Part shown: positions 1 through 64,000 of the stretch, in pieces
How positions within the stretch are numbered: the first letter of the stretch is position 1
Layout of the letters: the number at the start of each line of letters is the position of its first letter
NCBI GenBank assembly: GCA_027036015.1
Contig: JALVTH010000051.1
Span: 1 to 64,000, forward strand
Direction: 5' to 3'
DNA from: Campylobacteraceae bacterium
GTDB taxonomy: Bacteria > Campylobacterota > Campylobacteria > Campylobacterales > Sulfurovaceae
Length of the DNA: 64,000 bases
Program-made: the position numbers and the translations under genes
Notes under the pieces: generated by a model
What the model was told of the DNA's origin: nothing
Seen by the model: only the letters and a program-made list of their open reading frames with translations
Databases searched by the model: none

Positions 1-106
1 GCATAGAGAGAACATCTTATTTCTCTTCAAAAAATTATTGATACATTTAAAAAAATCAATTCAAAAAAGTATCTTTGTTTACTAAAATGAGTTTGGAATA
101 GATGTA

Positions 107-301
107 ATGAAAAAGCATAATACAAAAGAGTTGGCTTTTTATATACTAAAAGAGATGAAAATAATGGGATTTACAATGCACAAAGCTGCTTCTAATTTTA
201 CTATGCAAGCTCAAAAAAAAGATATGAAAAAAACCTTACAAGCTTTATCAAAACTTACTCAAAATTGTATTGCGTGTCATCAAACTTTTAAACTTAAATA
301 A
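107..301 (+). pseudogene. C-terminal remnant of a cytochrome c-like protein (single CxxCH)
   Basis: ORF ends ...LTQNCIACHQTFKLK (CIACH heme motif near the C-terminus, as in class II-like cytochromes). An in-frame stop lies just upstream and a plausible N-terminal continuation is in another frame. Confidence 0.45.
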
Positions 302-306
302 GAAAA

Positions 307-323
307 GCCCCAAAAGAAGGGGC
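307..323 (-). terminator. Rho-independent terminator of the repeat lipoprotein gene
   Basis: GCCCC-N7-GGGGC stem followed on the minus strand by TTTTCTTATTT. Confidence 0.7.
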
Positions 324-330
324 AAAGCAA

Positions 331-1167
331 TTAGTGAATAACTCTTCTACAGTTAACTCTTTGCCATGTATAGTATGCATTTGATACTTTGATTTTTTTC
401 GTAATTGTTGTATATTTTGGTGGAATTTTAACTGGAACTGTTTTTGGTGGCTCTACCATTACTTTAACTCTTACAGTTTTATAAAGTGGTGGAATAGGCA
501 CTTTTACTGTTTCAGCTGGTTTTACAAGAACTCTTTTTGTAATTGTTTTATATTGTGCTGGAATTACAATTTTTTTCGTTTGAGCTGGTTTTACAACAAT
601 TCTTTTTCTAATAATTTTATATTTTGGTGGAACTTTTACCAAACAAGCAACTCCGTTTACTTTAGCTCCGTTTGGTAGTGGAGAAGTTACGCCTACCCCT
701 TTTCTCCATTCAGTCGTTGCTGGTCTAACAAGTACTTTTTCTGTTACATATTTATGAACATCTGGAATTGTAACTAATTTATAAGTTTCAGGTTTAACTA
801 AAACTTTTTCAGTTACAGTTTTATATACTGGTGGCTTACATACTAATTTATATCCACCTTCTCTAACAAGCTTTTTAACAGTTTTGTAAGCATATTTAGC
901 TGGGATTACTTTGTAGTGTTCTCCACCTTGATCAGCTAAAACTTTTTCTGTTACAGTTTTATATTTTGCTGGGATTAAAACTTTTGCATAACACTCACCT
1001 GGTTTTGCATTTGGTGGATAAAGTCCCAAATCAGATGGATTTGCAGCTTTTACTTGAGTTGTTTTGCCACCTGCAGCACCATTTGCAGCAGCAGCTTGTT
1101 GCGTACAACCGCTAAATCCTAATGCTAATGCTACAGCAGAAGCAACTAAAAGTCCTTTTTTGTTCAT
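331..1167 (-). CDS. Secreted lipoprotein built of degenerate YKTVTEKVLVKPA-type repeats
   Basis: Lipoprotein signal MNKKGLLVASAVALALGFSGC; about 8 repeats of [IV]P[AP]xYKxxxxK[RK]VLVKPA pattern. Confidence 0.8.
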   Translation of the reverse strand: MNKKGLLVASAVALALGFSGCTQQAAAANGAAGGKTTQVKAANPSDLGLYPPNAKPGECYAKVLIPAKYKTVTEKVLADQGGEHYKVIPAKYAYKTVKKLVREGGYKLVCKPPVYKTVTEKVLVKPETYKLVTIPDVHKYVTEKVLVRPATTEWRKGVGVTSPLPNGAKVNGVACLVKVPPKYKIIRKRIVVKPAQTKKIVIPAQYKTITKRVLVKPAETVKVPIPPLYKTVRVKVMVEPPKTVPVKIPPKYTTITKKIKVSNAYYTWQRVNCRRVIH

Positions 1168-1214
1168 TAAAAACTCCTTGTTGAATTAATCTTTTTAAAG
1201 ATTGTGTTTATCAA

Positions 1215-1290
1215 GTCGCTACCCCCATGATAATCCACACACAAATCTTTTTTAAAGACTTTAGTGTGGATTAGTTTTGGGGTTAGCGAC
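1215..1290 (-). ncRNA. Long stem-loop in the 5' leader of the lipoprotein gene
   Basis: GTCGCTaCCCC...TAATCCACAC / GTGTGGATTA...GGGGTTAGCGAC arms, beginning a few nt after a TATAAT box (minus strand, 1309-1304). Confidence 0.65.
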
Positions 1291-1303
1291 TCCAACAGTT
1301 AGC

Positions 1304-1309
1304 ATTATA
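1304..1309 (-). promoter_or_regulatory. -10 box of the lipoprotein gene promoter
   Basis: TATAAT on the minus strand, upstream of the leader hairpin. Confidence 0.5.
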
Positions 1310-1440
1310 TTCCAACTTGCCTTGCAATTAACTAAAAAATAGCAAATTGAAATATCTTGCTAAATTTCACAGTTAATATTTTACAACAATTATTAATTAA
1401 ATGTCAAGAAAGCTTTTTAGGGGACTTTGTGTAAGAAAAG

Positions 1441-1516
1441 TGGTGGCCGCAACAGGACTCGAACCTGTGACCACTACCATGTCAAGGTAGTGCTCTACCA
1501 ACTGAGCTATGCGACC
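1441..1516 (-). tRNA. tRNA-Val(GAC), CCA encoded
   Basis: Minus-strand GGTCGCA acceptor pairs with TGCGGCC+ACCA; anticodon loop TTGACAT; GGTTCGAGTCC T-arm. Confidence 0.95.
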
Positions 1517-1668
1517 ACATAGAGAGCAAAATTATAATCATTTTTCCTTAAGAAAAGTAAAGTCCCCTAAAAATGAAGTTAAAAACTGTAATTTTTTCAA
1601 TAACTTTTATTCTCAATTAATTTTGCTCTCATATTAGCTCAATTATAATATTGTTTTTTTCTACATAT

Positions 1669-2436
1669 TTATAACATATATGGAGGAATTGTTAAGGTCA
1701 CTTCTGCTTCAAAAACCTTAGAAACTCTCCCACCAAATCTATACTTTCCATTCTCATATTCGGCATATAACTCTTCACCACTTTTTGGAAGAATGGGCAT
1801 TACTTCTTTTGCCTTTCTTTCACTTAAAGCTTTTACAAATGATGCCATTATACCGGTACCACATGCCTCGGTCTCATCTTCTACACCGCGTTCATAGGTT
1901 CTTACTTTTAAATAATCATCTTCAATTTTATAGATATTTACATTTGCATTATACTTATGACGAAGCTCTCTTGCCATTTCTAAATCAAAATTTTCAATAT
2001 TTTTTACTTCTGTTACCAAATGTGGCACTCCAGTATCAATTAGCCACCAATTTTGATTATATTCGTTAATATCTTTAGCTAAAATTTTTGGTTCAAGCAT
2101 ATCAGTTACGACATAATCGCCATTAATTGTCGTTGTAATAACTCCAGCTCCCGTTAAAAATTCGGCTCTATTATTAATGCTAATTCCTCTCTCAATGGCA
2201 TAGTGTGAAACGGCTCTTGTAGCATTACCACACATTGTTGCCACGCTTCCATCGCTATTGTAAAACTCCCACTCAAAATCATATTGTGGATGGGGCACTA
2301 AAACCACCATCCCATCTGCCCCGACGCCTTTGTGTCGATCACAAAGCAGTTTTGCAAGCTCTCTTCTATCTTTTTTTTGGCTGTCATGAAAAATAATAAA
2401 ATCATTCCCACTTGCGTTATATTTTGTTACATGCAT
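1669..2436 (-). CDS. dapF: Diaminopimelate epimerase
   Basis: KYNASGNDFIIF, MCGNATRAVSHYA, EACGTGIMAS motifs. Confidence 0.95.
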   Translation of the reverse strand: MHVTKYNASGNDFIIFHDSQKKDRRELAKLLCDRHKGVGADGMVVLVPHPQYDFEWEFYNSDGSVATMCGNATRAVSHYAIERGISINNRAEFLTGAGVITTTINGDYVVTDMLEPKILAKDINEYNQNWWLIDTGVPHLVTEVKNIENFDLEMARELRHKYNANVNIYKIEDDYLKVRTYERGVEDETEACGTGIMASFVKALSERKAKEVMPILPKSGEELYAEYENGKYRFGGRVSKVFEAEVTLTIPPYML

Positions 2437-3017
2437 GATAAAATCTCTCCTTTAACTCTTTCACACTCATTTTGTAAATGTTTTAAATCGTAAATGTTTT
2501 CAATTAAAAAGGTAGCCTTTTGCTTTTTAAGCTCAATTGGAAGTTGAGCGTTAATTCTTAAAAGTGCCTCTTCTTTATTTAAATTATCTCTCTTCATTAA
2601 CCGCTTAAGCTGTAACTCTTTTGGGGCATAAACAACTAAAGTTTTCGTAAAATTTTTATAGGCTTTTTCTTTTTCAAAAAAGAGTGGAATGTCAATTAAA
2701 TAAGGCTTTTTAAAAGCTTCTTGCTTTTTTGCTTGAAGGATAATTTCTTCTTTTATTTTTGGATGAAGCAGTGCTTCAAGTTTAAGCCGCTCATCTTTTT
2801 TACTAAAAATGAGTTTTCCTAAAGCTTTTCTATCAACGACTCCATCTTTTACAAATGCTTTGCCAAAAAGCTCTTCTATCTCTTTTGCACTCTCTTGCAA
2901 CTTTTGATGTGCAATAGTATCTGCATCAATAATACGAAATCCAAGCAGTTTCATCAAAGCTGCAACGGTGCTTTTGCCTGTTGCAATGCCGCCAGTTAAA
3001 ACAATTCCATATTGCAT
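2427..3017 (-). CDS. coaE: Dephospho-CoA kinase
   Basis: GIVLTGGIATGKSTVA P-loop and family-typical DADTIAHQ / HPKI motifs. Confidence 0.95.
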   Translation of the reverse strand: MQYGIVLTGGIATGKSTVAALMKLLGFRIIDADTIAHQKLQESAKEIEELFGKAFVKDGVVDRKALGKLIFSKKDERLKLEALLHPKIKEEIILQAKKQEAFKKPYLIDIPLFFEKEKAYKNFTKTLVVYAPKELQLKRLMKRDNLNKEEALLRINAQLPIELKKQKATFLIENIYDLKHLQNECERVKGEILSCM

Positions 3018-3610
3018 TAGCGTTTAATTACTCCTAAATACTCTTTATAAATAAAGGTAGGAACACTAAAAGATGCTATTGCAATATCGCTATTATAATA
3101 AGCGTAACCATCAGTTAAATCTGCTCTTTGTAAATTAATATCTGCTGTAGGATGATAAAATCTACTTGCAAGCATCAAATACTCACTCACAACTAAATCA
3201 TCCTTAATGGCTTTATCATAACGATATGGCATAACAATTGGATAGATTTTTCCAGCAAGCATGAGTTCTTCTTTTGCTTTTTCTTTTTGAGTAATAATAT
3301 TACTCATGATAATTGAAACTACTCCCTTACTATCAAGCAATTTTGTTAACTCTATCCAAAACTCTTTATTATTGGTAAATTCATTGCTTCTTACAATTGC
3401 AACATCAAAATTTTTTGCTCCAAGTTTTTGTAACTCTTCAATTACATTAAATCCATCAAGATGAATAACTTCTTCAACTACTGAGTGTTTCTTTAATTCA
3501 TTTTGAATACGTTTAGCTCCATTAATAACTAAAACTCTTTTTGGATTAGCATGCGTGCAAATTGGAACATGCGTTAACATTTCACTTTGAATAAAATCTA
3601 AATTCTCCAT
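3017..3610 (-). CDS. speE: Spermidine synthase-like protein
   Basis: Short speE-like protein (MENLDFIQSEMLTHVPICTHANPKRVLVING), typical of Campylobacterota. Confidence 0.7.
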   Translation of the reverse strand: MENLDFIQSEMLTHVPICTHANPKRVLVINGAKRIQNELKKHSVVEEVIHLDGFNVIEELQKLGAKNFDVAIVRSNEFTNNKEFWIELTKLLDSKGVVSIIMSNIITQKEKAKEELMLAGKIYPIVMPYRYDKAIKDDLVVSEYLMLASRFYHPTADINLQRADLTDGYAYYNSDIAIASFSVPTFIYKEYLGVIKR

Positions 3611-3690
3611 AGCTTATCCTTATTATAATGCAAATTTATTTATTACTATAATTACTTTTATTTGAATTCATAAACATAGCAAAATATGCT

Positions 3691-4467
3691 TTAAATAATC
3701 TTAATCTCTTCTTCTAATTTTATTCCAAATGCTTCATAAACTCTTTTTTTAGCCAATTCTAGAAGTTTTATTGCCTCTTCAAAATTTCCTCCACCTAAAT
3801 TAACAAGGAAATTTGCGTGTATATTGCTAAACGCCATATTTCCTATTCGCTTGCCCTTAAGTCCCACTGCTTCAATTAAACGCCCTGCAAAATCTCCTTT
3901 TGGATTTTTAAACGCACTCCCTGCACTTGGCTCTTTTGGCTGATTGTTTCGTAACAGTAATAACTCATTTTTTAGCGCTTCATTGTAGCCTCTTTGGATT
4001 TTAAATCTTGCCTCAGTTGCAATTCCATTTAATTTTGCAAAGCGATAACCATACATGATTGCTTCTTTTTTTATCCACTTTCCATCAATTTTAATCGAAT
4101 CTAATATATTAAAAATTTCATACTGCTTTACTCCAGCATTCATTGCAAGCATTCCACCAAGCGTTCCTGGAAGTTTTGCGACAAATTCAAACCCCGCAAT
4201 ATCATTTTTTTTTGCAAAACTCAAAATTCTACCTGTTTTTGTTGCTGCTCCAATATAAAGAAAGTCATCTTCAATTTTTATAAAATCAAAATTTTTCCCA
4301 AGTATCTTTAATTTACCAGGATTTGGAGAAACAAGCAAGTTGTTTGCTCCACCAATTAAATAGCCAGGAGTTTGCGACTCTTCTTCACTCTCAATAACAT
4401 CAACCTCAACAACTGGACCAATTTTAATACTACTATATGTAGAAAAATCAATAATTCTTTTTTTCAT
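3691..4467 (-). CDS. murB: UDP-N-acetylenolpyruvoylglucosamine reductase
   Basis: GGANNLLV, GTLGGMLAMNAG, PSAGSAFKNP motifs. Confidence 0.95.
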   Translation of the reverse strand: MKKRIIDFSTYSSIKIGPVVEVDVIESEEESQTPGYLIGGANNLLVSPNPGKLKILGKNFDFIKIEDDFLYIGAATKTGRILSFAKKNDIAGFEFVAKLPGTLGGMLAMNAGVKQYEIFNILDSIKIDGKWIKKEAIMYGYRFAKLNGIATEARFKIQRGYNEALKNELLLLRNNQPKEPSAGSAFKNPKGDFAGRLIEAVGLKGKRIGNMAFSNIHANFLVNLGGGNFEEAIKLLELAKKRVYEAFGIKLEEEIKII

Positions 4468-4964
4468 GAACACCTATATAGATAAGCTAAAAATAACATC
4501 GAACCAACGCCAACTAATAAAATATTACCTCCAATATCATGCACCCAAAAAAATGCACCATCTCCAAACGCATTAACGACTAAAACAACAACAATTAATC
4601 GCACTAAATTAAAAAACATGAAAGCGACAAATCCCAATACTCCCCAAACAAATTTACAAAGAAGCGTTTTAGGATAAGCTAATACTCCAGCAAAATAGAT
4701 TAAAAAGGGCACCATTCCATTACACTCTGGCGTAATAACTACACGATATTTTGGATTAATAATAATTTCATACCCTTCTATTTTATTTGGTAAAATAGCT
4801 TGTAAAATATGCATAATAAGCTCTCTTAAAGCCCCATCGATTGCCTCGCCAATGGGAGAAAAACTCCAATACCTACCCCAATAAAAAAGCCCAAAAAGAG
4901 CCAAAAACCATAAAGGATAAAAAAGTAAAAAGCGCCTTGAAGCACTCATTGACACCCTACACAC
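4464..4964 (-). CDS. Exosortase/archaeosortase family protein
   Basis: Multi-TM; ECNGM (Cys), FNLVRL (Arg), FWVHDIGGN (His) match the exosortase catalytic triad layout. Confidence 0.8.
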   Translation of the reverse strand: MCRVSMSASRRFLLFYPLWFLALFGLFYWGRYWSFSPIGEAIDGALRELIMHILQAILPNKIEGYEIIINPKYRVVITPECNGMVPFLIYFAGVLAYPKTLLCKFVWGVLGFVAFMFFNLVRLIVVVLVVNAFGDGAFFWVHDIGGNILLVGVGSMLFLAYLYRCS

Positions 4965-7318
4965 TCAATACTTCTATCTTCAACAAAGCGCTCTTCAAGC
5001 GCTTCTGGAGATTGTGAACGCAAGTAGTATGTTGCTTTTAATCCAAGTTTCCAAGCAAGCATATAAATTTCATTCAAATATCTTCCACTTGCTTTATCAA
5101 GACGAATAAAGATATTAAGGCTTTGTCCTTGATCAATCCATTTTTGTCTAATTGCTGCTGCTTTAACAAGCACTCTTTGATCTAAATCGTAACTACTTAC
5201 ATAATATGGCCAAGTATCAGCACTGATATTTGGCACGGTTACTGGAATTTCTCCACTTAAGTTTACTTCATACCATTTGCGTTTAAATACTGGCTCAATT
5301 GCTTGCGTAGTTCCTGTTAAAATAGAAATGGAGCTTGTTGGCGCAATTGCCATTAAATAACCATTTCGCATTCCATCTTTTTTGACTTTCTCTTTTAGTG
5401 CTGCCCAATCGTGTTTATATCCAAAAAGCCCTCCTCTATCAACCAATTTACACGCCTCTTCGTTTGCTTTATCAATTGGAAAGATTCCTTTACTCCAATC
5501 AGACCCCTCGAAAAGAGGGTATTTGCCTTTTTCTAAGGCTAAATCGCTTGATGATTTAATAGCATAATAGCTAATTGATTCCATTATCTCATCAATTTTT
5601 CTAAAATGCTCATCACTACCCCACTCAATTTTAGCCTCTGCAAGCATTTGTGCTTCACCCATTACACCAAGCCCAATTGCTCTTGTTTTTAAATTTGTTT
5701 TTTTCACTTTCCCAAGTGGATAGAAATTTAAATCAATCACATTATCAAGCATTCTAATAGCAATTGGAACAACTCTTTTAATGTCTTCTTCACTATTTAT
5801 TTTTGAAAGATTAATACTTGCCAAGTTACAAACAGCCGTATCGCCATCAAATTTTTCTTTTTCTACAACAAAAATCTCTTTTCCATTTAAAGTATCTAAA
5901 GCTGTAATTTTTTTAGCTTTTTTTACAATCCCACTATCAACTTTTACATCTTCATCTTCTTCAAAAAGTTCATAACTTCCATCGTTAAAAATTACTTTTA
6001 TTTTATAATGATTTGGATTGGTATTTTGATATATCTCGGTACAAAGATTTGAGCTTCGAATAATACCTGCATGCTTATTTGGATTGGCTCTATTGGCATT
6101 GTCTTTAAAGGCTAAAAATGGGCTTCCCGTTTCAAAATAGTTTCTTAAAATCTCCTTCCAAAGTGCTTTTGCTGGCACTACCTCTTTAGTAATATCTTCT
6201 CTTTTTTCATACTCAAGATATTTTTTCTCAAACTCTTCTCCATAACACTCAGTTAAATCTTTTACTTCATATGGATCAAAAAGTGTCCACGTACTATCTT
6301 CTTGCACTCTTTTCATAAACAAATCGTTAATCCAAAGTGCTGGGAACAAATCGTGCGTTCTTCTTCGTTCTTCACCTGAGTTTTTCTTTAATTCCAAAAA
6401 GTCTCTCACATCAATATGCCAAGGTTCAATATAAACAGCAATTGCTCCTTTTCGAGTTCCCAGCTGATCAACCGCAATGGCAATATCATTTGTTATTTTT
6501 AAAAATGGCACAATCCCGCCAGCTGCATGTTTATGCCCATCAATGTAGCTCCCAAGTCCTCTTACTAAGCTCCAATCCCATCCAATTCCACCACCATATT
6601 TTGATAAAAGTGCCATCTCTTTATAACTATCAAAAATACCTTCGATATTATCTGGCGTTGAACCAATATAGCATGAACTTAGTTGATGGCGCGGTGTTCT
6701 TGCATTTGAAAGCGTAGGAGTTGCAAGCATCACTTCAAATTTAGAAATTAAATCATAAAATCTTTTTGCCCAATCTTGCGCATTAAATTCATTTTGCGCT
6801 AAAAACATAGCAATTGCCATAAACATATGCTGAGGCAATTCAATTGGCTCACCATTTTTATCTTTTAATAAATATCGATCATAAAGCGTTTTTAACCCTA
6901 AATAGGTAAATTGCAAGTCGCGCTCAGGCTTAATATAATCATTTAAATCATCTAAATCATACTTATCTTTTAATCCTGGAATAATTCTGCCTTCTTTTTC
7001 TCCTCTCTCAAAATAGTCTCTTAAATGCACATAGCCAGTAAAACCGCTTACTCTATGATAAATATCATAAAGAAAAAGTCGTGCTGCAACGTAAGTCCAA
7101 TTGGGTCTATCAACGTCAATTTTATCAATGGCCGTTTTTATTAATGTCTCTTGAATCTCTTTTGTTGTAATCATATCACGAAACTGCAATTTTGCATCAA
7201 CTTCAAGCTCACTTTGGCTTACGCCTTCAAGGCCAGCAACGGCTGCAGCGGTATATTTTTGAATTTTAGTAATGTCTAAGCTTTCAATCCTACCATTTCT
7301 TTTTACTACTCTAATCAT
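4946..7318 (-). CDS. nrdA: Ribonucleoside-diphosphate reductase alpha subunit (class I)
   Basis: ATP cone, SNLCTE, NLASINL, and the C-terminal CVGCQ redox pair; start at MIRVVKRNGR. Confidence 0.93.
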   Translation of the reverse strand: MIRVVKRNGRIESLDITKIQKYTAAAVAGLEGVSQSELEVDAKLQFRDMITTKEIQETLIKTAIDKIDVDRPNWTYVAARLFLYDIYHRVSGFTGYVHLRDYFERGEKEGRIIPGLKDKYDLDDLNDYIKPERDLQFTYLGLKTLYDRYLLKDKNGEPIELPQHMFMAIAMFLAQNEFNAQDWAKRFYDLISKFEVMLATPTLSNARTPRHQLSSCYIGSTPDNIEGIFDSYKEMALLSKYGGGIGWDWSLVRGLGSYIDGHKHAAGGIVPFLKITNDIAIAVDQLGTRKGAIAVYIEPWHIDVRDFLELKKNSGEERRRTHDLFPALWINDLFMKRVQEDSTWTLFDPYEVKDLTECYGEEFEKKYLEYEKREDITKEVVPAKALWKEILRNYFETGSPFLAFKDNANRANPNKHAGIIRSSNLCTEIYQNTNPNHYKIKVIFNDGSYELFEEDEDVKVDSGIVKKAKKITALDTLNGKEIFVVEKEKFDGDTAVCNLASINLSKINSEEDIKRVVPIAIRMLDNVIDLNFYPLGKVKKTNLKTRAIGLGVMGEAQMLAEAKIEWGSDEHFRKIDEIMESISYYAIKSSSDLALEKGKYPLFEGSDWSKGIFPIDKANEEACKLVDRGGLFGYKHDWAALKEKVKKDGMRNGYLMAIAPTSSISILTGTTQAIEPVFKRKWYEVNLSGEIPVTVPNISADTWPYYVSSYDLDQRVLVKAAAIRQKWIDQGQSLNIFIRLDKASGRYLNEIYMLAWKLGLKATYYLRSQSPEALEERFVEDRSIECVGCQ

Positions 7319-7525
7319 TACAACTCCATTTTTTGAGATAAACTTTATTAAATTATACAAAAAATATTATTTTGGCGTTGAATTTATTTCAAATCGCACT
7401 TTTTTTATTGTAGTCAAAATTCTTTAAAATTAGCCATTATGCGCTATTTGTAACGATTTGAAACAGATAAAAAATTTTTTGCAAATTTTTAAAAATTGCT
7501 ACAATTATATACATAAATTATTTTA

Positions 7526-7542
7526 ATTCCATTAAATGGAAT
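7526..7542. promoter_or_regulatory. 17-bp palindrome ATTCCATTaAATGGAAT upstream of HU
   Basis: Perfect 8-bp arms with a 1-nt centre. Confidence 0.4.
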
Positions 7543-7664
7543 ATTTTAAGAATAAGGATAATTTTTATTCATTAAAAGGAGATTTTTATTATGATAGAAT
7601 TTGTTAAATCAAAATAAGGCGCAAAGCACGCTATTTAGGGACATAAAAAAGAGGAGAAACAACA

Positions 7665-7937
7665 ATGAAAAAATCCGTTTTAATTAATCTTGTAGCACAA
7701 AAAACTGGTATCTCAAAAAAAGAGACCGAAGTTATTATCAATACGATGCTTGATACAATCGTAGATGCTCTAAAAAACAAAGAGCCAGTCTCTTTTTTAG
7801 GATTTGGAACATTTGAACCTGTCAAGAAAAATGCAAGAGACATTTATATTCCAGGAACAACCAAAAAAGTACACGTCAAAGAAAAATATAGTATTCGCTT
7901 CAAACCTGGCAAAACACTCAAAAAACAGATTCAATAA
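7665..7937 (+). CDS. hup: HU family DNA-binding protein
   Basis: MKKSVLINLVAQKTGISKKE...FKPGKTLK; RBS GAGGAG. Confidence 0.93.
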   Translation: MKKSVLINLVAQKTGISKKETEVIINTMLDTIVDALKNKEPVSFLGFGTFEPVKKNARDIYIPGTTKKVHVKEKYSIRFKPGKTLKKQIQ

Positions 7938-8055
7938 CTTCTAAGCCCTGCGTGGGCCCTCTACCTAAAGAAAATCTTGTAAAATTGCTTTTTTTAGATA
8001 TCTATTAGATAATTTTAGATACAATCTTGGCAAAAATTTTTTTAAGGATTATAAA

Positions 8056-9399
8056 GTGGAGACAAAAGTAGAACAACTTGATAGTATCAATTACAAAATT
8101 AGCGCAACTATTAACAAAGAAGATATTGACAAAGCATTTGACAAAATTGCTAAAGAGGCAAGTAAAACAGTTCAAGTTGATGGATTTAGAAAAGGAAAAG
8201 TACCTGTAAGTATCGTTAAAAAGCTTTTTAAAGATAAATTACTGCGCGATGCAAAATCACAAGCAATTCAAGATGCATTAAGTAAAGCATATAAAGAAGC
8301 GAATTTAAATCCGAATGAATTTTTAGGTGAACCTTTCTTTGAAAAATATGAAGAAAACGACGAAACAATTGAGCTTGAAATGATTGTTTCAAAAAGACCT
8401 GAGTTTGAGCTTGGCGATTATAGCGATTTAGTTCCAGAGTATGAAAAACCAACTGCAAGTGAAGAAGAGATTGAAAAAGAGTTGCAAGAGATTGCAAAAC
8501 AATATGCTAAACCGAAAAAAATTAAAGAAGATCGACCTTTACAAGAAGGAGATGTTGCCGTTTTTGATTTTAAAGGATATATTGATGGCGAAGAGTTTGA
8601 AGGTGGAAGTGCAACTAATTATGAATTAAAAATTGGCTCAAAGCAATTTATTGAAGGCTTTGAAGATCAAATGATTGGTATGAAAGCTGGAGAGAAAAAA
8701 CGCATTAAAGTAAAATTCCCGCAAAACTATCAAGCTGCCAACCTTGCTGGAAAAGAGGCTGAATTTGATATCACTTTACATGAAGTAAAAGAGTTTTTTA
8801 CTCCAAATATTGATGATGAATTGGCAAAACTTGCTCTTGGTAAACCTGATGCCTCATTAGATGAACTTAAAAAACATGCTAAAAAAATCGTAGAAGATAA
8901 CAAAGCAAGAAAACTTTATGAAGAAGAGTTAAAACCAAAAATTTTAGAAAACATTGTGAAAAAATATGATTTTGACTTACCTAAAAATATTGTTGAGCAA
9001 GAAATTGACAATTTAGCAAACCAAAAAGCACGAGAACTTAGCGAAGAAGAGCTAAAAGAGATTCGCGAAAATAAAGAGAAGCTTGATGAACTAAGAGAAT
9101 CTGTCCGCAAAGATGCTGAAGATAGTGTAAGAGCTACTTTTGTGGTTGATGCTTTAGCAAAAGCTGAAAAGGTAGAAGTTAGCGATGGAGAGATTAGCCA
9201 AGTACTCTATTATGAAGCACTCTTTAGTGGACAAGATCCACAAAAACTGATTGAATATTATCAACAAAACAACCTTATTCCGGTAGTAAAAATGGGTATT
9301 ACCGAAGATAAACTCTTTACAAAACTTTTAAAACTTTATGAAAATGAAGAAAACAAAGAAGAAAATAACAACTCAACAGAGCAAAAAGAGGAGAAATAA
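8056..9399 (+). CDS. tig: Trigger factor (GTG start)
   Basis: Ribosome-binding motif GFRKGKVP; PPIase domain. Confidence 0.96.
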   Translation: METKVEQLDSINYKISATINKEDIDKAFDKIAKEASKTVQVDGFRKGKVPVSIVKKLFKDKLLRDAKSQAIQDALSKAYKEANLNPNEFLGEPFFEKYEENDETIELEMIVSKRPEFELGDYSDLVPEYEKPTASEEEIEKELQEIAKQYAKPKKIKEDRPLQEGDVAVFDFKGYIDGEEFEGGSATNYELKIGSKQFIEGFEDQMIGMKAGEKKRIKVKFPQNYQAANLAGKEAEFDITLHEVKEFFTPNIDDELAKLALGKPDASLDELKKHAKKIVEDNKARKLYEEELKPKILENIVKKYDFDLPKNIVEQEIDNLANQKARELSEEELKEIRENKEKLDELRESVRKDAEDSVRATFVVDALAKAEKVEVSDGEISQVLYYEALFSGQDPQKLIEYYQQNNLIPVVKMGITEDKLFTKLLKLYENEENKEENNNSTEQKEEK

Positions 9400-9424
9400 T
9401 CCTTTTTTTGCTTAATTTTGGCAA

Positions 9425-9694
9425 CTAAAATACATAATCAATATCTTCATGATCTCCAAACTCTTGATATAATCTATCTCGCTCTTGTTTAGAATCAACT
9501 TCACAATGGGCTTGATAGCTATGAAATTTTCCATTTTTTGAAGTTTTACTAAATTTACAGCTATGAATTTTATCGCCTATTACTTTTTTAATAGCTTGCT
9601 CAATTTTTTCTTTATCTCTTCCAATAACTGTAAAGCCCCATTTTGTTGGATAAGAAATTTTTGCTTTTTTGTTTGAATTTTTATCTAAAATCAT
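9425..9694 (-). CDS. HP0495/DUF493 family protein
   Basis: 89 aa; YPTKWGFTVIGRD...YQAHCEVDSKQERDRLYQEF. Confidence 0.75.
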   Translation of the reverse strand: MILDKNSNKKAKISYPTKWGFTVIGRDKEKIEQAIKKVIGDKIHSCKFSKTSKNGKFHSYQAHCEVDSKQERDRLYQEFGDHEDIDYVF

Positions 9695-9696
9695 TT

Positions 9697-10170
9697 TTAC
9701 CTCCTTTTAAAATCTCCACTTTTCCCACCACTTTTCTCTTCTAAGAGTATTGGACCAATTTCCATTGATTTATCAATTGCTTTGACCATATCATAAATTG
9801 TAAGTAACCCAATTGAAACTGCTGTGAGAGCTTCCATTTCTACTCCTGTTTTTCCTTTTAATGTAACTGTTGCATAGAGTTTAAATCCAGGTAAATTTGG
9901 AAGCTCTTTAATATCTATTTTAACAGAACTAATCATTAATGGATGACACATAGGTATCAAATCGCTCGTTTTTTTTGCTCCCATAATAGCAGCTATGACT
10001 GCCGTTTGTAAAACCGGTCCTTTTTTAGCTCTTTTTTCAAGAACAGCCCAAAATGCTTCTTTTGATATTTTTATTACACCACTTGCTGTAGCAATACGCA
10101 AAGTATCATTTTTGTTTGAGACGTCTACCATTTTTGGATTGTTAGATTCATCTATATGGGTTAAATTCAT
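9697..10170 (-). CDS. moaC: Cyclic pyranopterin monophosphate synthase
   Basis: [35 protein letters not shown] motifs. Confidence 0.95.
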
Positions 10171-10291
10171 CGTTTTCCTTTTGTAAAGCTTTTTTATAAC
10201 CATTTACTATATTAACTAATTTTTAGCTAATTGTAACATATTAAATTTATTTTTTAAGTTTTTTTATATATAATAAAGTTATATGAGTAGC

Positions 10292-10322
10292 TTATTATTA
10301 GTATAACTTATACTAATAATAA
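10292..10322. promoter_or_regulatory. 31-bp perfect palindrome upstream of ccoG
   Basis: TTATTATTAGTATAAcTTATACTAATAATAA. Confidence 0.6.
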
Positions 10323-10353
10323 CTCATTAAAATTACTCTTTAAGGATAAAATC

Positions 10354-11775
10354 ATGGCCTCAAAACCAGAATATCTCAAAAATTGGATTCCCTATCGTAA
10401 CAAACGTATTATGATGTATATTGCAATTACGATATTTGCTTTGGTGATTCCTTGGGTAACTATTCATGGAAATCACTTTTTTTTACTTAACTTTGATAAA
10501 AAACAACTACATTTTCTCTTTGTTCGATTTGATATGCAAGAGCTCTACATTATGCCATTTTTACTTATGCTTTTATTTATTGGAATTTTTGCTTTAACTG
10601 CTTTTGGAGGAAGGGTATGGTGTGGATGGGCTTGTCCTCAAACAATTTTTAGAGTTCTTTATCGAGACTTTTTAGAGACAAAACTTCTTAAAATTAGAAA
10701 AAGTGTGAAAAATAAACAAAAAGAGCCAGATTGGTCTGATCCAAAAAATAAAGTAAAAGAAGCAATTGCCATTTTAATTTGGGCTGTTTTAGCTTTTATT
10801 GCAGCAGCTGACTTTTTATGGTTTTTTGTTCCACCAGAAACTTTTTTTGAATACATTAAAGATCCAGCAAACCACACAATTTTAATGGGCTTTTGGATTG
10901 GTATTGCACTCTTTTTAATTGCAGATATTGTATTTATTAAAGAAAACTTTTGTATCTATATTTGTCCATATAGCCGTGTTCAATCAGTTCTTTTTGATGA
11001 AGACACACTCATTGCAGTATATGATCCAATTAGAGGTGGTAAAATTTATGAAGGCGAAGGAAATGAACGCCATAAAGTAGTAAAAAATCAAAAAGAACTT
11101 AGAACCAAAGAACCTGATTCTGAATGCACAATGTGTGAAAGCTGTGTTCGAGTTTGTCCAACGCATATTGACATTAGAAAAGGGCTTCAACTTGAATGTA
11201 TCAACTGCTTAGAGTGTGTTGATGCTTGTACAGTAGTTATGGGGAATTTAGGAAAACCTAGTCTTGTTCAATGGTCAAGTGAGAGAGAAAAAGAAAAACA
11301 TGCTGGAAAAACACGCTATTTTAGACCAAAAATTATTGGATATATTGGGGTTTTATCAATTGTTATGGCAATGCTTTTTATTATGGGAAGCAAAAAAGAA
11401 GGAATGCTTTTAAATATCGATAGAACTACAAGACTATATAAAATCTATCCAGATGGAAAAGTTGAAAATGATTATATCTTCCTTTTTGAAAATACTGATG
11501 AGAAAAAACATACTTATTACTTTAGTGTCAACAATAAAAATATCGAAATTGTTCGCCCAAGTAAACCATTTGAAATTGCACCACATTATAAAAAGAAAAA
11601 AGTTGTTGTGCTTAGAGCTAAAACACCACTTGCAAATAGCGCAAATAAAGATGTCTCAATTCCTATTATTGTAAATGCATATGCAACTGATAATAAAAAA
11701 GATATTAATATCTTTAGAAAAACTGTCTTTATTTACCCTTCTCAAAAACATCTAAAAGAAAAAATGAAAAAATAA
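10354..11775 (+). CDS. ccoG: Cytochrome c oxidase accessory protein CcoG (4Fe-4S)
   Basis: RVWCGWACPQTIFR, CTMCESCVRVCPTHIDIRKGLQLECINCLECVDAC. Confidence 0.93.
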   Translation: MASKPEYLKNWIPYRNKRIMMYIAITIFALVIPWVTIHGNHFFLLNFDKKQLHFLFVRFDMQELYIMPFLLMLLFIGIFALTAFGGRVWCGWACPQTIFRVLYRDFLETKLLKIRKSVKNKQKEPDWSDPKNKVKEAIAILIWAVLAFIAAADFLWFFVPPETFFEYIKDPANHTILMGFWIGIALFLIADIVFIKENFCIYICPYSRVQSVLFDEDTLIAVYDPIRGGKIYEGEGNERHKVVKNQKELRTKEPDSECTMCESCVRVCPTHIDIRKGLQLECINCLECVDACTVVMGNLGKPSLVQWSSEREKEKHAGKTRYFRPKIIGYIGVLSIVMAMLFIMGSKKEGMLLNIDRTTRLYKIYPDGKVENDYIFLFENTDEKKHTYYFSVNNKNIEIVRPSKPFEIAPHYKKKKVVVLRAKTPLANSANKDVSIPIIVNAYATDNKKDINIFRKTVFIYPSQKHLKEKMKK

Positions 11776-11798
11776 GAAAGGAACTCCTCCTTTCTTTT
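11775..11798 (+). terminator. Rho-independent terminator after ccoG
   Basis: AGAAAGGA-actcc-TCCTTTCT followed by TTT. Confidence 0.6.
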
Positions 11799-11950
11799 AA
11801 CTCCTCCTTTGGTTACTTTTTCACAAGTTTTTCTAATTTTTTACAGAATAGATTTTTTTTCATTTTAATTAAGAGTAATTTTATCCGATTTAGCTATAAT
11901 TTCTTTAATAACACTTTTGGTGTTACAAAAAATTAAAAAAAGGATAAGTA

Positions 11951-12475
11951 ATGGCAACAACAGTTACTTTTAAAAATGATACAGTATGTAATTTAACAGG
12001 AAATGAGATTAATGTTGGAGATAAAGCTCCAGAAGTAGTAGTAGTAAATTCAAATCCAATGCTTCAAGATGAAAAAATTGGTGGTGAAGGAAAAGTTCAA
12101 TTAGTTGTAGCAGTTCCTTCACTTGATACACCAGTTTGTGATGCTGAAACAAGAAGATTTAACGAAGAAGCTGCAAAACTTGAAGGTGTTGAAGTAATTA
12201 CAGTTTCTATGGATTTACCATTTGCAGCTGCAAGATGGTGTGGTGCTGCTGGAATTGAAAACATTAAAGTATGTAGTGATTTTAGAAACAAAGATTTTGG
12301 TAAAGCTTATGGTGTATTACTTGCTGATGGACCACTTGCTGGACTTTTAGCAAGAGTTATCTTTGTTATTGGTAAAGATGGTAAAGTAACATATAAGCAA
12401 GTAGTACCAGAAATCACTCAAGAGCCAAATTACGAAGAAGCTATTGAAGCTGCAAAAGAAGCTGCTAAAGCTTAA
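11951..12475 (+). CDS. tpx: Thiol peroxidase
   Basis: PSLDTPVCDAETRRFNEEA, MDLPFAAARWC. Confidence 0.94.
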   Translation: MATTVTFKNDTVCNLTGNEINVGDKAPEVVVVNSNPMLQDEKIGGEGKVQLVVAVPSLDTPVCDAETRRFNEEAAKLEGVEVITVSMDLPFAAARWCGAAGIENIKVCSDFRNKDFGKAYGVLLADGPLAGLLARVIFVIGKDGKVTYKQVVPEITQEPNYEEAIEAAKEAAKA

Positions 12476-12540
12476 TTTATCTTTGTTTTTTATCTCCCTT
12501 TCTTTAGGGAGTTGTAATAAAGCTTTTTTCATCTCTTCTT

Positions 12541-12558
12541 ACGCCTTTTGGCGTTTTT
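12541..12558 (+). terminator. Terminator after tpx
   Basis: ACGCC-TTTT-GGCGT followed by TTTT. Confidence 0.6.
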
Positions 12559-12583
12559 GAAAAAATTTGCTGCAATAATAGTT

Positions 12584-13121
12584 ATGAAAAGTTTTTTATT
12601 AATTATCACAAACTTAATAATCCTTGTTGCTAATAATATGATCGATAGATTTATTAAAGCAGCACAATCTCAAATTGGTGTAACAACAATAATAAAAGAT
12701 TTAAGTTATGTAAAAATTACATTTCATAGGTAAGATTGATAAAAAAGAGTTTTGCACAAATGCTGTAGTTAGAGCAGTTCGAAAAATAGGAATAAGATAA
12801 AAAAGCGCATTCAAACCGATTTAAAAATCTCTATTTTTCAAATAAAATTGATCCAAATATTAACCATCGACGCGTTAAAAATATTCAAGCCTATTTCAAA
12901 GTAAAAGAGTATCAAGTTAAAGATAAAAAGTTTTTATCCAAAGATTGTTGTATGGAAACTGCCACATAATTTAGATCATATGGAATTTGTTCAAGCTATC
13001 TCAATGCCAAAAATAAACCACTATGATTTATAATATTGGATATGGAGTAGAAGAAGATATACTCCATAAATTTAAAATTATAACTCACTTTCGACTTTTT
13101 AAAAAGATTAATAAACAATAA
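12584..13121 (+). pseudogene. DUF1287 (YijF-like) family pseudogene
   Basis: Frame-shifting fragments FIKAAQSQIGVTTI..., FCTNAVVRAVRK, KIDPNINHRRVKNIQAYFK, HNIGYGVEEDILHKFKIITHFR follow DUF1287 order but require several frame changes. Confidence 0.7.
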
Positions 13122-13833
13122 TATCCTTACTATACTCTTTTAAAAGTGAAACTGTAGTTTTTTCTTGTACCTCTTCTTTTGCTTTACGCCACGAGCCAAA
13201 ACTCTTTTTAAACTCTCTTTTAAAGGCTTTAAAATAATCATGAAACTTATCGCTTCCAAGCACACCAACAGCATATAAATTATCATCTTTATCAATTTCT
13301 AAAATAATATTAGCTAAAGGCTGAGGAGCTGGTCCTGAAACAACTTTGCCCCCTGCTTTTGGATCATACACACTCATATGAGCAGCACATAAAAAGACTC
13401 CCCCATTTTTAGCAGCCATCGATTTTTGTCCTCTTTTGACATAACTAAAAAAACTCTCATCTTTTGTTGGATGTGTTAAATTGTGTTGGCAAATTGCACT
13501 CACTGCAACAATAGAATTATTTTTTCCAACTCCACCTTTAAAAATATACTCCTGCCCTTTTTCATCTTTTAATTTTACATCTTTTTGCGTTGGCTCTCCT
13601 AAATCTACCAAAAGCACAGGTGTTCCTAAAAATGGATAAGCAAAAATATAATTGGTCTCTTTTTGCAAAGAGGAAGCCTTAATAGCTTTTCCTTTGCTAT
13701 CTACAAGTGCAACTTTATTATATGTTTTATAAAGTCTCCCATCTTCGGCTCTTAATGTTTGAGTAATTAAGGAAGGAGCAATAGCAACGCTAAGCCCTCC
13801 TCCTATTACTTTTAAAAATCCTCTTCTATCCAT
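13108..13833 (-). CDS. TAT-exported Rieske [2Fe-2S] protein
   Basis: MDRRGFLKVIGGG TAT signal; Rieske boxes AICQHNLTHP and CAAHMSVYDP. Confidence 0.85.
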   Translation of the reverse strand: MDRRGFLKVIGGGLSVAIAPSLITQTLRAEDGRLYKTYNKVALVDSKGKAIKASSLQKETNYIFAYPFLGTPVLLVDLGEPTQKDVKLKDEKGQEYIFKGGVGKNNSIVAVSAICQHNLTHPTKDESFFSYVKRGQKSMAAKNGGVFLCAAHMSVYDPKAGGKVVSGPAPQPLANIILEIDKDDNLYAVGVLGSDKFHDYFKAFKREFKKSFGSWRKAKEEVQEKTTVSLLKEYSKDIIVY

Positions 13834-13842
13834 CTTTTATCC

Positions 13843-15174
13843 TTAATCAAACATATCTCTATACATACCTTTTGCCCACTCTAATAAACCTTTTCCGGTA
13901 TGCAAGCCCATTTTACCTTGCCATTTTTCATTTAGTTTTACATTTGCAAAAGTAAAGACTTTGTTTGTTTTATCCCATTTATAATCAGCATCAACTGAAA
14001 TGGCTCGAATTGGATCAGTACTTACTGCTGAATAGCAAGTGGTATGAGGCGATTTCCATGTTGGTTTTTTTCCCTCAATTAAATTAGCAATAATTCTTGC
14101 AACTACATATCCTTCGCTATTTGCAGTATTTCCTGATTTACTAAAAGCCATAGGTCTAACATCACCACAGCAAAAGATATTTGGATCATCTTTTACCTGA
14201 TAGGTAAATGGGTCAATATTTGCCTCTTTTTTATTAATACCATCTTTTGCAATTCCAGCAATCTCAAGCAATTTGCTTCCTCTAACTCTTGGATAAAAGG
14301 CTGCATCAGCAAACTCATATACATCTCCAATTTCTGTTTCAACTTTTTTATTTTTTAAATCAAACTTTTCAATTTTTGCACTTGGAACATATTGGATATA
14401 ATCTTTATAAAGCTCATTAAATGCTGAATGAAATCCTTTTTTCTTAATTGTTATATCTGGATTTTCATCAAGCAAAATCACTTTACCCTTTATTTTATTC
14501 TTTTTAAAATAATCAGCAATTACACATGCTCTTTCATAAGGTGCTGGCAAACAGCGATAATTTCCACCAGGGACTGTTAAAATAAAATTTCCTTCTTCAA
14601 AATCTTCAAGTTTTTCTTTAATAACCTGATGTTCACTATGCGTCATAAATCCTGGAGGATAATTGGTTCGTAATTCATACTCCAGTTCAATATCACCTTT
14701 TGTCCATTGGCTATAATCATAATCAATCCCAGTTGCAACGACTAAATAATCATACTTTACATCACCATTTGTTGTTAAAACTACTTTATTTTTTCTATCG
14801 ATATTATATGCTGCTGCTTGAAAGAAAGTATACCCGTTATTTCTTGCTGCATCTAAATAACTATGGGTTAAAAATTCCAAATCTACTGCATCAACAAGCC
14901 AAAGGTTACTAATTGGACATGAAACAAAATGTGCTCTTTGTTCAATCAAAACAACATCACTATTTGGAGAATACTCTTTTAATCTTTTAGCAACAGACAA
15001 TCCAGCCCAACCACCTCCAATTATTACTACTCTTTTACCCTTACCATTTTTTGGAAGAAGGGCAAAATTAAAAGAACTTTTAGACTCTTTTGATTTCTTT
15101 TTTTCAGCTGCATTTGCAGTAGCAGAAGTTAATGCAGCTGCGGCAGCCAATTTAAAAAGTTCTCTTCTTTTCAT
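13843..15174 (-). CDS. TAT-exported FCSD/SQR-like FAD sulfide dehydrogenase family protein
   Basis: MKRRELFKLAAAAAL TAT signal, VVIIGGGWAGLSVAKRL dinucleotide fold, FVSCPISNLW, YRCLPAPYERAC, TCYSAVSTDPIRAISVDADY. Confidence 0.85.
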   Translation of the reverse strand: MKRRELFKLAAAAALTSATANAAEKKKSKESKSSFNFALLPKNGKGKRVVIIGGGWAGLSVAKRLKEYSPNSDVVLIEQRAHFVSCPISNLWLVDAVDLEFLTHSYLDAARNNGYTFFQAAAYNIDRKNKVVLTTNGDVKYDYLVVATGIDYDYSQWTKGDIELEYELRTNYPPGFMTHSEHQVIKEKLEDFEEGNFILTVPGGNYRCLPAPYERACVIADYFKKNKIKGKVILLDENPDITIKKKGFHSAFNELYKDYIQYVPSAKIEKFDLKNKKVETEIGDVYEFADAAFYPRVRGSKLLEIAGIAKDGINKKEANIDPFTYQVKDDPNIFCCGDVRPMAFSKSGNTANSEGYVVARIIANLIEGKKPTWKSPHTTCYSAVSTDPIRAISVDADYKWDKTNKVFTFANVKLNEKWQGKMGLHTGKGLLEWAKGMYRDMFD

Positions 15175-15325
15175 GGTTTTATCCTTTATTATTAGCACTA
15201 ATTATAAATCATAATAATTATACAGTATATATCTTTAAAAGCAAAAAAATCTTACAATTTTATCTTTATTTGTTTACTTTTGTAAAAAAAATACTCAAAA
15301 ATATTGATTTTATTTAATTATTTTA

Positions 15326-16168
15326 TTAAAAAAGTTTTATCTTAATAAACGATATAAGTTCAACGATACCCATAACAACAGCTCCCATTATAGAGGCAAC
15401 TAAAAACTCCATCACAATAGAAGGAATAGCAAGCTCTTTTGCCACATCTTTAAGCAACACAAAATGATGCATAAAAATTCCTCCAGCAACTAAAAGCATA
15501 GCAAATACCCCAACAACGCTTAATATTCGAATCAAAAACGGCAAGAGCCTTACCAAAAACATTCCAAATTTATACAAAATGCTTTTTTTACTATGCCCTT
15601 TTGCCAAAGCAAAACCCATATCATCAAGCCTTACAAAAAAAGCAACCAAAGAATACACCCCAATTGTTGCAGCAAAAGCAACAAAACTTACAACGATTGC
15701 TTGCTGCAAAATTGAAGCATCTTTTACCGCAGAAAAAGCGATTAAAACAATTTCTATCGATAAGATAAAATCGGTAACTATGGCTGATTTTATCTTTTCT
15801 TTCTCACTTAAATTCTTGGTTTGCTCTATTTCATGAGGGAAAAAATATTCCCAAAGTGCTTCAGCTCCTTCAAAGGAAAGATAGAGAGCTCCAAAAAGTA
15901 AGAGCCACTCTACAACTTTTGGCAAAAAATATGAAAGTGCCAAAATAAGAGGAATTAAAATAATTTTATTAACAAATGAGCCCTTTACAATTGCCCAAAG
16001 CACAGGAAGTTCTCTATTTGCTCCAAAATTTGATGCTTTTGCAGCATTCACAGCCAAATCGTCTCCCAAAACGCCAGCCGTATGCTTTGCTGCAGCTTTT
16101 GCCATATTTACCGTAGAATCCATAAGAGTTGAAATATCGTCTAAAAGTGCAAAAAATCCAAAAGCCAA
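15326..16168 (-). CDS. DUF808 (YedI-like) membrane protein
   Basis: FALLDDISTLMDSTVNMAKAAAKHTAGVLGDDLAVNA. Confidence 0.85.
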   Translation of the reverse strand: MAFGFFALLDDISTLMDSTVNMAKAAAKHTAGVLGDDLAVNAAKASNFGANRELPVLWAIVKGSFVNKIILIPLILALSYFLPKVVEWLLLFGALYLSFEGAEALWEYFFPHEIEQTKNLSEKEKIKSAIVTDFILSIEIVLIAFSAVKDASILQQAIVVSFVAFAATIGVYSLVAFFVRLDDMGFALAKGHSKKSILYKFGMFLVRLLPFLIRILSVVGVFAMLLVAGGIFMHHFVLLKDVAKELAIPSIVMEFLVASIMGAVVMGIVELISFIKIKLF

Positions 16169-16218
16169 AGCTCTATCCTTTAAATTTTTTTAGTATAATC
16201 ATAACAAAAAAGGTTTAA

Positions 16219-16773
16219 TTGATGGATTTTTCCACATTAGAGCAGTGGGGATACATTGCAATTGCGTTTTTCTCACTTGGTGGCTCTATGTTTATTGTTG
16301 CTGCTGCTGGAGTTTTTGCTTATATGGGGCATTTAAATTTAGCTATAGCACTTATTGTTGCTGCACTTTTTAATTTTTTAGGTGATAATATTTTATTTTT
16401 ACTTGGACGCTATCAAAAAAAAGAGATTATTAATTATTTAAAAAAACATCGCAGAAAAGTAGCTGCAACTACTCTTTTAATGCGAAAATATGGTGATTTT
16501 GTAGTATTTATTCAAAAATTTATCTATGGGGTTAAAACACTTATTCCTCTTATAATGGGACTTAGCAAATATGATATAAAAAAATTTATTTTTCTTAACT
16601 TTTTTGCCTCAATACTTTTTGTTGCAACAATTGGGCTTGGTAGTTACTTTTTTAGTGATTTTATTATTAAAGCTATTAAGTTTTTTCAAACTAACCCATA
16701 TTTAGCTCCAATTTTTCTTGGGCTAATACTTATTTTATTTTTAGGATACATTAAAAAAATTAGTAAAAAATGA
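16219..16773 (+). CDS. DedA family membrane protein
   Basis: GDNILFLLGRY...KYGDFVVFIQKFIYGVKTLIPLIMG. Confidence 0.85.
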   Translation: MMDFSTLEQWGYIAIAFFSLGGSMFIVAAAGVFAYMGHLNLAIALIVAALFNFLGDNILFLLGRYQKKEIINYLKKHRRKVAATTLLMRKYGDFVVFIQKFIYGVKTLIPLIMGLSKYDIKKFIFLNFFASILFVATIGLGSYFFSDFIIKAIKFFQTNPYLAPIFLGLILILFLGYIKKISKK

Positions 16774-17789
16774 AAAAGATACTCTTTTTTTTCTTTTTAA
16801 CTTTTACAATTTCTCTTTTTTTTGCTCTACAAAAAGCCTATGTTAAAGAATTTGTCCCATTTAACCTTAAACAAGCTCTTTTGCAAAAAGTAAACCAAAC
16901 AAGTTTAGAGCAAAAAATTAAAAAAGCCCTTTTAAATGATAATCCCAAAGAGGCAAAAGAGTATTTAGAGCTTGCCAAGTTTCTTCAAATTCCAATCGAT
17001 AATAATTTAACAAAACAAGTTACAAACGCAAATAGCACTTTTAATCTTTACAAAAGCAAAACAAAGCACTTTTTTCAAGGCTTTATAAGTGGCAAAGCAA
17101 GCGATAGTGCTTCGCTTGGTGGAGTAGTTGTAAGTGATTTTACGGTTATTGGAGATTTGCGCGATATATACCATGAAGGCAAAAAAATGAATGAAGGCAA
17201 AAAATATGATAAATTTACCCTCTATCTTTCCATTGTGGGCGTTGCACTCAGTATCAGCGCCCTTGCTTCGTTTGGTTCAAGCTTGGCGCTTAAGAGTGAA
17301 AGTTCTCTATTAAAAAATGCTTATAAAATGCATTTTTTAACAAAATCGTTTCAAAAAGAGATTATAAAAAGGCTTGAGCAATCTATTGACGCAAAAGCGA
17401 TAGAAAAACTCTCTTTTAACTCTTTAAACAGTGTAAAAAAAGATATTTTGCTTCTTAAAAAAAGCATCCATCCAAAACCAATGCAAACGCTTTTGCAAGA
17501 GCTGCACACCCTCCAAAAATATAGTGGAAGTTATGGAACATTACTCATTTTGCGAAATATAAAAAACGAAAAAGAGTTACAAAAAGCAATTAAACTCTCT
17601 AAAAAGTATAAAAAGCTTACACCAACCATTTTTAAAATTTTAGGGCGCGAGGCTTTAAGAAGCGGCAAATGGGTGCTTAAAAAGGCAAGCTATTATAGCT
17701 ACCTTTTTCTTGGTTTTATCGTTTTGCTTTTTGCAACTTTACTCTCTTTTATTACCCTTTTAAAAAAGAGTTATTCGCTTTTTTCTTGA
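16770..17789 (+). CDS. Membrane protein of unknown function
   Basis: ATGA overlap with dedA; N-terminal signal/TM and C-terminal TM. Confidence 0.7.
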   Translation: MKKILFFFFLTFTISLFFALQKAYVKEFVPFNLKQALLQKVNQTSLEQKIKKALLNDNPKEAKEYLELAKFLQIPIDNNLTKQVTNANSTFNLYKSKTKHFFQGFISGKASDSASLGGVVVSDFTVIGDLRDIYHEGKKMNEGKKYDKFTLYLSIVGVALSISALASFGSSLALKSESSLLKNAYKMHFLTKSFQKEIIKRLEQSIDAKAIEKLSFNSLNSVKKDILLLKKSIHPKPMQTLLQELHTLQKYSGSYGTLLILRNIKNEKELQKAIKLSKKYKKLTPTIFKILGREALRSGKWVLKKASYYSYLFLGFIVLLFATLLSFITLLKKSYSLFS

Positions 17790-18583
17790 GCACTAATTCG
17801 CTTTGGCTCTTTTTTGGCATATTTTTGCATATCTTTTGCGTCTAAATTAATCATTTTGCTTAAATCATCTTCTTTTTTCTCTTCTTCAAAAAAATGGGAT
17901 TCATTATCTAACGCGCTGTCATAGGTTTGAATATTTCCAATAATTGAGCCACCTTGCTCGGTTCTTATACCTTTTGTAATAATAGTTCCTTCAATAAATC
18001 CAGTATTTACAACTTCTAAAAGTTCAGAAGCAATCACTTTTCCTTTAACTTTTCCAACGATTTTAATCTTTTTACTTCGACACTCCTTTGCTTCAACTAT
18101 TCCATCTTTTGTAATCTCAATAGAATCAACAGATCGAATCGTTCCACTTACCTCCCCTCCCAAAAATGCTTTATTGCTATGAATAACGCCACTTAATTTC
18201 CCGCTTTTGGTAATTTCTGCAGCATTTGCATAAATCGTTCCTAAAAACTCACCTGAGACTTTTACATTTTTTGCTTTTATAACTCCTTCAACTTTGGCTC
18301 CTTTTTCAATAAAAACAGTATCGGCAATTTCAATCTCTCCATCAAAACTTCCACCAATAATTAATGAACCTTCCCCTTTAATATTGGCTTTAACCTTTAG
18401 TGCACTATTTAAGATTGAAACGTTGTGTGAAGGAGTTTTAATAACATCTTGTACACTCTCAACTTTTGGTTTTGGAGCTGGAGCTGGCTGGGCCATTTGT
18501 TCGTTAAACTCGTTGGCTGGAGATTTTTTTTCTTTTTTTCCAAAAAAGCCAATCACTTCACCCTCCTTTAGTAAAATAAGCAA
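17771..18583 (-). CDS. Bactofilin family protein
   Basis: Repeated beta-helix hydrophobic periodicity (INIKGEGSLIIGGSFDGEIE...). Confidence 0.8.
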   Translation of the reverse strand: MLILLKEGEVIGFFGKKEKKSPANEFNEQMAQPAPAPKPKVESVQDVIKTPSHNVSILNSALKVKANIKGEGSLIIGGSFDGEIEIADTVFIEKGAKVEGVIKAKNVKVSGEFLGTIYANAAEITKSGKLSGVIHSNKAFLGGEVSGTIRSVDSIEITKDGIVEAKECRSKKIKIVGKVKGKVIASELLEVVNTGFIEGTIITKGIRTEQGGSIIGNIQTYDSALDNESHFFEEEKKEDDLSKMINLDAKDMQKYAKKEPKRISAQEKSE

Positions 18584-18670
18584 AATAAATTTATATACAT
18601 AAATTGTATATTTTTAATATTATCACTAAGCTTTATTTAAAAGTTCATTAAAATTGAACTTTTTTTTATG

Positions 18671-19345
18671 TTAAATACTTACTTGTTCCTTTTTTGTATA
18701 GATTCTTTTAGGCTCCTTTTTGGGTGGGGTTTTGGACTCTAAAAAAAGACTCTTTTTTTCTTTTGTACTTTGTATTATACCTTGAAGCTTTGCCCCCAAA
18801 TCACAAATGAGTGAAGTTGAATTGATATTTGCGTTTGTAATGGAGTGCTTTTGCAAGTGTAAACTCTTTGTCTTTATTGCTTTAGCCTTTATGATACCAT
18901 TTGAAATGATACTTTGTGCTTTTATTTTATGTGCTTTAAGGTTGGCTTCTATTTCAATAAGAAGTTCTTCTTTAATTTCTAAATCCCCCTCTATTTGTCC
19001 ATTGACATAGCAATTGTTTGCTTCAATTTTTTTTGCTTTTATCAGTGCGCTTTTTCTCACTTCTAAAAGTTCGCACTTAACATCTCCTTGCACTTGCCCC
19101 TCAATCCTTAGTGCTTTGGCGTTAATACTTCCTTCAATAATTGCATCTTTACCAACGATTACGGTAGCTTTTGATTCTATGTTTCCTAATATTTGCCCTT
19201 TAATAATCATATTTGAACAGCTACTAATATCTCCATGTATTATGGTGCAACTATCAAAAAGATTTTGCTCTCCAGGAGTTGGAATAAGATATTTATTTAA
19301 GGAGAGTGAAGCTAAATCTATCTCTTTTTCACTAAAAAAGCCCAT
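18671..19345 (-). CDS. Bactofilin-like polymer-forming protein
   Basis: ISSCSNMIIKGQILGNIESKATVIVGKDAIIEGSINAKALRIEGQVQGDV periodicity. Confidence 0.75.
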   Translation of the reverse strand: MGFFSEKEIDLASLSLNKYLIPTPGEQNLFDSCTIIHGDISSCSNMIIKGQILGNIESKATVIVGKDAIIEGSINAKALRIEGQVQGDVKCELLEVRKSALIKAKKIEANNCYVNGQIEGDLEIKEELLIEIEANLKAHKIKAQSIISNGIIKAKAIKTKSLHLQKHSITNANINSTSLICDLGAKLQGIIQSTKEKKSLFLESKTPPKKEPKRIYTKKEQVSI

Positions 19346-19415
19346 CTTCGCTCCTTTCTTCTTTTTTATTCTACACGAAGATGAGCAGTAAAAAGATTTT
19401 TATTACAATTTGAAA

Positions 19416-20387
19416 TTATTTTTCTTTTTGCTCTTTGGCTAAGATATCTTTTACAATTTTATAGCCATGATTCAAAGCTATAGCAATTGAACCGCCGCTT
19501 TTAAAAGCAATATCTCCAGCAATATAAATTCCAGGAACTGAAGTTTCAAGGTTTTCTTTAAAAATTGGCTCACCCCTGCTATCAAGCTCTAAATTGGCAT
19601 TTTTCAAAAAGTCAACTGGAGTCGTTCCACCAATTGCATAAATGACTCTATCAAAAACCTCACTTGTTCCATCTTTAAAATTAACTTTTACTTTACCCTC
19701 TTCATCTTCAAGTGATTCAATATCCACACCAAGTTTTGGCTTTACTTTTCCTTCATCAAATGCTTTTTGAATCAACTTCTTATTGGTTGGATTTGGGCGT
19801 GTAAGAGCCTCTCTTCTATAATTTAGAGTTACATCATTATATTTTGCAAGCTCAACTGCATATTCAGTTGCACTATCGCCCCCACCAACTACTAAAATTT
19901 TTTCACCTTCATTGCACTTATCCAAATTAAAATTAACTCTACTTCTAATTGAAGCTGGAATTTTATAACTTGGCTTATTGGGTTTTCCCATTCTTCCAAT
20001 TGCTATTACAACATATTTAGAAAAAAACTCTCCTTTGCTTGAGCGAACTTTAAAAGTGCCATCTTCTTGCTTTGTAATTTTGTCAACTTCACAATTAAAA
20101 TAGGCATCAATTTTATGTTCGTCAATCAAATTGTCAAAAAAATCAAGAGTGCTTTCTTTTGTTCCATCCATAAATGGGATATTTCCTTCAATTTCAACAA
20201 TTTGCCCTTGCCAATCTTTGTCAACTCTTTTGTTATCTTTGTAAAATTTACGGATCGTATCTGAGTGGTTGTCACTTTTTTCCAAAAGTAAAATATTTTC
20301 TATTCCAAAAACTTTTGCTTCAACGGCAGTTCCTATTCCTCCAGGACCACCACCAACAATAATTAAATCATACACTTTCTCTTGCAT
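19416..20387 (-). CDS. NAD(P)/FAD-dependent oxidoreductase (TrxR/YpdA-like fold, no CxxC)
   Basis: DLIIVGGGPGGIGTAVEA; ILVVGGGDSATEYAVEL; GIYIAGDIAF. Confidence 0.8.
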   Translation of the reverse strand: MQEKVYDLIIVGGGPGGIGTAVEAKVFGIENILLLEKSDNHSDTIRKFYKDNKRVDKDWQGQIVEIEGNIPFMDGTKESTLDFFDNLIDEHKIDAYFNCEVDKITKQEDGTFKVRSSKGEFFSKYVVIAIGRMGKPNKPSYKIPASIRSRVNFNLDKCNEGEKILVVGGGDSATEYAVELAKYNDVTLNYRREALTRPNPTNKKLIQKAFDEGKVKPKLGVDIESLEDEEGKVKVNFKDGTSEVFDRVIYAIGGTTPVDFLKNANLELDSRGEPIFKENLETSVPGIYIAGDIAFKSGGSIAIALNHGYKIVKDILAKEQKEK

Positions 20388-20533
20388 TATCGTTCCTTAT
20401 AAAAAATTTTTATTATTGTAAAATAAAAAAGATATTTTATGCAAGCTTCATTTCAAAGTAGGATAAAAAGAATTTAAAATGTAGAAAAAATATACAATTT
20501 TTAGCAAAAGCTCAAAGGCTTTTGCTAAAAAAG

Positions 20534-21868
20534 TTATTCTTGTTCAAAAACGCGTTTAAATATAGCATCTATATTTTTTGTATAATAATCATAGTTAAAG
20601 CACTCTCTAATTTGCTCTTCGCTCAGTTTTTCACGTAACTCTTTATCTTCAAGCAGATATTGCAAAAAGAGACTATCGCCATTTTCATTAATTGCTGGCT
20701 TTCCTTTTTGTAAATCTTCCCATACTTTCATAGCATTTCGCTGCACAATTTTATAAGCATCTTCTCTACTTACTCCAGCTTTTGGAAGCTCTAAAAGCAC
20801 TCTTTGGCTAAAAACAAGCCCACCAGTTAAATTAAGATTTTTCATCATATTCTCTGGCATTACAGTTAAATTTGAAATAACATTATTAAAGCGATGGAGC
20901 ATAAAATCTGTTGTAATAAAGCTATCTGGAAGCCAAAAGCGCTCTGTAGAGCTATGGCTAATATCACGTTCATGCCAAAGGGCTACATTTTCCATTGCAG
21001 GAATAACAAAAGCTCGAATAATTCTTGCAAGCCCTGTGAGATTTTCAGTTAAAATTGGATTTCTTTTATGCGGCATTGCGGAGCTTCCTTTTTGCCCTTT
21101 TGCAAAATATTCTTCTGCTTCATACACTTCAGTTCTTTGCCAATGTCTCACTTGTACAGCAAATTTTTCGATTGAGCTTGCTAAAAGTGCTAAAGCACTT
21201 GCTAATCTTGCATAGCGATCTCTTTGAATTACTTGATTGCTCACAGGAGCAGGTTTAAGATTAAGCTCTTTCATTGCAAGCTCTTCAAGTTCAAGTGGAG
21301 CATGCGCAAAATTCCCCATCGCACCACTAACTTGCCCAACACTAATGACTTCAAGAGTTTCTTGCAAATTTTTAAGATGTCTTCTCATCTCATCATACCA
21401 TACAGCCAAAACTAAACCAAATGTAATTGGCTCTCCATGAATGCCGTGGCTTCTTCCAACCATTAAGGTATATTTATGCTCAAGTGCTCTTTTTTTGATG
21501 GATTCCATCACCATTTTTACATCTTCAATAATAAGCTTTAGACTATCTCTCATTTGAAGAGCCATGGCAGTATCAATTGTATCTGAGCTTGTCATACCAT
21601 AATGAAACCAACGGCTCTCTTTGCCTAAACTTTCAGCTACACTTGTTGTAAAAGCAATTAAATCGTGTTTGGTCTCTTTTTCTATCTCATCAATTCTTTT
21701 AATATCAAATTTAGCGTTTTTAATAATTTTTTTGGCATCTTCATCTGGAATTAGCCCCAATTTATTCCAAGCTTTTACAACGGCAAGCTCCACATCAAGC
21801 CATGCTTGATATTTCGCTTGAAGTGTCCATTTTTCTTTCATCTCTTTGCGTGCATATCTCTCAACCAT
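20534..21868 (-). CDS. purB: Adenylosuccinate lyase
   Basis: GSSAMPHKRNPI signature. Confidence 0.96.
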   Translation of the reverse strand: MVERYARKEMKEKWTLQAKYQAWLDVELAVVKAWNKLGLIPDEDAKKIIKNAKFDIKRIDEIEKETKHDLIAFTTSVAESLGKESRWFHYGMTSSDTIDTAMALQMRDSLKLIIEDVKMVMESIKKRALEHKYTLMVGRSHGIHGEPITFGLVLAVWYDEMRRHLKNLQETLEVISVGQVSGAMGNFAHAPLELEELAMKELNLKPAPVSNQVIQRDRYARLASALALLASSIEKFAVQVRHWQRTEVYEAEEYFAKGQKGSSAMPHKRNPILTENLTGLARIIRAFVIPAMENVALWHERDISHSSTERFWLPDSFITTDFMLHRFNNVISNLTVMPENMMKNLNLTGGLVFSQRVLLELPKAGVSREDAYKIVQRNAMKVWEDLQKGKPAINENGDSLFLQYLLEDKELREKLSEEQIRECFNYDYYTKNIDAIFKRVFEQE

Positions 21869-21923
21869 ACTTTTCCTTTTTTTTGGGCTATTTTACACAA
21901 AAATTACTTGCAAGAAGAAGTGT

Positions 21924-22835
21924 TTACTTTTTTGGAGTTATTTCAAAATAAACAAGTGTGGTTTTTGCCAAAATATTATTATTGTCATCACTAATTAAAA
22001 GGTATCTTCCCTTCCCTACTCTTGTTAATCCTTCAAAATTTTCCATTCCAAAAAACTTATTAATTTTTAGCTTTGCCACCAACTCTTTTTGACAAAAAGT
22101 ATTGAGACACTTTGTAGGATCAATTCGAACTAAATTGACTTCAAAATCTCCTATAAACCAATTAAACGCCCGCTCCAAAATTAAAAAACTTCCATCATCC
22201 ATCACTTCTATTTCAGCAATGCCGTTTCTGCTAATTGGCTCCATTAAAAAGTGCCAAAAACTGTTACTGGTTGAATAGATTGTTTGATAAATTCTTTTTG
22301 TTCCTCTTTTGGGATATTCTAAAGCAGTAATAAGCCCATACTTTGGATGAAACGCCAAAGATTCTAACGATTTATTACTTGAGCTAACTTCTACATTTTG
22401 CAACTGCTTTGGCAGGGGAATTTCTTTTAATCTCACTCCTTTTTTGCTAAATTGAAAAATTTTTGTTATACGCTCAAAACTAATATATAAATTTCCTTTC
22501 TCATCAAGTGCCATTCCCTCGCTATCTCTTTGATTTCTTGGTAAAATTTTGCCATTTTTATCTTTGAGCGAGTATGCATGAAGTGGCTCAAGTAAAAAGC
22601 TATCTTTGCTAAAAACAGCAAAGAAACTAAAAAGTACTCCCTTATCGCTTATAAAAAAGAGCTTAGAAGTATTTTTATCATAAACGACATCGGATATTTC
22701 ACAAAATTTTTTACCATCAACTCTGTAGTGCAACTCTTTTACTTTGAGCACTTTTACTTCGTATCGAGGGCTTAAAGGAAATAGTTCAAAGGCTTGTAAA
22801 CTTGCAAAAAATAAAAAAATCCAAACTCTATACAT
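21924..22835 (-). CDS. Esterase-like activity of phytase family protein
   Basis: Signal peptide; SRNGIAEIEVMDDGSFLILERAF, RDSEGMALD beta-propeller-like motifs. Confidence 0.7.
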   Translation of the reverse strand: MYRVWIFLFFASLQAFELFPLSPRYEVKVLKVKELHYRVDGKKFCEISDVVYDKNTSKLFFISDKGVLFSFFAVFSKDSFLLEPLHAYSLKDKNGKILPRNQRDSEGMALDEKGNLYISFERITKIFQFSKKGVRLKEIPLPKQLQNVEVSSSNKSLESLAFHPKYGLITALEYPKRGTKRIYQTIYSTSNSFWHFLMEPISRNGIAEIEVMDDGSFLILERAFNWFIGDFEVNLVRIDPTKCLNTFCQKELVAKLKINKFFGMENFEGLTRVGKGRYLLISDDNNNILAKTTLVYFEITPKK

Positions 22836-22845
22836 AAACTTTCAC

Positions 22846-25113
22846 TTAATTATAATATCCATAGCCATAATAGCCATCTTTTGACTCTTTAGCATCGTTA
22901 TATACAATACCAAGCCCTCTTACTTGCTCCTCTTTGAGTTTATCTACATTTTTTAAAAAGCTTTTTTTTGAATAGTTTTCTCTAACAATATATAAATTTA
23001 CGTCACTTAATTCCATAATCACTCTTGCATCAGAAACGAGTCCAAGAGGCGGCGTATCTAAAACGATAACATCATAGACTTCTCTTAGTCGCTCAATAAG
23101 CTCTTTAAAGACTCTTGAATTAATAAGCTCACTTGGATTTGGAGGAATTGGTCCAGAAGTAATAACATCTAAATTTTCATAGTTGCTTTGTGCAATTATT
23201 TCATAAAGCAAGCTCTTACCCGAAAGATAGGTGCTAAGCCCTTTTTCATTACTTAAATTAAATTTTTCATGAAGTGTTGGCTTTCGCATATCACCATTGA
23301 TGATGATGGTTTTAAGACCTGTCATGCTAATAATGGTAGCCAAATTAACCGAAATAAAGGTTTTTCCTTCGCCTGCAATCGTAGAGGTAATTGCAATGAT
23401 TTTCTTTTCCTCTTTTACCATAAATTGTAAATTAGTTCTTAAAGAGCGAAAACTCTCTGCAATGGCTGACTTTGGCTCTTTTGAAACGATAATATTTTCA
23501 GCGTGCTTATTTACGTGAGGAATAACGCCAACAAGTGGAATTGAACTTAATTTTTCTACCTCATCTTTTGATTCTATTTTATCACTTAAGAGATATCGCA
23601 TAAAGGCTAATATCATACCCAAAATAAAGCCAATAACGGCTCCTAAAATTAAAATAAGTTTCTTTTTAGGTTTAATTGGTTTATCGGGAAGTTCAGCCTT
23701 ATCAATGACCCTATTACTGCTTATGGTTGAGGCTTTAATAATTGAACTTTCGTTTCTTTTTTCTAACAAATAAGAGTAAATTTTTTCGTTAACTAAGAAT
23801 TTTCGTTTTAAATTGGTTAATATCTTTTCGTTTTCTGGAAGACTTTCTATAATATTATTAGCTTTGGCTATCTCTTTTCTTAAATAGATCTCTTTTTGAT
23901 GTAAAATTTCAAGCGTTGATTTGATATTTTTAAAAATAAGGCGTTTTAATTGTATGATTGATTTGGTCACTTTAATAACTTCTGGATGGGCACTGGTGTA
24001 ATCTTGCAAAAGCATTCGTTTTTTAATGATTGCATTTTGCAATTGCTCCAATAAATAAGCAAGTGTTTGAGAATTTGCTCCTAAGCCAACGATTGAGAGA
24101 TTCTCAATTCCATAGCCTTGTTGAATTTGCTTATATAAAAGTTGCACCGCTTTTTTTTGCAAAAGGAGTTGCTGAAGCTGAGTTTCAAGTTGTGAAACTC
24201 TTTGTAAAACAGCTTGTGCTTTAGAACTTAAACTAATTAAATTACTCTCTTTTTTAAATTCTGAAAGCTTATCTTCTGATGAACGAAGATTTTTAGTAAT
24301 TTCTTTAAGTTGCTTATCAATAAATTGCAATTTTAGTGTTGCTTCTTTAGTTTTTCTCTCAATACTTTGATCTAAGTAGGCTTTTGCAAGGGCGTTGACG
24401 TATTCTTTGGCTCTTAGGGCAACGTTGTCTTCAAATTCAATTAAAATAATTGCAGCTTTTGGCGTAATTGGTTTTACGGTTAATCGTTTTCTCAATTTAT
24501 CGGCAATCTTTTTTGGATTACTTGCAACAAATAAATACTTTTTAAAAGTAGTTGGCGCTACTTTTTTTACCGTAATTTCAAAAAATCTATTTTTTATTGC
24601 TTCGTTATAGCGAAACTCTTTATCCAACGAAGAGCCATCTGGCAATTGTTTCACGACTAATCGAAATTTTTGCTTATTAATTGGATAGATATAAAACTTT
24701 ATTCCATACCCTTTCTTTATATCAATAAGAAAGGGTGATTCTTTATAGAGTTCTTGCTTTTTGTAATTTTTAATTCCATAATAATGATGCACAAAATCAA
24801 CGTGTTTTAACGCCATATTGGCAACAAAACGTGATTTAACAATTTCAATTTCTGTTTGTATATTGGTTGATTCTTTGCCAATGGCTGAACTTAATAAATC
24901 TTGGATATTGGCTGAGCCTGGCTCTTTTACACCAATTTCAATCGTGGTTGAGGCTTTATAGATGTTTGGATGAAAATAGATATAAACAAATGCAATAGCA
25001 GTTGTTAAAAGCATTAAAAAAATAATGGAGTATTTATACTTTAGAGGAATTTCAATCAGCTTTTGAAAACTTATCTCATCAACGTCATACTTTTCTCTCA
25101 TTTTATGCCCCAT
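22846..25113 (-). CDS. Polysaccharide co-polymerase / Wzc-like BY-kinase
   Basis: Wzz domain, TIAGEGKTFISVNLA Walker A, INGDMRKP Walker A', Tyr-rich C-terminus GYYGYGYYN. Confidence 0.9.
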   Translation of the reverse strand: MGHKMREKYDVDEISFQKLIEIPLKYKYSIIFLMLLTTAIAFVYIYFHPNIYKASTTIEIGVKEPGSANIQDLLSSAIGKESTNIQTEIEIVKSRFVANMALKHVDFVHHYYGIKNYKKQELYKESPFLIDIKKGYGIKFYIYPINKQKFRLVVKQLPDGSSLDKEFRYNEAIKNRFFEITVKKVAPTTFKKYLFVASNPKKIADKLRKRLTVKPITPKAAIILIEFEDNVALRAKEYVNALAKAYLDQSIERKTKEATLKLQFIDKQLKEITKNLRSSEDKLSEFKKESNLISLSSKAQAVLQRVSQLETQLQQLLLQKKAVQLLYKQIQQGYGIENLSIVGLGANSQTLAYLLEQLQNAIIKKRMLLQDYTSAHPEVIKVTKSIIQLKRLIFKNIKSTLEILHQKEIYLRKEIAKANNIIESLPENEKILTNLKRKFLVNEKIYSYLLEKRNESSIIKASTISSNRVIDKAELPDKPIKPKKKLILILGAVIGFILGMILAFMRYLLSDKIESKDEVEKLSSIPLVGVIPHVNKHAENIIVSKEPKSAIAESFRSLRTNLQFMVKEEKKIIAITSTIAGEGKTFISVNLATIISMTGLKTIIINGDMRKPTLHEKFNLSNEKGLSTYLSGKSLLYEIIAQSNYENLDVITSGPIPPNPSELINSRVFKELIERLREVYDVIVLDTPPLGLVSDARVIMELSDVNLYIVRENYSKKSFLKNVDKLKEEQVRGLGIVYNDAKESKDGYYGYGYYN

Positions 25114-25179
25114 TTTTCTTTTAGATTAATTGTAGCACTAATTTTAATAAGGGCTTAGAAAATATAAAAAAATGTCATA

Positions 25180-25944
25180 TTATCGATGCAAAATTACTCT
25201 TTTTATACTATTTTTAAGCGCTCTGACAAAAAATATTTTATACCACTGCTTTTCATCTTTTGCCCAGTGTTCTGGATGAATATTAAACATTACTTGTTGT
25301 GGTAAAAGATTATTTTTTATTGCTTCAATGATATCTTGCGTACTTTTAAAATGAAATTCAAATACACTTTCTACTTTATCCCTTCGATTAAAAGCCCCAT
25401 TATTCCACGATCTACTTGCATCGGTAATATAAGCAACTTTGTTAAAATTTAAATCAAAATAGGGTTCACTCAAAATGCCATACTCTTTATAGTTATACTT
25501 TTCCCAAAGCAATCTACTATCCCATTTTGAAGCAGGTCTTCCATGCATTGCAATACTTTTAATAGGATAAAGAACTCTTAGGCGGTATAAATTATGCTCA
25601 AAATCTTTAATTGCAGCCTCAAAATCACCTTTTGCTATTGCTAAAGATTCGTAGTGATAACCAATTTCGTGCCCTAAAAAGCTAATTTCTTTAATAGTTT
25701 TTGATTTAAAGGTTACTGGAATCGTTCGAAAATAATAGGTTGCTTGAATATTAAGTGAGCTCTCCAACCTTGCCATTGCCAAGGCGTTTAAAGGGCTTCT
25801 ATCAACGTCATGTCGCATCAAAACATACTTTTTTTGGGGATTAAGAGGCATACTAAAGTAATCTTCCATTTTAACAAATTCATATTTTGCCTTTAATAGC
25901 TCTTGTAAAAGCGTTTGATAAATTTCTAAAGTAAAATCTTTCAT
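25180..25944 (-). CDS. Polysaccharide deacetylase-like protein
   Basis: MRHDVDRSP, GHEIGYHYE, MHGRPAS. Confidence 0.75.
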   Translation of the reverse strand: MKDFTLEIYQTLLQELLKAKYEFVKMEDYFSMPLNPQKKYVLMRHDVDRSPLNALAMARLESSLNIQATYYFRTIPVTFKSKTIKEISFLGHEIGYHYESLAIAKGDFEAAIKDFEHNLYRLRVLYPIKSIAMHGRPASKWDSRLLWEKYNYKEYGILSEPYFDLNFNKVAYITDASRSWNNGAFNRRDKVESVFEFHFKSTQDIIEAIKNNLLPQQVMFNIHPEHWAKDEKQWYKIFFVRALKNSIKRVILHR

Positions 25945-26023
25945 TTTTTCTTCCTTTAAATCTTAGCTTAACAATTTTATATCCTTTTTTCCATATATTT
26001 TTAAACTTTTTGTCAACTGTTAA

Positions 26024-27046
26024 TCAATATTTTGCTTTTAGGTTTTGTTTGATAAAATCTATTAAAAATTTTGTTACATCAATTTTTTGTGCAAGCATTT
26101 TGTCTCTTCTTTTGATGAACTCCTCTTTTGGCAAGTTTAAAATTTCATTTGCTTTTTGAACAATATTCTTTCCATCTTTTAAATGAAACACCAAGCCAAA
26201 TTGCTCTTGTTCTTTAATGGTATAGGCTTCTAAAGAGTTAATATAAATTGCAGGAGTTCCAAGCATTGCACACTCACTTGCCATTGTTGCCCCCTCACCT
26301 ATAAAAAGCGAAGCATATGCCATTACATCATGTATTTTGTTTGGCGCTATTTTTAAGCGATATTGCTCTAAGAACTTTGGCAACTCTCCTTCAGAAGATA
26401 TAAAAACTTTATAATTTTTAGATAGTTCCAAAACGATTTTTTCTTTCTCTTTTATGCCGCTTTGCCCTCTATCGTGCGTGGCATTCCATGAAACAAAGCG
26501 AACCAAAATAAACTTTTCATCTTTTCTTATGCCAAGTTCCTTTGAGATAGCTTCATTTGGTTGAAAGTAGTTTGGATGCAAATAAGCAAGTTCATGATAG
26601 CCATCATAAACTACAAGTTTTTCTTTTGGCAAGTTTTTTGGATAACCAGCACTTGAGACAAAAATTTTTTGAGTAAATGGTAAATAGAGTTTTACTTGCT
26701 CCATATTAAAGGTATCTTCAAAACAAAAGTGAGGCTTTCTTAAAAGAGATGCCGTATGTGCCGCATACATTGAACCAGCACTTAAAAACAAATCTGGCTT
26801 AAACTTTAATGCAGTAAGTGTCTCTAACAAATCAAATTTAACTAAACCAAATATTTTTCCAGCTAATGTTTTATATTTTTTGCCAAAATTTACATAGGAA
26901 AAATGAAAACTTTTTAAAAGCTCTATTTCAAACTCTTTATCTCGACATGTAAAAAGCACTTTACCGCCATTTTCCTCTGCCCATTTGGCAAAATTTTTAA
27001 AAATATGCACATGAGCTGGATGGCCAATATCAATTAAAACTCTCAT
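26024..27046 (-). CDS. DUF354 glycosyltransferase-like protein
   Basis: MRVLIDIGHPAHVHIFKNF start is characteristic of DUF354. Confidence 0.85.
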   Translation of the reverse strand: MRVLIDIGHPAHVHIFKNFAKWAEENGGKVLFTCRDKEFEIELLKSFHFSYVNFGKKYKTLAGKIFGLVKFDLLETLTALKFKPDLFLSAGSMYAAHTASLLRKPHFCFEDTFNMEQVKLYLPFTQKIFVSSAGYPKNLPKEKLVVYDGYHELAYLHPNYFQPNEAISKELGIRKDEKFILVRFVSWNATHDRGQSGIKEKEKIVLELSKNYKVFISSEGELPKFLEQYRLKIAPNKIHDVMAYASLFIGEGATMASECAMLGTPAIYINSLEAYTIKEQEQFGLVFHLKDGKNIVQKANEILNLPKEEFIKRRDKMLAQKIDVTKFLIDFIKQNLKAKY

Positions 27047-28017
27047 CTACCATACCTTAGCTTTTTGTAAAATTGCTTCGCTTTGAGTTTAAAAAAGTTA
27101 AAAAAAGTATCATTATAAATTTGATAATATGGGGTTCGCTCTCCTCCAAATTTGCGATAAAGTGGCTCTACACCTGGAAGCATTGAACCTTCAAAATCAA
27201 AATATTCACATTTTTTATGGAAATATTTTATTGCTTCATAAATCATGTATGTATTAGCTCCTCTTGGCATATTTTTTATATCAATCCCATTTAGCAAAAA
27301 ATAGGCTGACTTTTTCTCAAAAACAATTCCTGCGGCTGCAACACACTCTCCTTTAAAACAGGCTCCAAAACTTTTAAAAACTCCTCTTTTTTTTAGCGTT
27401 TCAACATAGTGGTAGAGTCTTTCTTTACTAAATGGGGCTTTGCCACCTTGCCTTAAAAAAGTTTTATTAACTAAGTCCCATAAAATCTCAAACTCAATAT
27501 CTTCTCTTATCTCTACACCACTTTTTTGTCCTTTTTTAATGTTGTTTTTAACGATTCCATAATGAAAATTATTATAAATTGCTTCCAAAGAGTTTTTATT
27601 GTTAATTCGGTAGGTATAGCGCGTTTTTTGGCTAAATCCATACCAAGAAAGAGGAATCCAATTAGTAAAATTTGGATGAAAATAGTAATCAAAGCTTTTT
27701 ATTTTTTGGCACTCTTTTGCAATAAGCTCCATTGCCTTATATTCGCTTGATTCTCTTTTGTGTTTATTAGATGAGCCTTTTTCAAACAAAATACCTAAAT
27801 ATTTATCAAGCATTGGATTGGCATACGTTTTAAGTTCATTTTTTGCTAAAACAATTCCAGCAACAATTTTGTTATTTTTTTGCACCGTTAAAATGTCGTA
27901 AGTTACATCTAACGCATCCAAATACCAAGTTTTTGCAAAGAGTGAGCCTTGCGGCGAATCTTCGATAAACTCGTTCCATTTCTCAAAATCACTTTTTTTT
28001 AGATATCTTAATTCCAT
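27043..28017 (-). CDS. FemAB/GNAT-like acyltransferase (paralogue A)
   Basis: Double GNAT layout; CEYFDFEGSMLPGVEPLYRKFGG. Confidence 0.8.
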   Translation of the reverse strand: MELRYLKKSDFEKWNEFIEDSPQGSLFAKTWYLDALDVTYDILTVQKNNKIVAGIVLAKNELKTYANPMLDKYLGILFEKGSSNKHKRESSEYKAMELIAKECQKIKSFDYYFHPNFTNWIPLSWYGFSQKTRYTYRINNKNSLEAIYNNFHYGIVKNNIKKGQKSGVEIREDIEFEILWDLVNKTFLRQGGKAPFSKERLYHYVETLKKRGVFKSFGACFKGECVAAAGIVFEKKSAYFLLNGIDIKNMPRGANTYMIYEAIKYFHKKCEYFDFEGSMLPGVEPLYRKFGGERTPYYQIYNDTFFNFFKLKAKQFYKKLRYGR

Positions 28018-29267
28018 CTTAAAGCCCTATTTTCTACATCAAACTCTATTTTTTGCGCTTCTTTCCCTTTTTTAAAGAAAGGAAAGAAATAAAGCATCTG
28101 ATAGATTGGATAAAATAAAATAGCTGAAGCAAAGCTTGTTAATAAAATTCCTATTGGGATAAAATACCATCCCCTAAATTCATAAATAATGCTCCATTGC
28201 TTAAAGGTTAAAAAGAGTGTTGTAAATAAAAAAATCATTCCAACAATTCCATATTTAGCCATAAAGTCGGAAAATCCATTAACGTGAATCAAATGCACAC
28301 CACTAACGCTATATTCAGTTCGCTCAAATTTTTGTTCGCCATATCCAAAAATTGGCTGCTTTTTCAAATCCATCCAATCAATTAAAAAACTTCCAAATCG
28401 ACCAAGTGATCGACTCTCCATATCGGTTCTATCATCTTGCACAAAAGCTACGTATTTATTTCTTGTTTCATATTCGTGAATAATCTTTTTTTGTAAAAAA
28501 TCGGCTTTAAAAAATACAACTGCAATAATTGGAATTAAAAGCGAAGCAGAAATTATCTTATAAGCTGATGGTTTATTAAAAATGTAAAAAGGCACAACAG
28601 CAAAGAAAAAAACTGAAAAAGTAGCAGTTGAAAAAGTTGTAATCATGGCAATAATGTATGTTATCATATATTTGTCTAAAAGACGAAAACGATTTTCAAT
28701 CAAGCGAAAAAACATTGCCAAAGTTAAAAATGTTCCAAAACCCTTTGGTTCCCAAGCAAAACCAGAGTTTCTATATATTCCATTATCATTAAGCGTAAAA
28801 ATGAAAATATTTTCATACCAATCGCCTCTATAATCAAGAGCTGGAATATTGTGATCGATAACACCTATAATTGAACGCATCATATCATAATCATAAAGTT
28901 GTAGTAAATAAAGAGGCAATGAAATAAGCGCTAAAACATAGGTAGTTTTAGTAAAATAAGGAATGAACTTTTTCCACAACAATCTAATAAGTAAATATCC
29001 ATGTAAAACTCGAAAAAGCTCTCTAATGCTTCTTAAATCCAAATAACCAAACTTAATAATATAAATTACCCAAAGTCCAATATAAGCGGCTAAAAAATAA
29101 AGAAAGGCTTTATCAAATTCATATCCCCTCTCCCAAAAGATATACAAAGTAAAAAGTGCCGATACTACGACGGTAATATTACTAACCGTTATCGTATTAG
29201 CCGTAGCCGTAATGAAAAATCCAACTAAAAAAAGAAAATAATCCATCTTCTCTTGCGCTATTTTCAT
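28008..29267 (-). CDS. O-antigen ligase/polymerase-like membrane protein
   Basis: About 10 TM segments with a large periplasmic loop. Confidence 0.7.
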   Translation of the reverse strand: MKIAQEKMDYFLFLVGFFITATANTITVSNITVVVSALFTLYIFWERGYEFDKAFLYFLAAYIGLWVIYIIKFGYLDLRSIRELFRVLHGYLLIRLLWKKFIPYFTKTTYVLALISLPLYLLQLYDYDMMRSIIGVIDHNIPALDYRGDWYENIFIFTLNDNGIYRNSGFAWEPKGFGTFLTLAMFFRLIENRFRLLDKYMITYIIAMITTFSTATFSVFFFAVVPFYIFNKPSAYKIISASLLIPIIAVVFFKADFLQKKIIHEYETRNKYVAFVQDDRTDMESRSLGRFGSFLIDWMDLKKQPIFGYGEQKFERTEYSVSGVHLIHVNGFSDFMAKYGIVGMIFLFTTLFLTFKQWSIIYEFRGWYFIPIGILLTSFASAILFYPIYQMLYFFPFFKKGKEAQKIEFDVENRALRWN

Positions 29268-30085
29268 TACACTCGCCCCAAAGTTAAAAGTCGTCTCCAT
29301 TGTTTTTTAGCGTTATACTCACGCAATTTCTTCTCATATGGCGTAACCTCTGAAAAGAGATATCCTTGCAATAATCTCAAACCACCCTTAATATCTTTAT
29401 CTTTTATTGCTCTTTTTATGGCTCTTAACATTACATAAGGCAAAATACTTCCATTTTCTCGCATTGCTATTCCATAACGTTTCCAATCCACTCTTGCTAA
29501 AGGCTCTCTTGGCGTATACATCTTTGCTTCATAAATCGTTCTTGTTTTAAAGCCGTGTGCCTGTGCAAAAACTATGGGATAACTCTCCCAACTATAATAT
29601 TTTTGAGGAGAGCGTCTGCCAATTAAATCCCAAAAAGTATTTCGAATTAATCTTCCACTGCCTCTTACTGCATCATAATTACTTTTAATGCCATTTAAAA
29701 CTCCCGCACACATAACCAATTTTTCATCTTTTTCCATTGCATCAATTAAAAGTTTTAAATAGTTTGGCTCAAACGTTGTATCGGCCCCTACAACCATTAA
29801 ATATTTATAACTATTCTTATCTAAATGTCTATCGATATACTCATATCCAGCATTGTGTGTTTTGGCCAGTTCTGGCCTACCAAGAGCCGAATAACCTCTA
29901 TCTGGTAAATTCACCAAATGACATCCCAGCTCTTTTGCAATTTGAGGAGTATTATCACTTGAGCCATCATTAATTACAACAATAAAAAGCTCTTCGTTTG
30001 CAAATTTTGCCGTTTCTCTTAAAGAAGTTACTGTATCTTTTAGGTTATCCTCTTCATTTTTTGCTGGAATTATTACTGGAATCAT
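29267..30085 (-). CDS. Family 2 glycosyltransferase
   Basis: VIIPAKNEEDNLKDTVTSLRE...INDGSSDNT. Confidence 0.88.
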   Translation of the reverse strand: MIPVIIPAKNEEDNLKDTVTSLRETAKFANEELFIVVINDGSSDNTPQIAKELGCHLVNLPDRGYSALGRPELAKTHNAGYEYIDRHLDKNSYKYLMVVGADTTFEPNYLKLLIDAMEKDEKLVMCAGVLNGIKSNYDAVRGSGRLIRNTFWDLIGRRSPQKYYSWESYPIVFAQAHGFKTRTIYEAKMYTPREPLARVDWKRYGIAMRENGSILPYVMLRAIKRAIKDKDIKGGLRLLQGYLFSEVTPYEKKLREYNAKKQWRRLLTLGRV

Positions 30086-31431
30086 TTTTGAAGCCTTTTT
30101 TTATGATAATTAATTGCCTTTTCATATACTTTTTTAAACTTCTTCCATTTAATGGTATTGTAACTGCTATTATGCCACAATAAAACAAACTCGCCTTGAT
30201 ATTTTTCAACTTGACATATTAAAGAAAAAATCTCATCTTCCATCTGATTTGGAGTATATTTATCCACTACTGAAGCATCCATAAAAATAAGCGGTCGTTC
30301 TTTAAGGTTGAGTTTTTCTCTTGTTAAAATATTAAACACGCTAAAAGGATAGCAAACTCCACATCTAAACCCATTGCCATTCTCAAATCCGCAACTGCTA
30401 TCCCAAGCCATTTTATTATCTTCCCATACCTGCCATGTTGTTGGCACTTCAAAGCGTAAATAGTGTTCTCTGCCAAATAAAATTGGAGTCTCAAAGGTTT
30501 TTTCTAATGTTTCTTTCTCTTTTTGAAATTGTTTTACATCATTATATGCATTATAACTTGGATGAATTCCTATAAAATGACCTTTTTGAAGGATATTTTG
30601 TGCAATCTTTTTTGCTTGTTTTGCTTTATAGCTATTATCATATTTTGTTACTCCTCCACCCATAAAAAAAAAGTATGATTTAACTCCTATACTTTCACTC
30701 AAATTCATAATATAATCAAAGGTATCAAAGGGATCTTTTTTGATTTTTAATAAAACTTTTAAATAATCAAATAAGATTTTAACAATATCAAACCCTTTTG
30801 CTCTTTTTTTTAATATATCTCCGCCAAGGCGCATAAAAAATCGTTTTGGATTACTCCATGCTTTTATATGGTCAATATCATGAGTTAGTATAAGCTTATA
30901 GCTTCTTTGTTTAAAAGGTTTGCTATATCCTAAAGCAAGAAGCATATTTTTTAAAAACTCCAAATATTCATTAACAATAGGCCGATTATAAAAATTATTT
31001 CTATACGCTAAAGAGATTTTTGAAATAAAACGGTTATGATGATCTCTTTTTTTTATAACATACTCTTCCCAGCGCGTTAGCATAAAAAAAATAGCAGCAA
31101 AAATATCAATATCACAAATTAAATTATTATTTTGAAGTTGAACCTTATTACTGCCATAGAGTAAAGGCAAGTTGATGGTTGCTATAAACTTATTTTGAAT
31201 ATATAAAACTTTTTTAGGAATATTTCCTTCATCTAAATAGCTTTTTTCTTTTGGAAACTTATAAAAAAAGTGATCATTAATAATAAGTTTTTTACCATTT
31301 TCAAGCTCTAATATCCAGCTTTTTTGATTATGAAATGCAAGAGTATAAGCAATTCCCAAAAACTCATTTAATACAACATCAATAATATATTCTCTTTCTT
31401 TTTGATTATCATAAGGAATATATACTTTCAT
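30082..31431 (-). CDS. Polysaccharide deacetylase family protein
   Basis: LILTHDIDHI; GHFIGIHPSYNAY; start chosen at RBS AAAGGAAATGAA-ATG. Confidence 0.78.
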   Translation of the reverse strand: MKVYIPYDNQKEREYIIDVVLNEFLGIAYTLAFHNQKSWILELENGKKLIINDHFFYKFPKEKSYLDEGNIPKKVLYIQNKFIATINLPLLYGSNKVQLQNNNLICDIDIFAAIFFMLTRWEEYVIKKRDHHNRFISKISLAYRNNFYNRPIVNEYLEFLKNMLLALGYSKPFKQRSYKLILTHDIDHIKAWSNPKRFFMRLGGDILKKRAKGFDIVKILFDYLKVLLKIKKDPFDTFDYIMNLSESIGVKSYFFFMGGGVTKYDNSYKAKQAKKIAQNILQKGHFIGIHPSYNAYNDVKQFQKEKETLEKTFETPILFGREHYLRFEVPTTWQVWEDNKMAWDSSCGFENGNGFRCGVCYPFSVFNILTREKLNLKERPLIFMDASVVDKYTPNQMEDEIFSLICQVEKYQGEFVLLWHNSSYNTIKWKKFKKVYEKAINYHKKRLQK

Positions 31432-32378
31432 TTCATTTCCTTTAGACACATCCATGCATTGAGCAATAACGAATTGCTTTTTGTAATTAAAAAATAAGGC
31501 ATTTGTTTAAACCCTAAACTTCTTGCGTGTGCTTCAATGTTTTCTCTCATGGAGCCTTCAAAATCTAAAATTTTTTGCTCTTTGTGGGCAAATTCAATTG
31601 CCTTCCACTCTAATAAACTCTCTGCTCCACTCCCTCTTAATATTGGGTCAGCCCCACTTGCTAAAAGGTAAATTGACTTTTTATCCCAAACTATATAAAG
31701 TGCTACGTGAATTTCTTTCGTTTTTTTATCAACGGCAAAGAAAATTTTTCTACTCTCATGCTCTTTGCAAGCCCTATCTAAACACAAAAAAAACTCTTTG
31801 CTATAAGGCACTTTAAGCCCTTGTCTTTGATAAGTTTTTTGAACCATTTCATAAAACTTGCTTGCATCTTCACTCTCAATTACATCAACTAATTTTTGAG
31901 CTTTTTTAATGGCAACTCTTGCTTTTTTTTGAACTTTTTGGCTCCAAAACTCTTCTAAATCCTCAAAAGGTTCTATGATATAGGTATAAAAAGTAGTTTG
32001 CTTAAAACCTCTCCAATAAAAAGGAAGCCAATTTGTAATTTTATAAGAAAAATTTTGTTTAAAGTAATCAAATTTTGGTAATTGGTCAATAAGAGCATTC
32101 ATTGCTTCTTTCTCCCAAGAGAGCTTTTTGTAATAACGAAAATTATCAGGATATTTAATATAAGGACCAAGGATTTGTGTTTTTTGAGGCTGCCCAACAA
32201 CTGTAAATGGACCTTTTTTTTTCTTCACGTATGGCATACTAGCCCAAATAATATTATTTTTTTCAAAAAGTGCTACATCCCAATTATTATTTGCCACAGC
32301 ATCTAACCACCAATATTGACTAAATATAGGAATGTCCTCTTTTTGGCAAAATTTTTTATATTTTTCTTTATTATTCAT
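31428..32378 (-). CDS. FemAB/GNAT-like acyltransferase (paralogue B)
   Basis: QKILDFEGSMRENIEAHARSLGF, same DFEGSM motif as 27043..28017. Confidence 0.8.
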   Translation of the reverse strand: MNNKEKYKKFCQKEDIPIFSQYWWLDAVANNNWDVALFEKNNIIWASMPYVKKKKGPFTVVGQPQKTQILGPYIKYPDNFRYYKKLSWEKEAMNALIDQLPKFDYFKQNFSYKITNWLPFYWRGFKQTTFYTYIIEPFEDLEEFWSQKVQKKARVAIKKAQKLVDVIESEDASKFYEMVQKTYQRQGLKVPYSKEFFLCLDRACKEHESRKIFFAVDKKTKEIHVALYIVWDKKSIYLLASGADPILRGSGAESLLEWKAIEFAHKEQKILDFEGSMRENIEAHARSLGFKQMPYFLITKSNSLLLNAWMCLKEMK

Positions 32379-33633
32379 CTATCTTTCCTTTAGCCAAACG
32401 ATAAGTAATAAAAAGTGATACTAAATAATTACAAACTCCATAGAAACTAAAAAGTTTCAAAAAGAAAAGAAAGTTTTTATCTTTGCAAAAATAAACAAGC
32501 ACCATAAGCCCTAAAAAGTAACTCACTTGCCAAAAAAATTCAATTTTTAAAGCATCAAAAATATCATAAATGGCACTGAGTGCAACATAAACAAATCGAA
32601 TATAAAACAGTGGTATCACAATTTGTGCATACTCTCCAGCAATAGCCCAACTTTTCCCAAAAACGAAAATAAAAAGAGGCTTTACGCTAAAAAATAGCAC
32701 TCCAAAAAAAAGGAATCCCAAAAGTGCCATCTTTTTAAAAGTTTTTTTATAAATAGCTAAAGCATTACCTTTGTTATTTTTCTCAAATGAGGCTTCCTGA
32801 AAAAAGACTTGCCCAACAGATCCTCCAATTAAACTTGAAGGTAAGCCTAAAATCTTTTGCACCAAAGCATAAAAGCCAAGTGTTGTCACAGAAAAAAAGG
32901 AAGAGATTAAAATATTTAAAAAATGCGTCGATAATAAATTAGCCAATACGCCACCAAGAGAATATTTTGGAAAATTGGCATATTTTTTTGTAACTTTTTT
33001 TATTTCACTAACGCTTATTTCTTTTAGCTTTTCTTTATTAATAAAAACATTTTTTAAAAGTTTAATATTGGCAAAAATTTGCGCAATAATTTGCCCACTA
33101 ACAAGTCCAGTAGCTCCTTGTTTAATAAAACCTACACTAAGTTGAATAACTGCTAAGCTAAATGCTTTTATAACTTTTGAACTTGCAATATCTTTATATT
33201 GCTTGATTCTTGTATTATAATAATTTAAATTATTAAAAAGACCTACAAAAAAAACAGTTAAAGGAACAAAGTAGAGCCAAAATTTAATCTCTTTATTTCT
33301 TAGTAAATTGCTAATTTCATCAGAAAAAAAAAGAATAATAAAAAAAAGTATTATACTAAGCATTGAAGTTAGCAAAAATCCCAAAGCAAAAAGATTGAGT
33401 GCTTCTTTTTCATTCTCTGGCAACATAATGGCTAATTCATATCTTCCATTGGCAATCGTTCCAAAAATAGCTACAATTGCCATAAAAAGTGCCACAACGC
33501 CAAAATCTTGAGGTGTATAGAGTCTCGTTAAAATTGGGCTAATAGTAATTGGAATTGCTTGAGCAATGGTCGTTCCAGTTATAAGCGTTAAAACATTTTT
33601 AGCAAATTGTGATTTTGTTTTTAAAAGCATCAT
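32371..33633 (-). CDS. Wzx-like polysaccharide flippase
   Basis: Polytopic MATE/MOP-type protein; PILTRLYTPQDFGVVALFMAIVAI. Confidence 0.85.
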   Translation of the reverse strand: MMLLKTKSQFAKNVLTLITGTTIAQAIPITISPILTRLYTPQDFGVVALFMAIVAIFGTIANGRYELAIMLPENEKEALNLFALGFLLTSMLSIILFFIILFFSDEISNLLRNKEIKFWLYFVPLTVFFVGLFNNLNYYNTRIKQYKDIASSKVIKAFSLAVIQLSVGFIKQGATGLVSGQIIAQIFANIKLLKNVFINKEKLKEISVSEIKKVTKKYANFPKYSLGGVLANLLSTHFLNILISSFFSVTTLGFYALVQKILGLPSSLIGGSVGQVFFQEASFEKNNKGNALAIYKKTFKKMALLGFLFFGVLFFSVKPLFIFVFGKSWAIAGEYAQIVIPLFYIRFVYVALSAIYDIFDALKIEFFWQVSYFLGLMVLVYFCKDKNFLFFLKLFSFYGVCNYLVSLFITYRLAKGKIDE

Positions 33634-34376
33634 GAACTTCTTGCACCCCTTAAAAACGCTTTTATAAACTTAATAAAATAGATAAAATCGGTTTTAAAAC
33701 CATTTTTTTCATACTCTTGCAAATATCGTTTTTCAGATTCAATTAATGCTTCAAAACTTTTTGGTTGATCTATATAATATGGTGGAATAAGTCCAGGTTT
33801 AAATTTGCTTCTATAAGTTCTAAACTCTTTTGGATAGAGTTTAAGCATTGCATCTCCCAACGGGCGCACGCCAATGAGCTTTAAATCGCCTTTAAAAAAA
33901 TTAATTAACATTGGAAGTTCATCTAACCAATATTTTCGCAAAAATTTTCCTATTTTTGTTATTCGAAAATCATTTTTGATCGTTCCATCATCATTGAGGC
34001 CATTTACCTTAATAACATAATCTTGCAAATATTCTGAATATGGCTGCATCGTTCTAACCTTATAAACGTAAATTTTTTTGCCATTAAGCCCCGTTCTTGG
34101 CAATTTAATTAAAAAAGAATACTTTTTAGGTTTAATACTTTTTGAAAGCTCCCTGTTTTTATGAATATATAAAATCATTTTTCGTCCCATATTAATTGCT
34201 CTATCAATTTCAAATCCATAATAAAAAATCATCCCCAAATACAAAGGGCAAAATCGTTTTATATGAACTTTTAATTCCAAGCTTTCACCAATTTTGCTTG
34301 TTTTATTTAAACTCAATAAAACAGAGTCGATGCCATCAGAGCTGCAAAATACTTTCCGTTCCATAGCTCTTGTCAT
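33630..34376 (-). CDS. Undecaprenyl-phosphate sugar phosphotransferase (bacterial sugar transferase)
   Basis: VYKVRTMQPYSEY...KFLRKYWLDELPMLINFFKGDLKLIGVRPL; start at AAGGAGAAGCG-ATG. Confidence 0.85.
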   Translation of the reverse strand: MTRAMERKVFCSSDGIDSVLLSLNKTSKIGESLELKVHIKRFCPLYLGMIFYYGFEIDRAINMGRKMILYIHKNRELSKSIKPKKYSFLIKLPRTGLNGKKIYVYKVRTMQPYSEYLQDYVIKVNGLNDDGTIKNDFRITKIGKFLRKYWLDELPMLINFFKGDLKLIGVRPLGDAMLKLYPKEFRTYRSKFKPGLIPPYYIDQPKSFEALIESEKRYLQEYEKNGFKTDFIYFIKFIKAFLRGARSS

Positions 34377-34643
34377 CGCTTCTCCTTCTAAAAATATATT
34401 TAAATTTATAACATATCTTAAATTTTTGAAAAAAATATATTTCATTTTAGAATATTAATTTTTATCAGTTTTTAAGGACTTTATAAAGAATTTATGTAAA
34501 TATTTATCAAATAACTCTTCTTTTATAAAATCTTTTAATGATTAATTGGGATTAAATTGATTTCAAAAAATATAACATTTCGATATTTTTTTTTTGTAAA
34601 AAAAGAGATTGTGTTATAATCAAAAAAAACAAAGGCTAAAAAA

Positions 34644-36320
34644 GTGGCACAAAATATCTTATTAAATGAAAAAAAAGAAAGAAGTGCACAAGTTACTAAT
34701 TTAATTAATTATTTTTTACAAAATTTTGAGTTATCGCAGCAATTACAAAAACACTCTTTTTCTTTTTTTAAAAGTAAAAAAGAAGATGAAATACTCAAAA
34801 CGCTTCAGCAAAATCTTTCTAAAATTACCGAGCTCATTCACTATTTAGACTCTTTTAATGAAGTACCTCTTCAAATTAAAGATTTAAACAATAATTCTTT
34901 AAAAGATTTAAAAAATAAAATTATTTTTCAAAGTTCAATTCAAAATACCTTCTTTGCCAAAAAAGAGGTAATTGAATTAGTTCTTCTTCTTTTAACTTTG
35001 CACCAAATTGACGTAAAAAATAAAAAAAATGCCGTTATTTCTTTTTCTTTAAACGAAAATAAACTTACCCTAAAAACTCCTCCTCTTCCATTAAACAAAA
35101 GAGAAAAAGAGATTCTTTTTTCTTCCAAAAGCAATCTTTTTATTAAAGAAAAAAACAAAATTTATGGACTCTATTTAAACTTTTTAAAAAAATTAAAGGA
35201 AAAAAAGCTTCTTGAGTATGAAGTAAAAATTGAAAATTTACACTATTATACTATCACAATATTTTTTGAAATAAAATCCGTAGAAGATAAAAAGAGTAAT
35301 ATAGAATCTGTTTTAAGTATTTTTTCAAAAAAAATTCTTCTTTTAAGCAATAGTAAATATCTCAAATATAAATTACAAGATTTTCTTCAAACATACAATT
35401 TTTCTATTTATGCTAAAGAAAATTATGAAAAACTCCCTCCTTTAATGAATTATCATATCATTATGGTTGATGAAGAGTTATTAACCCCCTCTTTAGAAAA
35501 AGTTTTAATAAAAGCAAAAAGCTTTGATATTAAAGTTGTTCTCTTAAGTCAAGATAAAAATACAAACTCTTTGCTTGCTGATTCCATACTTTTAAAATCT
35601 TTCAAAAAAGAGGAGTTAATAACAACACTCATAAGTCTTTATTCAACAAAAAAACTTACTTCTACGAAACCAAAAATAATCATTGCCGATGATGACATCA
35701 TTAATTTACGCCTTTTAGAGTATGAGTGCAAAAAGCTTGATTTAGAAGTGCTAACGGCATCTAATGGCAAAGAAGTACTCAAACTTTTACAAACCTATGG
35801 GGCCAATTTAATTATTTTAGATAGTAAAATGCCCTATTTAGATGGCTATGAAACGGCAGCTTTAATTAGAAAAGAGAAAAAATATCAATCTATCCCTTTA
35901 ATTATTCATAGTGCTTTTACTCTTATGGATAAAAAAAGAGAAATTTTCCATTATGGTTTTGATGCAATTTTACCCAGACCTTTTAAAAAAGAAGAGTTAG
36001 AAAAAATTATAAAACGCTATATAAAAAATTCTCAAGAAGAAGTAGCTTTAAAAAAAAAGAGACAATTTTTTGCACTCTACCAAGATATTGATAAAGTAAT
36101 CGAAAAATATATCGAAAAAAACGAAAAAAATAAACTCTTATTACTTTTAACCCGCTTAAAAAACGATCTTTACTCAATTGAAGAGTTTACTTTAATTAAA
36201 AACATTGAAATGATTGAATATTTCTTAAAAAATAGAGAGCAAATTCATAAAAGTATTTTTGGAAAGTTTTTACAAAAATTACATAATCTCCTTAAGCGTC
36301 TAAAGCCTCTAACGCTTTAA
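34644..36320 (+). CDS. Receiver-domain protein with degenerate kinase-like N-terminus
   Basis: Complete receiver (IIADDDIINLRL, IILDSKMPYLDGYE, IIHSA, PRPFKKEE); no recognisable H-box or N/G ATP boxes upstream. Confidence 0.7.
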   Translation: MAQNILLNEKKERSAQVTNLINYFLQNFELSQQLQKHSFSFFKSKKEDEILKTLQQNLSKITELIHYLDSFNEVPLQIKDLNNNSLKDLKNKIIFQSSIQNTFFAKKEVIELVLLLLTLHQIDVKNKKNAVISFSLNENKLTLKTPPLPLNKREKEILFSSKSNLFIKEKNKIYGLYLNFLKKLKEKKLLEYEVKIENLHYYTITIFFEIKSVEDKKSNIESVLSIFSKKILLLSNSKYLKYKLQDFLQTYNFSIYAKENYEKLPPLMNYHIIMVDEELLTPSLEKVLIKAKSFDIKVVLLSQDKNTNSLLADSILLKSFKKEELITTLISLYSTKKLTSTKPKIIIADDDIINLRLLEYECKKLDLEVLTASNGKEVLKLLQTYGANLIILDSKMPYLDGYETAALIRKEKKYQSIPLIIHSAFTLMDKKREIFHYGFDAILPRPFKKEELEKIIKRYIKNSQEEVALKKKRQFFALYQDIDKVIEKYIEKNEKNKLLLLLTRLKNDLYSIEEFTLIKNIEMIEYFLKNREQIHKSIFGKFLQKLHNLLKRLKPLTL

Positions 36321-36753
36321 TTTTTTGCATTGCATCATTATAAAAGGGCTCATTTTTAAAAAGTTCTAAAAGTTTTTTTGCAATTTGTATATTTTCTTTT
36401 GCTTCATTAAACCATTCCACACCCATTAATAAAGTATAAACATAATCTTTTGCAAACTGCTCTTCGTTTTTCATAAAAAGTTGAAATCGAAGTTCAAGAA
36501 GCTCTTTATAAAGTTTAAAAGAAGCATTATTTTTTTTATGTTCAATTGCAATAATGTTATTCAGCACAATTGCTAATCGAACTTTATCCCCCTCTTTTTT
36601 AAATTTTTCATAAAGCATTTTATATTGAGTAAGGGCTATGTCAAGCTTATTTTGTAAATGTAAATTAATTGCTTCTTCTAACTCTTTTTGTGCATCTTCT
36701 TTTTTAAAAAAAAATTTTTTTATCAGTTTCAACAATAAGCTCCCCTTCTTCAT
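36292..36753 (-). CDS. TPR-like hypothetical protein
   Basis: Helical repeat character (EEAINLHLQNKLDIALTQYKMLYEKFKKEGD). Confidence 0.5.
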   Translation of the reverse strand: MKKGSLLLKLIKKFFFKKEDAQKELEEAINLHLQNKLDIALTQYKMLYEKFKKEGDKVRLAIVLNNIIAIEHKKNNASFKLYKELLELRFQLFMKNEEQFAKDYVYTLLMGVEWFNEAKENIQIAKKLLELFKNEPFYNDAMQKIKALEALDA

Positions 36754-36829
36754 TCATCTATTGATTATAACAAATCTTTTTTAAAGCTAAGCTCTTTGCA
36801 AATCGCCTTTTTAGTTGTTTTGCAGCTTT

Positions 36830-36858
36830 GTTTCAAATTGTGCTATGAAATTTGAAAC
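36830..36858. promoter_or_regulatory. Inverted repeat GTTTCAAATT-N9-AATTTGAAAC in rluA-like promoter region
   Basis: Perfect 10-bp arms. Confidence 0.45.
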
Positions 36859-36900
36859 TAATTTGTGTTACAATCACTAAGAATTTTTAAGGAGTTTGCA

Positions 36901-37848
36901 TTGCCTTTTGTAAAAGATAAATTTTTTCAAAAAGAGAAAAAAGCTGCCTTTGCTGTACTTATTCGACGCTACAACATTACAATGGGTAGAGCACAAAAAC
37001 TTATTGATACAAAAAGAGTCATTTGCAATGGCGAAATTGTAAATGCCAAAAATCAAATGCTCCAAGGAGAAATAGAAGTTCTTATCTTTAAACCTCAACC
37101 AAAGGGAATTAAACCAATTTTTAAATGCAAAGATTTTGCTCTTTTTGAAAAACCAAGTGGCGTTTTAGTGCATCCAAAAAAAATTTTGACGCATTATTCC
37201 ATGCTTGATGAGATACGAACATATGCAGGAGCTTTTGCTAATGCAGCTCACAGGATTGATAAAGAAACTTCTGGCTTATTGCTAAGTAGTGTCAATCGAA
37301 AAAGTGAAGTTGCTTTAAAGCGACTCTTTCAAGAAAAAAAGATAAAAAAAAGCTATCTTGCTTGGGTAAGAGGCAATACAAAAGAAGAATTTTTAGTTCA
37401 AGAACCCATTTTAATTCGAAATGACTACTCTTTAAATAAACATAAAGTTGAAATAAATACTCAAGGAAAAGAAGCAGCAACGCTTTTTAAAAAAATAGCT
37501 TATAATCCTAAATATGATGCTTCACTTCTTCAAGCAATTCCTTTTACTGGACGCACTCATCAAATAAGAATTCATTTGTTTCACGTGAAACATCCAATTT
37601 TAGGAGATCCCCTTTATGGCACTACTTTTGATATTGCTACTAAATATTTAGAAAAAACTCTAACGCCATTTGAGCGTTTAATATATACTGGAGCGAATCG
37701 TTTAATGCTTCATGCCTACTCTCTTGAATTTACATTAGAAAATCAATATTATCTCATTTCACAAGCAAAATTTGAAAAAGAAATAAAACATCTTGCACCA
37801 AAAACAATGCAAAAATTTGCCCCACTTGAAGATTATCTAAAAAAATAA
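36901..37848 (+). CDS. RluA family pseudouridine synthase (TTG start)
   Basis: S4-like N-terminus, HRIDKETSGLLL, GRTHQIRIHL; RBS AAGGAG. Confidence 0.9.
   Translation: MPFVKDKFFQKEKKAAFAVLIRRYNITMGRAQKLIDTKRVICNGEIVNAKNQMLQGEIEVLIFKPQPKGIKPIFKCKDFALFEKPSGVLVHPKKILTHYSMLDEIRTYAGAFANAAHRIDKETSGLLLSSVNRKSEVALKRLFQEKKIKKSYLAWVRGNTKEEFLVQEPILIRNDYSLNKHKVEINTQGKEAATLFKKIAYNPKYDASLLQAIPFTGRTHQIRIHLFHVKHPILGDPLYGTTFDIATKYLEKTLTPFERLIYTGANRLMLHAYSLEFTLENQYYLISQAKFEKEIKHLAPKTMQKFAPLEDYLKK
37577..37592. promoter_or_regulatory. parS-like centromere site (perfect), inside the rluA-like CDS
   Basis: TGTTTCACGTGAAACA. Confidence 0.85.
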
Positions 37849-38377
37849 TTTCTACTTTTTTATTACTCAAATTACAAAAATTTGTAAATCACAGAATCTT
37901 TACTTTAAAAACAAAGTAAATGCTTTAATATAAATTTCAATCATTAAACTTTTTAAAATTTGTTTTTACACTATTTGTAAAAATTTAGTGAAAATGATTA
38001 ATTAGAAACACTCTAATGTAATAAGTGCTTAATCTATACAAATAAAAAATAATTAATTGTTAAGCTTAAAAAGTATTTTGTCAATAATTTGTCAATTATT
38101 ACTTTAAAGCAAAATTACAATTTAATAAGTTTTTTAAATTTTACAATTTTGTTAATAATTACAATATTTTACATTTTAGTAGCATATTCTAAATTCTATT
38201 TTTTTAATTTTTAATTTTTATGTAAATAAAATTTACTTGTCAAAAATTTAACTAAAAAAGTATTTTTACTACTTTTGTAAAAAATAGATTGACTAAATTA
38301 TATCGATTTATTGATGCCATAAATCTATTTCTGTAAATTTTCGTAAAATAATGTAAATTGAAACTTTTTTGACAAAA

Positions 38378-38393
38378 TGTTTCACGTGAAACT
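38378..38393. promoter_or_regulatory. parS-like centromere site (15/16), intergenic
   Basis: TGTTTCACGTGAAACT. Confidence 0.8.
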
Positions 38394-38404
38394 TTTTTGT
38401 CAAT

Positions 38405-38506
38405 TTATTTCTCATCATCTTTTCGTGCAGCTATTACAAAACCAATGACACCAACAACAACTACACCAATAATTATTAAATATAAAGCGATATCTAATTT
38501 TGTCAT
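38405..38506 (-). CDS. 33-aa single-TM microprotein translationally coupled to rlmN
   Basis: [47 protein letters not shown] overlap with the rlmN stop; not in the supplied ORF track. Confidence 0.7.
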
Positions 38507-39582
38507 CTCTGTTGCTCCTCTTGTAATTTTTGCTCTCTCAGTTGCCCACATGCTGCAGAAATATCAAGCCCTTTTGATTCTCTAATAGTGCAAATTATTC
38601 CTTTGCTTAAAAGATACTTTTGAAACTTTCTCATATCTTCATAACTTGGTCTCTGAAATTCGCTTTCTTCATATGGATTAAAATAAATTAAGTTAACTTT
38701 TGCTTTGATACCATTTAATAGTTTTACCAATTTTTTTGCAGCATCTAAACTATCGTTAACATTTTTAATCATAAGATATTCAAACAATACTTTTTTACGC
38801 AAATTTACAGGAAAGCGTCTAACAGCTTCCATAATTGAAGCTATGTTGTAAGCTTTGTTAATTGGCATAAGCTGTTCTCGTAATTTGTCATCAACTGCAT
38901 GTAAAGAGATTGCTAAGTTTACACCAAGATTTAGCTTGGCAAGTTTATCAATTTTTGAGCTTAATCCAGAGGTTGAAACTGTTTGACGATGTGGCGAAAT
39001 GCTTAAGCCTTCAACATCACTAAAAATTTTGATGGCTTTTGCTAAATTCTCTAAATTATCAAGCGGTTCTCCCATTCCCATGTAAACTATGTTTACTTTA
39101 CGATTACTTTCAATATTATTGTCAATGTAAATTTGTAAAATTTGTTCAACAATTTCTCCAGCACTTAAATCTCTTACAAAGCCTCCTTTAGCCGTTAAAC
39201 AAAATGCACACCCTACTTTACAACCAACTTGACTCGATACACAAACCGTATATTTTGGCAAATGTTTAATTGAGCCATCTTCATTATAAACAGTTGGTTT
39301 CATTAAAAGTAATACAGCTTCAACTGTATGTCCATCATGCAGTTTAAAAAGATATTTAATTGACCCATCTTTGCTCACTTGTTTCGAGACAATTTGAGAG
39401 CTTAAAATCGTAAATTCATCATTTAATTTTTGTCGTAAATCTTTTGGTAGATTATTCATTTCTAAAAAGTTTGTTACTTTTTTATTATAAATCCAACTAA
39501 AAAGCTGTTTAACTCTAAACTTTGGAGAAATAAACTTGGCAAGTTCATCTTTTGTATAATTTAAAATATGCTTTTTCATCAA
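38503..39582 (-). CDS. rlmN: Dual-specificity rRNA/tRNA adenine methyltransferase (radical SAM)
   Basis: [32 protein letters not shown]. Confidence 0.96.
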
Positions 39583-40109
39583 ATTAATCCTTTGCTTGCT
39601 AAATACTCTTCTAAAAGCTCAACTGCCTTTTTTTGATTTTGTTTAAATTCTTCATGGGCATTTTCATAGCAATAGTTTGTAATAACAAAAACACCACCAC
39701 AAGGAATATTAAATTCTTTTGCAACATTTAAAACCGAAAAAAATTCCATATTCTCTGCTGCTAAGTTAAGTTTTAAAAATTGCTGAGCAATCTTTTTTGA
39801 AGCTGTAATATAATTGCTTGAATTAATAATTGTTTCATGTGAAACATCATTTGCAGTTGAGATGAGATTATCTAATGGAGTATAGCCACTTTTGAATAAA
39901 AAGGCTTGTTCAACATTTGCTGCACTTTTACTCTCAATAATATCAAAAATTTTTAATTTTCCATAGCTACCGGCACTTCCAACAAAAAGTAAAAACTCTG
40001 GTGGATTCATTAAACAAAGTTTTGTTAAATGAATACTACTTTCAATAAGCCCTACTCCAATTGGCAAAGCCCTTTTAATAAATTCATTATTCCCAGCACA
40101 AATAAGCAT
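39579..40109 (-). CDS. Phosphorylase superfamily (MTAN/PNP-like) nucleosidase
   Basis: [40 protein letters not shown]. Confidence 0.7.
39831..39846. promoter_or_regulatory. parS-like centromere site (15/16)
   Basis: TGTTTCATGTGAAACA. Confidence 0.65.
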
Positions 40110-40118
40110 TCTCTCCCT

Positions 40119-40883
40119 TTAGATTCTAACGGCTATACCTTCGTTTTTTAAATAGCGTTTTAAATCCATAATGTCAATTTCTCGAAAATGAAAAATCGAA
40201 GCAGCCAAAGCTGCATCAGCACAACCATTAATAAAAGCCTCTTTAATATGCTCCATGCTCCCAGCTCCACCACTTGCAATAATTGGAATAGGAGCAACTC
40301 TAGCAATTTCACAATTGAGCTCATTATCATATCCAGCTTTTGTTCCATCCGCATCCATACTGGTTACCAAAAGCTCCCCTGCCCCTCTATTATATGCTTC
40401 TTTTGCCCACTCAATTGCATCAATTCCGGTATCTTTTCTTCCACCATGAGTAAAGACATGCCAATTTTTAGGTCCAACTTTTTTCGCATCAATTGCTACA
40501 ACAATGCATTGACTTCCAAATCGTTTTGCACTCTCATCAATAAAATCTGGTCTTTTAATGGCAGCTGAATTGATACTGACTTTATCGCAGCCTACTGCTA
40601 AAAGATTATAAATATCATCAAGTTCCCTAATACCTCCTCCAACAGTTAGAGGAATAAAAACCTCTTTTGCCACCTCTTTTACAATATCTACAATTGTTTT
40701 TCTCTCTTCATGCGTAGCTGTAATATCTAAAAAGGTTAACTCATCTGCTCCTTCTTCATTATAACGCTTGGCAACTTCAACAGGATCGCCAGCATCTCTT
40801 AAACCAACAAAATTTACTCCCTTAACAACTCTTCCTTTATCAACGTCTAAGCAAGGAATAATTCTTTTTGCAAAATACTCCAT
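40119..40883 (-). CDS. hisF: Imidazole glycerol phosphate synthase cyclase subunit
   Basis: [21 protein letters not shown]. Confidence 0.96.
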
Positions 40884-40959
40884 CATTAATCCTAAAAAAA
40901 GATTTTTATAAAAAGTATAACACAATTTTAATAAGCAAAGTGTGTAAAGAAGGAAAAGC

Positions 40960-40982
40960 TCTATGTAAAAACATAGAGCAAA
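40960..40982 (-). terminator. Terminator of the DUF2059 gene
   Basis: GCTCTATG/CATAGAGC perfect stem followed by TTTTCC on the minus strand. Confidence 0.6.
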
Positions 40983-40987
40983 AGGAG

Positions 40988-41560
40988 TTATTTATGAGTT
41001 TGTTCTTTTTTAGAAGAATTTGAAGCTACCGTTTTTTCTTCTTGTTTTTTTTGTGCTTTTTTCATTGCACTATCTAAAAGTGCTTTAAGCTCGGCTAAAT
41101 GTGGTCGTAATTTGCTTTGAGTTAGCATTTGCCCTTCAAGCGATAATTTTGGCATATTTTGTAAAACTTTTTTCCCAGTTTCTGTCTTATAAAAAGCTGT
41201 AATATCAGCTAATTCTTTAGCATTAAAATATTTGGCATAGAGCTTGGCTAAATCATTTTTCATTGCATCCCAGCCAATATATTTATTATAAAATGCTTTA
41301 ATTTTCCCTTCAATTGGTTTAAAAGCTGGATTTGCCATTACTAATCGTTGAGTTGAAGCATTAACAGCATTTTTATAAAATTGTTCTAAATTCATTACTT
41401 CTAAAAGTTTATAAGCCGCTTTAATGGCTTCTTTATCTATCTTTTGTTCAGCTTTTTTTTGAGCTGTTGCATTATTCTCTTTTGTCGCATTACTTTGAGC
41501 CATTGCAAACGAAACCATTGCAATTGCTATTAAAAGCCCACCAAATAGTTTTTTAATCAT
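40988..41560 (-). CDS. DUF2059-like secreted protein
   Basis: Signal peptide; [24 protein letters not shown]. Confidence 0.75.
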
Positions 41561-41643
41561 TTCTACCCCTTTAAAAAAATTTGGTTTTATTATACTATAT
41601 TTTTGTGCACTAAGCGTTGATGGGTGTCAAATTTTTATATTTT

Positions 41644-42357
41644 TTAATAATTTTTTGCAACCAATAGCACAATATACTCATGAATTGCTTTGTAAGACTC
41701 ATTAAAATAGCGCATTTGCGGTAAAAAATCTAAAAATGTATAACTTCTATCAACATAAAAATTTGAAGGCTTTGCATAAACTCTAAATCCAGCTTTACTA
41801 AAATAGTACCTTGCTCTTGGCATATGATAGGCTGAAGTGACTAAATAGATTATTTTAGAAAGTTTTTCTTTTTCAAAAAGTTTTTTACAAAAAAAAGCAT
41901 TTTCTTTTGTATTTCGAGATTTTTTTTCATAATAAATTTTTATATTACTTTTATTCTCTTTTTGCAAAATGGCAAAATCTTGCTTAGCTCCAAGAGCTTC
42001 CTCTCCCCTTTTGCCTCCTCCACAAAAAACAAGAGGCAACTTCTTTTCTTTTGCTAAAAAAAAGGCAAAAACTTCTCTTTTAAAGGCTTCATTGGTGGCT
42101 TTAAAGTAATCACTCAAGTTTACCCCACCTCCAAGGACCACTACCACGCTTGCATTGCCATCTTTGTTTTTGATTTGTTCAAGAGGAGCAAGTAAAGCGT
42201 TTGCTATAAACTTTGTTGAGAGCAAATAAAAAAAAATAGCAATTGTGAAAAAAAATACTCTTGCTTTTTTTACTAAAAAAGCAGTAAGAAAAAGTGTTAA
42301 GATAAAAATCCCAGGCGGCAGAAAGAAATAGGTAAAAAGTTTTGAAATTACAAACAC
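41644..42357 (-). CDS. YdcF/ElyC (DUF218) family protein
   Basis: VVVLGGGV...SRNTKENAFFCKKL...LVTSAYHMPRARYYF. Confidence 0.85.
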   Translation of the reverse strand: MFVISKLFTYFFLPPGIFILTLFLTAFLVKKARVFFFTIAIFFYLLSTKFIANALLAPLEQIKNKDGNASVVVVLGGGVNLSDYFKATNEAFKREVFAFFLAKEKKLPLVFCGGGKRGEEALGAKQDFAILQKENKSNIKIYYEKKSRNTKENAFFCKKLFEKEKLSKIIYLVTSAYHMPRARYYFSKAGFRVYAKPSNFYVDRSYTFLDFLPQMRYFNESYKAIHEYIVLLVAKNY

Positions 42358-42399
42358 TCCCTCTCCTTGCGTTAAATAACTTATGCTATTATATCATTT

Positions 42400-42945
42400 A
42401 TGAAAAAAATAGTAGTTCTTTTTAGTGGTTATGGTTCAAATTTTGAATATTTAGCCAATCATCAAGAAAAATTTAACATTGTTGCAGCCTTTACAAACAA
42501 TCCAAACGCAAGAGGCATAGAAGTAGCCAAAAAGCATCAAATTCCTTGCTTTATTATCGATTCAAGTAAATTTACAAACCATGAAACATTTGATAAAGCA
42601 TTAGTTCAAAAATTAAAAACTATTGATTTTGATTTAGCTGTTCTTGCTGGATTTATGCGAATATTAACGCCAATTTTTACCAAAGAAATTAAAGCCATTA
42701 ATTTACATCCTTCCCTCTTGCCACGTCACAAAGGCTTAAATGCCATTGAAAGAAGTTATGAAGATGAATTTAATGAAGGTGGAGTAAGCGTTCATTGGGT
42801 AAACGAAGAGCTTGATGGCGGGGAAATTATTTTACAAAAAAAGATAAGCAAAAAAAACTTGAGTTTTGAAGAATATTACCAAAAAATTAGAAAAATCGAA
42901 AAAGAAGCGCTTCTTGAAGCTCTACTTCAAGTGTTATACCACTAA
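42400..42945 (+). CDS. purN: Phosphoribosylglycinamide formyltransferase
   Basis: VVLFSGYGSNFEYL; LAGFMRIL; NLHPSLLPRHKG. Confidence 0.93.
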   Translation: MKKIVVLFSGYGSNFEYLANHQEKFNIVAAFTNNPNARGIEVAKKHQIPCFIIDSSKFTNHETFDKALVQKLKTIDFDLAVLAGFMRILTPIFTKEIKAINLHPSLLPRHKGLNAIERSYEDEFNEGGVSVHWVNEELDGGEIILQKKISKKNLSFEEYYQKIRKIEKEALLEALLQVLYH

Positions 42946-43368
42946 TTTTATAATTTCTAAAGTTCCCTTTTCTATCATCTTCCACGCTTCCTCTTTTTTG
43001 TGTGGTTCATAATATAAATCTGCAACATCTTTTCCATCAAAGCCAAAATCTCCTAACTTCTTAACATTTTGCACTCCAAGAGCCAAAAGTTCTTGCTTAT
43101 TATCTTCATCCATAGCAACAATTAAGTCATATTTACTTAAATCAAACTCACTAATATGCTGCGAACGAATATAAGAAATATCAATGCCTTTACTTCTTGC
43201 TAATTTTTGAGAAACACTACATGGAGGCTCACCAATATGATAATGGCTAAGTGCAGCTGAATCTACTTTGATTGGAAGCTTTAAATGCTTTATTCTATGC
43301 TCCATTAATCCATGAGCCAAAGGAGAGCGACAAATATTCCCTAAACAAACAAATAAAACTTGCTTCAT
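42934..43368 (-). CDS. Low-molecular-weight protein tyrosine phosphatase
   Basis: VCLGNICRSPLAHG P-loop; DEDNKQEL. Confidence 0.92.
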   Translation of the reverse strand: MKQVLFVCLGNICRSPLAHGLMEHRIKHLKLPIKVDSAALSHYHIGEPPCSVSQKLARSKGIDISYIRSQHISEFDLSKYDLIVAMDEDNKQELLALGVQNVKKLGDFGFDGKDVADLYYEPHKKEEAWKMIEKGTLEIIKLVV

Positions 43369-43895
43369 TGCTTAACTTTCTCAAAAAGATAAAAATCTTT
43401 AAATTCACCATTCATAAAAAGATGCGCCTCAAGCAAAGCAACCTTTTTAAAAGCTAAACGCTGTGCTAAATTTTGGCTTTTGATATTTTCTTTTTGAGCA
43501 TAAATTGAGAGTTTTTTAAGACCTAGTTCCTTAAAAGCAATCTCAATAAGCGCTCCTACCGCTTTACTTGCCAATCCTTGTCCTTCATAATCTTTATCAA
43601 TCCAATAACCAATTGAGGCTTTTTTATTCTTTTGAGAAATTTTATGCAAATCGCAAACTCCTATAATTTTTCTTTTATAACTTATTAAACAACTTAAAAT
43701 TTCTCCTTTTGCCAAACCCTGAAGTTGCGAATAGATAAAAGTTTTTGTATCTTGCACACACTTAAGATCATTTGCCCAAGGAAACCAAGGCTTAAGATGC
43801 TCCTTATTTTTTATTGAAAGAGCAAAAAGTTCATCGGCAAAATGGGGCATATTTAAAACTAAAGCAAGATTTTCATCAATTACTTTTTGAAACAT
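43365..43895 (-). CDS. GNAT N-acetyltransferase (RimJ/RimL-like)
   Basis: IGYWIDKDYEGQGLASKAVGALIEIAF. Confidence 0.85.
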   Translation of the reverse strand: MFQKVIDENLALVLNMPHFADELFALSIKNKEHLKPWFPWANDLKCVQDTKTFIYSQLQGLAKGEILSCLISYKRKIIGVCDLHKISQKNKKASIGYWIDKDYEGQGLASKAVGALIEIAFKELGLKKLSIYAQKENIKSQNLAQRLAFKKVALLEAHLFMNGEFKDFYLFEKVKQ

Positions 43896-43977
43896 TATAA
43901 AAACCTTTCGTTGTGTAATTTCTATACATTTTCTTAAAAAATTTTCTCTTTTCAACAAATATTACACGAAAATATAT

Positions 43978-43983
43978 TATAAT
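43978..43983 (+). promoter_or_regulatory. -10 box of candidate sRNA
   Basis: TATAAT, 6-7 nt upstream of the start of the first stem. Confidence 0.6.
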
Positions 43984-43989
43984 TGCAAT

Positions 43990-44112
43990 GTGTCAAATGC
44001 GAAACATTGTTTCCTCCTCCCCAAAACAAAAAGCATTTGACACCCTAAAATCATAATGTATTTCCTCCCCCTTACATTAAGATTTGGCCCCTTCAAAAGG
44101 AAGGGGCTTTTT
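43990..44112 (+). ncRNA. Candidate intergenic sRNA with C-rich anti-SD-like loops
   Basis: Stem 1 GTGTCAAATGC/GCATTTGACAC with internal TTGTTT-CCTCCTCCCCA-AAACAA; stem 2 TAATGTA-TTTCCTCCCCCT-TACATTA; terminator GCCCCTTC-aaaag-GAAGGGGC-TTTTT. Confidence 0.75.
44087..44112 (+). terminator. Intrinsic terminator of candidate sRNA
   Basis: GCCCCTTC/GAAGGGGC 8-bp stem plus TTTTT. Confidence 0.85.
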
Positions 44113-44172
44113 AGTAAAAACCTTATTACAATAATCCTTTAGAGCAGAAGCAACTAAAAATCCTCCTTAAAA

Positions 44173-44195
44173 ACTCCTGCAAAGAGTGCAGGAGT
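44173..44195 (-). terminator. Terminator of the eno-ftsB-like operon
   Basis: ACTCCTGCA/TGCAGGAGT perfect stem followed by TTTTTAAGG on the minus strand. Confidence 0.65.
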
Positions 44196-44196
44196 A

Positions 44197-45733
<1,537 letters not shown>

Positions 45734-45788
45734 TCACTCCTACGTTTATTTAGCAAAATTGTAGCATAAGTTCAATTAGCCTAAAGCT

Positions 45789-46217
45789 CTATCCAATCAC
45801 TTCAAGTTTTACTCTTGCAATTCCTTTACGCAAAATACCAAGTCTTGCTGCTGCACCTTTGCTTAAATCAATAATTCTTCCACCAATATACGGACCTCTA
45901 TCATTAATTCTTACAATTACACTTCGTCCTGTATCTAAATCGGTTACTTTTACTAAAGAATTAAATGGTAAATATTTATGTGCAGCTGTAATTGCGTAGC
46001 AATTATAACGTTCTCCATTAGCCGTTAATCTTCCATTCCACTTTTCGCCATAATAAGAAGCAATACCATACTCTTTTAAACCAATTAGTTGTTTATGAGA
46101 GAGACTTTTATATCTTTTTTTATGAAAAGAAGGCGTGCTTTTATAATAAAGAGGCCCTGTTGAGAGTGCACAACCACTAAAGAGGATAGATGCTAATATA
46201 ATAAGATATTTTGGCAT
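45789..46217 (-). CDS. rlpA: Septal ring lytic transglycosylase RlpA-like lipoprotein
   Basis: [43 protein letters not shown]. Confidence 0.88.
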
Positions 46218-46336
46218 TATTCTCCTTTAAGACAACATTTTTTATCAATTTTATTGATTTAGCATAAAATTACAAAGATTTTCGATAAAATCGAGAATTT
46301 GAAAAGCTTTTGTGTCACTTTTGGTAATCAATTTTT

Positions 46337-46660
46337 TTGATAAAAAGGGCTTTAATTAAGATTTTGTTACAATTGCAAGAAAAAGGAGCTTCTTTGCAAA
46401 AGCTATTAGAGCGCTTTATTCGAAAAGTCTCTTTTCCACTTAAAGAAGGCAAAGAGCTTGAATTGGCTTTAAAAGCCAAACTAACTAAAAAAGAATTTAA
46501 ACTTTTTAAAGCCTTAAATCAAGCATTAACCAAAGAGCAAATTTGCAAAGAGTTAAAACTTAGCACAAAAGAGTATGAGACAATTTATACAAAAATGCAA
46601 AAAAAACTCAATTTAGAACGCGTTAAACAAGCGCTGTATAAGAAGTCAAATGAAAAGTAA
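46337..46660 (+). CDS. Hypothetical protein with HTH-like C-terminus (start uncertain, non-ATG)
   Basis: LTKEQICKELKLSTKEYETIYTKMQKKLNLE. Confidence 0.5.
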   Translation: MIKRALIKILLQLQEKGASLQKLLERFIRKVSFPLKEGKELELALKAKLTKKEFKLFKALNQALTKEQICKELKLSTKEYETIYTKMQKKLNLERVKQALYKKSNEK

Positions 46661-47237
46661 CATTCTTATTTTTTTCGCCGCTCTTTTTAGTTTCTTTGTT
46701 TTTGATAAGACGCTTGCACTCTTTTTTCATACCCACAAAAATTTTGCACCTTTTTTCCATTTTTTAACACAATTTGGCTATGCACTCTACCCTCTTAGCG
46801 CAACGCTTTTGCTTTTTTTTCTTTTTGTATTGCTTAAAAAAACATTTTATCAAAAGGCAATGCTTTATCTTTTTAGCTCTATAGTGCTTTCTGGCATAAT
46901 TGTAGATATTTTAAAAGTCATTTTTGGACGCTTTCGCCCTGCTCTTTTTTTTAAAGAACATCTTTTTGGCTTTAGCCTCTTTCATTTTGGCTCGCTTTAT
47001 AACTCATTCCCCTCAGGCCATAGTGCCACAGCTTTTAGCTTAGGTATTGGTTTGGCACTTTTATTTCCTAAATATCGCTACTTTTTTATTCTTTTTGCTA
47101 TTTTAATAGCATTTTCTCGTGTTGTTTTAACAGCTCATTATTTAAGCGATGTTATCATTGGCTCTTTCATTGGAGCTCTAACTTCAGTCTATCTTTATCC
47201 AAAATTTATCAAGGAAGAAAATGCTAAAGTATCATAA
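46650..47237 (+). CDS. PAP2 family phosphatase
   Basis: KVIFGRFRPALFF, SFPSGHSATAFSLG, SRVVLTAHYLSDVIIG. Confidence 0.92.
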   Translation: MKSNILIFFAALFSFFVFDKTLALFFHTHKNFAPFFHFLTQFGYALYPLSATLLLFFLFVLLKKTFYQKAMLYLFSSIVLSGIIVDILKVIFGRFRPALFFKEHLFGFSLFHFGSLYNSFPSGHSATAFSLGIGLALLFPKYRYFFILFAILIAFSRVVLTAHYLSDVIIGSFIGALTSVYLYPKFIKEENAKVS

Positions 47238-48738
47238 AATCATATTGCTTGCATTAATAATTGTTAGCTTTTATCTACCAGCACCTTTTTTACCACTTTT
47301 TGATTTAGATGAAGGCGCTTTTAGCGAAGCTACACGTGAAATGCTGCTAAATCACAACTACATTACAACCTATCTCAATGGAGAGCTTCGATTTGACAAA
47401 CCAATTTTAATCTATTGGCTTCAAGCTCTCAGTGTAAAGCATTTTGGACTCAATGAGTTTGCTTTGCGACTTCCTTCAATCTTAGCAGCTACCTTTTGGG
47501 CAATAATAACTTATCTCTTTGCAAAACGCTATTTTAATGAAAAAATTGCCTTTTTAAGTACTCTTTTTATGGTAAGCTCACTGCAAATTACTATCATTGC
47601 AAAAGCTGCAATTGCTGATTCGCTCCTTAATTTCTTTTTAGCTGCAACGCTTTTTTTCCTTTTTGAATATACAAAAACACAAGATAAAAAGCTCTTATAT
47701 CTTGCAAGTGTGGCTGCAGCTTTTGGGGTTCTAACGAAAGGACCAATTGCACTTTTTATTCCATTTATGACACTTTTTTTCTATTGTTTAAGTAAAAAAA
47801 ATCTCAAATTTTTTCTTAACACTATCTTTAACCCAATAGCGCTTTTACTCTTTTTTGCAATTGCCGCACCTTGGTATATTTTAGAGTATCTTGACCAAGG
47901 ACAAAAATTTATTGATGGCTTTTTTTTAAAGCATAATATCTCTCGATTTCGCACTCCACTTGAGCATCATAGTGGAAGCTTTTTTTATTATATTCCGGTG
48001 GTACTTCTTGGGTTAATGCCCTTTACTTCAGTTTTTTTAAAACTTTTAACGCAAATCAAAAAGCTTTTTAAGAGTGATTTTTTTCGCTATTTTTTTATTT
48101 TATTTGGCTTTGTCTTTTTCTTTTTTTCCCTCTCTGGCACGAAGTTGCCTCATTATGTTATTTATGGCTATAGTGGGCTTTTTATTATGATGGCAGCTCT
48201 TTTTGAAAAAATAAAAAGTAGTTTTTGGCTACTTTTGCCTGTGCTTTTATTTTATTTCGTGCTTTTGTCGTTACCATTTCTTGCACCTTATATTCATACT
48301 CACGATCACTTTGCCAATATTTTATTAAGCAATGCTTCAAAAGAGTTTGGACTTTTTTATAAACTATACTTCCTTTTTGCCGCTTTTCTTACCTTTTGGC
48401 TTATTTTTAATCGGCAATTAGATACAATTGCCAAAAGTATCATAACAGCTTTTGTTTTTATTATTGGGGTCAATTTTATCGCAGCAAAAGCCTATGCCAA
48501 TTTGGCTCAAATGCCTATTAAAGAAGCAGCACTTATTGCAAAAAAAGAAGACTTAAACGTTGTGATGTATAAAGTAAATACCCCAAGCTTTATTGTATAT
48601 TCCCAACATTTAGTAAAAAAAGCAAAACCAAAAGCTGGAGATATTGTTTTTACTAAAGTAACAGCATTAAAAAAGTTTGCAAAATATAAAATTTTGTATA
48701 AAAAATATGCTTATGCCCTTATAAAGGTTGAGAAATGA
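47221..48738 (+). CDS. ArnT-like GT-C glycosyltransferase (GT39/83-like)
   Basis: LFDLDEGAFSEATREML; RFDKPILIYWLQALS. Confidence 0.88.
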   Translation: MLKYHKIILLALIIVSFYLPAPFLPLFDLDEGAFSEATREMLLNHNYITTYLNGELRFDKPILIYWLQALSVKHFGLNEFALRLPSILAATFWAIITYLFAKRYFNEKIAFLSTLFMVSSLQITIIAKAAIADSLLNFFLAATLFFLFEYTKTQDKKLLYLASVAAAFGVLTKGPIALFIPFMTLFFYCLSKKNLKFFLNTIFNPIALLLFFAIAAPWYILEYLDQGQKFIDGFFLKHNISRFRTPLEHHSGSFFYYIPVVLLGLMPFTSVFLKLLTQIKKLFKSDFFRYFFILFGFVFFFFSLSGTKLPHYVIYGYSGLFIMMAALFEKIKSSFWLLLPVLLFYFVLLSLPFLAPYIHTHDHFANILLSNASKEFGLFYKLYFLFAAFLTFWLIFNRQLDTIAKSIITAFVFIIGVNFIAAKAYANLAQMPIKEAALIAKKEDLNVVMYKVNTPSFIVYSQHLVKKAKPKAGDIVFTKVTALKKFAKYKILYKKYAYALIKVEK

Positions 48739-49667
48739 AACTATCAGTTGTTGTTCCTGTAATGAATGAAGAGCAAAACATTAAGCCTTTAATTGAAGCA
48801 ATAGAAGATGCTTTAAAAGGAATTGATTATGAAGTTATTTTTGTTGATGATGGCTCAAGCGATAATACAGTAAATGAAATAAAAAAATGGGCAAATGAAA
48901 GAGTCAAACTACTTGTTTTAAATAGAAATTATAGCCAAACCATTGCAATGGCAGCTGGTTTTGATGCAGCAAAAGGCGAACTCATTGCCCCAATTGATGG
49001 AGATTTGCAAAATGACCCAAGAGATATCCCAATTATGATGAAAAAGCTTGAGGATGAAGGCTGGGATGTCGTTGCTGGAATTCGTGCAAATCGACAAGAT
49101 GGAATGTTGCTTAGAAAAATTCCAAGTAAAATTGCAAACTATATTATTCGAAAAAGCACTGGTGTTTACTTAAACGATTATGGCTGCACTCTAAAAGTTT
49201 TTAGAAAAGAGGTGGCTAAAAATTTAGGGCTTTATGGAGAGTTGCATCGATTTATTCCAGTTTTAGCTGCTTTATATGGGGCAAAAATGACCCAAATGCC
49301 AGTTCGCCACCACCCGCGTCGTTTTGGCAAAAGTAAATATGGCATTGGAAGAACCTTTAAAGTTATTAGCGATTTGCTTTTGATGCTCTTTTTTCAAAAA
49401 TATGCCACAAAACCAATGCATCTTTTTGGCTCACTTGGCTTTGGCATGCTTTTAATTGGAAGTATCATTGATTTTTATATGCTCATTTTAAAGCTTTTAG
49501 GGCATAGTATTGGTGGCAGACCACTTTTGATGCTTGGCATTTTATTAACGCTTGGAGGAATTCAACTCATAACGACAGGATTTTTGGCTGAAATGATTAT
49601 GCGAACCTATTATGAATCGCAAAATAAAAAGCCTTATGTTATAAAAGAAGTTTTTAGCAAAAAGTAA
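48735..49667 (+). CDS. DPM1/ArnC-like polyprenyl-phosphate glycosyltransferase
   Basis: SVVVPVMNEEQNI; DDGSSDNT; APIDGDLQNDPRDIP; two C-terminal TM. Confidence 0.9.
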   Translation: MKLSVVVPVMNEEQNIKPLIEAIEDALKGIDYEVIFVDDGSSDNTVNEIKKWANERVKLLVLNRNYSQTIAMAAGFDAAKGELIAPIDGDLQNDPRDIPIMMKKLEDEGWDVVAGIRANRQDGMLLRKIPSKIANYIIRKSTGVYLNDYGCTLKVFRKEVAKNLGLYGELHRFIPVLAALYGAKMTQMPVRHHPRRFGKSKYGIGRTFKVISDLLLMLFFQKYATKPMHLFGSLGFGMLLIGSIIDFYMLILKLLGHSIGGRPLLMLGILLTLGGIQLITTGFLAEMIMRTYYESQNKKPYVIKEVFSKK

Positions 49668-49671
49668 GCAC

Positions 49672-50529
49672 GTGGCTAAAACTTTTGTAAAACTTCTTAT
49701 CTCTTTTGTGCTTGTTGCTTTTGTTTTATCAAAAGTTAATTTAGCAGAGTTAAAAAAACTTTTACTCCATTGCAATTTCTTTTATCTTTTTTTAGCCTTT
49801 GTAGCCTTTAATCTCTCAAAAACTGTTAGCTCCATTCGCCTTAATTACTACTTTAATTCAAGCGGTGCAAAACTTACTCAAAGCCAAAATCTCAAGCTTT
49901 ATTATCTTGGAATGTTTTATAATCTTTTTTTACCTGGAGGCATTGGAGGTGATGGCTATAAAGTCTATCTTTTGCATAAACTCTATCAAGCGCCCATTAA
50001 GCGCCTTATTGAAGCTTCTCTTTTAGATAGGGTGAGCGGGCTTATCGCTTTGCTTTTTTTAGGGGCTTCTTTTTTGCTTTTTTCACAATTTAGCTCTCTT
50101 TTTCCCTTTTTAAAATTTATTGCAATTTTAGGCTTGCTTACTCTCTATCCACTCTTTATCTTTTTGCATAAGCGCTTTTTTCCTTTCTTTTTTCCTTTAC
50201 TCTCAAAAACCTTAATGTTAGGGCTTCTTGTGCAAATTTTACAAGTAATAAGTGCTTATTTTCTTTTTAAAGCGCTTTTTTTGCAAAATTTTTTGATAGA
50301 ATTTTTATTTTTATTTTTACTCTCATCTGTTGTAGCAGTTTTACCACTTACCATTGGAGGGGTAGGAGCGAGGGAAGCTACCTTTTTATATGGGCTCAAA
50401 TTTCTCGGATTAAACGTCGATATTGGAGTTGCTTTTAGTTTTTTATTTTTTTTAATAACTGCTCTTTCTTCATTAATTGGAATATTTTTTCTTAATTTTT
50501 CTCATAGCGTTCAAACAAATAATCACTAA
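49672..50529 (+). CDS. UPF0104/AglD-type flippase-like membrane protein (GTG start likely)
   Basis: LNYYFNSSGAKL...LPGGIGGDGYKVYLL...LPLTIGGVGAREATF. Confidence 0.82.
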   Translation: MAKTFVKLLISFVLVAFVLSKVNLAELKKLLLHCNFFYLFLAFVAFNLSKTVSSIRLNYYFNSSGAKLTQSQNLKLYYLGMFYNLFLPGGIGGDGYKVYLLHKLYQAPIKRLIEASLLDRVSGLIALLFLGASFLLFSQFSSLFPFLKFIAILGLLTLYPLFIFLHKRFFPFFFPLLSKTLMLGLLVQILQVISAYFLFKALFLQNFLIEFLFLFLLSSVVAVLPLTIGGVGAREATFLYGLKFLGLNVDIGVAFSFLFFLITALSSLIGIFFLNFSHSVQTNNH

Positions 50530-52417
50530 GACGCTTTAAAATCTCTTCTTCAAGCACTTTTGGATAATTACCATCTAAAATTTCCATCACTTTTTCTTTA
50601 GGAATAGGATCTTTTGAACAAATTGCAATTGAGAAAATATCGTCATCTTGCTTATAAGCTTTTGAAAGAAGCGTTATAAGAAAAGCTTTACTCATTAAAA
50701 AGTTTTTATTCTCAAACATTAAGGTCGTAATTCTTTTTGATTCAAAATCTTCTAAAATTAAAATTGATTGAAAAGTTTTTTGAATTAACTCTCCTCTATC
50801 GCTTAATCGATTATTGTAAAAGGTTTCAACTTTGTTATCTTCATAAATTTTTAAAGTCAACTCCCAAAGCTGTTTCGTTCCAACGACATACAAATGCCAA
50901 GTTCCACTAAGAGGCGAAGCCTTCTTTCGTGGGCAATACTCTTCTAAAATAAAAGGCTCTTTATATGGAGTTGATTTAAATTTAATGTAATTAAGCATTG
51001 TTTTAAATCGTTTCAAAGACTCTGGATTTTGTGAATAAACAAACATTTGACGATAATGATAAAATGGTTTATAAGCAACATATTCTTCTTTTTTATTTTT
51101 TTTATTTTTAAATTGAGCCATCACAAAATCTATACTTGAGATACTTTCTTGTTTTAACAAAGGCTCTTTTGGACAAAAATAGATTGTAGCAATTTTTACA
51201 AGTTCTTGCAAATAAAAACGAAATTGTTCTGTAATATCTCCTTTACAATTATTAATTAAAAAAATAAGTTCAATTTTAACCTTTTTTGCATAAAGGCGTT
51301 GAAAAATCTTTAAAACTTTTTGTGCTTCTTCTGAAAAGTGATTAAAAATAAAATATTTAGTATAAATTGGCATTACAATAAAAAGCTTATCATATTTATG
51401 GTAGAGATGTTCATCAAATAACCCTAAAAAAAGCTGATATCTATCTTTTACAAAAAAAGCTCTATTGTTGACTACTTTTTGAAAAATATTTGCTATTGCA
51501 TGAAACTCTCTAAAAGCTAAATTAAAATAAGGAGAAGAGAAAAACTCTTGCTTTTTTAAATTATTAAAAAAATTATCAAAATTTTCAAGTTTTTTGGTAT
51601 ATTTGTTGAAATGATTTTTTAAATAATCAAAATTACTTACATTGTATTTATAAGAGTTCTCTTCTGCATACATAGATTCAGTTTCATTAAGTGTTAAATA
51701 CAATCTATCGTAATTTGTTGCTTGCTTTCTTGTTAAAACAACCTTTTTAGAAGAAGGCACCTTTTGGTTAAATTGCGAAAAACCATTTACTATTCCAATT
51801 AAAAAAGCTGTTTTTGCATTTAAAAACTCTAAGTTTGCAATGATTGTAATATAGTTCCAATCATTTTCAAAATGCATAATAAGTTTATTTTTTTTATATA
51901 TTGCCCTCCCCTCATATCGGTACTCTTTATTAATACTTGATATAACCTCTATTTCATACTCATTTGCTTTTATTAATTTTTTATAAATAATTTGATACTC
52001 TCCAATAGAGTTTTGGATTGTTTTAAATGCATCTTGCCGATACATATAAAAATAATGAAAGAGCTTATCTATGTTTTCTACAAAATTTTCTTCAAAAGAG
52101 TTAAGATAAGTATAAATTCTTTTACAAAAATCTTTAAAAGAGATCTCTAAAAATTCATTTGCATCATTAAATAAAGGTTTATTATTGAGTAAAAATTCAT
52201 TATAAAAAGGATATAAGGTAAACTCACTTTTAAATTTTCTTGGAATAAAATTCTCTTTCCCTTGGAGCCACTTCTTTTGAATATGTAAACGTCTATGCTC
52301 AAAACTGGTTTTTCCGTCTTTAATCCAAAAAAGTTTAGTAAGCTCAGTTAAACTCTTTTTAGCTAAATGTTCATAAATACACTTAATTTTTTGTGTAAAA
52401 TTGTAACTTTGACTCAT
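50492..52417 (-). CDS. Large uncharacterised protein (641 aa)
   Basis: Long uninterrupted ORF; no family recognised by eye. Confidence 0.75.
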   Translation of the reverse strand: MSQSYNFTQKIKCIYEHLAKKSLTELTKLFWIKDGKTSFEHRRLHIQKKWLQGKENFIPRKFKSEFTLYPFYNEFLLNNKPLFNDANEFLEISFKDFCKRIYTYLNSFEENFVENIDKLFHYFYMYRQDAFKTIQNSIGEYQIIYKKLIKANEYEIEVISSINKEYRYEGRAIYKKNKLIMHFENDWNYITIIANLEFLNAKTAFLIGIVNGFSQFNQKVPSSKKVVLTRKQATNYDRLYLTLNETESMYAEENSYKYNVSNFDYLKNHFNKYTKKLENFDNFFNNLKKQEFFSSPYFNLAFREFHAIANIFQKVVNNRAFFVKDRYQLFLGLFDEHLYHKYDKLFIVMPIYTKYFIFNHFSEEAQKVLKIFQRLYAKKVKIELIFLINNCKGDITEQFRFYLQELVKIATIYFCPKEPLLKQESISSIDFVMAQFKNKKNKKEEYVAYKPFYHYRQMFVYSQNPESLKRFKTMLNYIKFKSTPYKEPFILEEYCPRKKASPLSGTWHLYVVGTKQLWELTLKIYEDNKVETFYNNRLSDRGELIQKTFQSILILEDFESKRITTLMFENKNFLMSKAFLITLLSKAYKQDDDIFSIAICSKDPIPKEKVMEILDGNYPKVLEEEILKRLSDYLFERYEKN

Positions 52418-52578
52418 TTTTTAACTCTTTGATTTTTATAAATTTGTTATAAATATCAAAAATAATCCCTTTAATTTGAGATAAAGTTATTTATAAATTC
52501 TTAATAGATTCTATAAGTATAACAAAAGATTTTAAAACTTTAACAGACATTTAAGAAAAAATAAATAAAATTATAAAT

Positions 52579-52672
52579 GAGTCAAGAAAAAATCTTGACT
52601 CAGGGGGAGAGGAAATTGATTTTAGGGTGCTATTGGCATTCTAACCCGCAGATGCGGGTAATTTTTCGCTAC
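52579..52672 (-). ncRNA. Candidate second member of the C-rich sRNA family (or processed operon 3' UTR)
   Basis: Hairpin ACCCGCA/TGCGGGT, CACCCTAAAATCA + ATTTCCTCTCCCCCT, terminal hairpin GAGTCAAGA/TCTTGACTC. Confidence 0.55.
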
Positions 52673-52734
52673 ATTAATAATAATAATTTATTTTTCCTTT
52701 AAGTTTAATAAAACAACCCTCCTTTGTTGCTTTT

Positions 52735-53331
52735 TCATCTTCTCTCCTGTAAAAATTCATTAGCTTCAACATTATTTGGATCTAAAATCAAAATATTTTC
52801 ATAAATTTGTTTTGCTTTTAAAGGATTGTTTTTGGTAAAACTTTTTGCTAAAACACCCAAAAACAAGGTATTAGTTGGATAAAGTGCAAGCATTTTTTTT
52901 GCAATTTCTCTTGCCTCTTTTAAAGAGACTTTTTGTAAAAGCGCTAAAGCCAAATAGTAATTTCCATAAAAATTATAAAAATCTTTTTTCACAATAATAG
53001 TGCCAACATCTATTGCTTTATCAAAATTATTTAATGCTAAATAGCTTCTTTCTAAACCAATAAAAGCCTCCATTGACAAAGGAGAAGCAACTAAAGCCTT
53101 TTTATAATGGATAATTGCATTTTGATATTTTTTGCTTAAGAAAAAGAGCCAAGCTAAGCGTAAATTAATTGTATAACCATTTGGATATTTTTTATAAAGA
53201 GGTGTAAGCACTTTTATAGCATCAATAAAATCATTTGATTTTTCGTAGTTGTATGATTTTAGATAAATTTTTTTTATATCAAGCCCATATAAAAATGAAA
53301 AAAGTGCTATAAAAAACAAAAATTTTTTCAT
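52735..53331 (-). CDS. TPR repeat periplasmic protein
   Basis: Signal peptide and tandem TPR-like helices. Confidence 0.75.
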   Translation of the reverse strand: MKKFLFFIALFSFLYGLDIKKIYLKSYNYEKSNDFIDAIKVLTPLYKKYPNGYTINLRLAWLFFLSKKYQNAIIHYKKALVASPLSMEAFIGLERSYLALNNFDKAIDVGTIIVKKDFYNFYGNYYLALALLQKVSLKEAREIAKKMLALYPTNTLFLGVLAKSFTKNNPLKAKQIYENILILDPNNVEANEFLQERR

Positions 53332-55328
53332 GAAACTTTATCCTTTATCCTTTTTAATTGAAAATTTTTTCCTTCAATATAACTAAAGCCTTTTTCATAA
53401 AAGCTAAAGCCAACTTTACCATTTTCTGAAGCTACTTCTAAACGCTTTTTATAAAGCACAATCTTTTTATTATAAAGCTTATAATAAAACGAGAGAAAAA
53501 ACTCAATAAAAGCTGCTTTTATTTTGTTAAATCTAAGCTCCATTGGTAAAATATCTTCATAAGCTACTTCTTGAATAATTAAAGGGATTTTAGGAGCTAT
53601 CTTAAAGAGCTCTTGCAAATAACTTCTATTCCCTTCATAGCGGTAAAAATAGAATAATTTACTATCTAAAGCAAAAAAGAGTCTATTTTTTCCATCGCTA
53701 AAATAAAATTCTCCCAAATCATTCATTTGAACTTTTATTTTATACTCATTGCTATCTTGATCTTTAAATTTCATACAATCATCTAATATAAAATTTAAAT
53801 GAAGTCTCAAGCCCTTATCAAGCAAAGTTGCAGTAATTTTTTCATTTTTTTTGGGAGTTTGATAATAAATAAGCTTATTTTCTTGAATGTAATCGACAAA
53901 ACAAAAAGATAGTGTTTCGCTTCCTAAAGTAGCATATTTTTGCACTTGAATGTGAATATGAGGTTCGGGTGAATAGCCGCTATTGCCACACTTTCCAATT
54001 ATATCTCCAATTTGGATAAAATCTCCAACTTTAACTTTGATTGAATTTTGCATCAAATGACTAATTTCAACAAAATAACCAAAATTGCTTTTTATTATGA
54101 TATAATTGCCCCAATTATTTACTCTATCGACAATTCCAATTGGATTATCTGGTAAATCATCTCTTAAATCTACCACAACTCCATCAATTGGAGCTACAAT
54201 CTCTTTTCCAAAGGCATAATAATCTTGCAAAAAAAGTCCATCATTTTTATAGCTTTTGCCTTCTTTTTTGATAACAAAATCATAAGCCCATCTCCAAAGC
54301 CCCTTATGCGTCCAATCCCCATCAAAGCCTTGATAAACATCCCAAGTTCCTTGAAATGGGAGATGTATTTTAATTTTGTCGCTTAAAAAGCGATAATAAT
54401 TTGCCAAAAAAGCACTCAAAGAGTGTTCGGGCGATTCTTTGGGATTTGCGTTATAATACTTATAACCAATAGAAACAAGCAAAAAAAGCATTAAAATTGT
54501 TACAATATTAAAAGGCATTGTAAAAACTGGCAAAGCAAAAGTATTAAAAAATACTTCCATTGAATCTATTAAGATAACTGAGAGTGCTACTGCTATAAGA
54601 GATAAAAGATAATTTTTAATATTTGCAATTAAAAAAAATCCCCCAAGTGCCATGGCAATTAAAATAAAATTAAAATTATAAGGAGAATAAAGCGCCTCTT
54701 CAAATGGAACAAATATTGCATGCACCCAAACCCCCACCCAAAAACCAACAATTGCCATAAAAAGTAAAATTCTTGAATGAAAAAATAAAAATATTGCAAT
54801 GAAAAGCCCAGCAAGATTAAAGGGTAAAAAAACAATTTCTCCAAGCGCTTTAAAAAAAGGGCTAAAAGGAAGCGATATATCAAAAAGCACAGTTCTGTGT
54901 AAAATATTACTTACTAAATTGGTATATTTTAAACTTGCCAAATAAAAAAGCATACTACTTAAGGCAAAAGGAAGCGAAAGAATGGGTAAATAATATTTTG
55001 CAAAAACTTTTGAAAGTGCAAAACTAAGTAAAAACGTTAAAATTGCCAAAAGTATTGTTACAAAAATGGTAGATAGTGTGATTTGAAAATAAAACCCAAC
55101 CCCCATTCCAACTAACAAAGAGTTATATAAATAAAACCCATGTTTTAAATAAATTTCTCTCATCTTAATTAATTCAACAAAAATAATCGTTGCCACAATG
55201 GCAACTAAACCCAAAAAACCAACACTTGGCAAAAGAAAAGATAAAAGAAGCAAAAAAAAGCCAAAAAGATTGCTTCGTAAAAATAAGATAGAGTAATATG
55301 CTTTAAAGATAAAATAAAGCCGGCTCAC
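53328..55328 (-). CDS. Urea-transporter-like membrane domain fused to M23 (LytM) metallopeptidase domain
   Basis: N-terminal polytopic UT-like (YNSLLVGMGVGFYF; YNFNFILIAMALGGFF); C-terminal THKGLWRWAYDFV, ISHLMQNSIKVKVGDFIQIGDIIGKCGNSGYSPEPHIHIQV. Confidence 0.8.
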   Translation of the reverse strand: MSRLYFIFKAYYSILFLRSNLFGFFLLLLSFLLPSVGFLGLVAIVATIIFVELIKMREIYLKHGFYLYNSLLVGMGVGFYFQITLSTIFVTILLAILTFLLSFALSKVFAKYYLPILSLPFALSSMLFYLASLKYTNLVSNILHRTVLFDISLPFSPFFKALGEIVFLPFNLAGLFIAIFLFFHSRILLFMAIVGFWVGVWVHAIFVPFEEALYSPYNFNFILIAMALGGFFLIANIKNYLLSLIAVALSVILIDSMEVFFNTFALPVFTMPFNIVTILMLFLLVSIGYKYYNANPKESPEHSLSAFLANYYRFLSDKIKIHLPFQGTWDVYQGFDGDWTHKGLWRWAYDFVIKKEGKSYKNDGLFLQDYYAFGKEIVAPIDGVVVDLRDDLPDNPIGIVDRVNNWGNYIIIKSNFGYFVEISHLMQNSIKVKVGDFIQIGDIIGKCGNSGYSPEPHIHIQVQKYATLGSETLSFCFVDYIQENKLIYYQTPKKNEKITATLLDKGLRLHLNFILDDCMKFKDQDSNEYKIKVQMNDLGEFYFSDGKNRLFFALDSKLFYFYRYEGNRSYLQELFKIAPKIPLIIQEVAYEDILPMELRFNKIKAAFIEFFLSFYYKLYNKKIVLYKKRLEVASENGKVGFSFYEKGFSYIEGKNFQLKRIKDKVS

Positions 55329-55340
55329 CTTTTGCCTTTG

Positions 55341-56675
55341 TTATTGCAAAAATTGCGGAATAAGCTCATTTTCTATAATAGTATCTAAATTTTCACTCTT
55401 TTTCATTAAATGAACATTTTTTTCTTTATCAATTAAAACAATATTTGGACGATACCGAATAAATTGCATTGATTGCGTAATATTATATGCTCCAACTGGC
55501 CAAATGGTTAATACACTGCCTCTCTCAAGTGCTGGGAGCATAATATTTGGTGCAATAATATCAATATTCATACAAAGTGGCCCATTAATTTGCGAAGGCT
55601 CACTTAAGCCATCATATCTTTTATCTAAAAATATTTCAAAGTTATACCAAAAATTGGTATAAAGTAAATTTACTCCCGCATCAATAATATAATTTTTTTT
55701 ACCATCTGGCATTCTTTTTGAAGCAAAAACAGAACTTAACAAATATCCTGCTTCATCAATTAAAGCACGCCCTGTTTCAAGATAGAGCTCTGGCAAAGCA
55801 CCTTTATTATTTTCATAAATTGCATTAACTATTGCCTCAGCATATTCATTTGCACTTGGAACAACTACTTCTGGAGCTTGATAGACTCCTTTTAATCTAT
55901 TTTTACTTGCAAAGCCTCCTCCAATATCAATATATTCAATCTCAAACCCAAAATCTTGTTCAACTTTGTTTTTGAGTTTAATTAACTTTTGCGTCTCTTT
56001 TGCATAAGCATTAGCTGTTAACATAAAGGTGCCAATATGGGCATGAAGCCCTGTTAATATAAGCTTTTTTCCCTCATAAATTCTTTTTATTGCATTGTAA
56101 GCTTCGTTATTATCAATATTAAAGCCAAAACGACTCCATTGTGGATAGATTCCTGTATCCATATTGCAGCGAATAGCTACTGGAATTTCAATATTAAGCT
56201 CACTTGCAATCTCTTCTAAATCATTTATTTCATAAAGATGGTCTATGTGAATTTTTGCCCCCTCTTTTACAGCTTGTAGGAGAGCTTTTTTGGGTTTATA
56301 AGGTCCATTAAAAATTATATCTTTGCCTTCAACTCCTAAGTGGCGTGCCTTTTGATATTCAAACTCACTTACAACCTCAGCTTTTGAGCCCAATTTATGA
56401 AATAATTTACAAATTGCATCTAAATAATTTGTTTTATAACTCCACCAAAATTGCACCTTTGGATAGCGGCTGCTAAAAGCTTCGAAAAATTCATTATACT
56501 TTTCTTCGATTGTTTTTTGTGAAAAAACAAATAAAGGTGAACCAAACTCTTTGACAAGCTCATTTACACTCACTCCATCAATTGAGCTTTTTATTTTTTG
56601 GCTTCGAAGAGGACTTCCATATTTGCTTGCAAGTGCAAAATCGATTCTATTAATTGTAGGTTTTTGATATTTCAT
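55341..56675 (-). CDS. Type III PLP-dependent decarboxylase (DapDC/ODC fold)
   Basis: SYKTNYLDAICKLFHKLGSKAEVVSEFEY; GLHAHIGTF; YIDIGGGF; YLETGRALIDEAGYL. Confidence 0.88.
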   Translation of the reverse strand: MKYQKPTINRIDFALASKYGSPLRSQKIKSSIDGVSVNELVKEFGSPLFVFSQKTIEEKYNEFFEAFSSRYPKVQFWWSYKTNYLDAICKLFHKLGSKAEVVSEFEYQKARHLGVEGKDIIFNGPYKPKKALLQAVKEGAKIHIDHLYEINDLEEIASELNIEIPVAIRCNMDTGIYPQWSRFGFNIDNNEAYNAIKRIYEGKKLILTGLHAHIGTFMLTANAYAKETQKLIKLKNKVEQDFGFEIEYIDIGGGFASKNRLKGVYQAPEVVVPSANEYAEAIVNAIYENNKGALPELYLETGRALIDEAGYLLSSVFASKRMPDGKKNYIIDAGVNLLYTNFWYNFEIFLDKRYDGLSEPSQINGPLCMNIDIIAPNIMLPALERGSVLTIWPVGAYNITQSMQFIRYRPNIVLIDKEKNVHLMKKSENLDTIIENELIPQFLQ

Positions 56676-56683
56676 TTTCTCTC

Positions 56684-57694
56684 CTATAACTCTTTCGTTT
56701 GTAAAAGTTTTGTAAAGTCACTAAAATCCACAACCTTCTCATCCACAAACCGCATATACATCTTTTCAAGAGGATACTCTAATTTCGTTTCAACTTTTTT
56801 ATTTTGTGCTAAATCAAGTAAAATTTTTGGCAAATTCACTCCTAAAGAGGTGGCAAAATAGAGCCAAGCTGGAAAACGAGGATTAATCTCTATAAGATAA
56901 ATATCATCTTGAGTAGCTATAGCTTCAAATTCAAAAGCCCCTTTCCATCCTACTTCTTCTACGAATTTTTGACAAAGTTTCAAGAGCTTCTCATTTTTAA
57001 TACTGATTGCACTCCACACTTTTCCAAGCTCAGTCGTGCTTAATTTCTTAATAGCAATTCCAGCTACTAAGCTTTGAGCATTAGCAACACCAATAAAATT
57101 AATCTCTTCACCACTGACAATTTCTTGCACTAAAAGTGGAAAACCCCATTCATTTGAGATTTTATAATAATACTCAATTGCTTCATCAAGTGTATTGGCT
57201 TTATAAGCTTTATAATAGTTTCCCTTAACCATCAATGGAAAGCCAAGCTCTTTAGTTGCATAAATTAAATCATCAAGCGAAGCAACTTCAATCGTTTTTG
57301 GATGCTTTGCCCCAATTTTTTGAGCAAGGCTTGCTAATTTGCTTTTATTTCTTAATTCAAAGCACTCTAAACTTGGCAAATAACTCTCAATGCCAAGCTC
57401 TTTAAATTCCTTTTGATACTTAATAAGCAAAGGCAATTCGGCATCTAAATTTGGAATTAAAAAGTCTATTTGAGATTTTTTCTTAATTTCAAGAAGACGC
57501 TTTTTAAACTCTTCATATCCCAAAGTTGGATAAGGCATAAGATAAACTTTTTCAAAAAGCCCTTGATAGATACCTGGTTCATTTGGATCGTAACTTAGCC
57601 CTATCAGTGAATGCTCATCATGCAAGCTTTTTGCAACACCAATTCCTGGAGCTGGATTATCGTTATTATTGAGTCCACTAATTGCAATTTTCAT
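56684..57694 (-). CDS. ATP-grasp ligase
   Basis: GFPLMVKGNYYKAYKA...LVQEIVSGEEINF...FEFEAIATQDDIYLIEINPRFPAW. Confidence 0.88.
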   Translation of the reverse strand: MKIAISGLNNNDNPAPGIGVAKSLHDEHSLIGLSYDPNEPGIYQGLFEKVYLMPYPTLGYEEFKKRLLEIKKKSQIDFLIPNLDAELPLLIKYQKEFKELGIESYLPSLECFELRNKSKLASLAQKIGAKHPKTIEVASLDDLIYATKELGFPLMVKGNYYKAYKANTLDEAIEYYYKISNEWGFPLLVQEIVSGEEINFIGVANAQSLVAGIAIKKLSTTELGKVWSAISIKNEKLLKLCQKFVEEVGWKGAFEFEAIATQDDIYLIEINPRFPAWLYFATSLGVNLPKILLDLAQNKKVETKLEYPLEKMYMRFVDEKVVDFSDFTKLLQTKEL

Positions 57695-57927
57695 TGAATC
57701 AGTCCATAGATTTTAAGTTTTTGTAAAAAATCTTCAACATCTATATAAATATCTTCCCATCTTTTATGATACTCTTTTGATAGAGTTTGCACTATTTCTT
57801 CTTTGCTTTGTCCCTCTTTTAAGAGTTCTATAACTCTTTTGGCACTCTCATTGAGTTCAAAAGAGCTCCCCAAAGAGGGAATAAAAGCAATATTATTCTC
57901 ATCAATAATCATTTCATTTAAAAGCAT
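57691..57927 (-). CDS. PqqD-like (RRE fold) protein
   Basis: 78 aa; FELNESAKRVIELLKEGQSKEEIVQTLSKEY....VEDFLQKLKIYGLI. Confidence 0.78.
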   Translation of the reverse strand: MLLNEMIIDENNIAFIPSLGSSFELNESAKRVIELLKEGQSKEEIVQTLSKEYHKRWEDIYIDVEDFLQKLKIYGLIQ

Positions 57928-57936
57928 TTTTCATCC

Positions 57937-58779
57937 TTACCAACTATGAGATAGAAATGCTCCTATGCTATTTGAATGCGCTTTTTTCCCATTTTCATCA
58001 AATTTAGCATAAGAGTATTGCACTTTTACATGTGTTTTTAAGTTAATTGCATAATCTACGCTTGCTTTAGCTTCTGCTTTGTAAGTCTCTCCCAAATTAT
58101 AAACTGTAAAACCTCCGTTATCTATAGCAAATGCTTTCTTTCCTACCCAAGCACCAAGAGTTTGCGTCCACTTTCCTTTATAATGACTTAATTTTAAGCC
58201 AAAAGAGTTGTAGTTGCTTTTTAAATTAAGCTCTTTGTGATTATCTGGTTTGATGTAGTTATACTCAGCTTCTAAATAGAAAGAGCCTAATTTACTATAA
58301 TAGTTTCCAAAATTAAATCCAATATAAGGTCTAACTTGAAGCACTTTTAACTCTTTTGGCTGATAGTGTTTATATCTTGAATAATAAAGATCAATTCCTG
58401 CATTATATTTTAAATATTGATAATAATTAAAGCCTAAAATCCCAATTAAACCATGATCGGTTGGTTTATCATCACTTTTAATATAATGCACACCACCTTT
58501 GAGGAAAAAATGCTTTTTAAAATAGCGCGTGTATAAAAGAGTAATATCGTTTTGATCTAAATCGGGTTGTCCTGTTTTATATTCAATGTTAATATTTTCT
58601 AAACCAAGTTCAATTTTGTTTGGATAATTATAATACGAAGAGTAAATTCCAACAACATTTGCTTTATTCTTAACGGAGCTACTATAGTCAATATAGCTTG
58701 TATATGGCATGAGAGTAACCACGCTCTTTGCTAATGCAAGGCTTGAGAGTAAAATAAAAGATAAACTTATCTTTTTCAT
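57937..58779 (-). CDS. Outer-membrane beta-barrel protein
   Basis: Signal peptide; alternating amphipathic aromatic strands; C-terminal GAFLSHSW. Confidence 0.75.
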   Translation of the reverse strand: MKKISLSFILLSSLALAKSVVTLMPYTSYIDYSSSVKNKANVVGIYSSYYNYPNKIELGLENINIEYKTGQPDLDQNDITLLYTRYFKKHFFLKGGVHYIKSDDKPTDHGLIGILGFNYYQYLKYNAGIDLYYSRYKHYQPKELKVLQVRPYIGFNFGNYYSKLGSFYLEAEYNYIKPDNHKELNLKSNYNSFGLKLSHYKGKWTQTLGAWVGKKAFAIDNGGFTVYNLGETYKAEAKASVDYAINLKTHVKVQYSYAKFDENGKKAHSNSIGAFLSHSW

Positions 58780-58914
58780 AATTTTTCCTTTTAATTTTTT
58801 TGAACATATTCTATCATAAAAATATTACTTTAAGATTACCTCTTTTTTTGGGAATAAAATTATTAATAATTTTATTTACTTTTTACTGCTATAATAAAAC
58901 AAAAAAGGCTCATT

Positions 58915-59400
58915 ATGAAAGCTTTGCCACTCGGGATTCAAACTTTTAGCGAAATTAGAAGTGGCAATTACCTTTATATTGATAAAACAAAAGAGGCGCT
59001 TGATTTAATTACAAATTATGAATATGTTTTTCTCTCCCGCCCAAGACGCTTTGGAAAGAGCCTTTTTTTAGAGACTCTAAAAAATATCTTTGAAGGAAAC
59101 GGCGAATATGAAGGATATTATGCAAGCGTTCTTTATGCCTATTTAGTTTCTTTAGGAATTCAAATAATAGCTGAAGATGTAAGCAATATAGGAAGAGTTG
59201 ATTTAACGCTTTTTATTGCCGATAAAATTTATATTATTGAATTTAAGGTGGGTTCTAATGAAGCTCTAAATCAAATAAAAGAGAAAAAATATTACAAAAA
59301 GTATCTTAATGAAAATAAAGAGATTTATTTAGTTGGAATTGCTTTTAATTCAAACACAAAAAATATTAAAAGTTTTGAGTGGGAAAAGATTGCATCATGA
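58915..59400 (+). pseudogene. Internally deleted AAA-ATPase-like/PD-(D/E)XK (DUF1703) protein
   Basis: N-terminal [24 protein letters not shown]...[20 protein letters not shown] joined in-frame to C-terminal [17 protein letters not shown]...[18 protein letters not shown]; most of the protein missing. Confidence 0.75.
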
Positions 59401-60470
59401 AACCCTTTATTGTAATGGATATTGTAAAAAAAGCTCAAAGCCTTAAAGATGTTATTCATCTTGAAATTGGAGAACCAGACCTTTTGCCCTCACCTAAAGT
59501 GCAAGAAGCACTAAAAGAAGCAATCAATCAAAAAAAATTTTTTTATACTGAGAGCAAAGGGCTTTTAAAGCTTCGCCAAAAAATTGCCCTGCACTATCAA
59601 AAAGTTTATAATCTTAGCATCAATCCTGATAATATCATAATAACAACTGGCACTTCCACTGCCTTTTTAATTGCCTTTTACTTTGCCAATACCATTGCAA
59701 CACCAAGCCCAGGATATCCATGCTATAAAAATTTTGCTCTTTTAGAGCAAAAAAAGTTTCTTTTTGTTCCTACACAATTTCCAAATTACCAATTAAAAAT
59801 AAACGATTTAAAAAAACTCTCTTTTGATGCTTTACTCATTTCTAACCCCAACAATCCAACTGGCACAATCCATAGCAATTTAGAAGAGTTAGCCACCTAT
59901 TGCAAAAAGAATAATAAACTTTTTATTAGCGATGAACTCTATCATGATCTTATTTATGATGCTTCGGCTCATTGTGCTTTAGAGTTTAATAAAGATGCCA
60001 TTATAATTAGTGGCTTTAGCAAATATTTTGCTATGCCTGGGCTTCGAATTGGGTGGATGATTGTGCCAGATAAACTCAAGCGCCAAGCTGAAATTATTGC
60101 GCAAAATATTTTAATCTCTGCCCCTACCCTTTCACAATATGCCGCTATAAAAGCTTTTGATTATGACTATTTGCAAAAAATATATGCCACCTTTAAAAAG
60201 CGAAAAGCCTTTGCTACTTCTCGCTTAATCCCCTACTTTCCAATAGCAAATTCCAAAGGAGCTTTTTATTTATGGCTTAATATTAGTCAATATTCAAACA
60301 ATGCCCTAACGTTTTGCAATGAGTTGCTTGAGCAAAAAAGAGTTGCTCTTACACCTGGCATTGATTTTGGAGTATATCCAAACTTTGTGCGCTTAGCCTA
60401 TACCAAAGATATAAAAATCTTAGAAGAGGGAATTTCAAGAATTATTGAATTTATAAAGAAAAAGCAATGA
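59398..60470 (+). CDS. Class I/II PLP aminotransferase
   Basis: ISNPNNPTGTIHS; ISGFSKYFAMPGLRIGW. Confidence 0.9.
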
Positions 60471-62203
60471 AAAAGTTATTTTTACTTTTATTTTTTACTT
60501 TTTTTCTTTTTGCAACTCCAATAAATCTTGCCAAAAATTGCCTCTATTCATTTGATTTAAATGGCACTTTTAAAACAATTCCTTACAAGCATTTTCATCT
60601 TGGAATGCAAAAACACCCCCTCTTTTTACGATGTAAAATCACCAATCACTCCCCTACTTTACAAAAATTTGCCATCTATTCCACCTCGCCTTTAATTGAA
60701 TCTTTTATTCTTTTGCACCCTTTGCAAAAAAGTGGAATGCGCTATCAAAACAAGTTGCTCTACCCTTTTGTAACACTCACATTGCCGCCAAATTCAAGCA
60801 AAACGATTACACTCAAAGTACAAACTCTCTATTCGCCTCTTGACTTTACCCTCTCTTTAGATAATTTTAAAAATTTTGTAAACTTTAATCATAAAGAGCT
60901 TTACATAAATTTTTATCTTTATGGATTTATTAGTGCATTAGCAATTTTTTCTTTTTTAATAGCGCTTTATTTAAAAGATATTGCCTTTTTGTTTTATGGG
61001 CTCTATCTTTTTGCTGTGCTTTTGCAACAGAGCGACTATTTGGGGCTTTATCGATTTATTTTTCCAGATAGTTTAAAAGAGCTTTTTATTACAACAATTA
61101 CAGCAAAAATTGCACTTTTAATTATTTTTGCTTCTTTTTTTGCTATCAATTTTTTACAACTTAAGCGTTTTAAAAAAATTTTTAGAACCTATCTTACTAT
61201 TATTGCATTTGCACTTTTAGATATGCTTTTACCACAAAATAAGGCATTCACCTTTTATAGCACCATTTTGCTTGGACTCTTTTTAATCTTTTTCAATCTT
61301 TTGAGTGCTTTGTATGTTTATAACAAAGGAGTCAAAGAGGCACGATTTTATCTTTTGGGCTTTTTTATCGCCTTTTTAGCCTACTTGGCAATGATTTTAG
61401 ATGCTTTAGGAGTAGTGAGCATAATTTACCAACAACACAATCTTTTATTAATTGCATCAAGTTTTGAAGCTCTCTTTTTACTTTTAGCTTTTGCTGATAA
61501 ATATGCAATTTTGAGAAGACAAAAAGATTATCTTGATGCTTTGCTTTTGCAAGAGCTTCATAACAAAAAAGAGCAAATTGAACAAGAAGTTCAAAGAAAA
61601 ACGAAAGAGCTTCAAATTGCACTTAGTGAAAAAGAGCTTCTTTTGCAAGAGCTCAATCATCGCGTTAAAAACAACTTGCAAATTATTTTGTCTATGCTAA
61701 ATTTACAAAAACAAAATATTCCTCCAACTTGCTGGGAATACTTTAACAAATTAGATCAAAGAATTAGTGCAATTGCTCATACATACAGCTTTTTAATTGA
61801 ATCAAAAGAGTTAAAAGAAGTTGATATGAAAAAGTATCTTCATACAATCTTACAAGATTTAAGCAAGTTTTTTAACAAAAAAAATATCCAAATTGTTGAA
61901 GAGATTCGTTTAAAGCTCCCTTTAAAAGAGGCTGTTTATGTTGGAATTATTGTTAATGAACTTGTTACAAATGCTTTTAAACACGCTTTTGATTCCCAAG
62001 AAAAAGGCAATATTACTATTAAGCTTTTCCAAGAAAAAAAGAGAAAAATTTTAATTGTAAGTGATAGCGGCAAAGGATTTGATAAAGAAAAAGCAACTTC
62101 TTCTTTAGGGCTTAAAATTGTTTATCTTTTAGCAACACGTCAATTAAACGGAACAATTACACTTCATAGCAACAATCAAACCAAGTGTATTATAAAGTTT
62201 TAA
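60467..62203 (+). CDS. 7TMR-DISM sensor histidine kinase (HisKA_2 type)
   Basis: Signal peptide, 7TM block, [39 protein letters not shown]. Confidence 0.85.
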
Positions 62204-62241
62204 GTAGTACAATTAAAAAAATTTACAATAAAGGTTACAAT

Positions 62242-63924
62242 ATGAGAAGTGATGAAATAAAAAAAGGATATCAAAGAGCACCGCATAGAAGCCTTCTTAG
62301 AGCAACAGGGCTAAAAGATGAAGATTTTGACAAACCATTTATTGGGGTTGCCAACTCTTTTAATGAGCTCATTCCTGGTCATTTTTATCTAAACAAAGTT
62401 GCTGAGATTATTAAAGATGAAATTAGAAAAAATGGCTGTGTGCCGTTTGAATTTAATGTCATTGGGGTTGATGATGGCATTGCAATGGGGCATGATGGAA
62501 TGCTTTACTCTTTGCCAAGCCGCGAAATTATTGCAAATTCAATCGAAACAGTTATGAATGCACATAAACTTGATGCAATGATTGGCATTCCTAATTGCGA
62601 TAAGATTGTGCCTGGAATGATTATGGGGGCACTTAGAGTTAATGTGCCAACTCTTTTTGTTAGCGGCGGACCAATGGCGGCTGGACATTTAAGCGATGGA
62701 ACACCAATTGATTTAGCAAGTGTCTTTGAAGGTGTTGGAGCTTTTGAAGCTGGCGAAATTGATGAGCAAAAACTCTATGAATTAGAGTGCAATGCATGTC
62801 CAAGTGGGGGAAGTTGCTCTGGAATGTTCACTGCAAATTCAATGAATACCCTAATGGAAGCTATGGGTATTGCCTTGCCTGGAAATGGAACAATCTTAGC
62901 ACTTACTAAAGCAAGAGAAGAGCTTTTTAGAGCCGCTGCAAGAAGAATTTGCGAAATTGCAAAAATGAACCAAGAAGAGCAAGAGCAATTTAAACTAAGA
63001 AATATCCTCAATGAAAATGCTGTGCATAATGCTTTTGTTGTTGATATGGCAATGGGCGGAAGTTCAAATACAGTACTTCATATGCTTGCAATTGCCAATG
63101 AAGCTGAGGTAGATTTTGATATTGCAAAAATTAATGAAATTAGCAAAGAGGTAGCTCATATTGCAAAAATCAGCCCATCTTTAACAACAGTGCATATGGA
63201 AGATATAAATCGCGCTGGTGGAGTAAGTGCGGTAATGAAAGAGATAAGCAAAAGAGGCAATATACTCAAAAATAATCCTGTGATTGAAGGGGGAATGCTT
63301 TTTGATAGGATCAAAGATGCTCAAATTAAAGACTATAACATCATTCACTCAATTGATAATCCATATAGCGAGGTTGGAGGCTTAGCAATCTTATTTGGTA
63401 ATTTGGCCAAGCAAGGTTGCGTAATTAAAACTGCTGGAATTGTTGGAGAGCGCCGCTTTAAAGGCAAAGCCATATGTTTTGATAGCCAAGAAGAAGCAAT
63501 TGAGGGTATTACAAGTGGAAAAGTAAAAGAGGGTCATGTCGTTGTGCTTCGCTATGAGGGACCAAAAGGAGGTCCTGGAATGCAAGAGATGCTTAGTCCT
63601 ACAAGTTTAATTATGGGAATGGGGCTTGGCGATAAAGTTGCACTAATTACAGATGGACGCTTTAGTGGTGCTACAAGAGGATTAAGCGTTGGACATATAA
63701 GCCCAGAAGCAGCAGAAGGCGGCTTGATTGCTTTAGTGCAAGATGGAGATGAGATTTTAATTGATGTAGATGAGTATAAAATTGAATTGCTTGTAAGTGA
63801 TGAAGAGATAGCAAAAAGAAAAGAAAACTTTAAACCAATTGTTAAACCGCTTAAAAGCCGCTGGCTTCGCCAATATCGCAAACTTGTAACAAATGCAAGC
63901 AACGGCGCAATTTTGGATGCATAA
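62242..63924 (+). CDS. ilvD: Dihydroxy-acid dehydratase
   Basis: [35 protein letters not shown]; start at [16 protein letters not shown]. Confidence 0.97.
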
Positions 63925-64000
63925 TTTCTTCCTTTATTGGGAGGATGTAGAGTTTAAATTACTTTTTTAACCTTCTTCCTCCCACTCACTACTCATCACT

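Follow-up and report, generated by a model that had tools for sequence, protein, structure and literature searches.

A candidate small RNA with two C-rich, anti-Shine-Dalgarno-type loops in a Sulfurovaceae-like campylobacterium

Between the minus-strand gene of an acetyltransferase and the minus-strand enolase-orf94 operon, the genome (1.69 Mb) of an uncultured Sulfurovaceae-like, "sulfur-vent-type" campylobacterium contains a short plus-strand stretch in which a TATAAT box is followed by two hairpins with C-rich loops and a terminator. This raises the question whether the locus encodes a small RNA directed against ribosome-binding sites or whether its symmetry has another cause. The relevant features of the window, i.e., of the whole stretch of 64,000 nucleotides that was analysed, are listed here; they were read from the sequence unless another source is given.

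43368-43895, minus strand: gene for a GNAT acetyltransferase (Pfam PF13302), divergent from the candidate sRNA
43970-44063: imperfect inverted repeat of 31 bp with 25 of 31 positions matching (arms 43970-44000 and 44033-44063)
43978-43983, plus strand: -10 box TATAAT; weak promoter-like sites in the promoter scan
43990-44112, plus strand: candidate sRNA of about 123 nt (fold z -6.5)
43990-44043, plus strand: hairpin 1, with an 11-bp outer stem GTGTCAAATGC/GCATTTGACAC and a 6-bp inner stem TTGTTT/AAACAA
43990-44000 and 44033-44043, plus strand: arms of the outer stem of hairpin 1
44007-44012 and 44024-44029, plus strand: inner arms of hairpin 1
44013-44023, plus strand: loop 1, CCUCCUCCCCA (checked as CCTCCTCCCCA), containing the ar14-type motif CCUCCUCCC and the seed
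44048-44085, plus strand: hairpin 2, TAATGTA/TACATTA (7 bp) extended by AAATC/GATTT (sequence and fold)
44054-44060 and 44073-44079, plus strand: inner (7-bp) arms of hairpin 2
44061-44072, plus strand: loop 2, UUUCCUCCCCCU (checked as TTTCCTCCCCCT), carrying the shared seed
44086-44112, plus strand: intrinsic terminator with a nine-pair stem GGCCCCTTC/GAAGGGGCT followed by U5 (fold and terminator scan)
44171-44193, minus strand: terminator-like stem ACTCCTGC/GCAGGAGT closing the enolase-orf94 operon
44197-44472, minus strand: orf94, a DivIC-like small membrane protein encoded downstream of enolase and kept beside it (match to PF04977 weak, below the cut-off)

The TATAAT box, the 11-bp stem with its inner hairpin, the second hairpin, and the terminator with U5 were all found where the sequence-only reading had placed them. 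For the second hairpin, the 7-bp stem and its loop were correctly described, but the stem is longer than had been assumed, as AAATC/GATTT (44048-44052 and 44081-44085) adds five pairs past an A-A mismatch to give 12 pairs in all. Similarly, the terminator was recognized correctly, but its stem, described as 8 bp, folds here as nine pairs; it spans 44086-44108, encloses the loop AAAAG in both the sequence and the terminator scan, and leads into T5 at 44108-44112. The minimum free energy of the locus is -41.5 kcal/mol, compared with -19.9 +/- 3.3 kcal/mol in 200 dinucleotide shuffles (z -6.5), none of which folds as well, and a scan of the window in 12,776 stretches of 128 nt each places the fold among the strongest. 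In the predicted ensemble, both loops are 92-100% unpaired (unpaired probability 0.92-1.0). A leaderless 22-codon open reading frame starting at ATG 43988 was considered and discarded, as it has no Shine-Dalgarno sequence and no relatives and runs through the hairpin.

Both loops carry the same 8-mer UCCUCCCC (= TCCTCCCC), at 44015-44022 and at 44063-44070, which extends to CCUCCUCCCC in loop 1 and to UUUCCUCCCCC in loop 2. Among 1000 simulated 64-kb strands of the same dinucleotide make-up as the real window, only one pair of hairpins at most 90 nt apart shared a loop 8-mer with at least six G+C; when the G+C condition is dropped, shared 8-mers, mostly A+T-rich ones, are common, at about 0.2 pairs for each simulated strand. 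Also, nowhere else in the window does CCTCC occur twice in loops within 60 nt on perfect stems of at least 6 bp.

With regard to orientation, the terminator scan of the locus detects an intrinsic terminator on the plus strand and none on the minus strand, in agreement with the earlier argument for the plus orientation from a one-sided terminator. The promoter scan finds no good -35 element ahead of the plus-strand -10 box, which is usual in Campylobacterota, and it reports better promoter-like matches on the minus strand than on the plus strand, inside the arm of stem 1. The stem at 44171-44193 does not appear in the list of the terminator scan, its T tail being just short of the rule. Since enolase-orf94 ends in this stem of its own and the GNAT gene, which starts at 43895, has its own ribosome-binding site, the candidate sRNA is, by its layout, a free-standing unit between two minus-strand units. 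The proposal of two anti-Shine-Dalgarno loops on an independent plus-strand sRNA thus holds as far as the sequence goes, namely for the promoter box, the structure, the terminator on the plus strand only, and the separate enolase-orf94 stem. As a separate observation, stem 1 contains TTGACA in its 5' arm when read on the minus strand (43969-43996), and a -10-like hexamer follows 16 nt further on; this is a possible GNAT promoter overlapping the sRNA gene.

The locus 43990-44112 probably encodes a trans-acting sRNA, transcribed on its own and ended by an intrinsic terminator, which would block ribosome-binding sites of the GGGGAGGA type without Hfq; we regard it as a good but unproven candidate. 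That the RNA is made, pairs in the cell, represses, and acts on the targets named below is inferred from the features described. Two rigid hairpins would present the same single-stranded seed UCCUCCCC, and the loops would base-pair with GGGGAGGA(GG), a purine-rich type of ribosome-binding site, in a restricted group of mRNAs, so that translation initiation would be blocked at one or two targets per molecule, the pairing presumably proceeding without Hfq. A search of the genome for Hfq gave nothing above the cut-off, which fits a self-sufficient structured sRNA. The complement of UCCUCCCC, GGGGAGGA, has 18 occurrences in the 1.69-Mb genome when both strands are counted, two of them at the locus, and is hardly enriched relative to the reversed pattern (12). 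At five of the 16 sites outside the locus, the ATG of a plausible open reading frame follows 1-9 nt downstream. By position and pairing, the best candidate targets are a 497-aa protein without a Pfam match (GGGGAGGAGGAGATAAAATG), a MazG-like pyrophosphohydrolase, a NUDIX hydrolase, glucose-6-phosphate isomerase, and an MFS transporter. Predicted loop-target duplexes reach -19 to -24 kcal/mol, compared with -13.7 to -17.5 kcal/mol for the 16S tail at the same sites, where the tail is the common bacterial sequence and was not read from this genome.

The symmetry of the locus suggests a different explanation, in which the stem would belong to an operator, or to an inverted duplication, at the divergent GNAT promoter and the C-rich tracts would be incidental. 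The 31-bp inverted repeat pairs the -10 region and the 5' arm of stem 1 with the 3' arm of stem 1 and the left arm of hairpin 2; no comparable inverted repeat was present in 20 simulated windows. Because stem 1 sits in this repeat, which includes the -10 box, an origin at the level of DNA has to be considered, and TTGACA and TATAAT-like hexamers on the minus strand, in and beside the arm, point in the same direction. However, this explanation does not account for the second complete hairpin, the common loop seed, and the one-sided terminator, and the arms are 32 bp apart, which is wide for a simple operator; we consider it unlikely. An inverted duplication of DNA may have given rise to the hairpin; with such a repeat present, the stem by itself is a weaker argument, whereas the loops and the terminator keep their weight. 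If instead the minus strand were functional, it might form a leader with G-rich Shine-Dalgarno sequences before short open reading frames, perhaps regulating GNAT. An ATG does follow each G-rich loop at Shine-Dalgarno spacing, one of them 8 nt after GGGGAGGA and opening 25 codons, but the frames are very short and kept by no known relative, GNAT has a closer ribosome-binding site of its own, and the minus strand lacks a terminator, all of which makes this very improbable.

Two other explanations accept an RNA and differ in what its loops would bind. The C-rich loops might titrate an RNA-binding protein and not pair with mRNAs, and two exposed copies of one motif on rigid hairpins are indeed a usual layout of protein-titrating RNAs. 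However, CsrA-type sponges carry GGA and not CCUCC, and no C-rich-binding regulator is known to us from this group, so that a protein sponge seems highly unlikely. A general inhibitor of translation, i.e., an abundant RNA whose loops bind many Shine-Dalgarno sequences non-specifically and slow translation as a decoy, as might be imagined for the toxic sRNAs, is improbable to a lesser degree. The full core of the 16S anti-Shine-Dalgarno sequence, CCUCCU, is present in loop 1, and members of the weakly matching family RF02278 are toxic to E. coli when cloned, their function in their own host being unknown (PMC4603805). Yet the loops share the longer and rarer UCCUCCCC and not plain CCUCC, suggesting a preferred set of targets.

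As a functional kind, and not as a family, the candidate shows the predicted features of a C-rich-loop anti-Shine-Dalgarno riboregulator: unpaired CCUCC-type loops, stable hairpins, and an intrinsic terminator. Its closest Rfam families, all below threshold, include anti-hemB, Betaproteobacteria_toxic_sRNA, and ar14, which all have C-rich loops or segments. The best match, anti-hemB or Burkholderia RNA 7 (RF02837), scores 24.7 bits (E 7e-4) against a gathering cut-off of 49.5 and shares a hairpin with a UCUCCUCCCUG loop followed by a terminator, but the candidate is not situated beside hemB. The RF02837 model also weakly matches plain terminators in other genomes, and when it was run over 299 genomes, these and other chance matches were returned, none with a C-rich-loop hairpin. 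RF02278 reaches 24.3 bits against a cut-off of 50, the weak match covering hairpin 2 and the terminator; both are short RNAs with a UCUCCUC-type segment and then an intrinsic terminator, but RF02278 has only one C-rich segment and its members in PMC4603805 are from Burkholderia. For ar14 (RF02344), the score is 19.9 bits (16.2 in a second search) against a cut-off of 58.8. The hairpins of ar14/NfeR1 have variable stems and CCUCCUCCC anti-Shine-Dalgarno loops (PMC10746234, PMC3927594), and these alphaproteobacterial "cuckoo" sRNAs, which include SmelA075, end in an intrinsic terminator, as the candidate does. Loop 1 of the candidate contains CCUCCUCCC exactly and loop 2 has the close variant UUUCCUCCCCC, but there are two C-rich loops and not three, the terminator loop not being C-rich, the phylum is another one, and outside the loops there is no likeness of sequence. 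Because these scores are at or below half of the Rfam cut-offs, no membership is claimed; the candidate would act like these families and belongs to none of them.

Within the same phylum, RepG of Helicobacter pylori pairs a C/U-rich terminator loop with a homopolymeric G repeat in a G-rich leader (PMC8295292). A C/U-rich loop facing a G-rich leader would be common to both, but the candidate carries AAAAG in its terminator loop, and its targets would be Shine-Dalgarno sequences. CJnc230 (FlmE) of Campylobacter jejuni, processed from the flgE mRNA, is also an sRNA with a putative anti-Shine-Dalgarno motif (PMC11187230), but its short CCUU lies single-stranded between stem-loops and not in a loop. 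A literature search for sRNAs of this genus and of Sulfurovum retrieved no paper.

The organism had been taken for a member of the Nautiliales, but the relatives of its enolase are Nitratifractor- and Sulfurovum-like MAGs. At the sensitivity used, none of the 11 other genomes of the genus contains the locus, and no homologue was detected in 174 other genomes of the family or among the remainder of 399 order genomes. A DNA search over 99 genomes, its own and those of relatives, returned besides the locus only one 39-nt coding match; a single-sequence covariance model run over order, genus, and family returned the locus itself and weak chance matches only, plasmid and phage collections gave no match to it, and an exact-pattern search of IMG/VR gave nothing. 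The two-loop pattern is found in 56 of the 399 order genomes, about the rate of the reversed control, and by eye its matches are repeats or coding-like stretches, none with the hairpin layout of the locus, not all of them having been folded. The lack of a relative carrying the locus, and with it of conservation and covariation, counts against the sRNA reading. Gene order around it is not kept in the genus and close relatives: orf94 stays beside enolase, but the gene behind orf94 varies among the close relatives examined, and GNAT homologues in the genus have different upstream sequences.

While C-rich sites were being counted, a spacer in a tRNA array on another contig of the same genome was encountered (G000:C30:7059-7174, minus strand, equal to L116:3060-3175, minus strand). 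The element lies behind tRNA-Asp(GTC) in 10 of the 12 genomes of the genus, i.e., in its own and nine others (homologues L218-L226), and in these its 21-nt core TTTAATCCTCCTCCTTTAGTA is invariant. In the short hairpin after the core, four of the five pairs have changed on both sides and thus covary, and a variable C-rich tract is present as well. The outer A-U helix around the core is less certain because this stem hardly varies. By our own comparison, the core resembles the 16S rRNA tail, and a TATAAT-like box just upstream of it in several genomes would make it the 5' end of its own transcript. Rfam detects no family besides tRNA at this element. A match in G066, from another family, was rejected because tRNAs are lacking around it and its sequence resembles a coding stretch. 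The tRNA-Asp element is the better-conserved and stronger anti-Shine-Dalgarno candidate in the genus, compared with the orphan two-loop RNA.

Taking the orphan two-loop RNA together with this genus-wide counterpart in a tRNA operon, one might tentatively suppose that anti-Shine-Dalgarno sRNAs of a class of their own, apart from the proteobacterial cuckoo RNAs, evolved in Campylobacteria lacking Hfq, a supposition which we consider possible and rather doubtful. If the two-loop RNA is real, repeated anti-Shine-Dalgarno loops would have arisen anew in a phylum in which most sRNAs act without Hfq. The locus would then offer a compact, testable case, in which the seed is present in two identical copies, the targets are few, and the origin is lineage-specific, perhaps from an inverted duplication around a promoter.

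Other observations concern the left end of the window. The strongest fold of the window is a long hairpin at 1203-1330 (minus strand) in the 5' leader of a gene for a 278-aa protein, with z -6.5 for 1160-1340 (minus strand). At 1328-1479 (plus strand), the Rfam family HPnc0260 (RF02194) is found above its cut-off, overlapping in antisense the tRNA gene at 1444-1516 (minus strand). The stretch at 1132-1178, the start of the minus-strand 278-aa gene with its ribosome-binding site, is 77% identical (E 3e-5) to 44140-44178; the latter stretch, situated between the sRNA and orf94, resembles a remnant of a gene start of this kind.

Follow-up and report, generated by a model that had tools for sequence, protein, structure and literature searches.

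In Campylobacter jejuni, the small RNA (sRNA) CJnc190 represses ptmG by placing a C/U-rich loop on a G-rich ribosome-binding site (RBS), and CJnc180 antagonises CJnc190 (PMC8687705). RepG of Helicobacter pylori has a C/U-rich loop like that of CJnc190 (PMC8687705), aimed at G-rich mRNA leaders (PMC8322730). The locus considered here, 52579-52672 of a 64,000-nucleotide stretch of DNA (the window), carries an exposed C/U-rich stretch of the RepG/CJnc190 type on its minus strand, at 52602-52616. This stretch lies between hairpins and not in a hairpin loop, whereas its counterparts in a second bearer of the motif, the predicted sRNA at 43990-44112, lie in loops. Our preferred reading, which we hold tentatively, is that the minus strand gives rise to a 3′-UTR-derived, C-rich RNA resembling RepG and CJnc190.

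An earlier note on this DNA had described a motif common to the two loci, and a re-reading of the sequence at both found its coordinates and letters all correct. As read on the plus strand, 52602-52616 is AGGGGGAGAGGAAAT and 52617-52629 is TGATTTTAGGGTG; on the minus strand, 52602-52629 consists of the 13-mer CACCCTAAAATCA (52617-52629) and then the C-rich, anti-Shine-Dalgarno-like stretch ATTTCCTCTCCCCCT (52602-52616). The second copy of the 13-mer lies at 44041-44053 on the plus strand, within the 43990-44112 sRNA, where 44041-44072 reads CACCCTAAAATCA, TAATGTA, and TTTCCTCCCCCT. The shared motif is thus confirmed at 52602-52629 (minus) and 44041-44072 (plus), with an identical 13-mer and, 3′ of it at both places, a near-identical C-rich block. 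The two blocks adjoin at the 52579 locus and are about 6 nt apart (TAATGTA) at the 43990 locus, and the C-run at 52602-52616 has one extra T relative to its counterpart. In the 1.69-Mb genome, the 13-mer has exactly three copies, the third of which (C41:483) is without the C block and, by inspection, sits in protein-coding sequence; among the places found genome-wide, both blocks occur together only at the two loci. The earlier note had proposed a genome-wide search for the motif; in this search the C motif TTTCCTCCCCC gave 16 genome matches with at most one mismatch against 32 for the reversed control, i.e., no enrichment of the motif alone. The joint match of both blocks, which was picked post hoc before its significance was tested by shuffles, reached 32.9 bits in a composition-weighted alignment, where C/G matches are weighted for the 31% GC window. 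None of 500 shuffles of the 43990 RNA reached this score in the window's noncoding sequence, and 1 of 150 did so against the whole window; the unweighted score was reached by about 5 of 40, which is weak. Beyond the ~25-nt block, alignment and shuffle tests found no similarity between the 52579 locus and the 43990 RNA. Because the likeness is significant when C/G matches are weighted and not when all matches count equally, we regard it as real, exceeding chance in the weighted test, but modest and short.

On the minus strand, the TPR ORF (52735-53331), the last one of annotated size in its operon, ends at 52735 and the next terminator is reached at 52578, giving a predicted 3′ UTR at 52578-52735 for the RRE/ATP-grasp operon downstream of which the earlier note had placed the locus, a placing that our analysis supports. 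The terminator is an intrinsic one, with a stable stem and a T-rich tail (TGAGTCAAGATTTTTTCTTGACTCA then TTTATAATTTT, 52602-52578). With a score of −2.1 it ranks third among the window's minus-strand terminators, close to the eno-operon terminator (−2.6), and, as the only good minus-strand terminator downstream of the TPR gene, it is likely the operon terminator. Both flanking hairpins described earlier are present, this one at 52578-52602 and a 6-bp GC hairpin (ACCCGC/GCGGGT) at 52644-52659, which is followed by AATTTTT on the plus strand (weakly terminator-like) and by no T-run on the minus strand. In the predicted minus-strand fold, the 3′ C-run of ATTTCCTCTCCCCCT is 76–100% unpaired, and TTTCCTC about half. 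Since the C block lies directly upstream of the 52578 terminator, the operon 3′ UTR is the simplest transcript to contain it, and from its sequence the minus-strand locus is most plausibly this 3′ UTR. A scan for promoter elements found no dedicated minus-strand promoter standing out at the locus; of the two origins that had been suggested, a 3′-UTR position is supported, and an independent minus-strand sRNA is less likely than a 3′-UTR RNA. The operon content agrees with what had been outlined (ATP-grasp, PLP decarboxylase, urea-transporter/M23 fusion, and TPR, by Pfam), and a small PqqD-like protein, judged by eye, is encoded at 57691-57927. The fusion (53328-55328, minus strand) joins, by Pfam, a urea-transporter domain to an M23 peptidase domain, and is kept in genomes G005, G010, G006, and G004. 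A 16-codon ORF, MKKQQRRVVLLNLKEK, at 52688-52738 on the minus strand overlaps the TPR stop as ATGA, has an SD-like AGGAGAG upstream, and may in fact be the gene that closes the operon.

The other motif bearer, at 43990-44112 on the plus strand, is predicted to be an sRNA in which two hairpins present C-rich loops (GTTTCCTCCTCCCC and ATTTCCTCCCCCT) ahead of a strong terminator, as judged from its −10 element, fold, terminator, and loop accessibility. TATAAT at 43978-43983 ends 7 nt 5′ of G43990, the fold has a z-score of −6.3, the terminator is the best on the plus strand of the whole window, and both C-rich loops are unpaired in the predicted fold. With a promoter, two exposed C-loop hairpins, and a terminator, this locus looks like a proper sRNA. 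In this RNA the 13-mer runs from the end of stem 1 through a linker into stem 2, covering its 5′ arm; at the 52579 locus the 13-mer is predicted to lie between hairpins with its 3′ half mostly unpaired. A covariance model of the 43990 RNA (R1) finds its own locus, 43990-44112, at 161 bits but, even at E = 10, nothing at 52579-52672. The two loci are unrelated in promoter, hairpins, and terminator, and their likeness is confined to the ~25-nt block. The description of the loci as a two-member sRNA family in one window was too strong, because the covariance match is absent and the 13-mer is placed differently in the two structures; our modelling offers no evidence of an sRNA family. If the locus is merely an operon end, a 25-nt block shared in C-rich 3′ UTRs would be insufficient to call one. 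Neither the 52579 nor the 43990 locus has an Rfam match at gathering score, and the window yields only a tRNA and RF02194 near 1400. The RF02194 match (HPnc0260 antisense RNA, 1328-1479, plus strand) scores 68.2 bits against a gathering score of 59 and overlaps a tRNA gene on the opposite strand, at 1444-1516. This match, together with the encoded proteins, points to an organism related to Campylobacter and Helicobacter.

In same-genus relatives, the syntenic regions that were read contained neither element. BLAST of both loci, against 150 genomes each of the same family, returned short low-value pieces only and no C-rich homologue. A scan for the two-block pattern gave eight scattered matches in viral collections and seven in genome collections, in unrelated taxa, the seven being about the chance number as estimated by hand. 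In 175 family genomes, the covariance model gave its own match as the only strong one and no convincing relative; four further matches at E 0.03–0.1 were without consistent C loops. Exact copies of TTTCCTCCCCC in 150 family genomes lay mostly within or opposite ORFs at the 29 loci inspected; one, in genome G142 (L135, 1480-1550), is a long intergenic hairpin with TTTCCTCCCCCTTTTTCCCCC in a C-rich loop, an analogue of the 43990 C-loop sRNA in another genus.

For a 3′-UTR-derived RNA, we infer transcription, processing, and target pairing along the following lines. Minus-strand 52578-52735 would be the operon's 3′ UTR, closed by the intrinsic terminator, with the C-rich stretch exposed just 5′ of that terminator and able to pair with G-rich Shine-Dalgarno (SD) sequences. 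After release by processing, or while still attached to the mRNA, this 3′ end would act as a translational repressor of mRNAs whose ribosome-binding sites are G-rich, as CJnc190 acts via its C/U-rich loop. It would have its target-binding character in common with the 43990 sRNA through the short shared segment, and not as a structural copy. What was computed here is the sequence, the terminator, the accessibility, and the absent structural homology. A terminator among the best on its strand, a C-rich block largely unpaired in the fold, and a joint likeness to the 43990 RNA above shuffles when weighted for composition support this reading. A candidate pairing partner of the C motif is the SD-type site GGGGGGAGGAAATATG on contig C37, 5′ of a 43-codon ORF; it matches the second loop of the 43990 sRNA with perfect complementarity, and the predicted cofold gain is −16.4 kcal/mol for the 52579 locus and −10.6 kcal/mol for the 43990 sRNA. 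The ORF itself, MQSLLPINYDKKKKPKIDITCARKLLKWLLKFKQLFLLSQQAA (L108, 7167-7298), lies 3′ of this site and has no clear relative in the genus. Across 62 start regions of the window, the mean hybrid energy did not surpass that obtained with a shuffled sRNA, so a general anti-SD effect is not supported. Counting against a 3′-UTR-derived RNA are this mean energy, the C motif, unenriched genome-wide, the lack of a conserved element at the syntenic places read, and the presence in the window of another C-rich, G-poor 3′ UTR (63960-64000).

It is also quite possible that the locus is an ordinary operon end, in which an unstructured 3′ UTR, rich in C, poor in G, and possibly Rho-related, precedes a terminator; it would then not regulate in trans, and its likeness to the 43990 RNA would partly be a coincidence between C-rich sequences. 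This explanation comes close behind the one we favour because the 3′ UTR of an ilvD-like gene in the window has the same character. There, downstream of a gene ending at 63924 whose sequence reads as a probable dihydroxy-acid dehydratase (ilvD-like), C exceeds G by 16 in 40 nt, compared with 13 at the 52579 locus, and this 3′ UTR also closes with a strong hairpin and a T-run. No other noncoding stretch of the window is as C-skewed as 63960-64000, which contains CTTCCTCCCACT and is followed by a strong terminator just past the window end. In the relative G005, the DNA 3′ of the orthologous operon is C-rich too (54 C and 16 G in 230 nt), without shared sequence. These 230 nt (L081), 3′ of the orthologous TPR gene, contain CTCCTAACCTCCC and ACTCCTCCT and have no convincing alignment to the 52579 locus. 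Operon ends rich in C and poor in G may be widespread in this lineage, with a possible link to Rho. An ordinary end also agrees with an unweighted alignment score that 5 of 40 shuffles equalled, and with neither element being conserved in relatives, by synteny or covariance model. However, C-richness alone does not explain the identity of the 13-mer, and the weighted score was reached by 0 of 500 shuffles in noncoding DNA.

An unlikely alternative is a short RNA encoded on the plus strand (about 52579-52668), which would base-pair over AGGGGGAGAGGAAATTGATTTTAGGGTG with the 43990 sRNA and be its antagonist (sponge) or its target. The earlier note had overlooked this complementarity. The candidate, ~90 nt long with a fold z-score of −5.7, has a hybrid gain with the 43990 sRNA of −17.9 kcal/mol with internal folding allowed for, against a background mean of −1.0 and unmatched by any of 600 random 90-mers; without intramolecular competition, the hybrid energy is −60, a value found in none of about 3000 background cases. 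Such complementarity is, however, the automatic outcome of the minus-strand similarity. A weak, possible −10 element, TAAAAT, lies at 52566-52571 on the plus strand, 8 nt 5′ of the hairpin starting at G52579, but TAnAAT is found at about 0.9% of noncoding positions on each strand, and in AT-rich DNA a lone −10-like hexamer counts for little. The plus-strand terminator is likewise weak (score −31.5) because AA precedes its T-run. CJnc180 acting against CJnc190 is a precedent (PMC8687705), and by analogy a CJnc180-like antagonist from the plus strand is possible, needing its own promoter to be real. We are slightly more doubtful still that 52579-52668 is specifically a trans-encoded antagonist that acts on an anti-Shine-Dalgarno sRNA, lineage-specific and 8.5 kb distant; the two would constitute an sRNA/sponge pair in a Campylobacter/Helicobacter relative. 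Finally, it is very improbable that each locus encodes, on its G-rich strand and behind an SD-like sequence, a short peptide beginning MILGC (ATG near 44055, minus; TTG near 52616, plus): M-I-L-G-C can be read by eye from both GGGGGAGGAAATACATTATG ATTTTAGGGTGT and GGGGGAGAGGAAATTG ATTTTAGGGTGC, but the shared part is five codons only, with an unrelated remainder, the frame at 52616 passes through the terminator-like hairpin, and the strong promoter and terminator of the 43990 locus are on the strand opposite to its MILGC frame.

Among described RNAs, the rhizobial SmelA075 and SmelA099 carry C-rich anti-SD motifs (CCUCCUCCC) in hairpin loops on divergent stems (PMC3927594) and resemble the 43990 sRNA; they have three to four such loops, whereas the 52579 locus has one C block outside a hairpin loop. 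Mycobacterial B11/6C, with two C-rich loops able to pair with G-tracts in 5′ UTRs (PMC10470900), is like the 43990 sRNA in architecture, but it comes from an unrelated lineage, and the 52579 locus is without the two-loop layout. The 3′-UTR-derived RNA that we favour would be like CJnc190, for which a complementary RNA is known as antagonist, in directing a C/U-rich stretch at a G-rich RBS (PMC8687705). CJnc190 differs in that RNase III releases it from a precursor of its own and that its antagonist is encoded opposite; at the 52579 locus, the C-rich stretch lies within the 3′ UTR of an operon, 8.5 kb from where the complementary RNA would be encoded. RepG, likened here by its description, also aims a C/U-rich stretch at G-rich leaders (PMC8687705, PMC8322730), but it has a stand-alone gene and its binding site is a variable G-repeat. 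Should the C-rich 3′ end be active, the control of G-rich ribosome-binding sites by C-rich RNAs, as known in Helicobacter and Campylobacter, would operate in a relative too, and would also reach operon 3′ UTRs.
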